Below the pieces are notes generated by a model. It did no database searches, was not told the DNA's origin, and saw nothing but the letters and a program-made list of their open reading frames with translations. Shown in pieces: positions 1 through 58,687 of a DNA stretch of 58,687 bases. The translations under genes were made by a program, and so were the position numbers. Source of the DNA: Planctomycetaceae bacterium (GTDB lineage Bacteria; Planctomycetota; Planctomycetia; Planctomycetales; Planctomycetaceae); assembly GCA_024742875.1 (NCBI GenBank), contig JANSXP010000048.1:1-58687 (forward strand), read 5' to 3'. Each line of letters starts with the position of its first letter. Position 1 is the first letter of the stretch.

Positions 1-87
1 GACGCACCGGCTCTGGAAGAAATCTTTGTGGACTTCATTCACTCCCGACCCGCCGCGGAGACGGCACTGGCAGGTGAGCATGTCTGA
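1..87 (+). CDS. ABC transporter ATP-binding protein, C-terminal end (partial)
   Basis: The first 28 codons are open from the window edge to a TGA at 85-87. They include ALEEIFVDFI, which matches the usual C-terminal tail of ABC-2 type ATPase subunits (the 'LEEIF' end). The next gene, a polytopic membrane protein, starts at 80 inside this one, so the pair is translationally coupled. This fits an ATPase followed by its permease. Only the tail is visible, so the substrate cannot be named. Confidence 0.6.
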   Translation, partial: DAPALEEIFVDFIHSRPAAETALAGEHV

Positions 88-1762
88 AATATGTCCTCCT
101 GCCCGACGAGCGGCTGTTCTCACGATGCTGCGGGCGCTGGGCAGCGATTTTCTTCGCGGCACAGCCGGTGGCACGCTGATGGTGATCGCCGCATTTCTCG
201 CCATTCCTCCCGTCCTGACCTGGCTGCTCTGGCTGGCCCACGGTCTGCCGGCCGCCACCGCGCTGCGTTCGCCGGACGCCCCCATGCGTTACTACTTCAG
301 TTTCGTCGGCATGATGTGGCTGGCACTGACGGCACTGGGCGCGATGTACAATGCCCGGGTGATGCGTCGCAACATGGGCCTGCCGCTGTCCACAGGAATG
401 CTGGCGGCGTGGCACCTGGGTTCGATCTGCACGCTGGTCTTCTGCGGCAATCTGACAGCACAGCTGTGCTACAAGTTTGCCTGGCATGTCACCTGGCCCG
501 TTCTCACCACCTGTTGCGCGATGACCGCACTGACTGCGATGGTGGTGTCGGCAGCGTTCTGGCTGCGGGACAGTCGCTGGTATCGGCTGCTGCTCGCCGG
601 CGGACTGGTATTTGCCTGCGGCCGCTGGTGCGTCGTGCGGCTCACCGGAGAAGTCGTCAACGGGCAGCCGACCGGCTGGCTCACCTGGACGATCGGCGAT
701 GTCATTGTGCTGCTGAGCATCGCAGGGATAGCGGGGCTCCTGTTTCGTCAGGCTCAGGCCAGCTTCCGCGAAGGCGGCGGCATTCGTGGCCGTCTGCTGG
801 AACATCTGCAGGACCCCACCCGGGCGCTGCGGGACCACGGTTCGTCACTTCCGGACTTCGCACAGCTCGACGCACTGGAAGCGCTGGCTCGGATGGACGG
901 CGCCCGTGTCGGACCACTGATAACCGGACTGCAGGGCGGCATCGTGCTGATGGTCGGGGGCCTGCTTTCGCTGATCATCTATGGAGAACGCAGCAATCTG
1001 GATGGCGCCGTCACCATCACCCTGATGATGTCGTCTCTGATGGGCTTCATGGCGGGCACCGTGCACGCGTCCACGCTGTACCACACGGCGGCTGGCCGCC
1101 CCAACTCCAGTCTGCTCACGCTGCCGGTTTCTGACGAACTGCTGGGCCGCTTTTTCAGTTGGCAGGCTGTTGGGCTGGCCCTGAGGGTCTGGCGGGCCGT
1201 GATGCTGGCTGTCGTCAGCAGTGTCCTGTTGTGTGTCTGCCTGGGCAGCTGGGACGAGGTCACCGCCAAATATCAGCAGTCCCCGCAGCTGCAGGCAGCT
1301 GGCTGGCTGGCTGTGCTGACTCCCCTGGCTTGCCTTGCCATCACCTGGTTATCCTGTGCATTGAGCATGTCATGGATCATGCTGCCGCAGCGATTCAGCG
1401 GCGGCAGTTTTGTGTTCGGGTGTCTGCTGGGTTTGACGCTCTTTGTCACCGTCGCGTTTCAGGTCCCGGGCGCCGCAGCGTTCATGTGGGCCAGCCTCTG
1501 GCTGTTGTCCTGCGTGCTGTGCGGGGTCGGCACAATCGGGCTGATCTGCTGGACCAGCTCTCAAAAACTGCTGAACCGGGCCACGGCGGTTCGGGCCCTT
1601 CTTGTCGCAGCCATCATCAGCCTGCTGGTGTTTGTCGCTGTGCCATTGTCGATGTACTGGAAGTGCGTTCTGGCTGGTCTGCCGTTTCTGACGGCCCTGC
1701 CGTTCGCCTCATTGCCGGCGGCGCTCAACATGTGTCGCCATCGCCGCTGGACGTACTCCTGA
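80..1762 (+). CDS. ABC-2 type transporter permease-like membrane protein
   Basis: A polytopic inner-membrane protein of 560 residues with about 12 hydrophobic segments spread over its whole length and only short soluble loops. The longest loop, around residues 210-270, is charged. I start it at the ATG at 80 rather than the in-frame ATG at 26, because 80 is preceded by GGTGAG and overlaps the TGA of the upstream ABC ATPase. The coupling suggests it is the membrane half of that exporter. No substrate-specific motif is visible. A general multi-spanning membrane protein of another family cannot be excluded. Confidence 0.6.
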   Translation: MSEICPPARRAAVLTMLRALGSDFLRGTAGGTLMVIAAFLAIPPVLTWLLWLAHGLPAATALRSPDAPMRYYFSFVGMMWLALTALGAMYNARVMRRNMGLPLSTGMLAAWHLGSICTLVFCGNLTAQLCYKFAWHVTWPVLTTCCAMTALTAMVVSAAFWLRDSRWYRLLLAGGLVFACGRWCVVRLTGEVVNGQPTGWLTWTIGDVIVLLSIAGIAGLLFRQAQASFREGGGIRGRLLEHLQDPTRALRDHGSSLPDFAQLDALEALARMDGARVGPLITGLQGGIVLMVGGLLSLIIYGERSNLDGAVTITLMMSSLMGFMAGTVHASTLYHTAAGRPNSSLLTLPVSDELLGRFFSWQAVGLALRVWRAVMLAVVSSVLLCVCLGSWDEVTAKYQQSPQLQAAGWLAVLTPLACLAITWLSCALSMSWIMLPQRFSGGSFVFGCLLGLTLFVTVAFQVPGAAAFMWASLWLLSCVLCGVGTIGLICWTSSQKLLNRATAVRALLVAAIISLLVFVAVPLSMYWKCVLAGLPFLTALPFASLPAALNMCRHRRWTYS

Positions 1763-1802
1763 GCCGGTCCGCCGTGTGACACTGTGTGGCCACAACGGCT
1801 GC

Positions 1803-4800
1803 TTACAACTCAAAGTACTCCTCGTCGTCGTCGCCCGGCAAAGACGCGTTAGTTGCATCCTCGGTCGAGTCAGCGACAGCCGTGCCAGCTGCCGGCGGCG
1901 ACTGTTCGGCGGCCGCCTTTGCTTCTTCCACCAGCACAAAGCCTTCGGCTGAGCTGATCACTTCAGTGTCATCAACTTCCACGGAGCCTGCCTGTACGGC
2001 CTCTGCAGCTGGCTCGGCGGCCACTGGCGGGACCGACTGCGGGGCCGGGCTGCCGGCATCCGGTGCCACAGGCGCCACGGCGTCTTTGCCTTCCATCACA
2101 GCGGTTGTCTGCATGACTTTGCGCTTGATGGAGGAGATCTTAATGAACAGTTCAATAGCCGATCCGGCCGCGGCCAGCATCGGCAGCCAGACCATAAAGC
2201 CAAACGGAATCACCTTCAGGAAGGCGGCCAGCACGACAACCACTGACGTCACGACGAGCCCGATCAGAATGCTGGTTCGCGTCGTGATGCCGCCCTGCTC
2301 CTGCCGTTTGGCATGACTGGCGAGCGCATTTTCGACAGACTTTGTCGACAGCTCTCGAAACGAGTTCATGTCGTCGCGCAGAGCATTCAGATCAATTTTT
2401 GCTCGCGGCGGCAGATCGGCAGCGGGTGCCGCGGGAGCAGCCGCTGACAGGCCCTCGGCCGGCTGTGAGTCATATTCGCCCGCCATGTAAGACTCGATGA
2501 ACGACGCCTGCCCAGGCTTTTTCGCAGGTTTTTCCGGCTCCGGCTCCGGCTTGGCGGATGTCTCTGACTTCAGTTCGTCCGGCAGGGCGCCGCCGGCATG
2601 GGCGCGATTGCGGGCCAGCAGCTGCTCCATATAGCTGGCCACAAAATCATCACCATCTTCCTCCTGTTCGGACTGTTCTGCTGCGGGCTCTTCGGCCTGC
2701 GGCTCAGGAGACAGCAGCACACTTTGATCGAAGTTCATCGAAACCTCGGCCGCTGATTCCTGGCTGTATTCGTCCACAGCCGGAAGGTCTGATTCGATGG
2801 CCGTGGCCACCGGCTCTTCGGCGACTGCAGAATCGACCGCAGTACGTGACTCGGTCAGACCGAACAGCTCAGCAATCTCCGAACGCACGGCAGGCGCTGC
2901 TTCCGGCTCTGGTTCCGGTTCCGGTTCGGCAGCTGGCGCGGCAAACCGGGACATGATTTCTTCTGCCGACGCCGCAGGTGCTGCAGGTTCTTCGGCCTGC
3001 GTTTCTGCAGCCGGGGCGGCCTCCCTGGCCAGATGAATCTCGGCACGTGCCAGTTCGAGCTGCTGACGCGCATCGAGCATCTGACGACGCTGTTCCTCCA
3101 GCTCCGCTTCGCCCTGCTCAATCATCCGCTGACGTTCCCGAATAGAAGCCTCCCGCTCGTCCAGCACGTTGATGCGGTCATCCAGTTCCCGATGCTGTCG
3201 CTGGATTTCTTCCGGATCACCGGACGGACCGGCGTTCAGCCTGGCCGTCAGCTCGTCAATCATTCGCTGCCGATCGTCCAGCTGTGTCTTTAGTTCTGAA
3301 ACAACCGGCAGCTGCGTCTGGTCGGAATCCGTCCCCGCCTCTTCCAGCTGCTGCCGCAATTCCAGAATTGTCTTCTCATACTCAGCCACCTGATCGGCAA
3401 AGCCATCACCCGCTTCTCCGCCGGCCGAAACCGACGCAAGTTCTTCCCGCAGTGACTGCACTTCCTGCAGCAAAGCTTCTTCATCCGCAGCCGCAGACGG
3501 AACAGACTCCGCCTGCTGCTGTTCCACGCGTTCGGCCAGCTTCACCAGCTGTTCACGCAGCAAATCGTTCTGACTTTCCGCTTCTCCCAGAGCCGCTCTG
3601 GCTTCTTCCAGATCGGCCGTCTGCGCGGCGATTTCCTGCTGTGCCGCCTGCAGCTGTTCGCTGTCGCCCTCCCCCGGAGTCGGGTCACCCACTGGCGACG
3701 CAGAGCGAGAAGCCAGCTCGTCGCGAGCTGATTCAAAAGCAGCCTTGAGCTCATTGAGTGCGAGCGTCAGTTCATCACGCTCGCTGGCGAGCCGCTCTTT
3801 TTCCTCTGTCAGTTGTTCATGCTGATCCGTCAGGGCAGCCACACTGGCCTGGGCTTCCTGCAGCGCCTGCGCGGAAGCGTCCGCGTCGGCCTGGGCAGCG
3901 GCTGAGTGATCTTCCGCCGCCTGCTGATGCTCGGCCGCTGCCGCATCACGCTGTTCCAGTTCCAGCGTCCGTTCCTGCAGCTGCCGTTCCCGCGCGGCAA
4001 TATCCTCCAGCAGCAAACGGTGTTCGTCGTCCGCGACCTGCTGTTGCTGCTGCTGTGCGTCGGCGACAGCCTGCTCCGCGTCAGCCAGCTGCTGTCGCTC
4101 TGCGGCCAGCTGCTGCTGCAGATCCAGCAGTGACGCACGATCAACCGACAGTTCTTCTGCCAGCGTGTCCACTTCAGCGGCGCGGTGCAGCAGTTGCTCT
4201 TGCTGGTGCCGCAGATCAGTTTGTGCAGTCGCCTGCTCACCGGCAGCCACGGCGGCCCGTTCAGCCTCACGGACCTGCTCCTGCAGTGCGGCAATCTGCT
4301 GGTCCCGATCATCCAGTGCGGCCGTCGCACTGGCGAACGCGTCCTGGCTGTGTTCTATTTTTGACAGCGCCAACTGCAGTTCCTGCTGCAGACGACCGTG
4401 TTCTTCGTTCCGCTCATCGGCCGCCTGCTGCTGACTGGCGGCGTACTGCTGCTCACGCAGCGCGACCGCCGACTCCCGCTGCTGCAGCTCGGCCATCTGC
4501 TGCTTCAGCCGTGTGTCTTCCTCGCCCAGCGCACGGCGATTTTCCTCAAGGACGGCCGCATCCTGCGCCGCTTCGTCAAGCTGTGCCAGTTCGCTGCTGA
4601 TCTGCTCCGTCTGCTGCTGCAGCTGCTCGGCCGTGCGATCAAGTTCAGCGGCTCGAGCCTGCAGTTCATCCTCCGTTCGCTCCAGCTGCAGGCGATGCTG
4701 CTCGAGTTCGGCCCGCTGCTGTTCCAGTTCGACCTGAACCTGTCGCGTTTGTTCGCGGTCGGACTCCCGAGACTCGGCCATCTGCCGCGCGTCGTCTTCC

Positions 4801-5180
4801 AGAGACGTTTTTGACGAAGCAAACGACTGTTCCCGTTCCTCAAGCGCGGCCGCTCGGGCTTCCAGCTGCGTGTGCTGATGATGCAGCTCTTCCTGAAAAC
4901 CAGCCAGTTCCTGCTCTCGGACACGGGCCCGATCGAAGGCCGCCTGCGCATCGTCCCGCTGCTGCGCGATTTCCGCCAGCGACTGATTCAGCTGTTCCAG
5001 CTCCAGATTCACCCGCGCCCGATCGGCGGCCAGCTCGTTTCGCTCTTTCTGCACGGACTGTGACCGCTGCTCATCATGCGACAGCAGATCGGCGTGCTGT
5101 TGCTGCAGGTGATCCCGTTCGTCTTCCAGCTCCCGACGACGTGACTCCACCTCGTCTTCGCGCAGCTGCAGTGCGGCGGC
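1803..5180 (-). CDS. Coiled-coil and membrane portion of an FHA protein, cut off by an internal TAG
   Basis: This is the downstream part of one long frame that also covers 5184-5927. The two parts are separated only by the TAG at 5181-5183. It is about 1,125 codons. Roughly the first 700 residues are an almost unbroken Gln/Glu/Ala/Leu-rich coiled coil. An acidic Ala/Pro/Glu linker follows, including an EP dipeptide run, and then two adjacent hydrophobic segments about 112-158 residues from the end (RTSILIGLVV... and ...FMVWLPMLAAAG). An acidic tail ends in DDDEEYFEL. The first internal ATG in this part is at 5150, but the heptad pattern runs straight across the stop, so 5150 is unlikely to be a natural start. 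No ribosome binding site was seen there. It may be non-functional, read through, or a sequencing error. Confidence 0.6.
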   Translation of the reverse strand, partial: AAALQLREDEVESRRRELEDERDHLQQQHADLLSHDEQRSQSVQKERNELAADRARVNLELEQLNQSLAEIAQQRDDAQAAFDRARVREQELAGFQEELHHQHTQLEARAAALEEREQSFASSKTSLEDDARQMAESRESDREQTRQVQVELEQQRAELEQHRLQLERTEDELQARAAELDRTAEQLQQQTEQISSELAQLDEAAQDAAVLEENRRALGEEDTRLKQQMAELQQRESAVALREQQYAASQQQAADERNEEHGRLQQELQLALSKIEHSQDAFASATAALDDRDQQIAALQEQVREAERAAVAAGEQATAQTDLRHQQEQLLHRAAEVDTLAEELSVDRASLLDLQQQLAAERQQLADAEQAVADAQQQQQQVADDEHRLLLEDIAARERQLQERTLELEQRDAAAAEHQQAAEDHSAAAQADADASAQALQEAQASVAALTDQHEQLTEEKERLASERDELTLALNELKAAFESARDELASRSASPVGDPTPGEGDSEQLQAAQQEIAAQTADLEEARAALGEAESQNDLLREQLVKLAERVEQQQAESVPSAAADEEALLQEVQSLREELASVSAGGEAGDGFADQVAEYEKTILELRQQLEEAGTDSDQTQLPVVSELKTQLDDRQRMIDELTARLNAGPSGDPEEIQRQHRELDDRINVLDEREASIRERQRMIEQGEAELEEQRRQMLDARQQLELARAEIHLAREAAPAAETQAEEPAAPAASAEEIMSRFAAPAAEPEPEPEPEAAPAVRSEIAELFGLTESRTAVDSAVAEEPVATAIESDLPAVDEYSQESAAEVSMNFDQSVLLSPEPQAEEPAAEQSEQEEDGDDFVASYMEQLLARNRAHAGGALPDELKSETSAKPEPEPEKPAKKPGQASFIESYMAGEYDSQPAEGLSAAAPAAPAADLPPRAKIDLNALRDDMNSFRELSTKSVENALASHAKRQEQGGITTRTSILIGLVVTSVVVVLAAFLKVIPFGFMVWLPMLAAAGSAIELFIKISSIKRKVMQTTAVMEGKDAVAPVAPDAGSPAPQSVPPVAAEPAAEAVQAGSVEVDDTEVISSAEGFVLVEEAKAAAEQSPPAAGTAVADSTEDATNASLPGDDDEEYFEL

Positions 5181-5183
5181 CTA
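5181..5183 (-). other. In-frame TAG interrupting the FHA/coiled-coil gene
   Basis: The minus strand reads CTG GCC GCC TAG GCC GCC GCA CTG. The frame is open for 248 codons before and about 1,125 codons after. A single C-to-T change from CAG (Gln, very common in this coiled coil) would create it. Confidence 0.85.
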
Positions 5184-5927
5184 GGCGGCCAGCTGTTCAT
5201 TTTGACGATCCGTTTCCTGCTGCAGTTCGGCCAGCAGCTGCTCTCGTTCTGCCTCAAACGCCTCCTGCTGGGCGGCCAGCGCTGCGGCGTCAGCCAGTGT
5301 GCGGTCTTCCTGACGCTGACGTCTCTGCTTAAACATCGTCAGCTGCTGCTGCAGCATCTCCGAACGACGGTTGAGTTCCTCTTCACGTTCGATCAGTTCC
5401 CGCTCGCGGCGCGGCACAACCGGTCGACGCAGCGACTGCTCGGCCAGGCGGGCTTCAAAAAACGCACTGGGGGCAGAGACCGCAGCGCCTGACTCGGCTT
5501 CGGCCACACGCTGTTCCAGTCGCTCAATCTTCTCCACCAGTTCTGCGGAAAGGGCGGGCGTGACTGGTGGCGGGTTCTGCGCGACGGTTCGCATTTCCAC
5601 GCGAAACGTGGCAGGTCCAATGGCCAGAGAGTCTCCGGACTGCAGGCGATGCGGCACATCAATGGCCGACTCGTTCAGCCAGACCGGATACCCGGCCACC
5701 GGAACCACGGTCACAATGCCATTGTGCTGACACACAGAGCAGTGACGGGGAGCAACGCCCGTCATGCCAATCTGAATATCACTGGCAGCATGGCTGCCAC
5801 ACGTGAATTCTCCGGCGCGGTCGATCAGATGCGCGTCTGCGTTTTCGGACCAGACAGGCACGAGCGCCGCGACAGTCGCCACAGAACTGTCAGCGACCAA
5901 TCTGGTAGTGATATTGGAAAAAGACAT
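5181..5927 (-). CDS. FHA-domain protein, N-terminal part ending at an internal amber codon
   Basis: The 248 residues begin with a forkhead-associated-like domain at about residues 25-105. It has the FHA-like order of a GSHAASDIQI strand, an APRHCSV strand-turn in place of the usual S-x-x-H, a VWLNESAI segment and a LQSGDSLAIG strand. FHA domains bind phosphothreonine peptides and often work with Ser/Thr kinases. A coiled coil starts near residue 130 and runs into the TAG at 5181-5183. The start at 5927 is chosen because GGAGA lies about 6 nt upstream; the frame is open further upstream to 6086 but that part looks non-coding. The next codons after the stop continue the same coiled coil, so the intact protein would have had about 1,374 residues. 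Confidence 0.65.
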   Translation of the reverse strand: MSFSNITTRLVADSSVATVAALVPVWSENADAHLIDRAGEFTCGSHAASDIQIGMTGVAPRHCSVCQHNGIVTVVPVAGYPVWLNESAIDVPHRLQSGDSLAIGPATFRVEMRTVAQNPPPVTPALSAELVEKIERLEQRVAEAESGAAVSAPSAFFEARLAEQSLRRPVVPRRERELIEREEELNRRSEMLQQQLTMFKQRRQRQEDRTLADAAALAAQQEAFEAEREQLLAELQQETDRQNEQLAA

Positions 5928-6581
5928 GCGTGTCTCCGGCGGAAACGCCTTCGCGAGCAGTAAACGTCTCACTGCTGCTCTGCGAAAAGATTCAGGATGA
6001 ACTGTGATACCCGCAGGGCAGCGAAACTCCGGTGATGTCGGTCGTCCGTTTTTTGCGGACAGACAACACATGTGGATATTTCGCAACCCGATATCACATA
6101 CACCACAAACGGCAGCCGGTCAAAATTCGCAGATTGCCAGGTCGACGCATTCTTCGCATCAGCAGCAGGAAGTAAGCGCCGTAAGGTTTGTGCAGGTTTC
6201 CTCAGCAGCAATACGTCTTGCCGCGTTTTTGACGATCGCGCAGAATCTGCGCGTCGTCGGGGTGGCAGGGGCCGTAACTGCCGCAACTGCCCTACAAGTG
6301 TCCGCCACTGACCGCCGCTTCAAGTCACAGTTGTTGTGCCAGATGTGCCGCAGGACATGAGGAATTGTGTTCGTTTCAAAAAAGAAACTGATTGAGCATC
6401 TCGTCTTTGCGCGCTACTGTTGCATGCATGATCGCGGAATCACTCTCCGCGGGGATTGCCTGACGGATCGATATGCAGGACGCGGTCAACAGCCGGACAG
6501 CCGGATGACACACAGGGCACAGCCATGGCGACGTCCATGCAGCTCTGGTCATTGCGGCGTCCATCACTGAACTCACATTTC
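5928..6581. other. Gene-free divergent intergenic region
   Basis: About 650 bases lie between the starts of the minus-strand FHA gene and the plus-strand VanZ-like gene. Short open frames on both strands show no recognisable protein features. It probably holds the promoters of both genes, but I could not pick a convincing -35/-10 pair. No repeat was seen. Confidence 0.5.
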
Positions 6582-7007
6582 ATGTTCGCAAAACTTACCC
6601 GCTCTCCATCTCGCGGCACGCAGTGCCTGTTTCTGATCAGTCTGCTGGGTGTGATGTCATGGGGACTGCTGGCCCCGGGCGCCTTTCGCTTTTTGCGCAC
6701 CGACCCGTCTTCGCCATGGGCACTGCTCAATGACTGCCTGCTGCACTTCGCTGTGTTCGCTTTCGCCACGTTGTCCTGCGGCCTGATGTTTGGTCGACAC
6801 GACATGGGACGCCTCTGGGGCATTGCCATCGCCTTTGTGATCCTGGGGACCGTCACCGAATGCCTGCAGGCCTTCATCCCAACGCGGACCTGCGACCCAA
6901 TTGACTGTCTGGCCAATGTGAGCGGCGTCGCGGCTGGCTTCAAACTGGCCGCCATGTACTTCCGCGAACAGCGACAGGCCCCACAACCGGCCAGGTTGCG
7001 CAGATAG
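6582..7007 (+). CDS. VanZ-like family membrane protein
   Basis: A small integral membrane protein of 141 residues with about four hydrophobic segments. It shows the VanZ-family pattern: an acidic/His motif after the first segment (NDCLLHFAVFAF), and later ECLQAFIP followed by CDPIDCLANVSG, which corresponds to the family's E-x-x-Q, R-x-x-x-x-x-D and N-x-x-G positions. VanZ confers teicoplanin resistance in enterococci, but most homologues are of unknown function. The frame is open upstream to 6456, with alternative ATGs at 6525 and 6537. I chose 6582 because conservation-like sequence starts there, but no strong ribosome binding site supports it. Confidence 0.65.
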   Translation: MFAKLTRSPSRGTQCLFLISLLGVMSWGLLAPGAFRFLRTDPSSPWALLNDCLLHFAVFAFATLSCGLMFGRHDMGRLWGIAIAFVILGTVTECLQAFIPTRTCDPIDCLANVSGVAAGFKLAAMYFREQRQAPQPARLRR

Positions 7008-7020
7008 GTGGCCGGAACAG

Positions 7021-7047
7021 CGTCCCGTCATGTGCGTCGACGGGACG
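7021..7047. terminator. Hairpin between convergent genes
   Basis: A perfect 9-bp stem, CGTCCCGTC at 7021-7029 and GACGGGACG at 7039-7047, has a 9-nt loop. It lies 14 nt after the VanZ-like stop and upstream of the end of the convergent PQQ-type gene. There is no T-run, so intrinsic termination is only a suggestion. Confidence 0.4.
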
Positions 7048-7183
7048 GGATCCGTTCGGTTTGTTCCTGAGGCGATGTTCGCCATGCGCCCGTCCCCGCG
7101 CAATGCGATTCACACGATGGGCCTGGGGAATTCCGTTCCAGCCACTCCTCCGCTCCCGCACCATTCCCCAGGTGCAGCGGCCG

Positions 7184-8482
7184 CTACGGAGCGGACACGT
7201 CCAGGCAAATGATCTCGTCGTCGTTACGGAGATAGACGTGCCTGCTGGCAAATGCCGGCATGCTCCACACCACTTCGCGACCGAAGGCAAGATTCGATTT
7301 TTCGATCACCTGAGCACGATCAATCTCCTGATAGCCGTCTTTGGACAGTTTGGCGATGATCAGTTCCCCCAGTTCGTTGAACAGCCAGAAGCGATCGGCC
7401 TGCTGAACAATGAATGCGGTCTCTGAGCCACGGGGGCGTGCGCCGATGACGTCCTGCGTTTCCCACAGTCGTTCGCCTGACGGAATTTCCAGCGCTCGCA
7501 TAACGCCTTTCTGATCCAGACCATAAATGATGTTGCCCACAGCAAACGGCTGCACGTTGACGGGCGAGATCACGTTGCGTTTGTCACGCCAGACTTCTTC
7601 AGCAGCCGGTTTTTCGGGATCCAGCTTCAGCAGCAGGCTCTTGTTACTGTAGCCAGCCACATACAGGTAGTCGCCAATTTTGATGGGCGACATAATGATG
7701 GAACCGCTGGTCGCTTCGTAAGGCACGGACCAGTACTCGCTGCCGGTCTCCGGATTGATGGCCGACACCGCATCGGGACGGCAGAGAATCAACTGCCGCA
7801 CGCCCGCCTGTTCAATAATCGTGGGCGGCGAATACCCCTGCTCCGGGCTGGTGGTGCTCTTCCAGACCTGCTCACCCGTCATTTTGTTCAGCGCGACAAT
7901 GTGACTGCCCTCTCCACCGGCGAGCGTAATCAGATGATCGCCATCGATCAGTGGATGAGCCGCATAACCCCAAAGCGCTGCTTTGGTCCCATAGTCTTTC
8001 TTCAGTTCCCGCGACCAGACAATCTTTCCATCAGCCACATTGAAGCAGAACAGATGGCCTTCCGAACCCAGCGTGTACACACGATCGCCGTCCACGTTGG
8101 GAGTGCAGCGGGGACCGGACGGATAAGACACCGTGTATTTGACGGGATACTCATGCTTCCAGAGGATGTCGCCCGTGCCTTCCGCCAGGCACAATACGCG
8201 TTCCGTGCCCGTAAATTCGCGGCGTTCAAAGTTGCCAATCTTTACGTCGTCACTGGTGACATAGTCCGTCACAAACACTTTGCCACCGGCAACCGCGGGG
8301 CCCGCGTAGCCACCGGCGACGGGCGTTCGCCAGACCACTTTGGGGCCGCCTTCCGGAAAAGAGTCGATCAGCCCCGTCTCTTTCCAGATGTTGTCACGGC
8401 CTGGCCCCATCCAGCCTGGCCAGTCGTCCGCAGAAGAAGTTGTGGCAAACGTCAGCAGCAGCATGGCGGAAAGATAACGCAC
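7184..8482 (-). CDS. Secreted PQQ-like beta-propeller repeat protein
   Basis: The 432-residue product starts with a Sec signal peptide (MRYLSAMLLLTFATTSSA, cleavage near residue 18). The rest consists of repeated WD/PQQ-type blades: GPAVAGGKVFVTDY, CLAEGTGDILWKHEY, YTLGSEGHLFCFNV, ALNKMTGEQVWKS, INPETGSEYWSV and ALEIPSGERLWET. The repeated G-[DER]-x-[LV]-W is the hallmark of BamB/quinoprotein propellers. It lacks the catalytic residues I would expect of a true PQQ dehydrogenase, and such proteins are abundant in planctomycetes. The start is GTG at 8482, supported by AGGAG six nt upstream. It probably acts in the periplasm, but its partner is unknown. Confidence 0.8.
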   Translation of the reverse strand: MRYLSAMLLLTFATTSSADDWPGWMGPGRDNIWKETGLIDSFPEGGPKVVWRTPVAGGYAGPAVAGGKVFVTDYVTSDDVKIGNFERREFTGTERVLCLAEGTGDILWKHEYPVKYTVSYPSGPRCTPNVDGDRVYTLGSEGHLFCFNVADGKIVWSRELKKDYGTKAALWGYAAHPLIDGDHLITLAGGEGSHIVALNKMTGEQVWKSTTSPEQGYSPPTIIEQAGVRQLILCRPDAVSAINPETGSEYWSVPYEATSGSIIMSPIKIGDYLYVAGYSNKSLLLKLDPEKPAAEEVWRDKRNVISPVNVQPFAVGNIIYGLDQKGVMRALEIPSGERLWETQDVIGARPRGSETAFIVQQADRFWLFNELGELIIAKLSKDGYQEIDRAQVIEKSNLAFGREVVWSMPAFASRHVYLRNDDEIICLDVSAP

Positions 8483-8800
8483 AGGATTCTCCTGAATTTA
8501 AGACAGTGTGAGATCACCGGCTGTCTGAGGCTCGCCCTGTTGATCCCGTGACAGCAGTCAGTATTCTGCGCGATGTCTGCTGCCATTGTCACTGACACGC
8601 GGCGTTGAATTGTTCATTGCTGCGGATGCTGTGACCATGGCAGCAGATGTCCGGCCGTGCCCTGCAAGCTATGCGACTTCAGCCGAACATATCCGGCCGG
8701 ATCGTGTCGCTGTGATGTCCACCGCTGAAGCAGCGACTGCCGCTTCGCAACACCCCGGCCTCGTGCTGTATCTCACAATCTCACCGACCAGATCACCCGA
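8483..8800. other. Gene-free divergent intergenic region
   Basis: The 318 bases lie between the divergent PQQ-type and EamA genes. Apart from the AGGAG site of the minus-strand gene at about 8484-8493, no motif, repeat or credible small gene was identified. Confidence 0.5.
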
Positions 8801-9817
8801 ATGAGCAACCCCCAACCCTCCGGGTCGACGCCCGTGTCGACAGCCACCGCACAAACTGCGGTGGAACCTGTCAACTGGTGGCCTGATGCGTCCCTGGTGG
8901 GCGTCGCTTTGATCTGGGGCATCAACATCCCGATCATGAAGAACGGGCTGGAAGATGTGAACCACTATTTCTTCAACGCCGTGCGGCTGGCCGTGTCGGT
9001 GGTGGTCCTGCTGTCGTTTGCCCTGTGGGAACGCGCCCGCGGCAAACGCATGAGTGCGGACCTGCCAAAGCGAAAGATTGTCGTCTACTCGCTGATTGTC
9101 TCGGCGCTGTACCAGTGGCTGTTCCTGATGGGCATCGACAACACCACGTCCGGCAACACAGCGCTGATTATTTCGACCATTCCTATGTGGACCGCGCTGC
9201 TGGCCCGCATGGTTCTGAAAGACAAACTGGCGCTGATGTCGTGGTGTGGTCTGCTGGTGGCGCTAACGGGAACAGTCGTCGTCGCCCTGCAGAAAGGTGA
9301 TGTGAGTGCCAACGCCGAGCACTTAACCGGCAACCTGTTCATTCTGGCGTGCGCCATCGCCTGGGCGGCCGGCACGGTTTACAGCCGACCTATGCTGACA
9401 CAAATATCGCCCATACAGCTGTCCGGCTATGCGGCCGCCATGTCGCTGCCCCTGCACCTGTATCTGGGATTCAGTAACGGCCGCGCCGACCTGCCTGCCC
9501 TGCAGTCAGTGAATCTGTGGCTGATTCTCCTGTATTCGGGCGTGTTGTCGACCGGTCTGGCCCTGCCGATGTGGAGCTTTGGCGTACGTCATGCCGGCCC
9601 CGCGCATGCGGCCATCATGCAGAACATGGTGCCGGTGATCGCAATTATCGCCGCCTGGCTGACTCGAGGAGAAACGGCAACCGTGCCGCAACTGGTCGGC
9701 GGGGGTCTGATTCTGCTCGGACTGTTTGTGATGCGACGCGGGAGGAGCCGGCGGGAAAAAGCAGAACGCATCGCCAGGCAGAACGCAGAGCACGGCAACG
9801 GGCAGGGGGCCGGATAG
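8801..9817 (+). CDS. EamA/DMT-family transporter
   Basis: A 338-residue integral membrane protein with ten predicted hydrophobic helices arranged as two EamA repeats. The first repeat contains LVGVALIWGINIPIMKNGL and VRLAVSVVVLLSFALW. The second starts near residue 180 (LFILACAIAWAAGTVYSRPM) and ends with the typical AAIMQNMVPVIAIIAAWLTRGE and LVGGGLILLGLFVMRR pattern. DMT-superfamily members export amino acids, nucleotide sugars or other metabolites, but substrate cannot be inferred from sequence. The N-terminal 30 residues are polar and cytosolic. The tail is basic, as usual. The start ATG at 8801 has only a weak upstream purine run. Confidence 0.85.
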   Translation: MSNPQPSGSTPVSTATAQTAVEPVNWWPDASLVGVALIWGINIPIMKNGLEDVNHYFFNAVRLAVSVVVLLSFALWERARGKRMSADLPKRKIVVYSLIVSALYQWLFLMGIDNTTSGNTALIISTIPMWTALLARMVLKDKLALMSWCGLLVALTGTVVVALQKGDVSANAEHLTGNLFILACAIAWAAGTVYSRPMLTQISPIQLSGYAAAMSLPLHLYLGFSNGRADLPALQSVNLWLILLYSGVLSTGLALPMWSFGVRHAGPAHAAIMQNMVPVIAIIAAWLTRGETATVPQLVGGGLILLGLFVMRRGRSRREKAERIARQNAEHGNGQGAG

Positions 9818-9935
9818 CGGTCCGCCCAAAGCGGGTGCCCATTCCAGCGGATACGATGGTCCGGGGGTCTGGTGCGAGGGTTTGCTGGCGCTCAATCCGA
9901 GCTGCGCTGCCCACCTGCACGCGCCCAATCATCAC

Positions 9936-10952
9936 TCACGACAGTTCAACAGCCTGCTGCGAACGCGCCGACAAATCGAGCGCGTCGCAGACGCGCTGCG
10001 TCTGCACAGACAGATCGCCCCAGGCATGATTCGTCCGGCCTTCGCGAATCATGCGGCAAAAGGCCTCCACCATGCACTCCTCCTGCGGTTTGCCGGGAAC
10101 CACAAACTCCCGCGCTTCGCCGTCGTTGTCGTGCACCCGGAAACGCGGCTTTTCCGGCTTCCACGGCCTGGTGAAATCGTCACAGACGAGATTGTGAGTG
10201 CTGCCGGCAATTTCAAACCAGCGACGACGGACCGTGTCGAAGCCGCATTCGATGGTAAGCATGCAACTGTCTGCAAACCAAAGGAACGCGTTCATGCGTG
10301 TGTCGACATCATTGTGCCACTGTGCAACCGCCTGAACTTTCGTCGGTTGTTCATCCAGCAGCAGCAAAGCGGCTCCCACGCAGTACCAGCCCAGATCCAG
10401 CAGTGAACCGCCCCCCATCTCACGATGCAGCCGCAGGTTTTCCATTGGCATTTCATCCCACCGAAAGGTAAACACGGCTGTCATCTGACGGATATCTCCC
10501 AGCTCACCGTCGCAGACCAGTTCGCGAATACGGTCGGCGCGGGGAGTGTGGTACCACATCACACCATCGAGCAGCACGACACCGGCAGCGCGACACGTGT
10601 CGACCATCTGCCGGGCCTCGTCTTCGTTGCGGGCCAGCGGTTTTTCACACAGCACGTGCTTGCCGGCCGCGGCCGCTTTCTGCGTCCACTCCAGGTGCAG
10701 TGACGGCGGCAGGGGGAGATAAACAGCGTCGATTTCCGGATCATCCAGCGCCGCCTGATAGCTGTCGTAGCGGCGGGGAATTTCAAACTCGTCTGCAAAA
10801 GCTTCCGCCGACGCCATTGATCGACTGGCAACGCCCAGCAGCTGGGCGCCGGTGGCCGCGTGAATGCGGGGCGCCAGTGTGCGGGCAATTTTGGCCGTGC
10901 CGATGATGGCAAAACGCACGGGAGATGATTCCAGGGACTGTTCGTAAGACAC
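9936..10952 (-). CDS. Gfo/Idh/MocA-family NAD(P)-dependent oxidoreductase
   Basis: A 338-residue cytosolic dehydrogenase-like protein. The N-terminal Rossmann fold shows RFAIIGTAKIART near residues 13-25, and the diagnostic EKP motif occurs in KHVLCEKPLARNEDEA at about residues 98-113. The second half is the alpha/beta substrate domain, with GGGSLLDLGWYCVGAA where the family keeps its G-G-x-x-x-D-x-G signature. The glycine-rich loop reads GTAKIA rather than the classic GxGxxA. That variant is seen in trans-1,2-dihydrobenzene-1,2-diol dehydrogenase-like and glucose-fructose oxidoreductase-like members. Substrate is probably a sugar or cyclitol derivative, not determinable here. The start is GTG at 10952. 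The gene sits 27 nt downstream of the large haem protein on the same strand and may be co-transcribed with it. Confidence 0.85.
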   Translation of the reverse strand: MSYEQSLESSPVRFAIIGTAKIARTLAPRIHAATGAQLLGVASRSMASAEAFADEFEIPRRYDSYQAALDDPEIDAVYLPLPPSLHLEWTQKAAAAGKHVLCEKPLARNEDEARQMVDTCRAAGVVLLDGVMWYHTPRADRIRELVCDGELGDIRQMTAVFTFRWDEMPMENLRLHREMGGGSLLDLGWYCVGAALLLLDEQPTKVQAVAQWHNDVDTRMNAFLWFADSCMLTIECGFDTVRRRWFEIAGSTHNLVCDDFTRPWKPEKPRFRVHDNDGEAREFVVPGKPQEECMVEAFCRMIREGRTNHAWGDLSVQTQRVCDALDLSARSQQAVELS

Positions 10953-10979
10953 AAAAGAGCCTTTGGCACAGGGAAACGA

Positions 10980-13900
10980 TTACTGAGCGAGATACCGCAG
11001 CAGGTCGAGCAGCTGCTGTTGTGTCATTGTCGTTGCGAGGTTGGCCGGCATTAACGACAGCGCAGATTCCTGCATTTCTTCGATGGCCGCACGCGAGACA
11101 TCCACCGACTCGCCTTTGGTGTTGATCAGCAGCAGCTTCAGTGGGTCAGTCGTTTCCCGGACAATTCCCGTCATCACGCGTCCGTCCTGCATCTGCAGCA
11201 CGGACGTGCGAAACGCGCGATCCATATTGCGATTGGGGTACAGAATGTCTTCCAGCATCCGCGCGGCGCCGCGACGACCGATGCCGTCCAGCTGTGGTCC
11301 CGCTTCGCCACCGGCTCCCCGCAACTGATGACACGACTTGCAGTTTTTTTCAAACACTGCTCGGCCATCGGCCGCCTCACCTTCGCCCAGCTTCCAGCGG
11401 GTCAGCAGGCGGGTGGCCAGTTCTTCTGCGCTGGTATCCGGTGGAGGCAGTTGTCCAATGACCGCATTCAGCCGGGCGCGAAAACTGTCATCGTGATTGG
11501 CAATCTGCTCCACAAGCCGCGCGTCCCGCAGGACGTCCGCCTGGCCCGTCGATTCGAACAACTCCATGAGCAGGCGAGCCCCCTGTTCACTGGCCGCCAG
11601 TTTCATCGCCAGTGTGCTTCGGGCAGCGGCCGACAGTTCCTTCATCACATCCCGAATCACGGCCAGATCAGAATCGGACTCTGCGTCACTCGTCTGTGCG
11701 TCCGTCAAACAGTGTCGCACGATCAGCTGCACGGCCGACTCATTCGTGCGTCCTGAAGCCAGCAAATCCGCCAGCGGCAGCAGTTCGCGTTTTTCGCGAA
11801 CGGTCAACAGAATTTGTGCACAGAGGCGGCGAATGTCACCGTCCATCTGCCCCGCCTGCAGCAGCTGTCGTACGACGGACAGGTGCAAAGCCGTCGCAGC
11901 GGACCCTGCGTCAGATTCGGTCCGCAAAATCTCCAGGGACGTTTTCACCAGAGCCACCTGCTCAACCGGCAGCAGCGACTGTGACACCACCCGCGGGTTC
12001 ACGCGGCCGATCGCAATCCACGCATAAGCGGTCTGAGTCAGACCGTCCACCACCTCAAGGTAGCCGTAGCGCCCCGTGAACCGACCGGATTGCAGTGTCA
12101 CACGACTGGCCGTGTCGTTGCGGGGGGCCACCACGGAGTCGATTTCCTGTCCGGACCGGGCATCCCGCAGAACGATACGGTTGTCGGGCATCGGTTCATC
12201 CTGAGGAAAGCCAAGGTGACCACACACCTCAACCTCAAGCGACAGCGGCATGACGAATGACGCCGAACGCAGCAGTCCGGTGGCTGACTCGCCGGACGGC
12301 AGACTGCTCAGGAAGCTGGCCCGGGGCAGATCGGGACCGGGTTGTCTGAGTTCCATGCCCCATTCCGCCGCCGAACCGTCCCACTGATAGCGGCCCCAGT
12401 CGGCCTCGAACAGTCGCGCGTCCTGCAGCGTGCGCGTGGCCTGAGCCAGACTCCATGCCGAGAATCCGGCTGGGCTCAACTGGCGATCCGCGCGAAACGC
12501 GCCACTCATCGCCAGCCACAGTCCTGTCGACAGGGACTGCGAATCGGGAGGCAGCGTCTGCAAAAAGGCAAACAGCTGCGCTGCAGTCCGGGCGTTCATG
12601 TTATCTGCCGTGTGGCGGGCCACCGCCAAAGCGGACGCTTCATCCAGCGCCCCGCTCTGCAGCAGCAGTACGCCCAGCTGCGCGGCGTCGGGCCCCCGCA
12701 GACTCGGCAGCACACTGGCCAGAGGCTGACAGGCGGCCGCCGGAGGAGCGGCGGAGGCAAACCACTGCAGAATATCGGGTTCCTGAAACTGACTTTTCAA
12801 AGCGATCCGCAGAGCGTGCTGCTGATGGACATCATGAGCGGGACACACAACCAGCGCGTTGACCAGTTCTTTGGCCGTCTCAACCGACCGCAGCGATATG
12901 GCCGCATGACCGGCCGCGCGGCGCACCAGTGGCGATTCGTCTCGAAGTCCGCTTTTGAGCAGTTCCGGCAACGTGGCACGCTCTGCAAATTCTGCCAGCA
13001 CACGCATCGCGTGCACCCGTGTTCGCGGTGTGCCCAGCTCAAACGCTGATGCGAGTGTGGCGGCATCCAGCGCCTGCAGTCGCTGCAGAATCCACAGCAA
13101 CTGCGGTGCGTCCGTCTGATCGCCACCAGCGGCAGCTGACAGCGACTGCGTCAGTTGCTGCCTGACGGCGGCGACAGCAGCGTCGCCAATGCGATCCACG
13201 ATCTGATCGGCCGCGTGCTGACGAATCGGGCGGCTGCCGCTGGCAAGCGACGCAAGCAGCGCCGCAGAGTCCGCCTCACGCAACAGCGGCGATGTGGCTG
13301 CGGACGCTCCCTGATAACTGATACGCCAGATCCGCCCCCGTGACTGATCACGTCCGGGATGATCCAGGGGCACCTCATAGTGTCCGATGATGCGGTTGTA
13401 GAAGTCGGCCACGTACAGCGCCCCGTCCGGTCCGACCTGAATGTCGACCGGACGAAACCAGGGATCTGATGACACCAGAAAATCGGCCTCTTCCTGCATT
13501 TGAGCCGAAGCCCCCGTCCGGACCAGTGAGTTACGATGCACGCGGCTGGTCATCACGTTTCCGACAAAAAAGTCGTCGTGGTATTCGGCAGGAAACGCGC
13601 TGCTCTGATACTGGCACAGGCCGTCAATGGCGGTGGAGCCGTGCAGATGTTCCATTACCGGTGGCACATAGCCCAGACCATCGTGCGGCTTGCCAAAACT
13701 CTCGTAGTAGCCGCCTTTGAGCAGCAGGCTGACAGGTTTGGTGTGGCAGTCAGAATTCCACACATCGCCATACTCGTCAATCGTCATGCCAAACGGATTG
13801 ACCTGCCCATGTGTGAGGTGTTCGATCCGCGAACCGTCGAGCCGGATACGATACGTGTTGCCACTGTTCATCTGCACCTGGTGCCCGTCACCACCAGACA

Positions 13901-14609
13901 CTTTCGACTGGTTGTTAAATCCGTGGCAGCAGTACAGCCAGCCGTCAAAGCCGCGGCGAAAGGCGTTGTTCATGCCGTGGGTATCGCGCGTGGTATCAAA
14001 CGGACCGTAGAGCACGGTCTGCTTGTCGGCTTTGCCGTCGCCATCCGTGTCTTCCAGAAACAGGATGTTCGGAATACTAAAGACCACGCAGCCGTTGCGC
14101 CACGGATACAGGCCAATGGGAATATTCAGGTTGTCAGCAAACGTGGTGATGCGATCAGCCGTGCCATCGCCGTCGGTGTCTTCCAAAACGCGGATGGTGT
14201 CGGTCCCCTGGCCCTCCGCCGGATGCGGATAGGCATTGGACCCGGTCACCCACAGGCGACCGTCGGCATCAAACGCCATATTCAGGGGTTTCTGGATGTC
14301 GGGTTCCGCGGCAAACAGGGTAACCTGAAAGCCTTCCGGAACGGAAAACGTCTGCTGCTGTGCGGCGGGTGACAATGGCTCGGTCGTCCGCACGACGGCT
14401 GCGAACGGATCGTCGGTCTGCTGTGCCGACAACGAAACGGGCAGCAGCAGAACAATCCATGGAACCCAGGCGACAGGCCAGACAGGGGCGCACGGACGCT
14501 GCACGGGTTGCGTGGCGAATTCAGCAGGGGAGTGAGGATGTGGCACGGACGATCTTCCTTGCAGGCGGCACAAACAACTCGGCCCTGCGGCGGACGATGG
14601 CTGCAGCAC
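10980..14609 (-). CDS. PVC-type haem-binding CxxCH protein (large secreted dehydrogenase-like protein)
   Basis: A very long exported protein (up to 1,209 residues) of a planctomycete/verrucomicrobial family. After a hydrophobic signal (WIVLLLPVSLSAQQ) comes a sugar-dehydrogenase-like propeller with calcium-type loops (DTDGDGTADRI, DTDGDGKADKQ). A HEAT-like helical region of short Ala/Leu repeats follows at about residues 450-700, then a beta-rich region. A C-terminal cytochrome c domain has CKSCH at about 1090-1094 and a likely distal Met in SLMPAN near 1187. It probably passes electrons from an oxidised organic substrate in the periplasm. The true start is uncertain. The ATG at 14609 puts about 45 polar residues before the signal peptide, and there is no closer ATG, so a GTG near the hydrophobic stretch is likely. 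Confidence 0.8.
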   Translation of the reverse strand: MLQPSSAAGPSCLCRLQGRSSVPHPHSPAEFATQPVQRPCAPVWPVAWVPWIVLLLPVSLSAQQTDDPFAAVVRTTEPLSPAAQQQTFSVPEGFQVTLFAAEPDIQKPLNMAFDADGRLWVTGSNAYPHPAEGQGTDTIRVLEDTDGDGTADRITTFADNLNIPIGLYPWRNGCVVFSIPNILFLEDTDGDGKADKQTVLYGPFDTTRDTHGMNNAFRRGFDGWLYCCHGFNNQSKVSGGDGHQVQMNSGNTYRIRLDGSRIEHLTHGQVNPFGMTIDEYGDVWNSDCHTKPVSLLLKGGYYESFGKPHDGLGYVPPVMEHLHGSTAIDGLCQYQSSAFPAEYHDDFFVGNVMTSRVHRNSLVRTGASAQMQEEADFLVSSDPWFRPVDIQVGPDGALYVADFYNRIIGHYEVPLDHPGRDQSRGRIWRISYQGASAATSPLLREADSAALLASLASGSRPIRQHAADQIVDRIGDAAVAAVRQQLTQSLSAAAGGDQTDAPQLLWILQRLQALDAATLASAFELGTPRTRVHAMRVLAEFAERATLPELLKSGLRDESPLVRRAAGHAAISLRSVETAKELVNALVVCPAHDVHQQHALRIALKSQFQEPDILQWFASAAPPAAACQPLASVLPSLRGPDAAQLGVLLLQSGALDEASALAVARHTADNMNARTAAQLFAFLQTLPPDSQSLSTGLWLAMSGAFRADRQLSPAGFSAWSLAQATRTLQDARLFEADWGRYQWDGSAAEWGMELRQPGPDLPRASFLSSLPSGESATGLLRSASFVMPLSLEVEVCGHLGFPQDEPMPDNRIVLRDARSGQEIDSVVAPRNDTASRVTLQSGRFTGRYGYLEVVDGLTQTAYAWIAIGRVNPRVVSQSLLPVEQVALVKTSLEILRTESDAGSAATALHLSVVRQLLQAGQMDGDIRRLCAQILLTVREKRELLPLADLLASGRTNESAVQLIVRHCLTDAQTSDAESDSDLAVIRDVMKELSAAARSTLAMKLAASEQGARLLMELFESTGQADVLRDARLVEQIANHDDSFRARLNAVIGQLPPPDTSAEELATRLLTRWKLGEGEAADGRAVFEKNCKSCHQLRGAGGEAGPQLDGIGRRGAARMLEDILYPNRNMDRAFRTSVLQMQDGRVMTGIVRETTDPLKLLLINTKGESVDVSRAAIEEMQESALSLMPANLATTMTQQQLLDLLRYLAQ

Positions 14610-14953
14610 AGGGCCGCAGGCAAGCGTCTTGCAGGCATGACGGGAACGCAGACCACGCCCCCGACGGGCAACCGCAGCAGACGATCCTCAGGCTCTGCCT
14701 GGCCAGACAAAGACGCTGCACGGTTAACGAATTGCACGTCCCCTGTATTTTGCTCGGTTTCGACCGCTCAGACCAGCACTTGAACGAGGCAAATTGCAGG
14801 AATTCAGTGACGTCGTGGGGAGTTGCCCAGACAAATTCGTTCTAATGATGAGAGGCGCCGCCGGAGTTGAAGTCGTTCGCGTCATGCGGATCGCATCAGC
14901 GGGAAGACGCCCTTCCGCCAGGTTTGGCCGTCGGTTTCCGGATCAGACTTACG
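14610..14953. other. Gene-free divergent intergenic region
   Basis: About 340 bases lie between the haem-protein gene and the methyltransferase gene. Open frames here have no recognisable features. A plus-strand frame is open from 14867 into the methyltransferase and could add 29 residues if the upstream ATG is used. No clear promoter or repeat was seen. Confidence 0.4.
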
Positions 14954-16252
14954 ATGAATAACGTCAGTGGGGCACTTCCAGAAGAACTGCAGTCACGTCT
15001 GAACGACGTGGCCCGGCGGATGGATATCGATGAGGAGGAACTGCTGGTTTCACTCATTGAAAGTGGCCTGGAAGATAGTGAAGCTGCACTTACGAAGCGT
15101 TCTCGCCCGGAACCGCCACAACTGTTTCCCAATCAGGATGTCACGGACGACCACCCCATGAGCCCGCAGGACACCAAGCTGCCGTTTTCGTTCATCGATC
15201 TGTTTTCCGGTATCGGTGGCCTGCGTCTGGGCCTGGAATCTGTCGGTGGTCGCTGCGTCTTCTCGTGCGAGAACGATCGCCACGCGCAGAAAACGTACGA
15301 AAGCTGGTTCGGCGAAAACCCGGCCGGTGACGTGGCCGAACTGTCCTCCAGTGGCGCCATACCCGACCACGATCTGCTGGCCGCCGGCTTCCCCTGTCAG
15401 CCGTTCTCCATCGCCGGCGTATCCAAAAAGAACAGCCTTGGCCGGGCACACGGTTTCCGGGATCGGACCCAGGGCACGCTGTTTTTTCATCTGGCGGAAA
15501 TCATCGACCGCAAACGTCCGCCGGTGCTGCTGCTGGAAAACGTCAAGAACCTCAAGTCGCACGACCGTGGTCAGACGTGGAATACCATTCGAGGCACACT
15601 GGAAGAGCTGGGTTACAGCGTCTTCAATCGCATTATTGACGCCGCCGACTACGTGCCCCAGCACCGCGAACGCATCTTCATCATTGGCTTTGCCAAAGAT
15701 GTGTTTGGAGAGGAGCCCGACTTCCTGTTTCCCGCCATTCCCGAAGGGCCTCGCCCCCGCCTGCGGGACATCCTCGAACGCAGCGTCGATCCTAAGTACA
15801 CCCTGTCTGACAAGCTGTGGAACTACCTGCAGGCGTATGCCGAGAAACACCGCAAACGCGGCAACGGCTTCGGCTGCACGGTGGCCAAACTGGGCGGCAC
15901 GACGCGAACACTCAGTGCTCGCTACCACAAAGATGGTTCGGAAATCCTGATCCCCCAGCGAGGTCGCAACCCGCGTCGACTGACACCGCGCGAAGCCGGT
16001 CGGCTAATGGGCTTTCCGGAAGAACTGGTCAGCCGCAAAGCGCAGGTGGTTTCCGACACGCAGGCCTACCGCCAGTTTGGCAATGCCGTGGTGCCCATCG
16101 TGATCTCAGCCATCGCCGAGCAAATCGTGCGTACCATGCGGGATGTCGTCGTCTCGCAGTCGGCCAATGGCTGCATTCTGAAAGCCGGCACCACACCGCA
16201 GAAAGAATCGAGCGCTCTGGCGTCTCAGCTTGGTCGACGCAAGCCGCGGTAG
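14954..16252 (+). CDS. DNA (cytosine-5-)-methyltransferase, Dcm-like
   Basis: The 432-residue protein carries the C5-methyltransferase motifs in order. Motif I is FIDLFSGIGGLRLGLE (about residues 80-95), motif IV is FPCQPFS with catalytic Cys148, motif VI is LLENVKNLKSHD, motif VIII is QHRERIFIIGF, and near the end come VSDTQAYRQFGNAVV and LTPREAGRLMGF. Several blocks read almost like Escherichia coli Dcm (VSKKNSLGRAHGF, RTLSARYHKDGSEILI). That suggests, by inference only, methylation of the inner C of CCWGG. Like Dcm it has an extra N-terminal region of about 75 residues. No restriction endonuclease or Vsr repair nuclease gene is adjacent, so it looks like an orphan enzyme. The start at 14954 fits the family better than the ATG at 14867, but neither has a strong ribosome binding site. 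Confidence 0.9.
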   Translation: MNNVSGALPEELQSRLNDVARRMDIDEEELLVSLIESGLEDSEAALTKRSRPEPPQLFPNQDVTDDHPMSPQDTKLPFSFIDLFSGIGGLRLGLESVGGRCVFSCENDRHAQKTYESWFGENPAGDVAELSSSGAIPDHDLLAAGFPCQPFSIAGVSKKNSLGRAHGFRDRTQGTLFFHLAEIIDRKRPPVLLLENVKNLKSHDRGQTWNTIRGTLEELGYSVFNRIIDAADYVPQHRERIFIIGFAKDVFGEEPDFLFPAIPEGPRPRLRDILERSVDPKYTLSDKLWNYLQAYAEKHRKRGNGFGCTVAKLGGTTRTLSARYHKDGSEILIPQRGRNPRRLTPREAGRLMGFPEELVSRKAQVVSDTQAYRQFGNAVVPIVISAIAEQIVRTMRDVVVSQSANGCILKAGTTPQKESSALASQLGRRKPR

Positions 16253-16326
16253 TACCGCGATCGACAGATGCGATCGACACAGGCGATCGGGTGAGTTGAT
16301 GTGGTGACGCAGACGACTGACTGCCG

Positions 16327-16752
16327 CTAGAGTTCTCTGCGTCGACAGCGACGATCGTACCATTCGATGGCCAGCCACACGGCCGCGCACACGCTTAGCA
16401 GCAGACGATGACGCACGCCCACCATCAGCCGTCCGGCCCCGGTGAGAATCGTCATTCCCGGAGCAGGTCGCAGACAGTCAAACTGCCGCAGATCCTGATC
16501 AGACGGCTCGAACACCCAGCCAGCTTCGAGCGCGTCCACCGGTGGCATGGTTTCCAGCGTCCACATGTAAACGCCCGCATTGGCCGTGGCGAACGCCAGT
16601 CCCGAGCGACAGTTGACCACAGAAAACGGGCGGCTGAGCACATCGCCCGTGACGAGCACGCCGGTCGACCACGACACCAGCCACAGCACCACCACCAGCA
16701 GCATCAGCGTGCGGGCCAGAAGTTTCAGGAAAAATCGGGTTAGTGCACGCAT
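16327..16752 (-). CDS. Hypothetical membrane protein, two transmembrane segments
   Basis: A 141-residue protein I do not recognise. It has a basic N-terminus followed by a hydrophobic segment at about residues 13-35 (LARTLMLLVVVLWLVSW), a mainly polar middle of about 75 residues that would face outward, and a second hydrophobic segment near residues 112-128 (HRLLLSVCAAVWLAIEW). The tail is short and basic (YDRRCRRREL). Small two-span proteins of this layout are common next to other planctomycete membrane genes. It converges on the methyltransferase gene and is divergent from the DUF4190 gene. Confidence 0.6.
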   Translation of the reverse strand: MRALTRFFLKLLARTLMLLVVVLWLVSWSTGVLVTGDVLSRPFSVVNCRSGLAFATANAGVYMWTLETMPPVDALEAGWVFEPSDQDLRQFDCLRPAPGMTILTGAGRLMVGVRHRLLLSVCAAVWLAIEWYDRRCRRREL

Positions 16753-16900
16753 CAGTCAGAACAGTCTCCGCCAACATCGCTCGATGTTTCGCCGCAAATC
16801 CCGCCCGGATTTCTGCCAGGATTTCCTGTTCTGCGACGAATAACGGCTGCCGGCCAGGGTCGGAACAGACGGAGCCTTTCCAAGCGCCACGGACCATCAT

Positions 16901-17860
16901 ATGCGATACGAAGACGCCCCTCATCCTTCCTGCCGGGAAGCTCGGCCGCAAAAACACTATCAATCGGCGCGATACGCGCCCCGTCCCTCCGCACTCGCCA
17001 TTCTGAGCGTGCTCTCGGGAATCCTGTCATTTCCGATGATGTGCCTTCTGGTGCTGTCACTGCCGTTTTCCGTCTTTGCCATCGTCGCCGGCCACATGGC
17101 CCGGGGCGTCATTCGCTCTGAGCCCAATCGTTACGCGGGCACAGAAATGGCCACCGTGGGACTGCTGTCCGGCTACACCACCCTGATTCTGATGGGCGGC
17201 GGCCTGTTGTTTCTGGCGGCGGCCGCCACCTCCTCGAAAGTCATTACCGTGAACACGGGCAGTCGTTCGTCGACCGGACAGACACTTCTGGACGACGCCC
17301 TCGGCCAGTTGATGAACGGCAGCGGCGTGGCCTCGTTTGGCGTCAGTACGGCCGACCACGATGCCAACAGTTTGGCGCGACACTACATCGATTCGCTGCA
17401 CGTGCGGGACGAACTGGAGTTTGGCCAAACGGGCGAGAGCGAAAACATCCCCCCGCGAGAGTACCGCGTCTACGTGCGACTCAACGCCGACAGCGTTGCG
17501 TATCTTGTCCGGGTGCCTGAGTTTGACCGCTTCACCGACGAAGCCCGCGAAACCCTGTTTCAAACCTGCTGGACGATCGCTCAGCGTTCGGTCGACCATA
17601 TCCTGCCTTCCGGAAGTGACGTGGGTGTCGGCATCTACTCCGACGCCGGCGTGGAGAATGTCCTGATTGGCAAAACGGTGCCTGAACAGTCCGCCGAATC
17701 CGGGCTCAAAAAACAGCACCGCAAAGAAAAGTCTCTGGCCGTGTTTTTTAATGTCCCGGATCGGCAGACGGGTCCTGCTTCCCGTGGCTCCGCAAAAGAC
17801 TCGCAACCGATTGACATCCGACGCGACTCCCGGCCCGACCTTCCCGCCGAAATGGGATAG
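16901..17860 (+). CDS. DUF4190 domain-containing membrane protein
   Basis: The first 105 residues contain two hydrophobic hairpins matching DUF4190: ALAILSVLSGILSF... followed by VFAIVAGHMARGVIRS, with the family's GHxAxxxI pattern, then GTEMATVGLLSGYTTLIL. The remaining 200 residues form a soluble domain with no family I recognise. It is probably extracytoplasmic or cytosolic depending on helix count. DUF4190 is a membrane-anchoring module of unknown function. The gene converges with the Prc-type protease gene, with only 34 nt between the two stop codons. Confidence 0.7.
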   Translation: MRYEDAPHPSCREARPQKHYQSARYAPRPSALAILSVLSGILSFPMMCLLVLSLPFSVFAIVAGHMARGVIRSEPNRYAGTEMATVGLLSGYTTLILMGGGLLFLAAAATSSKVITVNTGSRSSTGQTLLDDALGQLMNGSGVASFGVSTADHDANSLARHYIDSLHVRDELEFGQTGESENIPPREYRVYVRLNADSVAYLVRVPEFDRFTDEARETLFQTCWTIAQRSVDHILPSGSDVGVGIYSDAGVENVLIGKTVPEQSAESGLKKQHRKEKSLAVFFNVPDRQTGPASRGSAKDSQPIDIRRDSRPDLPAEMG

Positions 17861-17894
17861 CGGCCGGCCACGTCAGTTGTGCGGCGGTCAGCGT

Positions 17895-19943
17895 CTACAA
17901 CCCAGCCTGCTGATTGCGGGCCAGTATGTTGAGAAAATCGACCGTCGTGCGAACGACTTCCGTGTGGTAGAAGTCGCGAGCAAACAGGTCGTCACCGCTG
18001 GAACTTTCCACTCCTTCCAGCAGATCCTCCCACTGCTGCCGTTCGGTTTGTCGGGTTTGAAGATTCAAACTGACGTGCCGCTGCTGCTCGCGGTTTGCCA
18101 CAAACTGCATGCGCGCCTGGGTGCGTTGAAAATCGGCGTCCTGCTCCACTCGCGCCGCACTTTTCTGCTGCACAGTTTTGATGGCGGCCGCGGTCACCAG
18201 ATTCTGAAACGGCAGAAACGACAGTTGCCTGGTGGACGTGTTGGCAATGGGATGCTCCAAAGAGCCTTCCCCAAACAGATCGACGTCCGTATCTGACGGC
18301 AGCACAACGTCCGCCGGCACGCCCGTTACCTGACTGCTGCCACCACTCACACCGTGCCACGCCCCGATGGTCAGTTTGATGGCCCCCTGATCGGGTCCCC
18401 GCATACCCGTGCGAATGTCAATGATGTTCTGCACGCTGCCTTTGCCATGCGTTTTGGAATCGCCCACCACAATTCCGCGACGATAGTCCTTCACCGCGGC
18501 GGCAAAAATCTCCGAAGCCGAAGCCGTATGCCGATTGATCAGCACCACCAAAGGGCCCTGCCACGCCAGCTCGGTGTCTTCGTCGTTGAGCACTTCCGGA
18601 GACATATCGCGGGCCGTCATCTGAACCACCGGCCCAGACGGAATGAACAGGCCCGTTACTTCCACCGCTTCGGCCAGAGCGCCACCCGTGTTGTTGCGGA
18701 TGTCAACCACCACCGCGTCCACCTTTTGCTGGCGAAAGTCCGACAAAATGCGACGCGTGTCACGCGCGGCACTGCGAAACGTGGTGCTGGAGGCCACGCT
18801 GCGAAAATCGCGATAGAACGAGGGGATCGTCAGCACGCCAATCTTCTGTGACGGCCCGTCGATCCACTTCGCCGAGTCAATCACCTGCCCGCTGACCTGC
18901 TGGTCCTGCAGTTCCACCTGCTGCCGTTTGAGGGTCAGCACGATGACACCGTCTGCCGCTGCGCGCTTCACATGCAGTCGCACAAATGTGTCTTCCGCAC
19001 CACGAATCTGCTCCACCACCGAAGCGAGTTTCAGGCCCACGATATCAGTCACCGGTCCGCTCTTTCCCTGACCGACCGCCACAATGGTGTCTTCCGGTCG
19101 CAGCCCTCCGTCGGCCGCCGCCGCTCCACCGGGCACAATTTCGGCCACCACGGTGTTGCCGCTGTCATGCCTGAGTCGCGCCCCGATGCCTACCAGCTTC
19201 AGCGACATGTCCATCTGAAACTCGTCTTCTGACCGCGGCGAAAAGTATCGCGAGTGCGGATCCAGACACCTCATCATCGTGGACAGATACAATTCCAGCA
19301 ATTCACTGCCGTCTGTCTGTGCAATCAGATTCCACGTTGTCTGGTAACGCAGCCTGAGCGTCGCCCGAGCCTGGTCGGCTGACTGCCCGTCCAGCACCAG
19401 GCCCAGCAACTGTCGCTTGATCGTCTGCCGCCAGTACTCCTGCAGATCGGCCGGCGTATCGGCCCACGCCCGATCACCGCCATCTTTCAAAGTGGATTCT
19501 TCCTGTGTGAAGTCATGCTCAGCATCAATCAGTTCGTTGACCATCGATTGCGCCGCCTGGCAGCGTGACAAAAACCGCTCAAACACCAGTTGCGGAAAAT
19601 CGAGCTGTCCCGCTTTGATTTGATCATCCAGCTGTGTGCGGTAACGGGAAAATTCTTCCACATCGCTTTTGGTCAGATACAGATGCGACGGGTCCCAGGC
19701 GTTCAAAAAATCGTCAAACAGTTCCAGTGACACCGCGTCGTCGATGGGCTGTTTCTCAAAATGACGGGCGGCAATCAGCCGGGCCACCCGCTGTGTCGTC
19801 GCTCCGTCGACATCCGTCAGTTTGACATCGTCCTGATCGTCCACCGCCAGCAGCGGCACACTCAGCATACTCACCATGCCCAGCAGTACTCCTGCAGGCC
19901 ACAACAGCGGGCGGTCGTTGTGATAGAACATTTGCCGCATCAT
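17895..19943 (-). CDS. Carboxy-terminal processing peptidase (S41A, Prc/Tsp-type)
   Basis: A 682-residue exported serine protease with the layout of E. coli Prc (Tsp). A signal/anchor segment lies at about residues 13-33. An N-terminal helical domain contains the Prc-typical AWDPSHLYLTKSDVEEF, and a central PDZ domain contains GIGARLRHDSGNTVVAEIVPGGAAA. The S41 catalytic domain follows. The catalytic pair is visible as ASASEIFAAA (Ser near 475) and THGKGSVQ (Lys near 501), with spacing close to that of Prc. The family trims C-termini of periplasmic proteins, including peptidoglycan-related ones. The start has GGGAG immediately upstream of two adjacent ATGs (19943 and 19940). No cognate lipoprotein adaptor gene (NlpI type) is nearby. 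Confidence 0.9.
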   Translation of the reverse strand: MMRQMFYHNDRPLLWPAGVLLGMVSMLSVPLLAVDDQDDVKLTDVDGATTQRVARLIAARHFEKQPIDDAVSLELFDDFLNAWDPSHLYLTKSDVEEFSRYRTQLDDQIKAGQLDFPQLVFERFLSRCQAAQSMVNELIDAEHDFTQEESTLKDGGDRAWADTPADLQEYWRQTIKRQLLGLVLDGQSADQARATLRLRYQTTWNLIAQTDGSELLELYLSTMMRCLDPHSRYFSPRSEDEFQMDMSLKLVGIGARLRHDSGNTVVAEIVPGGAAAADGGLRPEDTIVAVGQGKSGPVTDIVGLKLASVVEQIRGAEDTFVRLHVKRAAADGVIVLTLKRQQVELQDQQVSGQVIDSAKWIDGPSQKIGVLTIPSFYRDFRSVASSTTFRSAARDTRRILSDFRQQKVDAVVVDIRNNTGGALAEAVEVTGLFIPSGPVVQMTARDMSPEVLNDEDTELAWQGPLVVLINRHTASASEIFAAAVKDYRRGIVVGDSKTHGKGSVQNIIDIRTGMRGPDQGAIKLTIGAWHGVSGGSSQVTGVPADVVLPSDTDVDLFGEGSLEHPIANTSTRQLSFLPFQNLVTAAAIKTVQQKSAARVEQDADFQRTQARMQFVANREQQRHVSLNLQTRQTERQQWEDLLEGVESSSGDDLFARDFYHTEVVRTTVDFLNILARNQQAGL

Positions 19944-20140
19944 GATCTCCCGAATCCCAGTTCCAAAAAACGATGGTCCCCGAGGCTCGCCGTTGTTCGG
20001 CGGACATCAGGCCATCACAGGCGCGCAGTTTGGGCGCAGCGAGTGGCCCAAATTGGTGCGCAGAGTTCTTGAGCAGTTTGGGTGCGCACACTCTGAGCGC
20101 ACCGTGTCTGAAGTCATGGCATCCGCCACGAGCACGTGGT

Positions 20141-20704
20141 CTACTCGCGCGTCATTTCCCGCAGCAGCCAGGCTCTGGCGAACGTCCAGTGGCGTTCCAC
20201 TGTTCGCTGCGAAAGCTCCAGAGCTTCCGCCACTTCTGCGTTTGACAGCCCGCAGAAGTATTTGAGTTTGACCACACTGGCTTTCAGCGGGTCGGCTTCT
20301 TCAAATCGTGTGAGTGCATCATTCAGAGCAATCAAGGCGTCCGACTGATCCGACTCCACCTCGGGCAGATCCGTCAGCGGCTGCCGACGATAGCTGCCCC
20401 CGCGTTTCTGCCGTTTCTTGCGGCGCGCGTGATCAATCAGAATCCTTCGCATGGATTCCGCCGCTGCACCCAGAAAGTGCGAACGGTTTTTCCATTCTGT
20501 CCGCCCCGGACCCACCAGACGTGGATACGCCTCGTTGATCAGTGCGGTGGGTTGCAGAGTGTGTCCATCCGCCTCCATCGACATCCGCGAGGTCGCGATG
20601 CGATACAGCTGATCGTAGACCGCCAGAAACAGCGCTTCCTGAGCCGCTTTGTCGTCGTCAGAAACGGCGTTCAGCAGCAATGTAATGTCCGGCGTGTCGC
20701 CCAC
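20141..20704 (-). CDS. ECF-family RNA polymerase sigma factor (TIGR02999-type)
   Basis: About 187 residues with both sigma regions. Region 2 contains LYRIATSRM and HTLQPTALINEAYPRLVG, the latter nearly diagnostic of the planctomycete-rich TIGR02999 group (E. coli-style ECF sigmas lack it). Region 4 is a helix-turn-helix, LKYFCGLSNAEVAEALELSQRTVERHW. It would redirect RNA polymerase to an unknown regulon. The frame is open from a GTG at 20734. I prefer the GTG at 20704 because it is preceded by GGGGAG and begins with GDTPDITLLL, the usual start of this group. It is divergent from a Ser/Thr kinase, a pairing that is frequent in planctomycetes, where phosphorylation replaces an anti-sigma factor. 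Confidence 0.9.
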   Translation of the reverse strand: MGDTPDITLLLNAVSDDDKAAQEALFLAVYDQLYRIATSRMSMEADGHTLQPTALINEAYPRLVGPGRTEWKNRSHFLGAAAESMRRILIDHARRKKRQKRGGSYRRQPLTDLPEVESDQSDALIALNDALTRFEEADPLKASVVKLKYFCGLSNAEVAEALELSQRTVERHWTFARAWLLREMTRE

Positions 20705-21017
20705 TCCACTCCCCGTCTTAATCTGACACAGCACGGCCGTAGTATGCCGCGTGGGCCACTCGAAGCAACACTGTCACTGTCGCCTCAATCCACATAGCGT
20801 CAACTGTGGGGATCTCCGCCAGCATTTGCGGCAGCGTGTCCAGGAATCCCTCCAAACGGCCCCAGCTTCCGGCTGCCAGCGACGTGAATTCGCCTCAGAT
20901 CCCGTGACGTTTACGGGATCCGAACGAAAACCGTGCAAAACACGAGGACGCCGCGATTCTGTGAAAGACAGGTCTACTAAAGGCGAACTGCCGAAGTTAA
21001 GATAGGACAGCGAGATA
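20705..21017. other. Divergent regulatory region of the sigma factor and kinase genes
   Basis: A region of about 300 bases with no gene. It contains a perfect 8-bp inverted repeat, GATCCCGT at 20898-20905 and ACGGGATC at 20913-20920, separated by 7 nt. This could be an operator or a hairpin between the two divergent genes. No confident -35/-10 pair was identified. Confidence 0.5.
20898..20920. promoter_or_regulatory. Inverted repeat between ECF sigma and kinase genes
   Basis: GATCCCGT, a 7-nt spacer (GACGTTT), then ACGGGATC. The arms match perfectly over 8 bp. Its location between divergent regulatory genes suggests a protein-binding site, but a transcript hairpin is equally possible. Confidence 0.4.
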
Positions 21018-22781
21018 ATGAGGCGGAACCCGTCTCTCGGCAGAGAGCACGATTGCAATCGGAACCGGAACATGGCTGGCGACGTGACTGAAAACAGGAC
21101 TGGCAGCATCATGGGGAATACTGGCGTGACATCGCGAAACACGGCCCTGCCACTCACCGGTGACGAACGCACCGAAGAACTGTTTCACGCCGCCCTGGCA
21201 CAGACCTCCGACGTCACCGCTTTTCTCAAACAGCAGTGTGGCGATGACCGGCAGTTATTTGCGTCGGTGTATTCTCTGCTTCAGGCCGCCGGCGGCCACA
21301 ACCGCATCCTCGACCAGCCCCTCTCTCTCGGCAGTTCCATCCGTCGTCAGATCGACAGATCGGATCGCCCCGAACTGCAACTGACCAGTGGCGACGTCCT
21401 CCACAACTATCAGCTGATGAACCGACTTGGCAAAGGCGGCATGGGAACCGTCTTCCTGGCTCAGGAACTGTCCCCCATTCAGCGCGAAGTCGCCATCAAG
21501 TTCACCAACCATCAGGTGGATGATGACTCCACCAAACACCGAATCGCCAACGAACGGCAGACCCTCGCTGCCCTCAACCACCCCCGTATTCCCACCATCT
21601 TCAACGCCGGTGTGACACCTGACGGGCACACCTATCTGGTCCTCGAATACATTGCCGGCACGCCCATCGTTCGCTACTGCCGTCAGCACAGCACCTCGCT
21701 CAGCCAGCGACTCGACCTGTTCGCCCGACTGTGCGACACCGTCGCCCACGTCCATCAGCAGGGCATCATCCATCGCGACCTGAAGTCGGCCAACGTCCTG
21801 GTCAACACGCAGGGCGCCACTGCCGAACCATTCCTGGTGGATTTTGGCATCGCCAAACACATGACGGCCGATCAGCCACTCACGCTGACAGCCGAGCTTG
21901 CCTCAACGGGAACTCAGCACGGTGATCTGCTGGGCACGCCCGGCTGCATGGCTCCCGAGCAATACCTGCCCGGCCTGCCCGCCGCGGACCACCGCGCAGA
22001 TATCTATTCCCTCGGCCTGCTGCTCTATCGTCTCCTTGCCGATCAGTCCCCGTTCCCCACGTCCAGCATCAACCGCGACGATCAACTGGCCACACTTCGC
22101 ACGCCCGCTTCGCCCACCACGCGGAACACATCGTCGCTGACCTGGCCCGCCCGTCTGGACGATGTCGCCCTGCGGTGCATTCAACTGCAGCCGGAAGATC
22201 GCTACGCCACCGTCAGCGACCTCAAACACGACATCGAATGCATTCGCTCGTCCATTGCCACTGGCCAGCCACAGCGCAGGACGATGACATCACGCGTGAC
22301 ACCTGCCGTGACCTCACCGCGTGCGAACGACACATCACAGGTCAACCCCGCATCGCGTACGACGCGATTGTCTCTCGCTGGCTCCGTGCGACGCTCCAGT
22401 CTCACGCTGATCCTGTCCGCATTTATCGTCGGCCTGTTTTCTCCTGCCCTCAACAGCCTGCAGTCAGTGACACAGACACCTGGGGCAGGCAGTACCACGT
22501 CCTCGGTCGCCCCCGCATCCATGGTCGTTTCGCTGCCACCGTCATCTGCAGATCCCCAGGCCCCGCTGCAAACCGTCCAGGTGGACGGCAAAACCTTCGG
22601 CCAGATTGCCGCGATCCTTGACGAGCAGGGGCTGCTGCCCAGCATTCCCGCTCGCCTGGTCGTCACGGCCGAAGATGATGACGTGGGTCTGACCATCGCC
22701 CACCACCAGCAGTCGGAAAACCTGCCTGTCACTGCCAACACCCGCTCCTCCGCCACTCCCGGCGAAAAACAGTCCGGCTAA
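21018..22781 (+). CDS. Membrane-anchored Ser/Thr protein kinase (Hanks-type)
   Basis: A 587-residue kinase. After an N-terminal region of about 125 residues with no known domain comes the protein kinase fold. The glycine loop is GKGGMG at 138-143, the ATP-anchoring Lys is in EVAIKF (about 161), the catalytic loop is IIHRDLKSANVLV, the Mg-binding motif is DFGIAK and an APE-like motif reads MAPEQYLPG. All key catalytic residues are present, so it should be active. A single hydrophobic segment near residues 460-480 (LTLILSAFIVGLFSPAL) anchors it, leaving a C-terminal tail of about 105 residues outside with no recognisable sensor domain. It is divergent from the TIGR02999 sigma gene. The start is uncertain; in-frame ATGs also occur at 21072 and 21111. 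AGGA lies upstream of 21018. Confidence 0.88.
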   Translation: MRRNPSLGREHDCNRNRNMAGDVTENRTGSIMGNTGVTSRNTALPLTGDERTEELFHAALAQTSDVTAFLKQQCGDDRQLFASVYSLLQAAGGHNRILDQPLSLGSSIRRQIDRSDRPELQLTSGDVLHNYQLMNRLGKGGMGTVFLAQELSPIQREVAIKFTNHQVDDDSTKHRIANERQTLAALNHPRIPTIFNAGVTPDGHTYLVLEYIAGTPIVRYCRQHSTSLSQRLDLFARLCDTVAHVHQQGIIHRDLKSANVLVNTQGATAEPFLVDFGIAKHMTADQPLTLTAELASTGTQHGDLLGTPGCMAPEQYLPGLPAADHRADIYSLGLLLYRLLADQSPFPTSSINRDDQLATLRTPASPTTRNTSSLTWPARLDDVALRCIQLQPEDRYATVSDLKHDIECIRSSIATGQPQRRTMTSRVTPAVTSPRANDTSQVNPASRTTRLSLAGSVRRSSLTLILSAFIVGLFSPALNSLQSVTQTPGAGSTTSSVAPASMVVSLPPSSADPQAPLQTVQVDGKTFGQIAAILDEQGLLPSIPARLVVTAEDDDVGLTIAHHQQSENLPVTANTRSSATPGEKQSG

Positions 22782-23183
22782 GCGGCCATCGACAGTGCGT
22801 TCGCTCGTCCATCCTGTCGGTGGAACTGTCGCGCAGCGAAAGCTGATCGCCCGGCGGCACACGCCGTGACGAATTCCCGCAGCGATTCAGCTCGGGCGGT
22901 CAATACACGCGACAGCCCAGCTCCCCGCTTGCCTGCAAAGCATGCGCTAAGCATCCGCCATGCGCACCCGCCATGCACACCCTCGATCCCCGTTGCCCTT
23001 TGGCTACACGCGATGCGCCGTCGCATCACCCCCGCACACAAAACGTCCACGTCCGCCCCCAGGGGACAGGTTCCGACTTCTCAGGTTGCATCTCGGCGTT
23101 TCGCAGGAAACAATAAGGCGTTCGGGGCGTCTCCCTTCTGCTCCGGCGGCAACTCTGCAACACAACCAGATTCAGGAGCCACC
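22782..23183. other. Gene-free region upstream of the DUF1549 gene
   Basis: About 400 bases. An open frame continuous with the DUF1549 gene starts at 22866, but that part encodes a basic, low-complexity sequence before the signal peptide and is probably not translated. The strong AGGAG at 23174-23178 marks the real start. No repeat or terminator was recognised after the kinase gene. Confidence 0.45.
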
Positions 23184-25112
23184 ATGCGCCGAGTCATTGC
23201 GTTCCTTCTTATGGGGATCTTGGGGATTCCGTTCGCTGACGTTCACGCCCAGCGTCGACCAAGCAGCGGCAACAAAAAGCCGCCGGCCAGCAAAATCCCC
23301 AAAGGCAATGGTTCCGTCGACTGGGGCCCCGTCACCAAAGTGGATGCCGCCTCCCTGCAGCACGTCCGCGATGTCGCCAAAGACATCGATCGCTTCATCG
23401 CCTCCGACCTGATTCGCAATCAGCAGCAGCCCAATCCGCGTCTGAGTGACGAACTGTTTGTGCGTCGCGTGTATCTGGAAATCGGCGGCCGCATTCCGCG
23501 TCTGGCCGAAATCGGAGAATTCGTCACCAGCAAAGATACCCGCAAACGTGAGAAGCTGATCGACAAACTCCTGTCCTCGCACGACTACGTCAGCCACACC
23601 TACAACTACTGGGCCGACATCCTGCGACTGCAGGACCACCCCATCAACAACAACCAGATCGCCCAGCCCTACCACGAATGGATCAAAGACAGCATCCGCA
23701 CCAACATGCCCTACGACGAATGGGTGCACACCATGCTGACCGCCGAAGGCCGCATCTGGGAGAACCCCGCCGTCGGTTTCGCCATGCGGGATTCCAACAT
23801 GGAACTCGATGCCGTCGACAACATGGTGCAGGTGTTCCTGGGAACCCAGATCGGCTGCGCTCAGTGCCACGACCATCCGTTCGACAAATGGACACAGAAA
23901 GAATACTACGAGATGGCCGCCTACTGGTACGGCACTCGAACGCGTGTCTTTGGCGGCGACAAAAAACGATTCCCCAAAGGCAACCCCCTCACGCGTCTGC
24001 GCAACGAACTGAAAAAAATGGACCCCGAAGCCAACACGGGCGGTCAGTTCTCACGCATGATCAATGCCAACATGTTTGCCTCCTGGGAACAGAAGCGGAC
24101 CCTCAAGCTGCCTCACGACTACCAGTACGACAACGGCAAGCCGCATCAGCCAGTCAGCATGAAGCCCATCTTCGGTAAAGCCGAGACCGTCAAAAACGCA
24201 AAGTCGGCCCGCGGTGTTCTGGCCAACTGGATGACCAGCGCCGACAACGAACGCTTCGCCACCAATATCGCCAACCGCATGTGGCACAAAGCCTTCGGCA
24301 TGGGACTCATCGAACCCGTCAACGACATCCGCGATGACAGCGTGCCCGCCAATCCCAAAGTGCTCGAGATTCTCACCGAAGAACTGCTCAGCAACGGCTT
24401 TGACGTCCGCGAAGTGCAGCGCATCATCTACAACACCCGCACCTGGCAAAGTGAAGCCACCCCCTTCGACCCGGATCCCACCGTCGTCTATCGCTTTCAG
24501 GGCCCCCTGCTGCGACGCATGACGGCCGAACAGATCTGGGACTCACTGCTCACACTGGCCGTCTACGATCACCAGTCATTCACCCGTCCCTCCATGGATG
24601 GGCTGGCCGCCGTCATCAACCTCGACCTCAACAGCGCTTCCGCCACCGACGTCAACCGCGCCATGGATGACTTCAACAAAAAGTTCAGTCCCGGCGCCCA
24701 GCGAAAAATCACTCGCGATCGCAACTACTATCAGGGACTCACCCTCGCCCGCGCATCCGAACTGCCCTCACCTCTGCCGCCGGAACACTTCCTGCGACAG
24801 TTCGGCCAAAGCGACCGCGAACTGATCGAAACCTCCGGTCGCAGCGGCAGCGTCAGCCAGGTTCTGACCATGTTCAACGGCAAGATCACGCACATGATGC
24901 TCGAACGCGGCAGTCTCATCTACGACACCGTGCTCAGCGCTCCCACCATGCGTGATCGCGTCAACGCCATCTTCTACAGCATCCTGTCCCGACCGCCGCG
25001 CTCCAGCGAACGCGGCGTCGCCGACAAGGAAATCAAAGCCGCCGGCAACGCCGGCTACGGCAACGTCATCTGGGCGCTCATCAACACGAAGGAATTTCTG
25101 TTCATTCAGTAA
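23184..25112 (+). CDS. DUF1549 and DUF1553 domain-containing protein (planctomycete cytochrome-associated)
   Basis: A 642-residue exported protein. The start at 23184 has an AGGAG seven nt upstream and opens with a Sec signal (RRVIAFLLMGILGIPFADVHA). DUF1549 covers about residues 65-270, with RLSDELFVRRVYLEIGGRIP and the CxxCH motif CAQCHDHPFDKWTQ (Cys225, Cys228, His229). DUF1553 occupies the C-terminal half, with NRMWHKAFGMGLIEPVND and ending YGNVIWALINTKEFLFIQ. CAQCHDHPFD is universal in this family and may ligate haem or another metal. These proteins nearly always sit directly upstream of a DUF1501 gene, as here (68 nt). They are massively expanded in planctomycetes and are thought to act in periplasmic breakdown of complex substrates, but no reaction is proven. 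Confidence 0.9.
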   Translation: MRRVIAFLLMGILGIPFADVHAQRRPSSGNKKPPASKIPKGNGSVDWGPVTKVDAASLQHVRDVAKDIDRFIASDLIRNQQQPNPRLSDELFVRRVYLEIGGRIPRLAEIGEFVTSKDTRKREKLIDKLLSSHDYVSHTYNYWADILRLQDHPINNNQIAQPYHEWIKDSIRTNMPYDEWVHTMLTAEGRIWENPAVGFAMRDSNMELDAVDNMVQVFLGTQIGCAQCHDHPFDKWTQKEYYEMAAYWYGTRTRVFGGDKKRFPKGNPLTRLRNELKKMDPEANTGGQFSRMINANMFASWEQKRTLKLPHDYQYDNGKPHQPVSMKPIFGKAETVKNAKSARGVLANWMTSADNERFATNIANRMWHKAFGMGLIEPVNDIRDDSVPANPKVLEILTEELLSNGFDVREVQRIIYNTRTWQSEATPFDPDPTVVYRFQGPLLRRMTAEQIWDSLLTLAVYDHQSFTRPSMDGLAAVINLDLNSASATDVNRAMDDFNKKFSPGAQRKITRDRNYYQGLTLARASELPSPLPPEHFLRQFGQSDRELIETSGRSGSVSQVLTMFNGKITHMMLERGSLIYDTVLSAPTMRDRVNAIFYSILSRPPRSSERGVADKEIKAAGNAGYGNVIWALINTKEFLFIQ

Positions 25113-25180
25113 CCCTTCGCCAACTCACCGCCCTTTTGCCTGACTCGTCGCCTTTCGAACACACTCACAGGACTTCTCCC

Positions 25181-26476
25181 ATGAAAAACGCCATTCAAAA
25201 GCTGGATCGCACATCCCGTCGCCGCTTCATCGAAGACATGGCCAAAGCGGCCTTCGGCGTCAGCATTCTGCCAGTCTCCGAAAGCCTCTTCGGCTCAGCC
25301 GCTCAGGCCGCCAGCCCGCTGGCCGCCATCAACAAAGCCGAACACGTCATCTACCTCATGATGAACGGCGCTATGAGCCACATCGATTCCTTTGACCCCA
25401 AACCAGGCAAAGAATCGGGCGGAGAAACCAAAGCCATCCAGACGTCCGTCCCGGGTGTCAAAATCGGCGAACACATGCCCGAACTGGCCAGTCGCATGAA
25501 CCAACTGGCCGTCATTCGCTCCATGACAACCGAAACCGGCGCCCACGAGCAGGGCCGCTACCTCATGCGGACCAGCTACAAACAAATCGGCACCATTCGC
25601 CATCCCTTCCTGGGTTCCTGGCTCACCCACTTCGAAGGAAAAAAGAACAAGGACCTGCCCGGCAGCGTCGTCATTGGCGGCGGCAATCGACATCCCGGCC
25701 AGGGCTACCTCTCCCCCGCCGTGGCCCCGGCACCAGTCGGCAATCCGGCTTCCGGACTGCAAAACACCAAACCACCCAAATACCTGGACGAAAAGAACTT
25801 CGAAAAACGGCGTCGTCTCATCGGCCAGTTCGAGTCCAACTTCAAAAGCAAATACCAGAACTCGGACGTCAAAGCCTACTCTGAGTACTACTCCGAAGCC
25901 GTGCGTCTGCTCAAAAGCCCCGACCTGGGCGCCTTCGACATCAAACAGGAAGACGACGCCACCAAAGAAAAGTACGGTGCCAACCGCATCGGACAGGGCT
26001 GCCTGCTGGCCCGTCGCCTCGTCGAAAAAGGCGTTCGCTTTGTCGAAGTCGAGCACGGCGGCTGGGACAACCACAACAACATCTACGAATCATTCCCCGA
26101 AAAAGCGGGGCAGCTCGATGCCGCCATCGCCGCTCTCATGGACGATCTCAAACAGCGGGGGCTGCTGTCCAAAACTCTCATCGTCCTCAGCACCGAATTT
26201 GGCCGTACGCCCAAAATCAACCAGAACGCAGGCCGCGACCATCACCCCGGCGCCTTCAGTGCCATGCTCGCCGGAGCCGGCATCAAAGGCGGACAGGTCA
26301 TCGGCGAGACCGACGAGATCGGCAAGTCCGTCGAAGACGGTCACTGCTATCCCTACGACCTGAACGCCACCATCGCCTACGCCTGCGGCCTCCCCTGGGA
26401 AGAAGAATTCCAGGCCTCCAACGGTCGCCCCTTCAAAATCGCCCACGACGGCAACCCCCTCACCGAACTCTTTTGA
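25181..26476 (+). CDS. DUF1501 domain-containing protein (Tat-exported, sulfatase-like fold)
   Basis: A 431-residue protein starting at ATG 25181 behind AGGA. The N-terminus is a twin-arginine signal (TSRRRFIEDMAKAAFGVSI), so it is exported folded. DUF1501 signatures follow: HVIYLMMNGAMSHIDSFDPKP, RSMTTETGAHEQGRYLMRTS, RFVEVEHGGWDNHNN, LIVLSTEFGRTPKIN and GRDHHPGAFSAMLAGAG. This is the His/Asp arrangement of the alkaline phosphatase/sulfatase superfamily. It is the usual partner of the DUF1549/DUF1553 gene upstream. Its TGA (26474-26476) overlaps the first two bases of an inverted-repeat element, so the 3' end abuts repeat DNA directly. Confidence 0.9.
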   Translation: MKNAIQKLDRTSRRRFIEDMAKAAFGVSILPVSESLFGSAAQAASPLAAINKAEHVIYLMMNGAMSHIDSFDPKPGKESGGETKAIQTSVPGVKIGEHMPELASRMNQLAVIRSMTTETGAHEQGRYLMRTSYKQIGTIRHPFLGSWLTHFEGKKNKDLPGSVVIGGGNRHPGQGYLSPAVAPAPVGNPASGLQNTKPPKYLDEKNFEKRRRLIGQFESNFKSKYQNSDVKAYSEYYSEAVRLLKSPDLGAFDIKQEDDATKEKYGANRIGQGCLLARRLVEKGVRFVEVEHGGWDNHNNIYESFPEKAGQLDAAIAALMDDLKQRGLLSKTLIVLSTEFGRTPKINQNAGRDHHPGAFSAMLAGAGIKGGQVIGETDEIGKSVEDGHCYPYDLNATIAYACGLPWEEEFQASNGRPFKIAHDGNPLTELF

Positions 26477-26733
26477 GAAGCCATCCAAAGACCTGAATGT
26501 GCCTCGTTGAGTCGATATCGCTGAGATGCAAGAAAGAATGACGAGGCGACAAATGTCGTCGAGGAATGATGACGCCGCAGATCGGCCATATCGACTCAAC
26601 CCGCAGGGCGTGCCAGGGTTCCGCCATTCTCGGCGTCCTTCGTCGTCGGCGACGTTTGTCGCCTCCTTCTCCCTCCTTGACAATGACCAAACCCCAACAC
26701 GCGAGGCTCATTCAGGTCTTAGGACGGCTTCTC
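26475..26733. repeat. Imperfect inverted repeat at the 3' end of the DUF1501 gene
   Basis: Arms at 26475-26577 and 26631-26733 are symmetric about 26604 with no net gap. The outer 32 bp match at about 29 positions (GAGAAGCC, then GACCTGAATG and GCCTCG). The inner 35 bp match at about 28 positions (GAGGCGACAAA, GTCG, GACGCCG). The middle of each arm is poorly matched. The loop carries ATATCGACTCAAC, which can instead pair with GTTGAGTCGATAT at 26507-26519. The left end coincides with the stop codon. No target duplication is visible. It is MITE-like in form. Confidence 0.75.
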
Positions 26734-26735
26734 GA

Positions 26736-27250
26736 CCGGGGGCCCCGGCCGGGGCGGTGGCGTGGCACGCTGCTGCGCAGCTGGAGTCGACTCTTTGTGG
26801 TACGCCTCTGCGCCGAGTCGCTCCGCGTTGCTGCGCTGTCGACAAACAAGGTCGGATCCGCGCGTGATTCGAAATGTGAAAGCGGCCCGGAGCGACGGAA
26901 GCTGCTGCGCAGCTGGAGCCACTCATTGTGGTGCGACTCTGCGCCGAGTCGCTCCGCATTGCTCCGCTGTCGACAAACCGGGTCCGATCCGCGCGTGATT
27001 CGGAATCTGAAGAGAGACGGGGAACGCTGCTGTGCAGCTGGGGACCACTCTTGGTGGTAAGTCTCTGCGGCGAGTCGCTCCGCTATCGACAAACCGGGTC
27101 GGATCCGCGCGTGATTCGGAATCTGAAGGGAGGCGACGGACACTTCAGCGAAGCTGGGGGCCACTCTTTGTGGTACGCCTCTGCGCCGAGTCGCCCCGCG
27201 TTGCTGCGCTATCGACAAACAGGTCGGATCCGCGCTTGATTCGGAATAAG
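26736..27250 (+). repeat. Tandem array of about four diverged GC-rich repeat units
   Basis: After a GC-rich head at 26736-26769 (CCGGGGGCCCCGGC, then GGGCGGTGGCGTGG), four units follow at about 26770-26901, 26902-27026, 27027-27142 and 27143-27250. They shorten from 132 to 108 bp. Each carries CAGCTGG or AGCTGG, TTGTGGTA-like sequence, CTCTGCGCCGAGTCGCTCCG, ATCGACAAAC or GTCGACAAAC, GGTCGGATCCGCGC and TGATTCGGAAT. The head and the CTCTGCGCCGAG and GACAAAC segments recur at 40574-40698. Open frames across this region on either strand are by-products of the repeat. Confidence 0.8.
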
Positions 27251-27373
27251 TTGCAGCAGGCGGGCGACTTCTGTGGCAGCGGCGAGCAGCGTCTGTCGGT
27301 GCCACGGCAGTTGCCTCTCTTCCATCATGGGCAGGACGCAGGGAGACTTGCGGAAATATGCTTTGAAGCCGGA
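27251..27373. other. Short gene-free stretch after the repeat array
   Basis: About 120 bases between the last repeat unit and the stop of the convergent DUF1552 gene. No hairpin with a T-run and no further repeat unit was seen. Confidence 0.4.
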
Positions 27374-28660
27374 CTATTCTCCGTCGGCACTCCATGACAG
27401 GGACGCATTGCTTTGACCGAAGGTTTCGGTGGGCGTTCCCAGTTCATTGAGCAGTCGGACAAACAGGTTGGACAGCGGCTGAGTTTCTTTTGGCTTGTGG
27501 TAAGTGCCATGCGGCAGGCGTCCGCCCGCCACAATCACGGGCACGTTGTTGGTGTGATGCGCATTGGCATTGCCCAGATTGCTGCCAAACATCACAAGGC
27601 ACTGATCGAGCAGACTGCCATTCTGTTCGTGGTGGGATTTCAAATGCTGCAGCAATCCACCAAAGCACGCCACGATCGAAGACTCCACCTTCCGCAGCTG
27701 CTGCAGTTTTTTGGCATCTTTACCGTGATGAGACAGCGTATGGTGATTGGTATTCACGCCTTTGATTTTGGGCGCTTCTGTCGTGTTGTGAATCATCAGC
27801 GTCACCACACGCGAAGAGTCTGTCGCCAGAATCAGGCTCGTCAGTTCCATCAGCAGATCAATTCGGCCAACCAAATCCGCGGAGTCGTGGATGTCTGACA
27901 CGGGATCGCGCTGCACGGTCGGTTTGGGGCGATCCATCCAGCTTTCCCGGCGGGCCAGATTTTTCTCTGCCGACCTCACAGATTCGAAATAGTCATCCAG
28001 CAGATGGTTGTCGGCGGAGCTGGTTTTCTGCTGCAGACGGCGTGTCTCACTTTTCAGCTCATCCAGAATACTGCGTCCCTGGCGGAGCCTGCGTCTGGCG
28101 GCCGCCACCTCCTGCGGTTGGCCCTGCAGAAACAATCGGGCAAACAGCTTCGCGGGACTAAACTGTGCGGGAATCATGACACCACGGTCTGTATACGACT
28201 GGCTCTGCGTCGTGTGCGTCCCCAAAGTGACAGAGGAGAATCGTGTCTGGCCCTCGTAGTGCCTGGCAGCCACCTGATCCACAGAGATGGTGTTACGAAA
28301 ACCGCCCATGCCGGGAAACCGGGCCGACGTCAGCCAGGTCAATTCGCTGTCATGCGGCTGACGCCCCACCTGATCTTCGTGCTGCAGATTGCCCAGCACA
28401 GTGAATTCGTCCCGATGCTCGGCCAGCAGCTGCAGGTATTCCGATGGCTCATATTTGCGTCCCGAGGATGTCGGCCAGAAGCTCTCCGGATACAGCCCCA
28501 GCGCGGTGCACACGGAAACAAACCGTCGGGGCATCACGGTCACAGCGGAGCCAAACGCCGGCGTCATCGACTCCAGCCATGGCAGCGCCAGTCCCACCCC
28601 GGCGGTGCGCAACAGGTGACGGCGGCCGACCGGTCGATAGCGGGAAAGGTAAGCAGACAT
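27374..28660 (-). CDS. DUF1552 domain-containing protein
   Basis: A 428-residue exported protein. The N-terminus SRYRPVGRRHLLRTAGVGLA resembles a Tat signal (GRRHLL rather than the strict RRxFL). The body shows the DUF1552 pattern: MPRRFVSVCTALGLYPESFWP, FTVLGNLQHEDQVGRQPHDSE, SVDQVAARHYEG, RSILDELKSETRRLQ and LLDQCLVMFGSNLGNANAHHTNN, where His and Asn residues cluster. DUF1552 is related in fold to DUF1501 and is paired in planctomycetes with DUF1592-type cytochrome-like proteins. That gene lies immediately upstream here, with 23 nt between them, so the two form an operon. The biochemical reaction is unknown. Confidence 0.88.
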   Translation of the reverse strand: MSAYLSRYRPVGRRHLLRTAGVGLALPWLESMTPAFGSAVTVMPRRFVSVCTALGLYPESFWPTSSGRKYEPSEYLQLLAEHRDEFTVLGNLQHEDQVGRQPHDSELTWLTSARFPGMGGFRNTISVDQVAARHYEGQTRFSSVTLGTHTTQSQSYTDRGVMIPAQFSPAKLFARLFLQGQPQEVAAARRRLRQGRSILDELKSETRRLQQKTSSADNHLLDDYFESVRSAEKNLARRESWMDRPKPTVQRDPVSDIHDSADLVGRIDLLMELTSLILATDSSRVVTLMIHNTTEAPKIKGVNTNHHTLSHHGKDAKKLQQLRKVESSIVACFGGLLQHLKSHHEQNGSLLDQCLVMFGSNLGNANAHHTNNVPVIVAGGRLPHGTYHKPKETQPLSNLFVRLLNELGTPTETFGQSNASLSWSADGE

Positions 28661-28683
28661 GATGACACTTTCTGTAACAGGCC

Positions 28684-31170
28684 CTACTTATGACGAAACA
28701 TGCGACTTTGCACGGTGGCATGGATCAGGTCACGCACTCGATAGCCGTCCGCGGCTGCCTGCTGCGTGATACCATCAAGCACTTCGCGATCTGCAAACTG
28801 AATCTCACCACCTGTGGCGAACACCACCAGACACGACGTGAAGTGGCGGGCGATCTGACTGGTCTGCTGTCGCAGAATGCGTTTGTACTCGCGAACGTCG
28901 GCAAACGCCTGCCCCCGGATCGTTCCACTGGAATCCACACGGCGGGACTTCATGGCCACTCCGCCCACCATGCCCTGATACCACGTGCGATGACGACCAA
29001 TCGGATCAAAGGCTTCCAGCGCAAAGCCCGGCGGATCGATATGCTGATGGCATCGCTGACAGGATTCGTTGCTGCGGTGTGCGGTGAGAATCTCACGAAT
29101 CGTCGTGCGGCCCGATGTATCAGGCTCAATCGCCCCGGCCTCAGGTGGCGGGGGAGCGGGCGGTGTCCCCAGCAGATTGCTGAGTACAAAATTGCCCCGC
29201 ACCACCGGCGATGTGGCCGTCCCGTTGGCCGTGGTTTTCAGGATCGCCGCCTGCGTCAGTACGCCTCCGCGAAGGCTGTCCGGCGACAGACGAATCTTTC
29301 GCAGGTGTTGCCCGCGAACGTCCGGAATGTCATAAAGCTGAGCGAGGCGACGATTGACGAAGGTAAAATCTGAGTCAATCAAATGGTCAATGGTCAGATT
29401 CTCTGTGACGAGTTCGCGGAAGAAGAATTCGGTCTCCCGCGGCACCACGTCGTTGAGCAGTTCGTCCCACTCGGGATAAAGTCTGGCATCCGGCGTCGTG
29501 GCATTCACTTTGTCCAGCCGCAGCCACTGTCCCACAAAGTCCTGAAAGAAACGCGCCGCTCGATCATCGTCGAGCAGCCGCTCGGTCTGCTGTCGCAGTA
29601 CGGCCGGATCGGACAACCTGCCGGCGTCGGCCAGTGCCCGCAGTTCGGCATCCGGCAGCGAACGCCACAGAAAATACGACAAACGACAGGCCAGCGCATG
29701 ATCATCCAGCCGGCCGGGGGACTCACGAAACATCAGAAACCGGGGGGACGAAAGCAGGGCGATCAGCGGCGCGCGCAATCGTGTGAGATACACTGCATCG
29801 CTGATCGGCTCTGCAGCGGCATCAGGACTTGCCAGAGCCGCCAGTCCATCAAGCTCGGCGTCGGACACCGGGCGACGAAAGGCCAGCGGTGCCAGACGTC
29901 GGAGCACCTGACGCACATGCTGCCCGCGGTCAGACGTTGTCAGGGCGAAAGCCGACGTGCCGTCCGGCCCCACATCTTCCCGCACGTCGCCCAGCACGTG
30001 GGTCGTGGAAGCGGGCGGCCACGTGTCATGCAGTGGTCCCTCAACCGACTGCTCCATCAGCAGTACACCGGGGCCTTTGTAGCCCTTCGCACCGCCAGCC
30101 GCTGCAATGGCCCCGTAAACCGCCTGTACGCTGCCGTTCATTTCCATGGTCAGATAAAAGTCGTCCCCCGGGCTCAGGAACGCTTCTACAACAAATTCCT
30201 GCGGCGTATCCATCGTGATGTCCACCGCTTTCAACAAACTGGCCCCGCCGCTCTTGTCACGCTTGATGAGCTTGGCAATCACCGGCCCGTCACTTTGCAA
30301 AGCGCCCACCTTCGATGTGATGCGAAATCGGCCGGCCGTCTTCACAAAGAAGCCAAAGTTGGTTCCCCGCGTCAGATAATCGGCATCCACAAACAGCGCC
30401 ACGCCGTTTGGTTTGGGGAGCGTGACGCTGCCGCCCTGATCGATGGGCAGATCATGAAACGCGTTCATGAACGGATTGCCCAGAAAATCAAAATCACTCT
30501 GCTGCCGTGGGTCAGCGGTCAGCACGATGGCCGCATCCAGCGCCGCATTGGCGGCCGCCAGATAGCTTTCCATATGGATGTCGGAAATCCGCTGCGCGGC
30601 CCCCACCGTATCAAAACTGCCCGCATCCACCTCGTCGGGCACCCCACCGGTCACATCGTGATCGATCTGCAGCAGATCCTGCAGTGTGTATTTGAGTTCT
30701 CGCTTTGTCAGACGCCGGGCCTGCACACGCCCGCGCAGCTGCTGCCGCTGCAGGCTGTGAGTGTGCAGCGCCGTTTTCAGAGCGGACAGTGCCTGCTGTC
30801 GATCGCGAACGTCCGGTCGCGGCTCGGAGGGAGGTGGCATTTCATCGGCCGTCACCCGATCAAACACGGACTGCCAGTGGGCAAACACGGCCTCGTCCTG
30901 CAATTCGTAAGACAGCGACTGCAGATTCAGCAGTGCAGACGTGCCACCGTCATGGCAACTGGCGCAGGAATGCTCAATCAGCGGCGCCACGGCCAAACGA
31001 AAATCCGCCTCCACCTGACGCTCTGCCGGCACATTCGTGACTTTGGGCGTCAAACCCGTCAGCGCAATCAACACAAACCAGACACACATAGCAGCATCCA
31101 CAACAAAACGAGGGTGGCACAGGAGGCAGCATAGCTGATCGGGTGCTGCCGCAGCAATTTGGCTTTGCAC
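28684..31170 (-). CDS. DUF1587/DUF1592/DUF1595/DUF1588/DUF1585 protein (planctomycete cytochrome c-like)
   Basis: Up to 828 residues, exported. A cytochrome-like N-terminal segment has CASCH at about residues 69-73, followed by PPPSEPRP. DUF1587 follows (LTKRELKYTLQDLLQID), then a beta-sandwich region, DUF1595/1592 (RRPVSDAELDGL, then LDDHALACRLSYFLWRSLPD), and DUF1588 with SNESCQRCHQHIDPPGFALEAFD, a second CxxCH. DUF1585 ends the protein (FADREVLDGITQ and VRDLIHATVQSRMFR). This is the standard planctomycete domain order. The two CxxCH motifs predict c-type haem attachment. The ATG at 31089 is preferred by signal-peptide logic (CVWFVLIALTGLTP). The longer form from 31170 adds 27 residues with a spurious CLLCH. 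It precedes the DUF1552 gene in the same operon. Confidence 0.88.
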   Translation of the reverse strand: MQSQIAAAAPDQLCCLLCHPRFVVDAAMCVWFVLIALTGLTPKVTNVPAERQVEADFRLAVAPLIEHSCASCHDGGTSALLNLQSLSYELQDEAVFAHWQSVFDRVTADEMPPPSEPRPDVRDRQQALSALKTALHTHSLQRQQLRGRVQARRLTKRELKYTLQDLLQIDHDVTGGVPDEVDAGSFDTVGAAQRISDIHMESYLAAANAALDAAIVLTADPRQQSDFDFLGNPFMNAFHDLPIDQGGSVTLPKPNGVALFVDADYLTRGTNFGFFVKTAGRFRITSKVGALQSDGPVIAKLIKRDKSGGASLLKAVDITMDTPQEFVVEAFLSPGDDFYLTMEMNGSVQAVYGAIAAAGGAKGYKGPGVLLMEQSVEGPLHDTWPPASTTHVLGDVREDVGPDGTSAFALTTSDRGQHVRQVLRRLAPLAFRRPVSDAELDGLAALASPDAAAEPISDAVYLTRLRAPLIALLSSPRFLMFRESPGRLDDHALACRLSYFLWRSLPDAELRALADAGRLSDPAVLRQQTERLLDDDRAARFFQDFVGQWLRLDKVNATTPDARLYPEWDELLNDVVPRETEFFFRELVTENLTIDHLIDSDFTFVNRRLAQLYDIPDVRGQHLRKIRLSPDSLRGGVLTQAAILKTTANGTATSPVVRGNFVLSNLLGTPPAPPPPEAGAIEPDTSGRTTIREILTAHRSNESCQRCHQHIDPPGFALEAFDPIGRHRTWYQGMVGGVAMKSRRVDSSGTIRGQAFADVREYKRILRQQTSQIARHFTSCLVVFATGGEIQFADREVLDGITQQAAADGYRVRDLIHATVQSRMFRHK

Positions 31171-31241
31171 TGATCAGCCGCAGCAACAGTATGCCTGCCT
31201 CACCGCCTGGCGTATGCTCCCTGCGCGGGTCGCTGGTCCGC

Positions 31242-33173
31242 TCACCGTCCGCCGTCCGCCACTCCAAACGCGGCCCCCCAGCCGGTCGTGTCTTCTTTCA
31301 GCACATCTGTCAGCGGCCGTCCCTGCCAGGCCGGATTCTCGGCCGCCGTCGCCAGAGTGGCTTCGTCATTTTCATCCATGGCCACGGCCAGAATGCCGGT
31401 GGCAATGCTGTCCGGCAGCTTCTGTCCTTCATACCGGGACGCGAGCATACTCAGCAGCCATTTGGCATCGAGGTTTCGGCCGGACGCAAACAACCGCCGC
31501 GCCAGATCCTCCACCACCGCCGGGGCGGCATTCAAATCCAAAGCGGCCGTCAGGTCACTTTCCGCATCTTCAAAACGATGCAGATCCACGTTGCGGGAGG
31601 CAGCCGCCACAAAACCCCGCAGATCCACGGGGTCCAGTTCCTGCTGCAGACGCTTCCGCTGCGCCCAGCCTTCCAGCCAGCCGATCCGCCGTCGGCCATT
31701 GGCAAAATAGATGTCACCCAGTTCGGTCATCAGATCACGACAGAAAACGCGACGCTGCCGCACCAAAGCCACCTGCCTGGCGGGGACCAGCTGCAGCTGC
31801 ATCAGACGTTCCGCCAGTTCCACGGCAATCAACTGATGCGCGAAGATGGTGGGATGCACGTGATCGATGTAGCTTTCGAATCCACAGATGCCCTCGGCCG
31901 CCGACGCGGTCACCACGGCAGCCGCGTCCACCAGTGGAATCTTCCGTTCGGCGGCGATTGCCGTCTGCTGCTGCGCTAAAGAGGATTTCATCCGCAGCGG
32001 GCACACATCCAGATCACACGCTTTCTGATAGTGGGTTCTGGCGGCCGCAAAATCGCCCGTCTGATCAAAGCAGCGCCCCAGACGAAAATGAAGCAGCGCA
32101 AACTGATCATCCAGCTGCAGCGCCTGTTGATACGTGGCGATGGCTGCGTGGGGATCTGTGTCATCTTCCAAAGTGGCCCGGTCAAACAGATCCTGCCACT
32201 GCCGTTGATCTTCCACAGACAGCGCAGCGCCGTGTTCCGATTTGAACGGCGGGCAGTCACGCAGATTGCCCCCCAGTTTGACCAGCACCAGCGGCACGCT
32301 CGCGGCCTGGCAGGCGTCGTCCATCATCTCCAGCGAATCAGCAAACTGCGCCACCACACCTGCCTCCCAGGCGTCGTCCCGCTGGTAGGACACATAACCG
32401 GCCGGATCATCCAGCCGCGTTTGAATTTCCTTGGGCGCGGCAGCGGTTTGCGTCGTGGGCTCCACACGCGCGGCGCCCCCCGTCAGACGTCGCAGCAGCA
32501 TCACCGTCCGCAGCGACCTTGCCTGGTTCTCCACCCACAAACGCACGGCTGACCGCGACTTCAGTTCTGCATACGTGCGGTCTTCCAGAAACTCATTGTG
32601 ACCGGTGGCCACCACGATCAGATCCGGGTCGTACGTGAGAACTTCGCTGACGATCGGACGCAGACGAAAGCTGGCATAGGAGATGCCGCCGCAGTTGATC
32701 ACACGGTACGTCCGCTCGGTGTCCGCCAGGTTTAGTTCGTGCTGCAGCCAGCTGCCAAACGACGTGTCGGGCAGATAAGGCCGCCCCTGCACGGTCGAGC
32801 CGCCAAGTACAAAAATGCGAAATTCGCCTGGAGGTTTGACGGTCGGAAACGTCTGCTTCACAAAGAAGCGTTCCCGACCAATATCCGTCGTCAAAAGATC
32901 GTCCCCATCCGGCTGGAACAATCGCATATCTTCATCAAAACCATCGTGCAGATCCGTCGTCGCCGCATCGGCTTCCACGCCCAGCAGTCGCAAAGACAGT
33001 TCCAGCACGACAAACGGAGACAGTCCCAGCAGCACAGCCAGCACATAAAACAGGGGCCGACGCCCGCGTTTCGCCAGCGACTGTGATTCGGTCACCAGGG
33101 TCTCCGCAGACTTGCGGCGCACGTCCGATGATTCCGATTGTGTGTCATCCACCTCTGGAGAGTTCGAGCCCAC
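31242..33173 (-). CDS. Membrane-anchored SGNH/GDSL hydrolase with C-terminal TPR-like repeats
   Basis: A 643-residue protein with a cytosolic polar N-terminus, one membrane anchor at about residues 41-63 (FYVLAVLLGLSPFVVLEL) and a large external part. SGNH blocks are visible: GGSTVQG with nucleophile Ser126 (block I), INCGGISYAS with the oxyanion Gly (block II), GHNEF with Asn193 (block III) and IDHVHP with the catalytic Asp/His (block V, near 445). Between blocks III and V a TPR-like insertion occurs (ATYQQALQLDDQFALLHFRLGR, then GDFAAARTHYQKACDLD). More helical repeats follow block V. Enzymes of this fold deacylate or deacetylate lipids or polysaccharides at the envelope. The substrate is not evident. 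Confidence 0.8.
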   Translation of the reverse strand: MGSNSPEVDDTQSESSDVRRKSAETLVTESQSLAKRGRRPLFYVLAVLLGLSPFVVLELSLRLLGVEADAATTDLHDGFDEDMRLFQPDGDDLLTTDIGRERFFVKQTFPTVKPPGEFRIFVLGGSTVQGRPYLPDTSFGSWLQHELNLADTERTYRVINCGGISYASFRLRPIVSEVLTYDPDLIVVATGHNEFLEDRTYAELKSRSAVRLWVENQARSLRTVMLLRRLTGGAARVEPTTQTAAAPKEIQTRLDDPAGYVSYQRDDAWEAGVVAQFADSLEMMDDACQAASVPLVLVKLGGNLRDCPPFKSEHGAALSVEDQRQWQDLFDRATLEDDTDPHAAIATYQQALQLDDQFALLHFRLGRCFDQTGDFAAARTHYQKACDLDVCPLRMKSSLAQQQTAIAAERKIPLVDAAAVVTASAAEGICGFESYIDHVHPTIFAHQLIAVELAERLMQLQLVPARQVALVRQRRVFCRDLMTELGDIYFANGRRRIGWLEGWAQRKRLQQELDPVDLRGFVAAASRNVDLHRFEDAESDLTAALDLNAAPAVVEDLARRLFASGRNLDAKWLLSMLASRYEGQKLPDSIATGILAVAMDENDEATLATAAENPAWQGRPLTDVLKEDTTGWGAAFGVADGGR

Positions 33174-33311
33174 AAAGTTCTTCCTGCAGGGAATTGAAGC
33201 GATCTGGCATACAGCCTCCGAGCATGATAGCGTGTCCGCTGCGGAAACAGCCAGACTGTCACGGCAATCAAAACCGCCAGCCCTTTTCGTTCATCAGTCA
33301 ACAGGTCCCGG

Positions 33312-34295
33312 GTGAAGCACAAGCAGGCCAAACAGGCGTTGAAGTCAGCCGACACCGCGCCCACAGACAAATCCACACCGCGTGAGGCGGCGGGCACCCG
33401 CGAGACGCGCGAGGACGCCACAAACGCCCCCGCTGCCGACTGGAACCGTCGACTGGATCAGCTGGAAGCCCGGCTGCCCCCGGCGTCCCGTCGGAGCACG
33501 GCAGTCCAGTGTCTGACGCTGGTTGCCGTCGGACTGCTCACATGGAACGTGGGCCTGCTGTGGTCGCAGATGTCAGCACAGTCTGCCGCGTCAGAGCAGG
33601 CCGCTTTCTGGGAATTGTGCCACGCCGGCACAACGCCCGCCGTTCGTACGTCCCGTTTCCTGCAGCTGGTGGAGTCCGGCAATGTCGAGTGGCGCAGTGC
33701 CATCCTCCAGGGACTGGATCTGGCCGGCACCGACCTGTCAGGGCGGAATATTCGCAACGCCCGTTTTGATGACTGCGATCTGTCACACGCGCAGCTGTTT
33801 GAAGCCCAGCTGAACAATGCCATCTTCAATCTGTGCAACTGCGAGGGGGCCGTGTTTGGCAAAGCCGATCTTCGCAACAGCAGCTTCTTCAAAGCTCAGA
33901 TCCGTGACGCCGATTTTCGAGGTGCCAGTCTGCAGTCGGCCTCGCTGGAGCAGTGTCGGGCAAAGAACGCCAGTTTTGTAACGGCCGAAATGGGCGAATG
34001 CTTTCTGGCGATGGCAGACCTGAGTGGGGCCGATCTGACCGGCGCCGATTTGACTGGCGCTGATCTGACGGCCGCCAAACTCATCGGAGCCAATCTGGCT
34101 CTTTCCGACTTCTCCGGCGCCTTTCTGGATGACACAGATTTGTCAGACAGCAACTGGTGGCGGGCCCGGGGGCTGGGCACCGCCGAAATGCAGCGGCTGG
34201 CACTGAAGTTTCCTCCCTCTCCCAGCGCTGAAGAGTCCAGACGACGGGATTTCCGGATCTGGATCAGCAATCAGCGGCCACCGGATGAGAATTAG
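33312..34295 (+). CDS. Pentapeptide-repeat protein with N-terminal membrane segment
   Basis: A 327-residue protein starting at GTG 33312. A charged N-terminus of about 60 residues leads to a single hydrophobic segment (VQCLTLVAVGLLTWNVGLLW, about residues 65-84). From about residue 133 to 275 it consists of pentapeptide repeats of the A(D/N)Lxx type (for example LAGTDLSGRNIRNARFDDCD and GADLTGADLTGADLTAAKL), which fold as a right-handed beta helix. Some members mimic DNA and protect gyrase, while most have no known role. The membrane anchor and tail suggest a scaffold function rather than gyrase protection. It is followed by an MFS-like gene 51 nt downstream on the same strand. Confidence 0.85.
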   Translation: MKHKQAKQALKSADTAPTDKSTPREAAGTRETREDATNAPAADWNRRLDQLEARLPPASRRSTAVQCLTLVAVGLLTWNVGLLWSQMSAQSAASEQAAFWELCHAGTTPAVRTSRFLQLVESGNVEWRSAILQGLDLAGTDLSGRNIRNARFDDCDLSHAQLFEAQLNNAIFNLCNCEGAVFGKADLRNSSFFKAQIRDADFRGASLQSASLEQCRAKNASFVTAEMGECFLAMADLSGADLTGADLTGADLTAAKLIGANLALSDFSGAFLDDTDLSDSNWWRARGLGTAEMQRLALKFPPSPSAEESRRRDFRIWISNQRPPDEN

Positions 34296-34346
34296 CGCAG
34301 GCAGCACTATGATGGCGGGATCTGTCTTTCCTGTTCGACTGCTGCC

Positions 34347-35669
34347 ATGACCGCACCGACGTCTTCCTTCTCCGCCACCTTTCTCACCTGCATGCTCTGG
34401 CGGACCATTCAGGGACTGGCGGTCGCCCTGTCACTGACGCTGCTGGTTGGCAACACACCGGACAGCTGGCCTGTGCCTGCCGCCTCCATGGGATTGGCGG
34501 GCGTACTCATCGGACTGGGAATCGGCGTCGCGGCCGACCGCTGGCTGCGGACCCGTTTCTCCGGACAGGCTGCCATTCAGCTGGCCGCCCTGCCTTTGCT
34601 CAGCGGAGTGTGGCTGATGTACGCATTGCCACAGGTCGAAGCGATCGTGTGCGTGTGCGTGTGGGTGGGCATCGGGGTGGGGGGAGAGTGGTCCACTCTG
34701 GCCGATGCCTGCCGGGGCGAACTCACCGCCCGCACCCGCTGGAGAGGCATCCTGCTGTGGACTGTGATGTTTGCCGCCGGCACAGCAATCGCCTGCGTGC
34801 TGCCCCCATCATCTGCCGCCATGCTGACGGTCAGCCTTGTCGTCACCCTGGCGACGACCGTTCTGCTTTCTCGAAACTTCCGCTTCATTCGTGAACCGGT
34901 GCCAGCAACGGCCGAACAACTGGCCGCTGAAGTGGCCGGTTTCGCCGCCGCCCAGGCGGCCGCCGACGGGGTTCCGCTGGACGAAATCGCCGCGATGACG
35001 GCCGAGTCAGAAGACGATGGCTGCGATGCCACCGACTGCTGCGGTGGCAGCAAGCCGGTGGCCCCCACAAGTTTCTCTCAGGGTGTGCTGCTGGTGACCG
35101 TTGCCTGGACCCTGCTGCTGGCCACCCTGAGTTTCGTTTTGTCCGGGGACGACACACTTGCTGAGCGTCTGCCGTGTTTTGCGGGACTTATCGCCGGCTG
35201 CCTGTTGATGTTCACCACCGCCCCCCGCACGGGCTATGCGGTGGCCCTGCTGCCGTTTCTTCTGCTGCTGCCGGTGATGCTGTTGCTGCATCCTTTTTTT
35301 GCCGCGCCGTCTGTCGCAAAGTCTCTGCTGTCCGGCGGTCTGTGCCTTGCGGTCGCTGGACTGCACACGGGTTTGCGGCTGGTCGCCGGAGAGTCGTTTG
35401 CCGATTGCGCGTCAGATCCTGTTCGCACGCGTGTGCATGTGGTGGGGCTGTTTGCCGCCGCGGCCGTCGTCCTCATCGAGGCCTGCCTGCGAATGCTGCT
35501 GCCCGCCGGAGGCTGGCAAGCCGTGCCGCTGCTGATCCTCGCTGTTGCAGGCCTGGCCGTCCTCCGCACCCTGCCGGCCCCTGTCGTTTCCAGTCTGGGC
35601 AAAGAGGAAGCCAGTCCGGATCCCGATGAACTGCAGGACGTGATGGCCATCGTGAACGAGCAGGTGTAA
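34347..35669 (+). CDS. MFS-like multi-spanning membrane protein
   Basis: A 440-residue integral membrane protein with about 12 hydrophobic segments. The loop after segments 2-4 contains VGIGVGGEWSTLADACRGELTA, which resembles the G-x-G-G-E-W-x-x-A motif of MFS sugar and organic-acid permeases. A long soluble loop between the two halves (about residues 190-245) is acidic and holds a cysteine cluster (GCDATDCCGGSK). It ends with an acidic tail. The next gene starts 4 nt after its stop and encodes a regulator, so transporter and regulator are made together. Transport activity and substrate are unproven; it may have become a sensor. Confidence 0.6.
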   Translation: MTAPTSSFSATFLTCMLWRTIQGLAVALSLTLLVGNTPDSWPVPAASMGLAGVLIGLGIGVAADRWLRTRFSGQAAIQLAALPLLSGVWLMYALPQVEAIVCVCVWVGIGVGGEWSTLADACRGELTARTRWRGILLWTVMFAAGTAIACVLPPSSAAMLTVSLVVTLATTVLLSRNFRFIREPVPATAEQLAAEVAGFAAAQAAADGVPLDEIAAMTAESEDDGCDATDCCGGSKPVAPTSFSQGVLLVTVAWTLLLATLSFVLSGDDTLAERLPCFAGLIAGCLLMFTTAPRTGYAVALLPFLLLLPVMLLLHPFFAAPSVAKSLLSGGLCLAVAGLHTGLRLVAGESFADCASDPVRTRVHVVGLFAAAAVVLIEACLRMLLPAGGWQAVPLLILAVAGLAVLRTLPAPVVSSLGKEEASPDPDELQDVMAIVNEQV

Positions 35670-35673
35670 GCCG

Positions 35674-37077
35674 ATGGCCAAACGTCGCCGCAATCTTCTG
35701 GACGCCGTTCTTGCCGACTCCTCATCGGCCGTGTGCGTGCTCGATGGCGAACGACGGATCCGCTTCTTCAGTCCCGGCATGGAACAGCTGACCGGCTGGC
35801 AGGCCAGTGAGGTGGAAGGGCTGCCCTGCACCCGTGGCATCGCTGATCGGGGTGCCGAAATCGACCTGCTGACGGCCTCGCTGCTGCCCGCGATGCCCGT
35901 GCTGGAAGGCGCTCTGGAATCGCTCAGCACCGTGCTGCCGCGCAAGAACGGCTCGTCTGTCAAAGCCCAGCTAACCTTCCTTCCAGTCCTCGACGACGGC
36001 GGTTCTGTCGTCCGCATCCTCATTCATTGTGATGCCCGCCGTCGGGGCAATACGACCGCCTCACTGTCGCAGCAATTGCACGCGGAAGTCACCGCTTTGC
36101 GCATCGAATTTCGGCGTCGCTTTGCAGCCGAGTCGTTTATCGGTCGCACGCCCCCTATTCGCCGCGCTCTGGAACAGGCAGAATTACTGCGGGCCTCGTC
36201 AGCCGGCTACACCATCACTGGCCCGTCCGGCTCAGGTCGACGGCATTTTGCGAAAATGGTCCACGCCACGGGGACTCACAGCGAACAAAGCTTCGTGCCG
36301 CTGGACTGCCGGATGCTGACGGCCGAACAGGTGGTCATGACGCTGCGAAATCTGCGACAGCTGGCCGAAAGCGAAACGGCCACACATAAAAACACGGGCA
36401 CACTGGTACTGCTGGACGCCCATCTTTGCCCCCGTGAAGTGCAGTCATGGGTGCTGGATAATCTCGGCGACCAGCTGCGGCAGGCTCGACTGGTCGCCAC
36501 GACCGAAGTGGACCTGCAGACCGTTGTTGACGACGGCTGGATGCTGCCCGACTTCCATCAGTTGCTCGACACGCTGCAGGTGCGACTGCCGCCACTGCAT
36601 CATCGCCCTGATGACATCCCTCTGCTGGCTCAGCACTTCATTCAGGAGTCCGCACGCACGCAGGAAACGTCCGCCGAGTCACTCTCTGCCGACGTGCTGC
36701 GAGAGTTTCAGTTCTATCGCTGGCCTGGCAACGTCCGTGAGTTGCAGGCCGTGGTCCGCCAGGCATGTGACAACAGCTTTGACACGCAGCTGGAAACAGA
36801 CGACCTGCCGTTCTCGTTCAAGGCGGGTCTGGAGGCCCAGTCGCTGCCGCCCACTCCTGCGGCCGGCGAACAGTCACTGGATGCCATTTTGCGGCAGTTC
36901 GAAATCGACGTGCTCCGGCAGACGCTTGCGGCCTGCAACGACAACAAGGCCGAAGCGGCCCGTCGACTGGGTCTGACCCGGCCCAAGCTGTATCGGCGAC
37001 TGAAGTCTCTTGGCCTAAGCTCGGACAGTCCGGCCCCCACCGCTGGCAACGACACCGACGATGGTGGCGGCACGTGA
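35674..37077 (+). CDS. Degenerate sigma-54-activator-like regulator (PAS, AAA+-like, Fis-type HTH)
   Basis: A 467-residue protein with the domain order of an NtrC-class activator. A PAS domain at residues 5-125 contains ERRIRFFSPGMEQLTGWQ. An AAA+-like domain spans about 155-385 (ESFIGRTPPIRRALEQAE, then RWPGNVRELQAV at its end). A Fis-type helix-turn-helix lies near 425-453 (KAEAARRLGLTRPKLYRRLKSLG). The ATPase looks inactive. Walker A is GPSGSGRR (183-190) with Arg where the essential Lys should be, Walker B reads LVLLDAHL without the usual DE, and no GAFTGA loop for sigma-54 contact is present. It is therefore probably a DNA-binding sensor that no longer remodels sigma-54 polymerase. It is coupled to the MFS-like gene upstream. 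Confidence 0.8.
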   Translation: MAKRRRNLLDAVLADSSSAVCVLDGERRIRFFSPGMEQLTGWQASEVEGLPCTRGIADRGAEIDLLTASLLPAMPVLEGALESLSTVLPRKNGSSVKAQLTFLPVLDDGGSVVRILIHCDARRRGNTTASLSQQLHAEVTALRIEFRRRFAAESFIGRTPPIRRALEQAELLRASSAGYTITGPSGSGRRHFAKMVHATGTHSEQSFVPLDCRMLTAEQVVMTLRNLRQLAESETATHKNTGTLVLLDAHLCPREVQSWVLDNLGDQLRQARLVATTEVDLQTVVDDGWMLPDFHQLLDTLQVRLPPLHHRPDDIPLLAQHFIQESARTQETSAESLSADVLREFQFYRWPGNVRELQAVVRQACDNSFDTQLETDDLPFSFKAGLEAQSLPPTPAAGEQSLDAILRQFEIDVLRQTLAACNDNKAEAARRLGLTRPKLYRRLKSLGLSSDSPAPTAGNDTDDGGGT

Positions 37078-37210
37078 TCCGGGCGGCACGTGACCGCAGG
37101 GCTGAAGGATCACGCACAAGGGAAGACTCGGACGGCGGGACCACCAGCCTGAGCGTTCCACCATTGCTGATCAGGCTCATGCACGGGCCAGCCTGTCGAG
37201 CGGCCCTGAA

Positions 37211-37714
37211 CTAGCCGATCATCGTTTCTTCGGCCGACTCACAGACGTCGTCCAGGTGAGCGCGAAACTGAGTCATCTGGTCCGATTCCGGCAGGACCAG
37301 TGAATTGATATGCAGGCCCAGCATATACCAGCTGCCCGGTTTCCTGGTGTTATGGCGCACGTCGGCTTCAAAGAACCGCCACATCGTGCCTTCATCGGGC
37401 GTCGCCACGACATAGCGATCTTCATTCAGTCGCACGGGAGTCATCACTCCCAGGCCTTCACTGCGAATGTCGTGAGTGACAGCCGGAACCCCCTTCGCGA
37501 TGTCGAAGCGACAGGGGCTGCCGGATTTGATAATGGGGAACAACCAGACGCCGATCGACAGGTGGCGTTCCTGCCTGGTACGTCGGTCGTCCACAATGCC
37601 CTCGTTGTAACTCAGACGCGACATGTCAAACCGGCTGATGATCCGCGCGAGGCAGTTCTGTGCATCACGACGTGGATCACGTCGTGTGAACATTTTGGAC
37701 ATGATATCAAGCAT
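37211..37714 (-). CDS. PilZ-like domain protein
   Basis: A 167-residue soluble protein. The central part (RHLSIGVWLFPIIKSG, then VTHDIRSEGLGVMTPVRL, and SWYMLGLHINSLV) has the layout of a PilZ beta barrel with D-x-x-S-x-x-G replaced by DIRSEGLG. The Arg pair of the canonical c-di-GMP binding site (RxxxR) is represented only by DDRRTRQERH. Binding of c-di-GMP is thus possible but not assured. The frame is open to 37837, but the upstream 41 residues look non-coding, so I start at 37714. It converges with the regulator gene. Function unknown. Confidence 0.55.
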   Translation of the reverse strand: MLDIMSKMFTRRDPRRDAQNCLARIISRFDMSRLSYNEGIVDDRRTRQERHLSIGVWLFPIIKSGSPCRFDIAKGVPAVTHDIRSEGLGVMTPVRLNEDRYVVATPDEGTMWRFFEADVRHNTRKPGSWYMLGLHINSLVLPESDQMTQFRAHLDDVCESAEETMIG

Positions 37715-38218
37715 CGGTCTGTTCTCTTCTGGTTGCGGAAGCTCAGTGCGCTTGGCAGTTTCCCACATGAAGGATAGGTTGCATTCCCGCTCTTTGCGGC
37801 AGGTTTCACTATCCGGCAAACGCCAAGAGCGGGCCACGTGCGGATGTGCACGTTATGAGGACTAACGCATGCGTGCGTGCTGCAAAGCGTTCACAACGAC
37901 AAGCAGACGGGGAGAATCCGGGGCACGACACGGGGTATTCCACTTAACTGTTCAACCGCACACTGGTGAATTCGTTCTATCTTCACTGAGTCTGCGGACA
38001 AAACGGAATGGCGCAGTCGTTCTGGCGAGGTAAGACTTGACTCCCCGGAATGGCATTCCCCTAATAATACGGCGTGTATTAGGATTTCGCGTGTCTACTG
38101 TCCGTCAAAAACCGGCTAGATTACGGAGAGCGACTGATTTTCGCGACGTTTGTTGCCGCTTTGCAACATGCGTCCTGCGGTTCCGGAACCACAACCAGAG
38201 AACTCTGGGAGTACGCAC
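37715..38218. other. Divergent intergenic region with a promoter-like dyad cluster
   Basis: About 500 bases between the PilZ-like gene and the VKOR-DsbA gene. The plus-strand half carries a promoter candidate with two inverted repeats (see 38037-38083). Nothing recognisable was seen in 37715-38030. Confidence 0.5.
38037..38083 (+). promoter_or_regulatory. Candidate MerR-type promoter with two inverted repeats
   Basis: TTGACT at 38037-38042 (5 of 6 to the -35 consensus) and AATAAT at 38063-38068 (5 of 6 to the -10) are separated by 20 bp, too long for a normal sigma-70 promoter. The spacer contains the dyad GGAAT-GGC-ATTCC at 38047-38059. A second inverted repeat, CCTAATA at 38060-38066 and TATTAGG at 38077-38083, overlaps the -10. 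Palindromes within a 19-20 bp spacer are the hallmark of MerR-family activated promoters. Confidence 0.4.
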
Positions 38219-40021
38219 GTGACAACCACAACACCAAACAGCCGCATGGAAGCGACACCTGCTTTGCCCTCGAACGCAGTCATCTGGATTATGCGACTGC
38301 TGTGCGTCACGGCCCTGGTCATCAGCGGCTACCTCGCCTACTCCGCTTTTTCCCAGACAGAAGTCATTGGCTGTGGTGGTGGCGATGAAGAATCGGCCTT
38401 CAGTTGCGACCACGTGCTTTCCAGCAAGTACTCCAAAGTTTTTGGGCTTCCCGTCAGCGTGCCGGCCTTCGGCCTGTATGCCACCCTCCTGGGTGTCCTG
38501 TTTTTCTTCCGCAAAGGAGCTCCCGCCAGCCTGATCAACGCTGGCTGGAAATTCCTCACCTTCGGATCCATCTCAGCCGCATTGGCCGCCGTCTGGTTCC
38601 TCGGCCTGCAGAAGTTCGAAATCGGTCACTGGTGCCCCTACTGCATCGCCGCCCATTCCTGCGGGCTGCTCCTGGTGGGAATCGTCCTGGCTCATCGTCG
38701 TGTCAGCTTCGGGCAGACAGGTCTGCTCTCCGGCATGGCCGCTGCCGGCCTGGCCGTCGTGATCGTGGCTCAGGTCTCGTCCGAAGAAGAAGACCAGATC
38801 ACGATGGAGCGTTTCGACGACGTGCCCTCCACGGACATCGCGCTGCTGGATTCCGAAGAGTTCGGTGCTCCTGCAGAATTTGGCGCCCCCACCGAATTTG
38901 GCGCTCCCACGGAGTTTGGCGCTCCGGTCGAATTCGGTGCCCCGATGGAATTTGATGCCCCCATTGGATCTGATGGCGGTTCCACAAACGACCACGTCCC
39001 CCTGCCCGTCGAAGAGATCGCCACAGAACTTCCCGACGAAGTCATCACCCCCGTCGCAGAGGACGATGGTGCTGTTTCGCCAGTGGGCGATGTGACGTCC
39101 CGTCTCGAAGCGACCGATGTGCCCGCTCTGGAGGTCCCCGTTCCTGTCACAGAGCCAGCCGCCGCACCGGTCACCACTCCCACAGAACCTGCCGTCTCGA
39201 AACAGGATGACGACGCGGACGACAGTCCATCCGCCACCCGTCGCGTTGCTGCCGCCACATGGCTGTTCTTCTCACCCGGCATGCGACAGGCCTCCACCCA
39301 GCTGATGCAACATCTCCTGCTGGAGGACGTTGCCAAAGACACCATCAAAGATGAGACCCCCGCAGACGGGACGACCTCCGACAAACCAGCGGACGCAGAC
39401 ACCAGCACCGACACCGCCGCAGCAGCACCAGCCGTTGTCGCCCCTCCCAAACGCATGGTCAGTGTCTCCGGCAACCGATTCAGCCTCAACACCCGCCACT
39501 GGCCACTGCTGGGCAATCCCGACGCCAAATACATCTTCGTCGAAATGTTCGACTACACGTGTCCCCACTGCCGCACGACCCACAAAGCCATCGACGGGGC
39601 CTTCGAAAAATACGGTAACGACCTGGCCGTGATCGCTCTGCCCGTCCCTCTCGAACGCAGCTGCAACGACGCCGCCAGCGGCGGCGGCCACTACGGCGCC
39701 TGTGAGCTGGCCCGCATTTCTGTGGCCGTCTGGCGTGTCGATCGGGCACAGTTCAAAGAATTTCACGACTGGATGTTCGCCGCCACGCGCAGCAAAGCCC
39801 AGGCCCGCAGCAAAGCCGAACAAATGGTCGGCAAAGACGCTCTGGCCGCAGAACTCAAACAGCCACACGCCAGCAACTACATCGCCAAGCACGTGGAACT
39901 CTACAAACGTGTCGGCCGCGGTGCCGTCCCCAAACTCATGTTCCCCAAAGCCACAATGACCGGCTCTGTGGGCAGTGCCCGCACTCTGTGCAGCACCATC
40001 GAACGCGAACTGGGCAAATAA
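38219..40021 (+). CDS. Fused vitamin K epoxide reductase (VKOR) - DsbA-like thiol oxidoreductase
   Basis: A 600-residue protein that joins both halves of a disulfide-forming pathway. Residues 20-190 are a VKOR membrane domain with the loop Cys pair (Cys52 and Cys63, in FSCDHVLSSKYSKVFG) and the quinone-site CPYC (Cys139 and Cys142). After a hydrophobic anchor comes a long acidic/Pro linker with six EFGAP-type hexapeptides, and then a DsbA-like thioredoxin domain with CPHC at about 448-451 and a likely cis-Pro in GAVPKLMF. VKOR reoxidises the thioredoxin partner and passes electrons to quinone, so the fusion would form disulfides outside the membrane by itself. I start at the GTG 38219, seven nt after GGGAG. 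The frame is open from 38150 and an ATG lies at 38246. Confidence 0.88.
   Translation: MTTTTPNSRMEATPALPSNAVIWIMRLLCVTALVISGYLAYSAFSQTEVIGCGGGDEESAFSCDHVLSSKYSKVFGLPVSVPAFGLYATLLGVLFFFRKGAPASLINAGWKFLTFGSISAALAAVWFLGLQKFEIGHWCPYCIAAHSCGLLLVGIVLAHRRVSFGQTGLLSGMAAAGLAVVIVAQVSSEEEDQITMERFDDVPSTDIALLDSEEFGAPAEFGAPTEFGAPTEFGAPVEFGAPMEFDAPIGSDGGSTNDHVPLPVEEIATELPDEVITPVAEDDGAVSPVGDVTSRLEATDVPALEVPVPVTEPAAAPVTTPTEPAVSKQDDDADDSPSATRRVAAATWLFFSPGMRQASTQLMQHLLLEDVAKDTIKDETPADGTTSDKPADADTSTDTAAAAPAVVAPPKRMVSVSGNRFSLNTRHWPLLGNPDAKYIFVEMFDYTCPHCRTTHKAIDGAFEKYGNDLAVIALPVPLERSCNDAASGGGHYGACELARISVAVWRVDRAQFKEFHDWMFAATRSKAQARSKAEQMVGKDALAAELKQPHASNYIAKHVELYKRVGRGAVPKLMFPKATMTGSVGSARTLCSTIERELGK
38858..38965 (+). 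repeat. Six 18-bp units encoding EFGAPx hexapeptides
   Basis: Six consecutive in-frame units encode EFGAPA, EFGAPT, EFGAPT, EFGAPV, EFGAPM and EFDAPI inside the linker of the VKOR-DsbA fusion. Synonymous differences between units show the array is not newly duplicated. Confidence 0.9.
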
Positions 40022-40038
40022 CGCCCGACATTCGGGCG
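40022..40038 (+). terminator. GC-rich hairpin directly after the VKOR-DsbA stop codon
   Basis: CGCCCGA at 40022-40028 and TCGGGCG at 40032-40038 form a perfect 7-bp stem with a 3-nt loop, starting one base after the TAA. There is no T-run. The 3' strand can alternatively pair over 11 bp (40028-40038) with CGCCCGAATGT at 40109-40119, upstream of the thioesterase gene. Confidence 0.45.
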
Positions 40039-40156
40039 AATTACGCTTCGCTGCACCGGAAATCAGTTGGACGGCCGCGCGACCCGCGGTTCACTGCTGT
40101 AACATTCCCGCCCGAATGTCTCCCCTCCGCGCACCTTTTTCCCGCAGCCGCCCACC

Positions 40157-40573
40157 ATGCCATCCAGCTTTGAATCGTCACGTCGCGTCGAGTTCTGCGA
40201 AACCGACATGGCCGGCATCGTCCACTTCTCCAACTACTACCGCTGGATGGAACAAATCGAGCACGAGTTCTTCCGCTCCCTCCAGCTGAAAATTGTCAAC
40301 AACAACACCGAAGGCCTGATCGTCGGCTGGCCCCGCGTGTCCGCCACCTGCCGCTTCCTCGCCCCCGCCCGCTACGAAGACATCATCAACGCCCGACTCA
40401 CCGTCCAGCGCATCGGCGTCAAATCACTCACCTTCGACGTCGAATTCAGCCGCGACGGCCAACCCGTCGCCAAAGGCACCATGAAAACCGTCTGCTGCAT
40501 CGTCACCGAAGACCATAAACTCACCTCCATCGAAATCCCCGCCGAATACACGTCCCAGCTCTCCGAAGCCTAA
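40157..40573 (+). CDS. Acyl-CoA thioesterase, 4HBT hotdog family (YbgC-like)
   Basis: A 138-residue single hotdog-fold protein. It has the family signature ETDMAGIVHFSNYYRWMEQ at about residues 15-33, in which the Asp is the catalytic residue of 4-hydroxybenzoyl-CoA thioesterase-type enzymes and HFSNY lies on the central helix. The later strands (VSATCRFLAPARYEDIIN, LTFDVEFSRDGQPVAKG) also match. It probably hydrolyses an acyl-CoA, but substrate is not evident. A repeat element begins one base after its TAA (40571-40573). It follows the VKOR-DsbA gene by 135 nt and is not obviously linked in function. Confidence 0.88.
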   Translation: MPSSFESSRRVEFCETDMAGIVHFSNYYRWMEQIEHEFFRSLQLKIVNNNTEGLIVGWPRVSATCRFLAPARYEDIINARLTVQRIGVKSLTFDVEFSRDGQPVAKGTMKTVCCIVTEDHKLTSIEIPAEYTSQLSEA

Positions 40574-41217
40574 CGCCGGGGGCCCCGGCGAGGGCGGTGG
40601 CGTGGGACAGACGACTTTGTAGGCGAAGTCTCTGCGCCGAGGCGCTTCGCGTTGCTGCGCGATGACAAACAACGTCGGGGCCGCGCCTGACTGGTTCGAT
40701 GAGGATGTTTGGGGGCGAGCGTTTGCAGGCCGGGAGACACGCAGCGCACCCCGGCAACCAGGCCCCCGGCAAGTCATCGCGTAGTGACGCTGGTCTGCAT
40801 GGCGAGCATCAGCTCCGAGCCGCGTCGATACGTTCGCGTCTTGCTCCGCTACAATCGCAGCCAACCCAACAGCAGGACAGTGTTGGTGCTGGCAGCATTT
40901 GGGCAGGGACGCAGCGGGACAGACGCAGCCCCGACGTCGTTTGCGTAGCACCGCGAAGCGAGTTAGCGGAGCACCAGAGCGCAGCAACATCTCAGGCAGT
41001 ATCACGGTCATCAGGCAGCGGCAGGGCACCCCGGTTGCCGGGGTTCGTCGCGTTCCCCCCGGCGCGTAAACGCCACCCGCAAATCTCCCCAACGAACCAG
41101 TCAGGCGCGGCCCCGACGTCGTTTGTCGTAGCGTAGCAACGCGAAGCGCCTCGGCGCAGAGACTTCGCCTACAAAGTCGTCCGTCCCACGCCACCGCCCC
41201 CGCCGGGGCTCCCGGCG
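40574..41217. repeat. Long inverted-repeat element between convergent gene ends
   Basis: Terminal arms at 40574-40698 and 41093-41217 are inverted copies of 125 bp that match at about 118 positions with no gap. Both begin CGCCGGG and contain CCCCGGCG, GGGCGGTGGCGTGGGAC, GACTTTGTAGGCGAAG, CTCTGCGCCGAGGCGC and GACAAAC, and end CTGACTGGTTCG. Less conserved inverted similarity continues inward to about 40758 and 41033. The interior carries a third, partial copy at about 40927-40990 in the right-arm orientation (CCCCGACGTCGTTTG and CGCGAAGCG). The right arm covers the last 13 codons and the stop of bioA. No transposase is encoded. No target duplication is visible. Confidence 0.85.
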
Positions 41218-42593
41218 TGGATGGCGTCGATGGTTTGGTCGCACAGTTGGGCGACGAGGCTGGTGGGCATGGCTGGTGCGGGCATGAGGACGACGACATC
41301 GGAGAGCGGGCGGATGATGACGCCGCGTTTGCGGGCTTCGAGGGTGACCTTGTGGCCGAGTCTCAGTTCGGCATCGAAGGGTTGCATGGTGTCTCGGTCT
41401 TTGACCAGTTCGATGCCCACCATGGTGCCTTTCTGGCGAATCTCGCCCACGTGGGGGTGGTCGGCGAGGGGGGCCAGTTTTTCGGTGATCACAGCCGCAT
41501 TGTTCTTGCCGTTTTCCAGCACGTGGTTGTCACGGAACAGTTGCAGGGAGGCCAGGGCGGCAGCGCAGCCCAGTGGGTTGCCCGTGTAGGTGTGGCCGTG
41601 GAAGAACGTGCGTCCTTCGCTGGGTCGTCCCAGAAACGCGTTGTAGATTTCGTCGGTGGTGAGTGTGGCGGCCAGTGGGAGGTAGCCACCGGAGATACCT
41701 TTGGCGACGCACATGACGTCGGGGCGGACATTTTCCTGCTCGCAGGCGAACATGGTGCCCGTGCGGCCGAAACCCACGGCCACTTCATCGGCGATGAGCG
41801 GGATGTTGTAGCGATCACAGCAGGCGCGAACGTGTTTCAGATAGCCGGGAGGGTGCACTAGGATTCCAGCAGCGCCCTGCACGAGAGGTTCGATGACGAA
41901 GCCGGCCGCTGTTTCGTGATTTTCGGCGATGAGCTGTTCGACACGATTGAAGCAGTACTGGAGCCAGGATTCTTTGGTGTAGCCCGGTTCGACGCGGGTG
42001 GCGACCGGTGAGGGAACAGAGACGGTCGAAAACAGCAGATGGCGGTAGGCGCGATGAAACACGTCCATACTGCCCACACTGACGGAGCCGAGGGTGTCTC
42101 CGTGATAGGCGTTGCCCACACAGAGGAAGGTGGTTCGCTGTGGTTCCGGATTCGGCTTTTGCTGGTGGTACTGGTAGACGGCTTTGAGAGCCACCTCCAC
42201 AGCCGTGGCGCCGCTGTCGGAATAGAAGACCTTGTTCAGACCGTCCGGCGTGATGTCAACGAGTTGTTTGGCCAGCTGAATGGAAACATCACTGGACAGT
42301 CCCAGCAGGGTGGTGTGTCCGACGCGGTCGAGCTGATCACGGACGGCCTCGTTGATTTCAGGCACCGCGTGGCCGTGGACATTGCACCACAGCGAGGAGA
42401 TGCCGTCGATGTAGTGATTGCCATCGGAGTCGATCAGTTCGAAACCGCGGCCATGCGTAATGATGGGCGCGTTTTCTTCCCGGTAGGCGGACATCGGGGC
42501 AAAGGGATGCCAGACATGTTCATTGTCCCACTCGCGCAGCTGGGCGGTGGTCAGGGCGGCAGAATGGGTGACCGAAGGGAGGGACGGATTCAT
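41169..42593 (-). CDS. bioA: Adenosylmethionine-8-amino-7-oxononanoate transaminase
   Basis: A 474-residue class-III PLP aminotransferase of biotin synthesis, which transfers an amino group from S-adenosylmethionine to 7-keto-8-aminopelargonate to give 7,8-diaminopelargonate. Characteristic features are [15 protein letters not shown] near the N-terminus, the [10 protein letters not shown] region, [14 protein letters not shown], the Asp in [13 protein letters not shown] and the PLP Lys298 in [22 protein letters not shown] and SSLWCNVHG favour BioA over other class-III enzymes. The C-terminus is odd. After AIHAG the last 13 residues ([13 protein letters not shown]) and the stop are encoded inside the adjacent repeat element, so the native end was replaced or extended. 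No other bio genes lie nearby. Confidence 0.9.
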
Positions 42594-42647
42594 GGCGAAC
42601 AGCTGTCGAGACGCGGAACAAAGGGCGGTCAGTGAGGGGCGATGGAG

Positions 42648-43514
42648 TCAGGCGTCTTTGACGACCGGATTTTCCAGGGTGCCGATTCCGGAGATGGTGA
42701 TCGCAACGTGGTCCCCGTTTTCCAGTGTGAAATTGTCATCGGGGACAATGCCGGTGCCCGTCATCAGGAACGCGCCTGCGGGGAATTCACTTTCTGTGTA
42801 CAGCCACTTTGCCAGATCTTCCAGAGAGCGATGCAGCTGCGAGAGGTCGGTGCGACCTTTGAAGGCTTCGCTGCCATCACGCGAGATGATCAGTTCAATC
42901 TGCACTTCGTCCAGCGTGAGGGGTTCATCGGCCAGCATGATGACCGGGCCCAGTCCAGCGCACTGGCGATACACTTTGGCCTGAGGCAGGTAGAGTGGGT
43001 TTTCGCCTTCGATATCCCGCGCGGACATGTCATTGCCGATCGTGTAGCCAACAATCTTACCGGAGGGATTCAGGACAAGCGTGAATTCCGGTTCGGGAAC
43101 GGACCACTGACTGTCTTTGCGAACACGCACAGGCTGCCCGGGACCAGACACGCGGCTGGCGGTGGCCTTCATGAACAGCTCAGGGCGATCGGCGTCGTAG
43201 ACTTTGTCGTAGTGGGAGGCACCGCTTTCCGATTCTTCCATGCGGGCCACCTGGCTGCGTTTGTAGGTGACTCCGGCTGCCCAGACTTCCTGATCGTCAA
43301 TGGGGGCCAGCAGATCGACCTGATCCAGGGGGATGGGCATGGTGTCGGGACGCAGGAGAAAACGGGCCAGTCCGGCCGGGTCGTCCGAGTGCAGAATGTC
43401 GCTCAGAGAATGGCAGTTGCTGATCTGGGTCAGGTCCAGAGGCTGAATCGAGTCCGCGTGGACTGCGGCGACAACGAGAGTTCCATCAGAGATACGGGCT
43501 TTGGCAAGTTTCAC
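42648..43514 (-). CDS. Fumarylacetoacetate hydrolase (FAH) family protein
   Basis: A 288-residue enzyme of the FAH fold. The metal-binding region reads SVPEPEFTLVLNPSGKIVG, followed by GNDMSARDIEGENPLYLPQAK, the signature found in FAH-type C-C hydrolases, 2-keto-3-deoxy-sugar dehydratases and related enzymes. An early AAGVTYKRSQVARMEES segment is also typical. The YDADRPELFMK and NPLYLPQAK sequences resemble the 2-keto-3-deoxy-D-arabinonate dehydratase-like group, so a sugar-acid pathway is plausible but not certain. It starts at GTG 43514. It lies 54 nt upstream of bioA on the same strand. Confidence 0.82.
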   Translation of the reverse strand: MKLAKARISDGTLVVAAVHADSIQPLDLTQISNCHSLSDILHSDDPAGLARFLLRPDTMPIPLDQVDLLAPIDDQEVWAAGVTYKRSQVARMEESESGASHYDKVYDADRPELFMKATASRVSGPGQPVRVRKDSQWSVPEPEFTLVLNPSGKIVGYTIGNDMSARDIEGENPLYLPQAKVYRQCAGLGPVIMLADEPLTLDEVQIELIISRDGSEAFKGRTDLSQLHRSLEDLAKWLYTESEFPAGAFLMTGTGIVPDDNFTLENGDHVAITISGIGTLENPVVKDA

Positions 43515-43586
43515 GAATCAGCTTTCGAGGGAGGATTCCGGTGGTCAGCGAAGCTTTGGGCCGAAAGACGGCAGGCCCCACATCGG

Positions 43587-44648
43587 TCAGGGCCGCGACC
43601 TCAGAGCTGTCAGCGTGCGTTCGAAGTCGTCCGGTAATGGTGCCTCGAACGTCATCGGTTTTCCACTGACGGGGTGCGAAATTGTCAGGCGGAAGGCATG
43701 TAGCGCCTGTCGGGCAATCAGGGTGTCGCCCGTCAGCGGGGCTCCCTGCAGGTGGCCCGTCGTGAAGCGGTCTTCACCGATGTACGCTTTGTCCGCGACA
43801 ATGGGCGTACCGATGTGCTGCATGTGCACGCGGAGCTGATGCGTGCGGCCGGTCTTGGGGTGCAGATTGACAAAGGCGAACCGCCCGAACTTTTCCGCCG
43901 TTTCATAGAACGTGACGGCTTCACGAGATCGCCCGCCCGGCGCACAGACCATCATCTTTTCCCGCACGCGGTTATGCACGCACACGTGCGTCGTAATGAA
44001 ATCGGCATCACGTTCCGGCACCCCGCGGACGATCGCCCGATACTCTTTGCTGACCGTTCTTTCTTCAAACTGTTTGCTGACCCGATTGTGAATCTGATTG
44101 TCTTTGGCAATCAGGATCACGCCGGTCGTGTCACGATCAAGCCGGTGGACAATGCCGGGGCGGTGCTGACCTCCCACATCGCTGAGTTGATCGAAGTGAA
44201 ACTGCAGCGCGGCGGTCAGCGTGCCCGAATAAGATCCGCGTCCGGGGTGCACGACCATATTGGCCGGCTTGTTCACCACCACAATGGCGTCGTCCTGGTA
44301 GAGGATGTCCAGCGGAATTTCTTCCGGCTGAATGTGGACATCGTCGGCGGCTGTGAGCTTCAGGTGAATGCGATCATTCACACGCAGGCGGCGCGATGGT
44401 TTGGCGGGAAGACCATTGAGCGAGACGTCCCCACCATCGATCGCCTTTTTCAGGACAGATCGACTGTAGTTGGGGAACAGGCGACTGAGGTAATGATCCA
44501 GTCGCCAGCCATGGGCCCGCGATTCGACCGTGAGATCGACCGGCTGAGCCAGATCAATGTCTGAATTCAGGGGGAGTTCGTCACCGCCAGCAGACGAGTC
44601 AGCGTCGGCAGACGGGTCAGTGTCCCCCTGATGCTCTTCAGACGTCAC
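43587..44648 (-). CDS. RluA-family 23S rRNA pseudouridine synthase (RluD-like)
   Basis: A 353-residue enzyme with an N-terminal S4 RNA-binding domain (RLDHYLSRLFPNYSRSVLKKAI at about 49-70) and the pseudouridine synthase domain. The catalytic Asp171 is in GIVHRLDRDTTG, and KPANMVVHPGRG and TGRTHQLRVHMQHIGTPIVAD complete the RluA signature. The RluD subfamily isomerises uridines in helix 69 of 23S rRNA. The family is confident but the exact target is not. Its start is a GTG at 44648 that overlaps the TGA of the upstream TPR-type gene by four bases (GTGA), so the two are translationally coupled. The N-terminal 35 residues are acidic and not part of the usual fold. Confidence 0.88.
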   Translation of the reverse strand: MTSEEHQGDTDPSADADSSAGGDELPLNSDIDLAQPVDLTVESRAHGWRLDHYLSRLFPNYSRSVLKKAIDGGDVSLNGLPAKPSRRLRVNDRIHLKLTAADDVHIQPEEIPLDILYQDDAIVVVNKPANMVVHPGRGSYSGTLTAALQFHFDQLSDVGGQHRPGIVHRLDRDTTGVILIAKDNQIHNRVSKQFEERTVSKEYRAIVRGVPERDADFITTHVCVHNRVREKMMVCAPGGRSREAVTFYETAEKFGRFAFVNLHPKTGRTHQLRVHMQHIGTPIVADKAYIGEDRFTTGHLQGAPLTGDTLIARQALHAFRLTISHPVSGKPMTFEAPLPDDFERTLTALRSRP

Positions 44649-45676
44649 TTGGGAGGATCCTCACCGGCAGGCTCGCCGGTTCCCGAGGGCTCATCCGTAC
44701 CAGCAGGCTCATCCGTGCCAGCAGGGACGTCGGTTCCTGCAGGCTCATCCGTTCCAGCGGGTGCGTCGGTTCCTGCTGGCTCATCCGTTCCAGCGGGTGC
44801 GTCAGTTCCTGCTGGCTCATCCGTTCCCGCGGGCGCGTCAGTTCCTGCAGGCTCATCCGTTCCAGCGGGTGCGTCAGTTCCTGCTGGCTCATCCGTTCCA
44901 GCGGGTGCGTCAGTTCCTGCTGGCTCATCCGTTCCAGCGGGTGCGTCAGTTCCTGGGGCATCTGGTATCCCAGCGCCCATGCCGGCAGGAAGATCGGGAA
45001 CCTCCGGCTGGCCTTCGCTCAGTCCCGGATCAATGGGTTCCGGCTTGATGCTGTGAAACCACTCGTAAAAGCGACGGCTGTCTTCTGTCTTCAGCTGAGC
45101 AATGCGGCTTTCAGCGTGATCTTTGACCATGGACTGGGGATACTCGTCGATGACTTTCTGCCATGCTGCGATCGCTGCGTTGGCCGACTCTTCGGTGCCA
45201 TCGCATTCCACTTCCTTCAGTCTGGCCTGACCAATGTACACGCGCTGTCGCACGGCATCGGGAATGTCGGCCCGTTCAGCAAGCCGCTGATAGGTGGTGG
45301 AAGCCTGATCCAGCAGATCCAGTCCTTCTTCGCGGTCGCTGAACATGCCGTCCACGCACTGGTCCAGCAAGCGGTCTGCCTGCTGCAGTCGCGACCACAC
45401 ACCGACTTCCGCATCCGGATAGGCGTCAGCCACATCTCGGTACTCTTCCGGCGAAGCCGCCAGCATCAAATCTCCGGTGGCCTGCACATTGCCGCCCGGC
45501 TGACGGTTGAAGTAGACCACCGCCGCGGCGATCAGCAGCACGCCCGCCAGACCATAAATCAGAAGGGTGCCGTTGGACTCGAACCAGGGTTTGGCCGAGC
45601 GGATCAGCTTCTCCAGTTCCGTCATCTCTTCCGGGGAGACTTCTTTGACGTCATTAACGTCGTTCACTTCGGACAT
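44645..45676 (-). CDS. Membrane-anchored TPR-like protein with GTDxPA hexapeptide tail
   Basis: A 343-residue protein: a short acidic N-terminus, one transmembrane segment (LLIYGLAGVLLIAAAVVYF, at about 38-56), then an external helical region with TPR-like pairs (for example SREEGLDLLDQASTTYQRLAERA-type helices and AAIAAWQKVIDEYPQSMVKD). This resembles the YfgM/tetratricopeptide group associated with the Sec translocon and BAM pathway. The last 100 residues are 16 hexapeptides of the form GTD[AE]PA and a Lys end. The ATG at 45676 is chosen over the GTG at 45718 because the sequence from there looks like YfgM-type N-termini. It precedes an RluD-like gene with a 4-nt overlap. Confidence 0.7.
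   Translation of the reverse strand: MSEVNDVNDVKEVSPEEMTELEKLIRSAKPWFESNGTLLIYGLAGVLLIAAAVVYFNRQPGGNVQATGDLMLAASPEEYRDVADAYPDAEVGVWSRLQQADRLLDQCVDGMFSDREEGLDLLDQASTTYQRLAERADIPDAVRQRVYIGQARLKEVECDGTEESANAAIAAWQKVIDEYPQSMVKDHAESRIAQLKTEDSRRFYEWFHSIKPEPIDPGLSEGQPEVPDLPAGMGAGIPDAPGTDAPAGTDEPAGTDAPAGTDEPAGTDAPAGTDEPAGTDAPAGTDEPAGTDAPAGTDEPAGTDAPAGTDEPAGTDVPAGTDEPAGTDEPSGTGEPAGEDPPK
44666..44953 (-). repeat. Minisatellite: sixteen 18-bp units encoding GTDxPA
   Basis: Sixteen in-frame 18-bp units alternate GTDAPA and GTDEPA, giving a 36-bp higher-order period with only a few changes (GTDVPA, GTDEPS, GTGEPA near the 3' end). Near identity of several neighbouring units suggests recent slippage or recombination. 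Confidence 0.95.
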
Positions 45677-46074
45677 TGCGCCGACTTTGTTGCTAGGGCA
45701 GATGATTTCACAATTCACGAAGCCGCTGGTTCCAGCGCGACTTCATCCCACCTTCCCACTGAGGGCGGGCAGAACGCGGAAGTATAGAGGTGCAGCGAAT
45801 TTGCGGTCAAGCGGTGCTGGCGTCTGCCCCCGTTTTGAGACGAAGCGGTGCATTCTCAGTCCAAACGACCGCCGGGGGTGACTTTCGACCACTTTTTTGC
45901 AGGCGAACAGGGGCAGTTGCAGTGGTCCGTTTCGCAAAAGCAACGGTGGATTCCGGCCAAACCGGGGGATTGATCGGAATCTCTCACGGCCGGCAGGCTA
46001 GGCTTTCCTCTCAGCCTGGGCCGGGCTGCCTGCTGTTTCCCGTCGCCTTGCCTGTCTGATGAGGTTCATCCAGC
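45677..46074. other. Gene-free divergent region
   Basis: About 400 bases between the TPR-like gene and the small lipoprotein gene. Small open frames on either strand show no protein-like features. GAGG at about 46061-46064 may serve the lipoprotein start. No promoter was called with confidence. Confidence 0.4.
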
Positions 46075-46602
46075 ATGCCCAACCTGATCCGTACCAGCTG
46101 CCTGATTCTGCTGTTCTGTCAGCTGTCAGCCTGTTCTGCGCAATCCCGCCGTGATCGAGAAGCCGCACTCCCCTTCCGCTCTGATCTGTGGCAGCAGGAA
46201 TATTGGCAGGAAAAACGCGAACAGAATGTGGAGGACCCGCTGCCTGACGCGGCCGAATCCTTGGCAAATACGCCCCAAACGGCCGTTCTGGGGGGCACAA
46301 ATGATGGCACCGCCCCGACCAGCCAGCGCAACGATCGTGTCAGCATTCCCGGACAGGCCCGTCTCGAAGATCTGCAACAGGAAACCCCAATCGCGGAGTG
46401 GCAGGTCGACCGCCAGCTGATCGTCGAAGCCAACGCCGGCAAATTCCGTGACACCCCCTCCGCCTGGCAGCTGAGCAAGTCATCCGGAGCCGCGGCGCCC
46501 GTCGCGGAACTGTCCAAGGGCCCCACCGCAACCACCTACCTTGTGGGTTTTATGGCCTGTATCGTCGTTGGCGGTGCCCTGATGACGGGCCGGGAATCCT
46601 GA
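46075..46602 (+). CDS. Hypothetical lipoprotein with C-terminal membrane segment
   Basis: A 175-residue protein I do not recognise. It starts with a lipoprotein signal peptide and lipobox (LILLFCQLSACSAQS, lipidated Cys near residue 20). The middle is polar and Gln/Glu-rich. Near the C-terminus is a hydrophobic stretch (TYLVGFMACIVVGGALM), so it could be held in the membrane at both ends. No domain is evident. It is on the same strand as, and 250 nt upstream of, the Gly-rich protein gene. Confidence 0.65.
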   Translation: MPNLIRTSCLILLFCQLSACSAQSRRDREAALPFRSDLWQQEYWQEKREQNVEDPLPDAAESLANTPQTAVLGGTNDGTAPTSQRNDRVSIPGQARLEDLQQETPIAEWQVDRQLIVEANAGKFRDTPSAWQLSKSSGAAAPVAELSKGPTATTYLVGFMACIVVGGALMTGRES

Positions 46603-46741
46603 GAATTGATTCGGATTCACCCTCGGTCACCAGCCGCACAGCCGGGCTATTACGAAGCGTTTACCAGACACGCAGCGTTCCCGTCATGCGTGCAGGCGCC
46701 GAAATCTCCGCCGTTGTCGGCGGTGCCCAGCGGGATTTTTG

Positions 46742-46769
46742 TTGCGAATCGGCAAAAACAGGCGATAAA
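46742..46769 (+). promoter_or_regulatory. Candidate sigma-70-type promoter for the Gly-rich protein gene
   Basis: TTGCGA (46742-46747, 4 of 6) and GATAAA (46764-46769, 4 of 6) are separated by 16 bp. Expected transcription start is near 46776, giving a leader of about 77 nt. Confidence 0.35.
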
Positions 46770-46852
46770 GTGACGGAACCACGGTGTATCCCTGCGTTTC
46801 AGGTCTCGGCATTCGTCAGAACCAACCAGATTCAATATTGGAGTTCATTGCT

Positions 46853-47767
46853 ATGCGTCTCAATTCTCAACGCCTTGCTGCTTTGGCAGTGATCGCAGGG
46901 CTTGGCCTCCTCTGCTCCGCTGGTTTGGCAGCCGACAAAGAAAAGTCGTCGCGCACCAAACGCTATTCCCCCATCACCAAACCCATCTTCATCCCCGCCG
47001 CTCCCAAAGTGGAGTTGTTTCAGGGAATGGAAGACGGTCAGCTGGAAACCAAAGTCATCGCCAAAGGTCCCTTTGGTGGCAACCTGCTGATCACCAACAA
47101 GACCGATGAGCCCATCACCGTGGAGATGCCTCAGGCATTCGCCACCGTTCACGTTCTGAAGCAGTTTGGTCAGGGCGGCGGTGGACTGGGCGGCGGCGGA
47201 TTCGGTCAGGGTGGCGGCGGTCTCGGAGGCGGTGGTCTCGGTGGCGGTGGCCAGCAGAACCAGGGTGGCGGACTCGGTGGCGGTGGCCTCGGAGGCGGTG
47301 GTCTTGGTGGTGGCGGACTCGGCGGCGGTGGCCTCGGTCAGGGTGGCGGCGGACAGGGCTTCTTCTCCATCCCACCAGAAAAAACTGTCAAACTGCCTTA
47401 CACGTCTGTTTGCCTGGAGCACGGCAAAGCCGATCCCACTCCACAGGCGTCTTACAAAATCGTCCCACTGGAAGACTACACGCAGGACGAAACGCTGCGT
47501 CAGCTGATCACCATGGTGGCCAGCGGACGACTGCCCGCTCAGGCCGCTCAGGCGGCTGTCTGGTCTCGCACCGACAACATGAGCTGGCAGGAACTGGCTG
47601 CCAAAGCCAAGTATGACGTCGTTCGCGGCAAGGTGCCCTACTTCCAGCACAACGAACTGCGAGCCGCTCAGATGATTGTCACCACAGCTCAGGGTCGCGC
47701 CAAAGAAGTGGCCAAAACGCGTGGCGACAAACCCGCCGAACAGCCCGTTCGCGGACGCGTTCGCTAA
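46853..47767 (+). CDS. Secreted protein with Gly-rich GGGLGGGG repeat
   Basis: A 304-residue exported protein. The start at 46853 has GGAG nine nt upstream and begins with a Sec signal (MRLNSQRLAALAVIAGLGLLCSAGLAA). Residues about 25-100 form an N-terminal beta-rich domain. A stretch of about 70 residues follows made of [GF]GQGGGGLGGGG-type repeats, and then a C-terminal helical domain rich in Ala/Arg (for example QAAQAAVWSRTDNMSWQELAAKAKYDVVRG). The repeats are like flexible, possibly surface-bound linkers. Such proteins recur in planctomycetes without known function. A strong terminator follows. Confidence 0.75.
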   Translation: MRLNSQRLAALAVIAGLGLLCSAGLAADKEKSSRTKRYSPITKPIFIPAAPKVELFQGMEDGQLETKVIAKGPFGGNLLITNKTDEPITVEMPQAFATVHVLKQFGQGGGGLGGGGFGQGGGGLGGGGLGGGGQQNQGGGLGGGGLGGGGLGGGGLGGGGLGQGGGGQGFFSIPPEKTVKLPYTSVCLEHGKADPTPQASYKIVPLEDYTQDETLRQLITMVASGRLPAQAAQAAVWSRTDNMSWQELAAKAKYDVVRGKVPYFQHNELRAAQMIVTTAQGRAKEVAKTRGDKPAEQPVRGRVR

Positions 47768-47794
47768 ACGAATGCCAACAACCTGAAACGCCTG

Positions 47795-47830
47795 AAGCCC
47801 ATGCGATGAAAGTCGCATGGGCTTTGTTGC
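47795..47830. terminator. Rho-independent terminator
   Basis: A perfect 12-bp stem, AAGCCCATGCGA at 47795-47806 and TCGCATGGGCTT at 47813-47824, with a 6-nt loop, followed by TGTTG. It lies 28 nt after the Gly-rich gene and between convergent genes, so it may serve both directions. Confidence 0.8.
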
Positions 47831-47853
47831 TGGGCGGGTGACCGCAAACCGGA

Positions 47854-48624
47854 CTACAGCATCTGCCGCGACTCGCGGTCCTGGCCGAACAGATGTTTCT
47901 GCTGGAGGAAGTGATCGCGTCCGGCGTAGATGGTTTTCGAGTTACGGGGGATGAAGATGAAGTCCAGGCGATGCAGCCGGACAACCAGGTTGGAGATGGT
48001 AACGCCTGCGGTGTGGGCCAGATCGTACAGATCGGGCCAGGCGGTAAAGTCGAGGCTGTCCGCGGCCTCGCGAATGAGCCAGTCCGGCATGAGCAGCGAA
48101 GACTGATAACGATCGACCGCACTTTTGACAGCCGGCGGGTCCTGTCCGGCGGTGAGCTGCCGATAGAGCTGAAAACAGCGATCGTCGGTGACAGCGCGGT
48201 CCAGCAGTTCCGCGAGCAGTTCATCGGTGGAGTCATGTCGGCACACGAGGTTGTCCGCGGACTCCATGCCCGGCAGCGTGGGGTGGTGCAGGCTGGTCCG
48301 GTCGATGTCGATGTCCCAGTGTCCGGCTTCGTGCCCGATGGTGCTGCGCTCCAGGCCAGGCTTCTTTTCAAACAGCTCCAGATGCCGCGTATTGAGCACG
48401 ATCGTGCGGCGTTCAGGACTGAGTCCGGCGAGGATCTGTTCGCCCGGTTGTTCGTCGATCTCAATCCAGTCGAAGTGCAGGCCGAGGATCTGCTCGATGA
48501 TGTTTTCCACGGGCACCGGAAAACTGACGGGGATTCGAGTGTGTTGTTCGTACTGCCGGATTCGCAGCGACGTGATGTCGTCGATGGTGCGGGTGGAAAG
48601 CTGGGTCAGATCATGACGACGCAT
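47854..48624 (-). CDS. ImmA/IrrE-type metallo-endopeptidase
   Basis: A 256-residue protein of the ImmA/IrrE family. The zinc site is in STIGHEAGHWDIDI (His98, Glu99, His102), with later acidic helices supplying the third ligand. The N-terminal half (VSFPVPVENIIEQILG, WIEIDEQPGEQILAGLSP, RTIVLNTRHLE) also matches. These peptidases typically cleave a partner XRE-type repressor to relieve repression, for example of mobile-element or stress genes. The XRE gene is directly upstream on the same strand (55 nt), which supports that pairing. I start at ATG 48624 because the frame further up overlaps the XRE gene. No strong ribosome binding site is visible. Confidence 0.85.
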   Translation of the reverse strand: MRRHDLTQLSTRTIDDITSLRIRQYEQHTRIPVSFPVPVENIIEQILGLHFDWIEIDEQPGEQILAGLSPERRTIVLNTRHLELFEKKPGLERSTIGHEAGHWDIDIDRTSLHHPTLPGMESADNLVCRHDSTDELLAELLDRAVTDDRCFQLYRQLTAGQDPPAVKSAVDRYQSSLLMPDWLIREAADSLDFTAWPDLYDLAHTAGVTISNLVVRLHRLDFIFIPRNSKTIYAGRDHFLQQKHLFGQDRESRQML

Positions 48625-48679
48625 GGAAAAAAGACGGTCCGCAAAAGACGAAACGCAGACGGGCTGTCTGCCGGAATGG

Positions 48680-49081
48680 CTATTTGGCTTTGCGACTTTG
48701 AGTGGCGACAGGAACGCTGGCGGAAACATCGGCCGCAGAAACTCCGGGGACCGGCGCGTTTTCAAACTGGGAGAGCATGTCTTCCAGGTCGTGGTCCGAC
48801 AGTTTGAGAATGCGTCGGAAGATGCCCGGTTTTTCCAGGATGCGGTCACGGATGGTGCCGGGGATGCGACGTGCGAGCAGCAGCAGTTCGTCAGCATCGG
48901 CGTTCAGCGCTTTGGCAATTTTCTGCAGCGTGTCTTCGCGAGGCGTTTGTTCGTCGTCCAGCCGATCGTTCTCCACGCGGCTCAGGTACGTGAAGTTAAT
49001 GCCGACACGTTCGGCCAGTTGTCGCTGCGTGAGATTGCGCTGCTTGCGAATCTCCCTGATCCGCTGTCCGATTGTGGTCAT
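48680..49081 (-). CDS. XRE-family helix-turn-helix transcriptional regulator
   Basis: A 133-residue DNA-binding protein. A classic Cro/CI-type HTH lies at residues 5-62 (IGQRIREIRKQRNLTQRQLA, then YLSRVENDR). The rest forms a helical tail of about 70 residues that may hold a protease-sensitive linker. The ATG at 49081 has GGGAG seven nt upstream. It is the likely substrate of the ImmA/IrrE protease made just downstream. Autoregulation is suggested by a perfect inverted repeat over its own -10 box (49125-49142). Confidence 0.9.
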   Translation of the reverse strand: MTTIGQRIREIRKQRNLTQRQLAERVGINFTYLSRVENDRLDDEQTPREDTLQKIAKALNADADELLLLARRIPGTIRDRILEKPGIFRRILKLSDHDLEDMLSQFENAPVPGVSAADVSASVPVATQSRKAK

Positions 49082-49124
49082 GATTCGCTCCCTGCTAAGT
49101 GGCCTGACAGTCCCTGTTCACCAC

Positions 49125-49158
49125 AGTCACTTTGTAGTGACTTGACGTTGACTGTCAA
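49125..49158 (-). promoter_or_regulatory. Promoter of the XRE/ImmA unit with an operator over the -10 box
   Basis: On the minus strand TTGACA (49153-49158, 6 of 6) and TACAAA (49131-49136, 4 of 6) are separated by 16 bp. The perfect inverted repeat AGTCACT-TTGT-AGTGACT at 49125-49142 lies centred on the -10 box. A second palindrome, TTGACTGTCAA at 49148-49158, overlaps the -35. Both are typical binding sites of an XRE autorepressor. Confidence 0.7.
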
Positions 49159-49247
49159 TGGCAGCTGCGCGTGGGGCGCTGCCTGGTTGTCGGTCAGCGG
49201 GCATTCACTAACATCCGCAGCGCTTGAAACGTTAATGGGAGATTGGG

Positions 49248-49727
49248 ATGCCTGACGATGCGTTGCTGATGCTGTGTCATCAGATTCGTCGCGATACATT
49301 GAGGATTCTCTCTGCAGTGGACGACGGCTGTCTGCTGTTTGCGCCGGCAGGGACGTCAAACCATGTGATCTGGCACTGCGGCCATGCGGTCTGGCTGCAG
49401 GATGTTTTGTGCCTGCAGTTGCTCGGTCACGAAAGCCGTCTGCCGGCCGGCTGGGCGTCCATCTACGGGATGAACTGCGAGCCAGTGGCCGCGCGGACCG
49501 ACTGGCCCACGCGCGATGAAATGACAAACGCATTGTCGCGGCAGTATGACGATCTGGTGGCCGCCATCACGGCCGCTGCGGCCGACGATCTGGAGCGTGT
49601 GGCCGATCCGGATCGCGGCCCGCTGACGGTTCGCGCCCGCATCGTGCACGGGTTTCACGACGAAGCACGGCACACGGGAGAAATGTGTCTGCTGGCCAAA
49701 CTGCATCGCGTCATGAAACAGGCCTGA
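49248..49727 (+). CDS. DinB-like (DUF664-type) metal-binding protein
   Basis: A 159-residue four-helix protein of the DinB/YfiT type. Likely metal ligands are histidines in SNHVIWHCGHAVW (His39, His43, His46) and in HGFHDEARHTGEM near the end. GGGAG seven nt upstream of the ATG at 49248 supports the start. Members include thiol-dependent S-transferases, and several are DNA-damage induced, but the reaction cannot be fixed here. It is divergent from the XRE gene and shares its intergenic region. Confidence 0.7.
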   Translation: MPDDALLMLCHQIRRDTLRILSAVDDGCLLFAPAGTSNHVIWHCGHAVWLQDVLCLQLLGHESRLPAGWASIYGMNCEPVAARTDWPTRDEMTNALSRQYDDLVAAITAAAADDLERVADPDRGPLTVRARIVHGFHDEARHTGEMCLLAKLHRVMKQA

Positions 49728-49766
49728 ACACCGGGCGTGATGGTTTGGCCGTTGACATTGCCAGGG

Positions 49767-49819
49767 GGCGGCCGATGAGCTAACTTGCCCGCTGGCCGCC
49801 GTTTTGCACTGCGGCGGCC
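49767..49819 (+). promoter_or_regulatory. Alternating hairpins in the murC leader
   Basis: GGCGGCC at 49767-49773 can pair with GGCCGCC at 49794-49800. The latter can instead pair over 8 bp with CGGCGGCC at 49812-49819. The pairings are mutually exclusive, as in attenuators. The first hairpin is followed by GTTTT (49801-49805), so it could also terminate the DinB-like gene. Confidence 0.35.
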
Positions 49820-49925
49820 GGAAAGCTGATCGCCTGTCCGAACTGGCGTTCGGAAATCGCCCTCAATTCATCTGTCGTGGCAGGACGCCGCCATCGTTTC
49901 GACGATTCTGACATCAGAGGATCTG

Positions 49926-51305
49926 ATGCACCGCCCCCAGCGTTGTCTGCTGCTGGGCGCTCGCGGAGCCGGCATGCTGGCCGTGGGCGAGATTCTCCGT
50001 GACCTGGGACATTCCACACTCGGACTGGATTCCGGCCTGGATGAGGCCACGGTAGCCGCCAGCAGCGATCTGGCCACATGGCACCCCACCAGTATTCCGG
50101 ATGACATCAACGTCTGCATCAGCTCACCCGCTGTACCAACCGATGACGAAGTGCTGCAGCGAGTCCATGACCTGCAGTGTCCCGTGCTGTCGCTGCCGGA
50201 ATGCCTTGGTCTGGTGTTCCAGTCGACGCGGCAAATCTGCGTGGCGGGCACCCACGGCAAGAGCACCACATCGGCCATGATCGCCGCCATTTTGGCGCAC
50301 GCCGAGCTGACGCCGGGATATTTCGTGGGGGCCGGACTAAGAAACCTCGGTCGTTCCGGGCAGTGGACAGGTGGAGCGTGGTCGGTTCTGGAAAGCTGCG
50401 AATATCAGCGTTCGTTTCATCGACTGCGGCCATTTGTGACGGTCCTCACGGGCATTGAACGAGATCACTTCGACTGCTTTCCCACGGCCGAATCCGAAGA
50501 CAGTGCGTTTTCGGAGTTTGCCGCCAGAACGCGGGCCAGCGGAGCCGTCGTGCTGCGAAATGGCTGTGACCGCAGCCGTCAGGTTGCGGCGGCAACTGCC
50601 CGCCCAGTCATCACCTGGGACATTGAAGACTCGACAGCCAACTGGACGGCCACGCACGTGCGTCACGACGGCTGGCGCACTGCGTTTGAGTGCCGTGGCC
50701 CGTCTTCGCATACAACCGTGCACCTGCAGGTGCCCGGTCAGCACAATGTCCGCAACGCGCTGGCCGCCATTGCGGCAGCCGCGTGTGTGGGCGTGCCGCC
50801 GGAACTGGCGGCCGCCGGGCTGGCCAATTTTTCCGGGATTGAACGCCGGTTTCAGTATCGCGGTTCTTATGGCGGCATGCAGCTGCTCGACGATTATGCC
50901 CATCACCCCACAGCGATCGCGGAAACACTGAGAACCGCGCGGCAGTGCTACCCAAATCGTCGCCTGATAGGCGTCTTTGAGCCACACCAGATGATTCGCA
51001 CAGAATCTCTGTTCCCGGAATTTCTGGACGCGCTGCAGGAAGCCGATGAGATGTGGTTGCTCCCGGTTTTTGCGGCTCGTGAGAATGCAACCCTGCTTGA
51101 GCGTTGTCGACTCAGCGGTCAGCTTGTAAAAGAGCTTAACCGCAGGGGAACCCGCTCATTCCTGTTTGCCAATCTTGACCAGATTGTCTCCAGAATAGAC
51201 CATTCCGGCAAACCGCAGGACGTACTGCTCACCATGGGAGCCGGCAGGACCAACATCATTCATGACGAACTCAATCGACGACTTCAACGACATTCTGTCG
51301 CCTGA
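49926..51305 (+). CDS. murC: UDP-N-acetylmuramate--L-alanine ligase
   Basis: A 459-residue ATP-dependent amide ligase that adds the first L-Ala to UDP-MurNAc in peptidoglycan synthesis. The N-terminal nucleotide-sugar domain has LLLGARGAGMLAVGEIL. The ATP-binding loop is AGTHGKSTTSAMIAAI (108-115 core). Later Mur-ligase signatures are LTGIERDHFDCF, GQHNVRNALAAIAAA and LLDDYAHHPTAIAETLRTAR. The last carries the catalytic DDYAHHP of the MurC group. GAGG at 49917-49920 precedes the ATG. It overlaps murB by 44 nt. Peptidoglycan genes in planctomycetes have been a point of debate, and this pair supports a wall pathway. Confidence 0.93.
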   Translation: MHRPQRCLLLGARGAGMLAVGEILRDLGHSTLGLDSGLDEATVAASSDLATWHPTSIPDDINVCISSPAVPTDDEVLQRVHDLQCPVLSLPECLGLVFQSTRQICVAGTHGKSTTSAMIAAILAHAELTPGYFVGAGLRNLGRSGQWTGGAWSVLESCEYQRSFHRLRPFVTVLTGIERDHFDCFPTAESEDSAFSEFAARTRASGAVVLRNGCDRSRQVAAATARPVITWDIEDSTANWTATHVRHDGWRTAFECRGPSSHTTVHLQVPGQHNVRNALAAIAAAACVGVPPELAAAGLANFSGIERRFQYRGSYGGMQLLDDYAHHPTAIAETLRTARQCYPNRRLIGVFEPHQMIRTESLFPEFLDALQEADEMWLLPVFAARENATLLERCRLSGQLVKELNRRGTRSFLFANLDQIVSRIDHSGKPQDVLLTMGAGRTNIIHDELNRRLQRHSVA

Positions 51306-52143
51306 CGAAACTCTGGCCCCACATACGTGGATCAAGCTTGGTGGCGCCGCCGAACGCTTTTATGTGCCCACCTCACGCGAGCAACTGATCAGCCTGGTGC
51401 AGTGCTGTGCCGCCAGTGAGATCCCCGTCCGCATCCTGGGTGGCGGATCCAATCTGCTGGTGGGTGACGCAGGCGTCCAGGGCGCCGTGATTCAGGTCAG
51501 GGAACCACTGCTGGGTGACATCAGCATCGACGCAGAAACAGTGGTGGCCGGAGGCGGTGCCCTGCTGTCTCATGTGGTGAGTGAATCAGTCCGCAACGGC
51601 CTGGCGGGCCTGGAAAATCTGGTTGGCATCCCGGGCACCATCGGCGGCGCGGTGGTCGGCAACGCGGGCGGCCGTCATGGTGACATTGGCGAGTTTGTGA
51701 CCAGCGTGGAAGTGGTCAATCACCGCGGCGAAGTCACCGTTCGTTCCGGCGATGAACTGACGTTCTCCTACCGCAACAGCAGCATTTCCGACCTGCTGGT
51801 GCTGTCGGTGACGCTCACACTCAAGCCCGATGACAGCGACGATCTGGCCACGCGGATGAAGAAAATCTGGATCATGAAGCGGGCCACGCAGCCGCTGGCG
51901 GATCAGTCGGCTGGCTGTATTTTCCGCAACCCCCGCGGTCTGAGTGCGGGAGCTCTCATTGAGCAGTGCGGCCTGAAAGACCTGGCGGTTGGCGGTGCCC
52001 GCATCAGCGACCGACACGCCAATTTTGTGGTGACAGAGTCGGGCGCCACGTGTGCCGACGTCACAGCACTGATCGAAAAAGTTCAGTCCGCCGTGAACGA
52101 GAAGTTCGGCGTTGAACTGGAGCTGGAAATCACTCGCTGGTAG
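51262..52143 (+). CDS. murB: UDP-N-acetylenolpyruvoylglucosamine reductase
   Basis: A 293-residue FAD-dependent enzyme that reduces UDP-GlcNAc-enolpyruvate to UDP-MurNAc. The FAD-binding segment is RILGGGSNLLVGDAGV. The glycine-rich second loop is LVGIPGTIGGAVVGNAGGRHGDIGEFV. The substrate region is QSAGCIFRNPRGLSAGALIEQCGLK and the end has GGARISDRHANFVV, all as in type II MurB (no third-domain insertion, length below 300). TYRNSSI-like FSYRNSSI is conserved. It starts inside murC (44-nt overlap), so the two are translationally coupled. MurB makes the substrate used by MurC. Confidence 0.93.
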   Translation: MTNSIDDFNDILSPDETLAPHTWIKLGGAAERFYVPTSREQLISLVQCCAASEIPVRILGGGSNLLVGDAGVQGAVIQVREPLLGDISIDAETVVAGGGALLSHVVSESVRNGLAGLENLVGIPGTIGGAVVGNAGGRHGDIGEFVTSVEVVNHRGEVTVRSGDELTFSYRNSSISDLLVLSVTLTLKPDDSDDLATRMKKIWIMKRATQPLADQSAGCIFRNPRGLSAGALIEQCGLKDLAVGGARISDRHANFVVTESGATCADVTALIEKVQSAVNEKFGVELELEITRW

Positions 52144-52173
52144 CGCCGATCTGCCCGGTTTTACGTCTGTCGC

Positions 52174-52980
52174 TTACGTGATCGCCCGTTCGAGCGTCTT
52201 TGCCATTCGCTGCAGCAGCTCTGATACGAACTGCAGTTCCATACGGGTCTGCGGGACGCGCGGCACGTGAAGCGAAAGCACTTCGTCGCACAGGCTGATC
52301 CGCGCTGGCTGCAGAGCGTGGATGTGTTCTGCCAGTTCCCTCCAGTCGAATAGCTGTCTGGCCGCTTCGGGCGCGTCCTTAAGATTCAGGTCATCCACAC
52401 AGAACGCTGCGGCCCCCGTGTGAGTGCTGATTTCTGCTGACAGAAAACGGCGGCTGCGTTTTTGATGACCGCCCCGAACGTCCACAATCGACAGACTCAG
52501 CAGGCGGTCGCCATGGTGGCCCTCCAGGCGAGGATTGTCCAGGTGATCCCACGCGCGGCCGGCGTGAAACTGCAGCCTGTGCTCGACCGCGAAGGACCTC
52601 CAGATTCCGTCGCGAAGTCGGTTGCCGCGAGCCCCCCACGCCAGACCACCGCCGGTGAGAACAGCCAGACCGCCAAACATCAGGAGGGGATAATCCAGAG
52701 CCACCGAGACGCCCGCCAGAGCAAAAAAGACGGCCAGCAGCACCAGCCCGAACGCCGGCGGCAGCAGGACAAGCGAAGCGGATTCGCCAGGTCGGCGACA
52801 CGTCATGACGGCCGCCCGATACCGATCGTTCGCCTGGCGCCCACTGCTGATGGACGCTGTGAATAAACCGAAAAATCCAGTCGCCAGCACGGCGACCGTG
52901 ATTTTCCAGTCGGCTTCGGCCAGAGCCATGACCACGCCAGCGGCAATGATCAGGCCAGCAAGTCGCTTCAGAGCGTTCAC
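52174..52980 (-). CDS. Hypothetical membrane protein, about four transmembrane segments
   Basis: A 268-residue protein I do not recognise. The first 110 residues hold four hydrophobic segments in two hairpins (LAGLIIAAGVVMALA, ITVAVLATGFFGLFT, LVLLPPAFGLVLLAVFFALAG, LLMFGGLAVLTGGGLAWG). The remaining 150 residues are soluble and contain repeated hydrophobic/charged strands and helices with no visible motif. The start is a GTG at 52980 whose G is the last base of the preceding gene's TAG (TAGTG), so the two are translationally coupled. The upstream partner encodes a lipoprotein. Confidence 0.65.
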   Translation of the reverse strand: MNALKRLAGLIIAAGVVMALAEADWKITVAVLATGFFGLFTASISSGRQANDRYRAAVMTCRRPGESASLVLLPPAFGLVLLAVFFALAGVSVALDYPLLMFGGLAVLTGGGLAWGARGNRLRDGIWRSFAVEHRLQFHAGRAWDHLDNPRLEGHHGDRLLSLSIVDVRGGHQKRSRRFLSAEISTHTGAAAFCVDDLNLKDAPEAARQLFDWRELAEHIHALQPARISLCDEVLSLHVPRVPQTRMELQFVSELLQRMAKTLERAIT

Positions 52981-53414
52981 TATTCCACCGCCGCGGCAAT
53001 CTGAAATGGCAAAGATGCGGCTGGGCTGCCCGCAATGTCCAGCGCGACCTGGTAAGATCCGGCTGGCATCGGTCCATCATTGGAAAAATCGAAGTTCAGG
53101 CGGTTCAGCTCACCGTCAAACTTCTGTGCGAAGGAGCCGACCTCGGTGTTGGCCGGGACGTCCGGGTGGTCGACGCTGACCGCAATCAGCCGAGCGACCA
53201 CTTCCGTTCCCGCTGCAGCGCCGACCAGATCGGCCTTCACATACACCGTGTCCAGCGGGGCGTAGCTGCTGACGCGTTCATCGCCTGCGGGATCGGCGGC
53301 CAGCCAGGCATCCTGAAACGAGGGGTTGGTGGAAACTGTGACCTGAACCGCGTCACCACAGCCAGCGAACAGAAGCGGAAACAGCAATGACAGCACAGTA
53401 ATCGGAAGTCTCAT
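52980..53414 (-). CDS. Hypothetical lipoprotein
   Basis: A 144-residue protein with a lipoprotein signal and lipobox (VLSLLFPLLFAGCGDA, Cys19). The mature part is a beta-rich domain, with alternating hydrophobic strands (VQVTVSTNPSF, TVYVKADLVGA, EVVARLIAVSV, NFDFSNDG, GSYQVALDIAG) typical of an Ig-like or bacterial surface fold. The strand pattern and the MPAGSYQVALDI motif resemble domains of cell-surface or ligand-modulating proteins, but I cannot assign a family. It overlaps by one base with the next gene. Confidence 0.65.
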   Translation of the reverse strand: MRLPITVLSLLFPLLFAGCGDAVQVTVSTNPSFQDAWLAADPAGDERVSSYAPLDTVYVKADLVGAAAGTEVVARLIAVSVDHPDVPANTEVGSFAQKFDGELNRLNFDFSNDGPMPAGSYQVALDIAGSPAASLPFQIAAAVE

Positions 53415-53479
53415 GAAATCCTCCAGAGGTAATATGTGACGGAAAAAGTGAACATGCGCCAGCCGTGATAGTGCGGCCG

Positions 53480-53995
53480 TTATTTCTTCGTGGCAGCAGC
53501 TGGCAGATCGTCAGGAGCGGAATCGTCGGGCAGATTCTTTTTGGCGATCGGTTTGATACGCACACTGTCTTCGGAGTCCGGCAGCACGGGCATTTCGCCA
53601 GGCGGTGGAAAGGCGCTTTCCGGAATCTCGTCAAGGTTGCTCTTTCGGTCAGCCTGTTTCAGCAGGGAATACTGTTTGCCCGGCTCACCTTCCAGATCGA
53701 AGCGTCCCCAGTACACGCGTCGCACGGGGTTGTAGTAATACACGTAGCGGGAGTAGCGAGGTCGGGAGGAATAGCGCTTGGGATAGTAGATCGCGTAGTG
53801 GTAGCTGTAGCCCGAATAGGTGGGCGTTGGCTTGTAGTAGAACCGGCGGGCGTAGTAACGCTGACGCGGCTGATAGGTCCAGCTGGAGTAGTACTGCCGC
53901 GACAGTACCGCTGCGGCAGCGCAGACCGGGCGATCGGTCGCTGCAAACGGCAGCACACTGCCAAGCAACAGGATGCGAAAAAGGAGAGCTTTCAT
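53480..53995 (-). CDS. Secreted Tyr/Arg-rich protein
   Basis: A 171-residue exported protein with a short Sec signal (FRILLLGSVLPFAATD). Residues about 30-105 are extremely rich in Tyr, Arg and Ser (for example QYYSSWTYQPRQRYYARRFY and YYNPVRRVYWGRFD) and contain no Cys. The second half is acidic with Pro (FPPPGEMPVLPDSEDSV). Tyr-rich small exported proteins ending around a YWGRFD block occur in planctomycetes, but I know of no function. It might bind metals or surfaces. Confidence 0.65.
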   Translation of the reverse strand: MKALLFRILLLGSVLPFAATDRPVCAAAAVLSRQYYSSWTYQPRQRYYARRFYYKPTPTYSGYSYHYAIYYPKRYSSRPRYSRYVYYYNPVRRVYWGRFDLEGEPGKQYSLLKQADRKSNLDEIPESAFPPPGEMPVLPDSEDSVRIKPIAKKNLPDDSAPDDLPAAATKK

Positions 53996-54048
53996 CGTTG
54001 GCTTTCTAAAAACAGGGTGAGTCAGTTCTGTGAATCAATGGACGTCCG

Positions 54049-57000
54049 TTAGTTGCGTCCGGTGAGCGTGAAGGCCGCCCAGAAAAACGGATGGGCAGCA
54101 CCATGACGTTCCCGACGAGCTTTGATGCGAGTGAGCTGAGCCGCGCGGAGAGCGGCCGATTTACTCATGCCGCGGTTAAGATTCTGAAAAAACAGATCCA
54201 TCAGACGGGCCGTTTCGCCGTCGGCGACCTGCCACAAACTGGAGACCACCGACTGAGCGCCGGCCAGCTGGAACGCCTGGCGCAGTCCGGCCACACCTTC
54301 TCCGTCGCGGACCACTCCCAGCCCGGTTTCGCACGCGCTGAGCACCACCAGCTCGGTGCCGCGCAGGTCGGTCCCCACAATCTCCAGTCCGGTGAGAATG
54401 CCGTCTTCCACGGCGCTGTGATCTGTGTTTGCCCCCGCGTCCTGGGGCGACATGCGTGCATTGCAGCCGGCCAGCGCCAGGCCGCAGCGCAGCAGGGGAT
54501 TGCCAAACCCGGTCACATTTCCGGCAGCGTCCTTCGCGGTGTGTCCGGACTGTTCGAAGTATCCATGGGTGCTCAGCAGCAGCACCTGTGGCCGATGCAG
54601 ATTTTTGAAGGCGGCCTCCAGCGCCGCGTTCTGCAAAAACACGCTGGCCGCTGTGCCCGTGTAGCCCTCGACGCTGGGCCTGATGGCGGCCGCCTCGGCG
54701 GCGCTTGCGGCCAGTCTGACAAATCGGCCATGTGTGACGGCCCGCAGACGGTCATCGCCGAGCATGGATTCGTCATCCGCCTCGGCCTGCAGGTCAAAGT
54801 TGGGATCGGCAAACAGCACGGGAGCGCTGATGGCAGATCGCTCCGGCAGACGACGGGCCAGTTCCCGTCCGCTGAGCACAAACCGAGTGCGATACTGCTC
54901 CACGAGGTAGCGACCGTCCGGCAGCAGCAGCGCATTCCAGGGCAGCATCCACAATTCGCTGTCGGGACTGATGATCAGTTCTTCTGTGTCTTCCAGCTCT
55001 GCCAGCAGCGGGTGCAGTACGGCACGGGAAACTTCGGCGACGCTGGTCTGAAAATTGGCGGTGGTGCCCACTTCCCCGGTTTTCGCAACCTCAAACGGCG
55101 CGGACTGAATCTGCTGACGAAGTGTGCTTACGAGCTCATCGATGGGGGCGGCCGCGCCCAGATCAACCACACGGACATCGCCGGCACCGGAAGCTGGCAT
55201 CAGCCAGGCGACATAGCGATCGGGCCGGGCCGCAGCGCCCGGGGACCGGACGTCGCCGACGGCAAATCGGGCGATGTTGACGAAGACGGATTCGAATGGC
55301 AGAGCGCTTTGCACCGTGCCGGCGGCAATCCAGGGGTCCGCCCCGTTGATTCCCAACCCGCGTTCGGCAATCTTTCGCTGCAGTGCGTGCTGCCGGGCTT
55401 CCAGTGCGGCCAGTCGCTCTCGGCGCTGCTGTTCGGATTTTGCGGACTGCTGCACTGCCAGACGGGCAATGTCATTACGGACGGTTCGCAGCTGCAGGAC
55501 CAGGGGCGCGGTGTCGGCCGATGACAGCAGCGCGGATTCGGCCAGCACTTCCTGCGCCACGCCTTTGCCGTTGAGCAGCCAGCCGGCCGACAGCATCGCG
55601 GCACGCGGATCGTCTTTCCGATGCAGCGCCAGTGACAGTGTGGCGGCAAACTCAGGCCGGAATGAAGTCGCCAGGTACTTTTGCTGAGACTGCTGAGACA
55701 AACCCGGCAGCAGCACGGCCATATGCCTGCGGACCACCTGACGGCTTTCTTCCCGCAGTCTCACGGCCTGTGTCATATTTCCGGCGGCCGCCGCGGTCAC
55801 TGACAGCAGCTCCAGATCCGTGGCGATGGTGGGATGGTCGGCGGCAAAGACGCGACGATCGATGTCCAGAGCCTGCTGCAGTCGCTGCGTGGCCTGACCG
55901 AAGTCGCGCTGATCCAGACTCACCCGCCCCAGCACGCGGAGGATGTCGGCGCAACGCGGATGGCGGGGGCCAAACCTGTCGCGGCACACTTTCAGTTCGC
56001 CGTTGAGCGTTGACTCAGATTGTTTGAACTTGCCCTGCTGCTGGTAGATCTCTGCCAGGTTGATGCGGGCAATTGACGTGACTGAATGATGGGCCCCGTG
56101 GACGTCGGTGTAAATTTCGGCCGCCTGAGCAAACAGCCGTTCGGCCGGTTCATACTGCTGCTGCTGGAATCGCAGCCAGCCCAGATTGAGCAGCGAATCG
56201 CCCACAGCTTCGCTTTGTTCACCGAGACGTTTCCTGCGGATGCTCAGCGCCTGCTGCATCAGCGACTCCGCTTCAGCGTACTCCCCCAGACTGCCGTTCG
56301 CGGAACCGAGGCTGAACAGACAGGCAGCCGTCTGTTCGTGATCTTCGCCGTGCCGCCGGATGCTCATTTCCAGGGCCCGCCGGAAGACACGCTGGGCCAT
56401 CGAATAGTCGCCCGAGCGATCACACGCCCACCCCAGCGTATCGAGCACACGAATTGTGTCATCGCTGTCACCGTGTGACGCCTCCCGCTGCTCACGAATC
56501 TTCAGGGCGCGGCTGGCCAGCCCCCGCGCCTGCCCATAGTCACCCAGGCTCAGCTGCAGAATGGCCAGATCATGCAGCGCGATGGCGGTCTGCGGGTGCT
56601 GATCGCCCAGAGTGTCGGTGAAGATCTTCACTGCCCGCTGAAGGTACGGCAGGGCGCGGTGGAAATCTTCACTGCGTTCATACAGTCGGCCAATGTCCAT
56701 GCAGGCATGGGCCGTGTTCTCATGATCCGGTCCAAACAGCCTCTCATTGATGGCCAGGCTGCGTTCGATCAGGGGCGTCGCTTTTTCAAATTCTCCCATC
56801 GTGTTGTAGAACCAGCCCAGGTCGGCAAAGGCGGTGGCCGTCTCGACGTGGTCCTGGCCATGAACGGCCTGCTGTGCCGTCAGCACCTCACGCAGCAGGC
56901 GTTCTGCCCGCTCGTCCTGCTTCAGCTCGGCGTACACCAGGCCAAGGTGACGCACGGCCTCCAGTGTTTCCCCATCCTCTGAGCCAAAGTGTTTTCTTCG

Positions 57001-58374
57001 CAGCCGGAGGACCGTCTGATAAAGTTCCAGTGCCCGACGGTTGTCATCGCACTCATCGTGAAACCACGCCAGATTGAACAGTGACACAATGGTGTCCGGA
57101 TGCTCGGGCCCAAGGACGCGCGATCGCAGTTCCAGTGACGATTCGAACAGTGTCTGGGCTCGTTTGTGATCGTTCATCGCGTGCAGTACCAGCGCCAATT
57201 CCGCCAGGGTATTGATGGTGTCAGCGTGTTCGCGTCCGAGTGTTTGCTCCTGCAACGCGAGTACCTGCAGAAGCAGGGGGCGTGCTTTGGCGGGATGTTC
57301 AAACCGGGCGTACAGTCGCCCCAGATGATCCATGGTCTGCAGCAGCTGTGGCTGATGCAGATCTGCGTCCTGCTGAAAGACATCCAGTGCCCGCTGATAT
57401 TGCCGCTGTGCACGCGGGAAGTCTTCCAGCTCGTCATAAAGCCAGCCCAGCATGAATACGGATTCGGCGGTGAGCGGGTGTTGCGGTCCCAGCAGTTCAG
57501 CCCGCAGATCAATGGCCTGCCGATAGTATTTTTCTGCGCTGTCGTGTTCGTTGAGATTGTCATAGGCCACGGCCAGATTGTGCATCGCGTCAGCGGCCTG
57601 CTCTGACCTGGCCGGTTCTATGTTTTCATGCACGTCCAGCGCTGCCAGGAACTTGTTGACGGCCTCGCGATCGTCCCCGCACTGCAGGCGAAAGACACCA
57701 AAGTCGCCCAGTGCGGCCGCTGTTTCCGCATGGAAACGACCATAAACGGCATCACACGCTTTGACGATGCGGCGATGCAGCTTAAAGGCCTCCAGGTTGT
57801 CTTCGGCGTGGTGCAAAGCCAGAGCCAGATTTCGCAGCGCACGAATGGACGCGGCATGCGCATCACCCAGGATGTGCGTGCGGATGACTGCAGCCTGCTG
57901 CAGCATCCGCAGGCTCTCTGTCGTGCGCCCCAGCGCGTCCAGGCACGCCGCCACGTCCGTCAGGTCACTGGCCAGATAGGGGTGTTCGGCCGGCAGCACG
58001 TGTCTTCGAATCTGCAGGTTGCTTTGCCACAGCGGCAATGCGGCCGTGTAGTCGCCCGCCTGAATTTTTTCGCGGGCCGAATCACGCAGGGTTTTGGCTT
58101 TCTGCAGTTGCTGCTGCTGGTCGACCGTCACCTCAAACAGCTCCAGAAGCTGCTCTGAAATCATCACGTACTCGCCGGTGGCTGCGTCAAAAACACGAAA
58201 CTTTGACAGCCGTGATTCCGTCGCCCAGACCCATGTGTCGGCCGCCAGTGGCGCGCTCACGCCGGGGCCGTCCGGCGACGTTTCTGCGCGGCCGGTGGTG
58301 CGAAGCATGAGTCCCTCCTGGCCGATCGCCGCAGGCAACAGGCTGGTCAGAAAGATGAGGTTCAGAATTCGCAT
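54049..58374 (-). CDS. Secreted giant TPR-CHAT protein (caspase-like protease)
   Basis: A 1,441-residue exported protein. A Sec signal (MRILNLIFLTSLLPAAIG) comes first. From about residue 95 to 950 a long series of tetratricopeptide repeats of the Nephrocystin-3/kinesin-light-chain type can be read (for example ALALHHAEDNLEAFKLHRR, GPEHPDTIVSLFNLAWFH, LGDQHPQTAIALHDLAIL). The C-terminal 350 residues form a CHAT domain. The catalytic His is in LLLSTHGYFE (about 1270) and the Cys in LVVLSACETGLGVV (about 1348). The dyad is intact, so it should be an active cysteine protease. CHAT proteases cut specific partners on binding of TPR-sensed targets. An extracytoplasmic one must act outside the membrane. 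The partner is unknown. Confidence 0.88.
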   Translation of the reverse strand: MRILNLIFLTSLLPAAIGQEGLMLRTTGRAETSPDGPGVSAPLAADTWVWATESRLSKFRVFDAATGEYVMISEQLLELFEVTVDQQQQLQKAKTLRDSAREKIQAGDYTAALPLWQSNLQIRRHVLPAEHPYLASDLTDVAACLDALGRTTESLRMLQQAAVIRTHILGDAHAASIRALRNLALALHHAEDNLEAFKLHRRIVKACDAVYGRFHAETAAALGDFGVFRLQCGDDREAVNKFLAALDVHENIEPARSEQAADAMHNLAVAYDNLNEHDSAEKYYRQAIDLRAELLGPQHPLTAESVFMLGWLYDELEDFPRAQRQYQRALDVFQQDADLHQPQLLQTMDHLGRLYARFEHPAKARPLLLQVLALQEQTLGREHADTINTLAELALVLHAMNDHKRAQTLFESSLELRSRVLGPEHPDTIVSLFNLAWFHDECDDNRRALELYQTVLRLRRKHFGSEDGETLEAVRHLGLVYAELKQDERAERLLREVLTAQQAVHGQDHVETATAFADLGWFYNTMGEFEKATPLIERSLAINERLFGPDHENTAHACMDIGRLYERSEDFHRALPYLQRAVKIFTDTLGDQHPQTAIALHDLAILQLSLGDYGQARGLASRALKIREQREASHGDSDDTIRVLDTLGWACDRSGDYSMAQRVFRRALEMSIRRHGEDHEQTAACLFSLGSANGSLGEYAEAESLMQQALSIRRKRLGEQSEAVGDSLLNLGWLRFQQQQYEPAERLFAQAAEIYTDVHGAHHSVTSIARINLAEIYQQQGKFKQSESTLNGELKVCRDRFGPRHPRCADILRVLGRVSLDQRDFGQATQRLQQALDIDRRVFAADHPTIATDLELLSVTAAAAGNMTQAVRLREESRQVVRRHMAVLLPGLSQQSQQKYLATSFRPEFAATLSLALHRKDDPRAAMLSAGWLLNGKGVAQEVLAESALLSSADTAPLVLQLRTVRNDIARLAVQQSAKSEQQRRERLAALEARQHALQRKIAERGLGINGADPWIAAGTVQSALPFESVFVNIARFAVGDVRSPGAAARPDRYVAWLMPASGAGDVRVVDLGAAAPIDELVSTLRQQIQSAPFEVAKTGEVGTTANFQTSVAEVSRAVLHPLLAELEDTEELIISPDSELWMLPWNALLLPDGRYLVEQYRTRFVLSGRELARRLPERSAISAPVLFADPNFDLQAEADDESMLGDDRLRAVTHGRFVRLAASAAEAAAIRPSVEGYTGTAASVFLQNAALEAAFKNLHRPQVLLLSTHGYFEQSGHTAKDAAGNVTGFGNPLLRCGLALAGCNARMSPQDAGANTDHSAVEDGILTGLEIVGTDLRGTELVVLSACETGLGVVRDGEGVAGLRQAFQLAGAQSVVSSLWQVADGETARLMDLFFQNLNRGMSKSAALRAAQLTRIKARRERHGAAHPFFWAAFTLTGRN

Positions 58375-58445
58375 GGCGGTTCCTCAGCGATGTGAACAGA
58401 AGCGTGCAGCACACATGGGCTGCCTGTGTTGAGGGGGAAACGTGG

Positions 58446-58687
58446 TTACTGCGGCGACTGGTAATAGGTGATGGTTGCCGACATCACGGGGGTGGGATCC
58501 GGAACAAACTTCACCGGGCGAATGGCGTGGCTGCTGGCCTTTCCCTGAACGATAAGCCCCCTCGTGAGGGTGCCTGATTTGCCGGCCGTGCGAACCTGAG
58601 CCTTGAGAGCACTGAGGTTGTCAGGCGTTTTGACAGGCTGCGTGGCTCGCGCTATGGCCACCAGATCTTCTTCCTGTTCGTCAGGCA
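58446..58687 (-). CDS. Unknown protein, C-terminal part (partial at the window edge)
   Basis: The frame stays open from the stop at 58446 to the window edge (80 codons). A GTG occurs at 58661, but codons upstream of it are also open and acidic (PDEQEEDL). The segment shows no domain I recognise; its end is basic with alternating hydrophobic residues (VMSATITYYQSPQ). It is on the same strand as, and 71 nt upstream of, the TPR-CHAT gene, so it may be the preceding gene in an operon. Confidence 0.45.
   Translation of the reverse strand, partial: PDEQEEDLVAIARATQPVKTPDNLSALKAQVRTAGKSGTLTRGLIVQGKASSHAIRPVKFVPDPTPVMSATITYYQSPQ

Follow-up and report, generated by a model that had tools for sequence, protein, structure and literature searches.

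The inverted repeat lying between the convergent genes of a thioesterase and a class-III aminotransferase in a planctomycete genome is one site of a family of non-coding interspersed repeats, and not one two-armed element. Each unit opens with a short GC-rich hairpin. This hairpin tip often lies at the stop codon of the neighbouring gene, whatever the gene, and the DNA on the tip side carries a strand asymmetry that fades over kilobases. In the best reading, the tips would be places from which DNA synthesis repeatedly starts and runs outward into the flanking gene.

Anatomy of the locus

The locus belongs to a window of 58,687 nucleotides, the whole stretch of DNA that was analysed. The inverted repeat described across the convergent gap in the initial annotation is indeed present: a repeat search of the window finds arms of 143 nt (40573-40715 and 41076-41218) that are 92% complementary, with a weaker inverted extension of 44 nt behind them (40719-40762 and 41030-41073, 77%). 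BLAST against the own genome merges arms and extension into about 190 nt at 87% (E 8e-61). The left hairpin begins at 40574, the base right after the thioesterase TAA (40571-40573), as had been stated. On the other side, the frame of the aminotransferase gene, for which the earlier name bioA is retained (41169-42593, minus strand), crosses the right arm and finds its TAG (41169-41171) there. Thus, the placement of the bioA end and stop within the arm stands, but the unit-encoded tail counts 15 codons, not 13. Pfam assigns the two neighbours to the 4HBT thioesterases and the class-III aminotransferases. In agreement with the initial annotation, no transposase is found within the element. The features are as follows.

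40571-40573, plus strand: TAA that ends the thioesterase gene 40157-40573 (4HBT family), immediately before the left hairpin.
40573-40688, plus strand: left repeat unit, sense as the gene direction, conserved motif from 40592.
40574-40590, plus strand: hairpin tip of the left unit, CGCCGGG-GGC-CCCGGCG, read from the sequence; the hairpin type recurs at other units.
40689-40762, plus strand: further, weaker inverted similarity behind the unit, left half.
40920-40971, minus strand: incomplete, degenerate copy within the centre, with 79% and 92% identity to two parts of the right unit.
41030-41102, minus strand: further inverted similarity, right half.
41103-41218, minus strand: right repeat unit, tip directed into bioA, 94% identical to the left unit.
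41201-41217, minus strand: hairpin tip of the right unit, read from the sequence, translated here as part of bioA.
41169-41217, minus strand: unit-encoded C-terminal tail of bioA (15 codons) and TAG stop.
38150-40573, plus strand: left flank, in which the tip-side asymmetry shows as a wobble GC skew of -0.31, -0.50, -0.69 (1-kb bins from 38001).
41169-44648, minus strand: right flank with the mirrored asymmetry (plus-strand wobble GC skew +0.52, +0.29, +0.15, +0.11 in 1-kb bins from 41001).
26736-27237, plus strand: the other array of the window, made up of a full unit and three units matching model positions 36-112 only.

The centre of the locus, 360 nt, looks unrelated to 13 other centres when compared by eye; of the matches listed for the entire locus, a single one, of 57 bases, falls in it. 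Within the left flank, 38150-40021 encodes a VKOR and thioredoxin-domain protein whose domains are separated by a short peptide in tandem copies, EFGAP(T/V/M).

A dispersed family of repeat units

Used as a query against its own genome, the whole locus gives 163 matches, and most of the places are matched once per arm. Each arm, the nucleotide query that had been proposed in the initial annotation, is therefore one copy of a dispersed family. An iterated profile run on 21 stretches found 108 copies; a profile built from 58 aligned units gave 186 matches in 46 stretches (625,625 bases, 0.63 of 8.18 Mb), 133 of which start at one of model positions 1-4. With a strict motif pattern, the genome gives 60 listed matches, including three that are second lengths at a place already matched, against none when the pattern is reversed. 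In the model scans of genomes the best 150 (or 30) candidates per genome were scored, so the numbers of copies are minimum values.

Read in the same sense as the adjacent gene, a unit of this species consists of the hairpin, GGGCGGTGGCGTGG, about 20 variable bases, GCGCCGAG and about 45 further bases. The full unit measures about 112 nt, and units often follow head to tail at about that spacing; genus-wide, the core is about 66 nt. The hairpin is commonly GCCGGG-loop-CCCGGC, with variants that have GCG stems or one extra pair.

The 113 full units scoring over 40 bits, on which all cluster counts rest, form 56 clusters, 26 of them single units and 15 of mixed direction; in 15 of these 15, the hairpins point outward. 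Identity is 0.81 between opposed units of one cluster, 0.825 between tandem units and 0.65 between clusters. Since opposed units are as alike as tandem ones, unit copies seem to arise locally and in both orientations. The two units of the window, 94% identical to each other, are at most 80% identical to any other unit compared.

These counts do not fit the view, taken in the initial annotation, of the 644-bp stretch as one element ending in inverted repeats; its arms are separate units. A MITE bounded by terminal inverted repeats of 125 bp and mobilised by a helper transposase would account for inverted arms without a gene inside. Nevertheless, units often stand alone or in arrays on one side only, the sequences enclosed by opposed arrays look unrelated in 14 loci and no duplication is seen (both by eye), and the search for a helper with matching ends, called for at the outset, yielded none with two enzyme queries (Y1 and IS91-type). 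The two-armed MITE was rejected on these grounds, and we regard it as very improbable.

Many arrays stand at contig ends of this genome (C6, C40, C41, C104, C105, C136, C141, C166), from which it follows that the arrays probably break the assembly and that copy number is underestimated. Such positions might also raise the suspicion of an assembly or annotation artefact. However, arrays occur inside contigs as well, and copies with the same anatomy are present in a relative assembled as a single 8.9-Mb contig, so that an artefact is scarcely credible.

Units at stop codons

Genes were called with a home-made hexamer model, not with a published gene finder. There are 84 array-leading units in all, of which 6 near stretch edges were set aside. 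Among the remaining 78, 40 begin between -5 and +15 nt from a same-strand stop, and in 16 cases the gene ends inside the unit; 3 lie 16-100 nt from a called stop and 19 are far from any. None of the 78 is placed at an opposite-strand stop. By comparison, 2.7% of 2,410 random intergenic points count as being at a stop. In the 46 stretches, selected around matches so that these rates are not genome-wide, units are found at 35 of 144 convergent and 12 of 214 co-directional gene ends, and 9 of 72 convergent gaps have a unit on both sides. The idea that the repeat "targets 3' ends" hence holds as a pattern, whatever its cause, in this genome and in the genus. Hairpins in general are not enriched at stops: unit-free genes have one in 12 of 324 cases, against 38 of 1,158 random points. 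At the second array of the window (26736-27237), the asymmetry is on the tip side (left), and the nearest called same-strand stop is 256 nt off.

The host genes are unrelated (uvrA, mqnC, lptF/G, DUF1501, PSCyt and others). Ten of their C-termini were queried in the relatives, and nine compared, an SDR gene with many paralogs being left out and one row being used for XylA. PurH, TrxB, IlvB, XylA and LptF/G stop exactly at the position of the relatives' stop, and the unit comes at most a few bases later. Among the 50 genus-mate orthologs of the nine genes, 49 have no unit; the exception, the DAHP synthase of G003, has a unit-like sequence with a different hairpin. The names TrxB, XylA, DAHP synthase, PC, PepQ-like and AsnRS are those that we presume from the protein ends, and not from a family search. 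Unit-free relatives exist for each of the ten genes compared; it is thus not the case that relatives share the intergenic sequence, an outcome that would have spoken against novelty.

In bioA, the unit has gone further. In six genus-mates, the protein ends 8-11 residues after the position that aligns with the I of ...TIDAI, and no unit is visible by eye in the 140 nt behind its stop; the seventh, G006, in which bioA is split over contigs, was left out. The present protein continues from that I with H and unit-encoded residues. To judge from this alignment, bioA has lost 8-11 native residues and now ends on unit-encoded ones, as had been supposed when the repeat was said to have replaced the end of the gene; it is, on the same basis, an overshoot of the unit into the gene. 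Read-through genes elsewhere (L064 1469-1984, L141 17382-19019, L132 193-3033, L134 5669-7966) gain tails such as GRDAPAGGGV, and one read-through gene has several hairpin-encoded repeats in a row in its tail.

Two explanations of this placement deserve consideration here. In the first, a machinery would recognise the in-frame stop, or the mRNA 3' end, and junctions such as TA|GCCGGG would be insertion sites. Junctions do fall within a few nt of the stop in several genomes, and native protein ends are kept. Stop usage is also biased: the 40 stops at units are 22 TAG, 15 TAA and 3 TGA, against 118, 85 and 125 in 328 comparison genes, so that TAG is over-used (Fisher p 0.025) and TGA under-used (4e-5). 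On the other hand, neither a target duplication nor a target motif was seen by eye in 75 array 3' ends, and some copies stand within the ORF of a Y2 (IS91-type) transposase or overshoot into genes. Site-directed insertion thus appears unlikely.

In the second, the units would be REP-like 3'-UTR hairpins kept for an RNA role, in translation termination, mRNA decay or transcription termination, with the tip standing at the stop as its place of action, and the strand asymmetry described below would be a side effect of something else. Extracts of PMC3733652 place published REPs mostly downstream of genes, near 3' ends, with GTAG ends that often supply the stop, and REPs fewer than 16 nt from the stop can lower translation in E. 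coli, according to an extract of PMC12306157. The hairpin itself argues in the same direction, its pairing being kept through double changes: in 35 core sequences from seven genomes, 3 of 6 pairs have changed on both sides, in 9 cells (of 500 shuffles, none reaches 9 cells and 17 reach 3 pairs). RNAalifold pairs columns 11-13 with 22-24; one pair shows 10 double changes, but all ten have the same GCG-type stem by eye. A second helix, TGGCG/CGCCG, was set aside, as it hardly varies (4 of 5 pairs never) and is uninformative on covariation. Whole units (64) fold hardly better than their shuffles (mean z -0.41, and about -0.4 with or without the hairpin), which is not what an RNA role would lead one to expect. 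Nor does the unrelatedness of the host genes favour it, nor the lack of an intrinsic terminator (a GC hairpin with a T-run) in 40400-41400. Rfam gave no match at gathering score in the window, and for one array, searched at a limit of E 10, the only match had E 8.1.

A one-sided strand asymmetry

Near the stop of unit-bearing genes, third codon positions are C-rich and poor in G and T. Their GC skew is -0.64 at 0-30 nt from the stop, -0.72 at 30-120 nt and still -0.29 at 1.5-3 kb, against -0.09 to +0.05, with one far bin at +0.16, in genes having no unit within 1.5 kb of their end. Taken by cluster, the skew of the 92 hairpin sides goes from -0.75 at the tip to -0.08 at a distance of 4-6 kb, and that of the 46 sides without a tip remains between -0.14 and +0.11. 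On the hairpin side, the skew has the same sign in genes running toward the cluster and in genes running away from it (from -0.52 to -0.02). The skew is negative on 75 of 77 tip sides (standard deviation of random stretches, 0.14). There is no dependence on the number of units (Spearman -0.09, p 0.42). In the window, the plus-strand wobble GC skew is also about -0.45 around 3-5 kb (2001-5150), with no unit detected nearby; this is perhaps the trace of a lost or unrecognised tip.

In two-fold codons at most 150 nt from the stop, pyrimidine-ending ones end in C at 0.89 versus 0.62, and purine-ending ones in A at 0.78 versus 0.45. Since both classes are shifted, changes from T to C and from G to A would be favoured on the strand running to the tip. 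At four-fold sites, C rises (0.74 versus 0.38) and A does not (0.08 versus 0.11), so that transitions alone are insufficient to explain the asymmetry. In all of this, the asymmetry is read from present-day composition, not from observed mutations. In the last 160 codons of ten genes, the mean skew is -0.60 in this genome versus -0.06 in the relatives (genes from -0.19 to +0.08).

Two other causes do not fit the footprint. A two-ended break at the palindrome is at odds with the near-zero skew of the side without a tip, and transcription toward the unit would give an effect dependent on gene direction, which the footprint is not. The RNA role, for its part, does not predict a one-sided footprint of kilobases that is independent of gene direction, and 21 E. 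coli REP clusters, located with a REP consensus, show no such footprint, their skew being small and of opposite sign (+0.1). With the arguments on both sides, an RNA role is less probable than not, if far from negligible. A promoter in each unit, firing out through the tip, would do better in this respect: long antisense transcription would expose the non-template strand, and the right strand, the one-sidedness and the independence of gene direction are all predicted. However, no site of the sigma-70 type was found in 40400-41400, ordinary transcribed genes show little third-position GC skew, and strong antisense transcription would be required through purH, ilvB, bioA and others. We consider such a promoter quite improbable.

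Distribution within the genus

Core matches (model R3, E 1e-5) were obtained in 7 of 8 genomes of the genus and in none of 162 other genomes of the order, the order-wide search using stricter filters and scoring the best 30 candidates per genome. In the relatives, where the stop was taken as the end of the longest ORF nearby, 17 of 23 copies lie at most 8 nt from a stop (one with an ORF of only 10 codons); so do 16 of 20 in a second set, two copies being common to both. Because of this definition a random-point control was run: 20% of 6,000 random points satisfy the 8-nt rule, versus 16 of 20 copies and 4 of 20 far ends of the same copies. When the ORF is at least 100 codons long, the figures become 3.1%, 14 of 20 and 0 of 20. 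Ten of the relatives' unit-bearing genes have ten different Pfam make-ups.

The footprint is weaker in the relatives. Their own unit-bearing genes have a pooled skew of -0.38 over the last 150 nt, negative in 17 of 19 with one at +0.19; 4 of 23 copies were left out (short or uncertain ORF, and one G003 copy), and several values are within the range of unit-free orthologs. Twenty single copies of G004, G001 and G007 show no tip-side excess in all-base composition, and third-position skew is negative in 17 of these 20 genes. A locus encoding a class II tRNA synthetase, which we take to be AsnRS from its end, carries the core in G001, G002 and G007; these copies adjoin the stop, yet the skew is -0.08, -0.03 and 0.00. 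Conservation of shared old copies versus the sequence that follows is 0.68-0.73 versus 0.59-0.71, 0.83 versus 0.91 and 0.82 versus 0.45, so that a stronger conservation of the copies is not clear.

Variants occur in two relatives. G003 has a second family (L164 4496-4564, L169 3924-4603) that has the tail in common with the first and an unrelated hairpin, CAAGGGCTTCGCCCTTG; several of its copies stand directly after a TAA, by eye. It leaves no strand footprint, and the first family of G003 leaves a weak local one (5 clusters). In G004, the core lies in frame, antisense, inside the ORF of a Y2/IS91-type transposase (Pfam Y2_Tnp) at L071 1501-1580 and six identical copies and at L125 and two more, where it is copied along with the IS; in a second IS91-like gene, the core is at or beside the gene start. 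No close homolog of the G004 transposase with an uninterrupted ORF was found that could serve as an empty site for comparison. In the same genome, genes with similar ends, VNTKGE.GPW..., have the core at the stop (L252, L255, L264), and gene and unit were probably duplicated together.

A possible mechanism

A footprint that starts at the hairpin, is one-sided, does not depend on gene direction and fades over kilobases is best fitted by outward synthesis. We infer that the tips may be recurrent start points of unidirectional DNA synthesis running outward, the stop position acting as a ratchet; this reading is tentative, and we give it somewhat less than an even chance. The simplest start would be a rolling-circle (HUH) type of nick next to the hairpin. 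During synthesis into the flanking gene, the strand with its 5' end at the tip would be repeatedly displaced or re-made, and the opposite strand would be left with a surplus of C and A that fades over about 5 kb. Units multiply as head-to-tail arrays behind the tip and, in convergent pairs, as an opposed copy at the second gene; such local copying would be due to the same activity. The intergenic DNA that separates the tip from the gene would disappear or be overwritten as far as the stop codon, where selection on the coding sequence would bring the process to a halt. The position at stop codons is best explained by such an advancing front, halted by selection; overshoot past the stop would give shortened or extended proteins, of which bioA may be an example. 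That the repeats are many small one-way strand-displacement start points, which advance to stop codons and mutate kilobases of unrelated genes, is possible, though we would sooner expect it to fail as a whole than to hold.

As for an enzyme, no Y1 transposase (Y1_Tnp, PF01797) was found in this genome, which is 98% complete, nor in G007, and 6 of the 8 genus genomes have one. A single query with one IS91-type transposase (the Y2 enzyme of G004) found no relative here.

If outward synthesis is true, ordinary genes bear a directional trail of mutations left by a non-coding repeat, and local strand asymmetry would be usable as a recorder of repeat activity. The family would also be a test case for why REP-like repeats sit at gene ends, be it targeting, selection or a front halted by coding constraint. 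Finally, the effect at synonymous sites, as in purH and ilvB, could mislead predictions of codon usage, horizontal transfer or replication origins that are based on GC skew.

Comparison with known systems

In the open-licence papers of PubMed Central, neither the family nor a footprint of this kind, at REPs or elsewhere, was found. The nearest relatives in kind are the REPs and REPINs. As described in extracts of PMC3733652, these are mostly downstream of genes, and in convergent gaps of two species mostly less than 20 bp from both ORF 3' ends. The present units resemble them by a short GC hairpin, many intergenic copies downstream of genes, opposed pairs in some clusters, their presence in convergent gaps and near stops, and sometimes inside ORFs. 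They differ from them by a unit of 66-112 nt with a long conserved tail, by head-to-tail arrays and by the one-sided asymmetry of kilobases. REPIN- or BIME-type opposed pairs may be compared with the 15 of 56 clusters of mixed direction, all with tips outward; among these full units, 26 clusters are single. GTAG REPs, whose ends often provide the stop codon in the extracts of PMC3733652, go with a RAYT (Y1_Tnp, PF01797), of which this genome has none by that Pfam family, and none of 136 copies with a perfect hairpin has a GTAG tag beside it. The CGTC families are described in the same extracts as being without transposase, with stems of 8-9 bp; 116 of the 136 perfect stems have 6 bp, and no unpaired CGTC is seen by eye at the hairpin edge. 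With the GTAG tag absent, no RAYT found and no REP footprint found in the literature, the family is REP-like in kind and not a member of a described family.

Other systems share part of these features. Hairpin REPs at most 15 nt behind the stop are known in E. coli from prior work as described in an extract of PMC12306157; the likeness is a hairpin close behind the stop, the gap here being mostly about 0 to a few nt, and the genome being planctomycete-like to judge from the Pfam families of the neighbouring genes. Rickettsia palindromic elements also enter or extend ORFs in frame (extracts of PMC3733652), but the present repeats are found mainly at the stop codon and less within genes. In Helitron and IS91 rolling-circle elements, a terminal hairpin goes with one-ended outward synthesis and tandem copies. 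The present family would share these features, but with no such enzyme found in its genome by the one query made. The E. coli work on REPs near stops reportedly came from Deutscher's group. For the footprint, the nearest analogue is found in mitochondria, where extracts of PMC3269015 tie third-position gradients from A to G and from C to T to single-stranded DNA and to the distance from a replication origin; here, the gradients would run from many local start points on a chromosome, each on a scale of about 5 kb.
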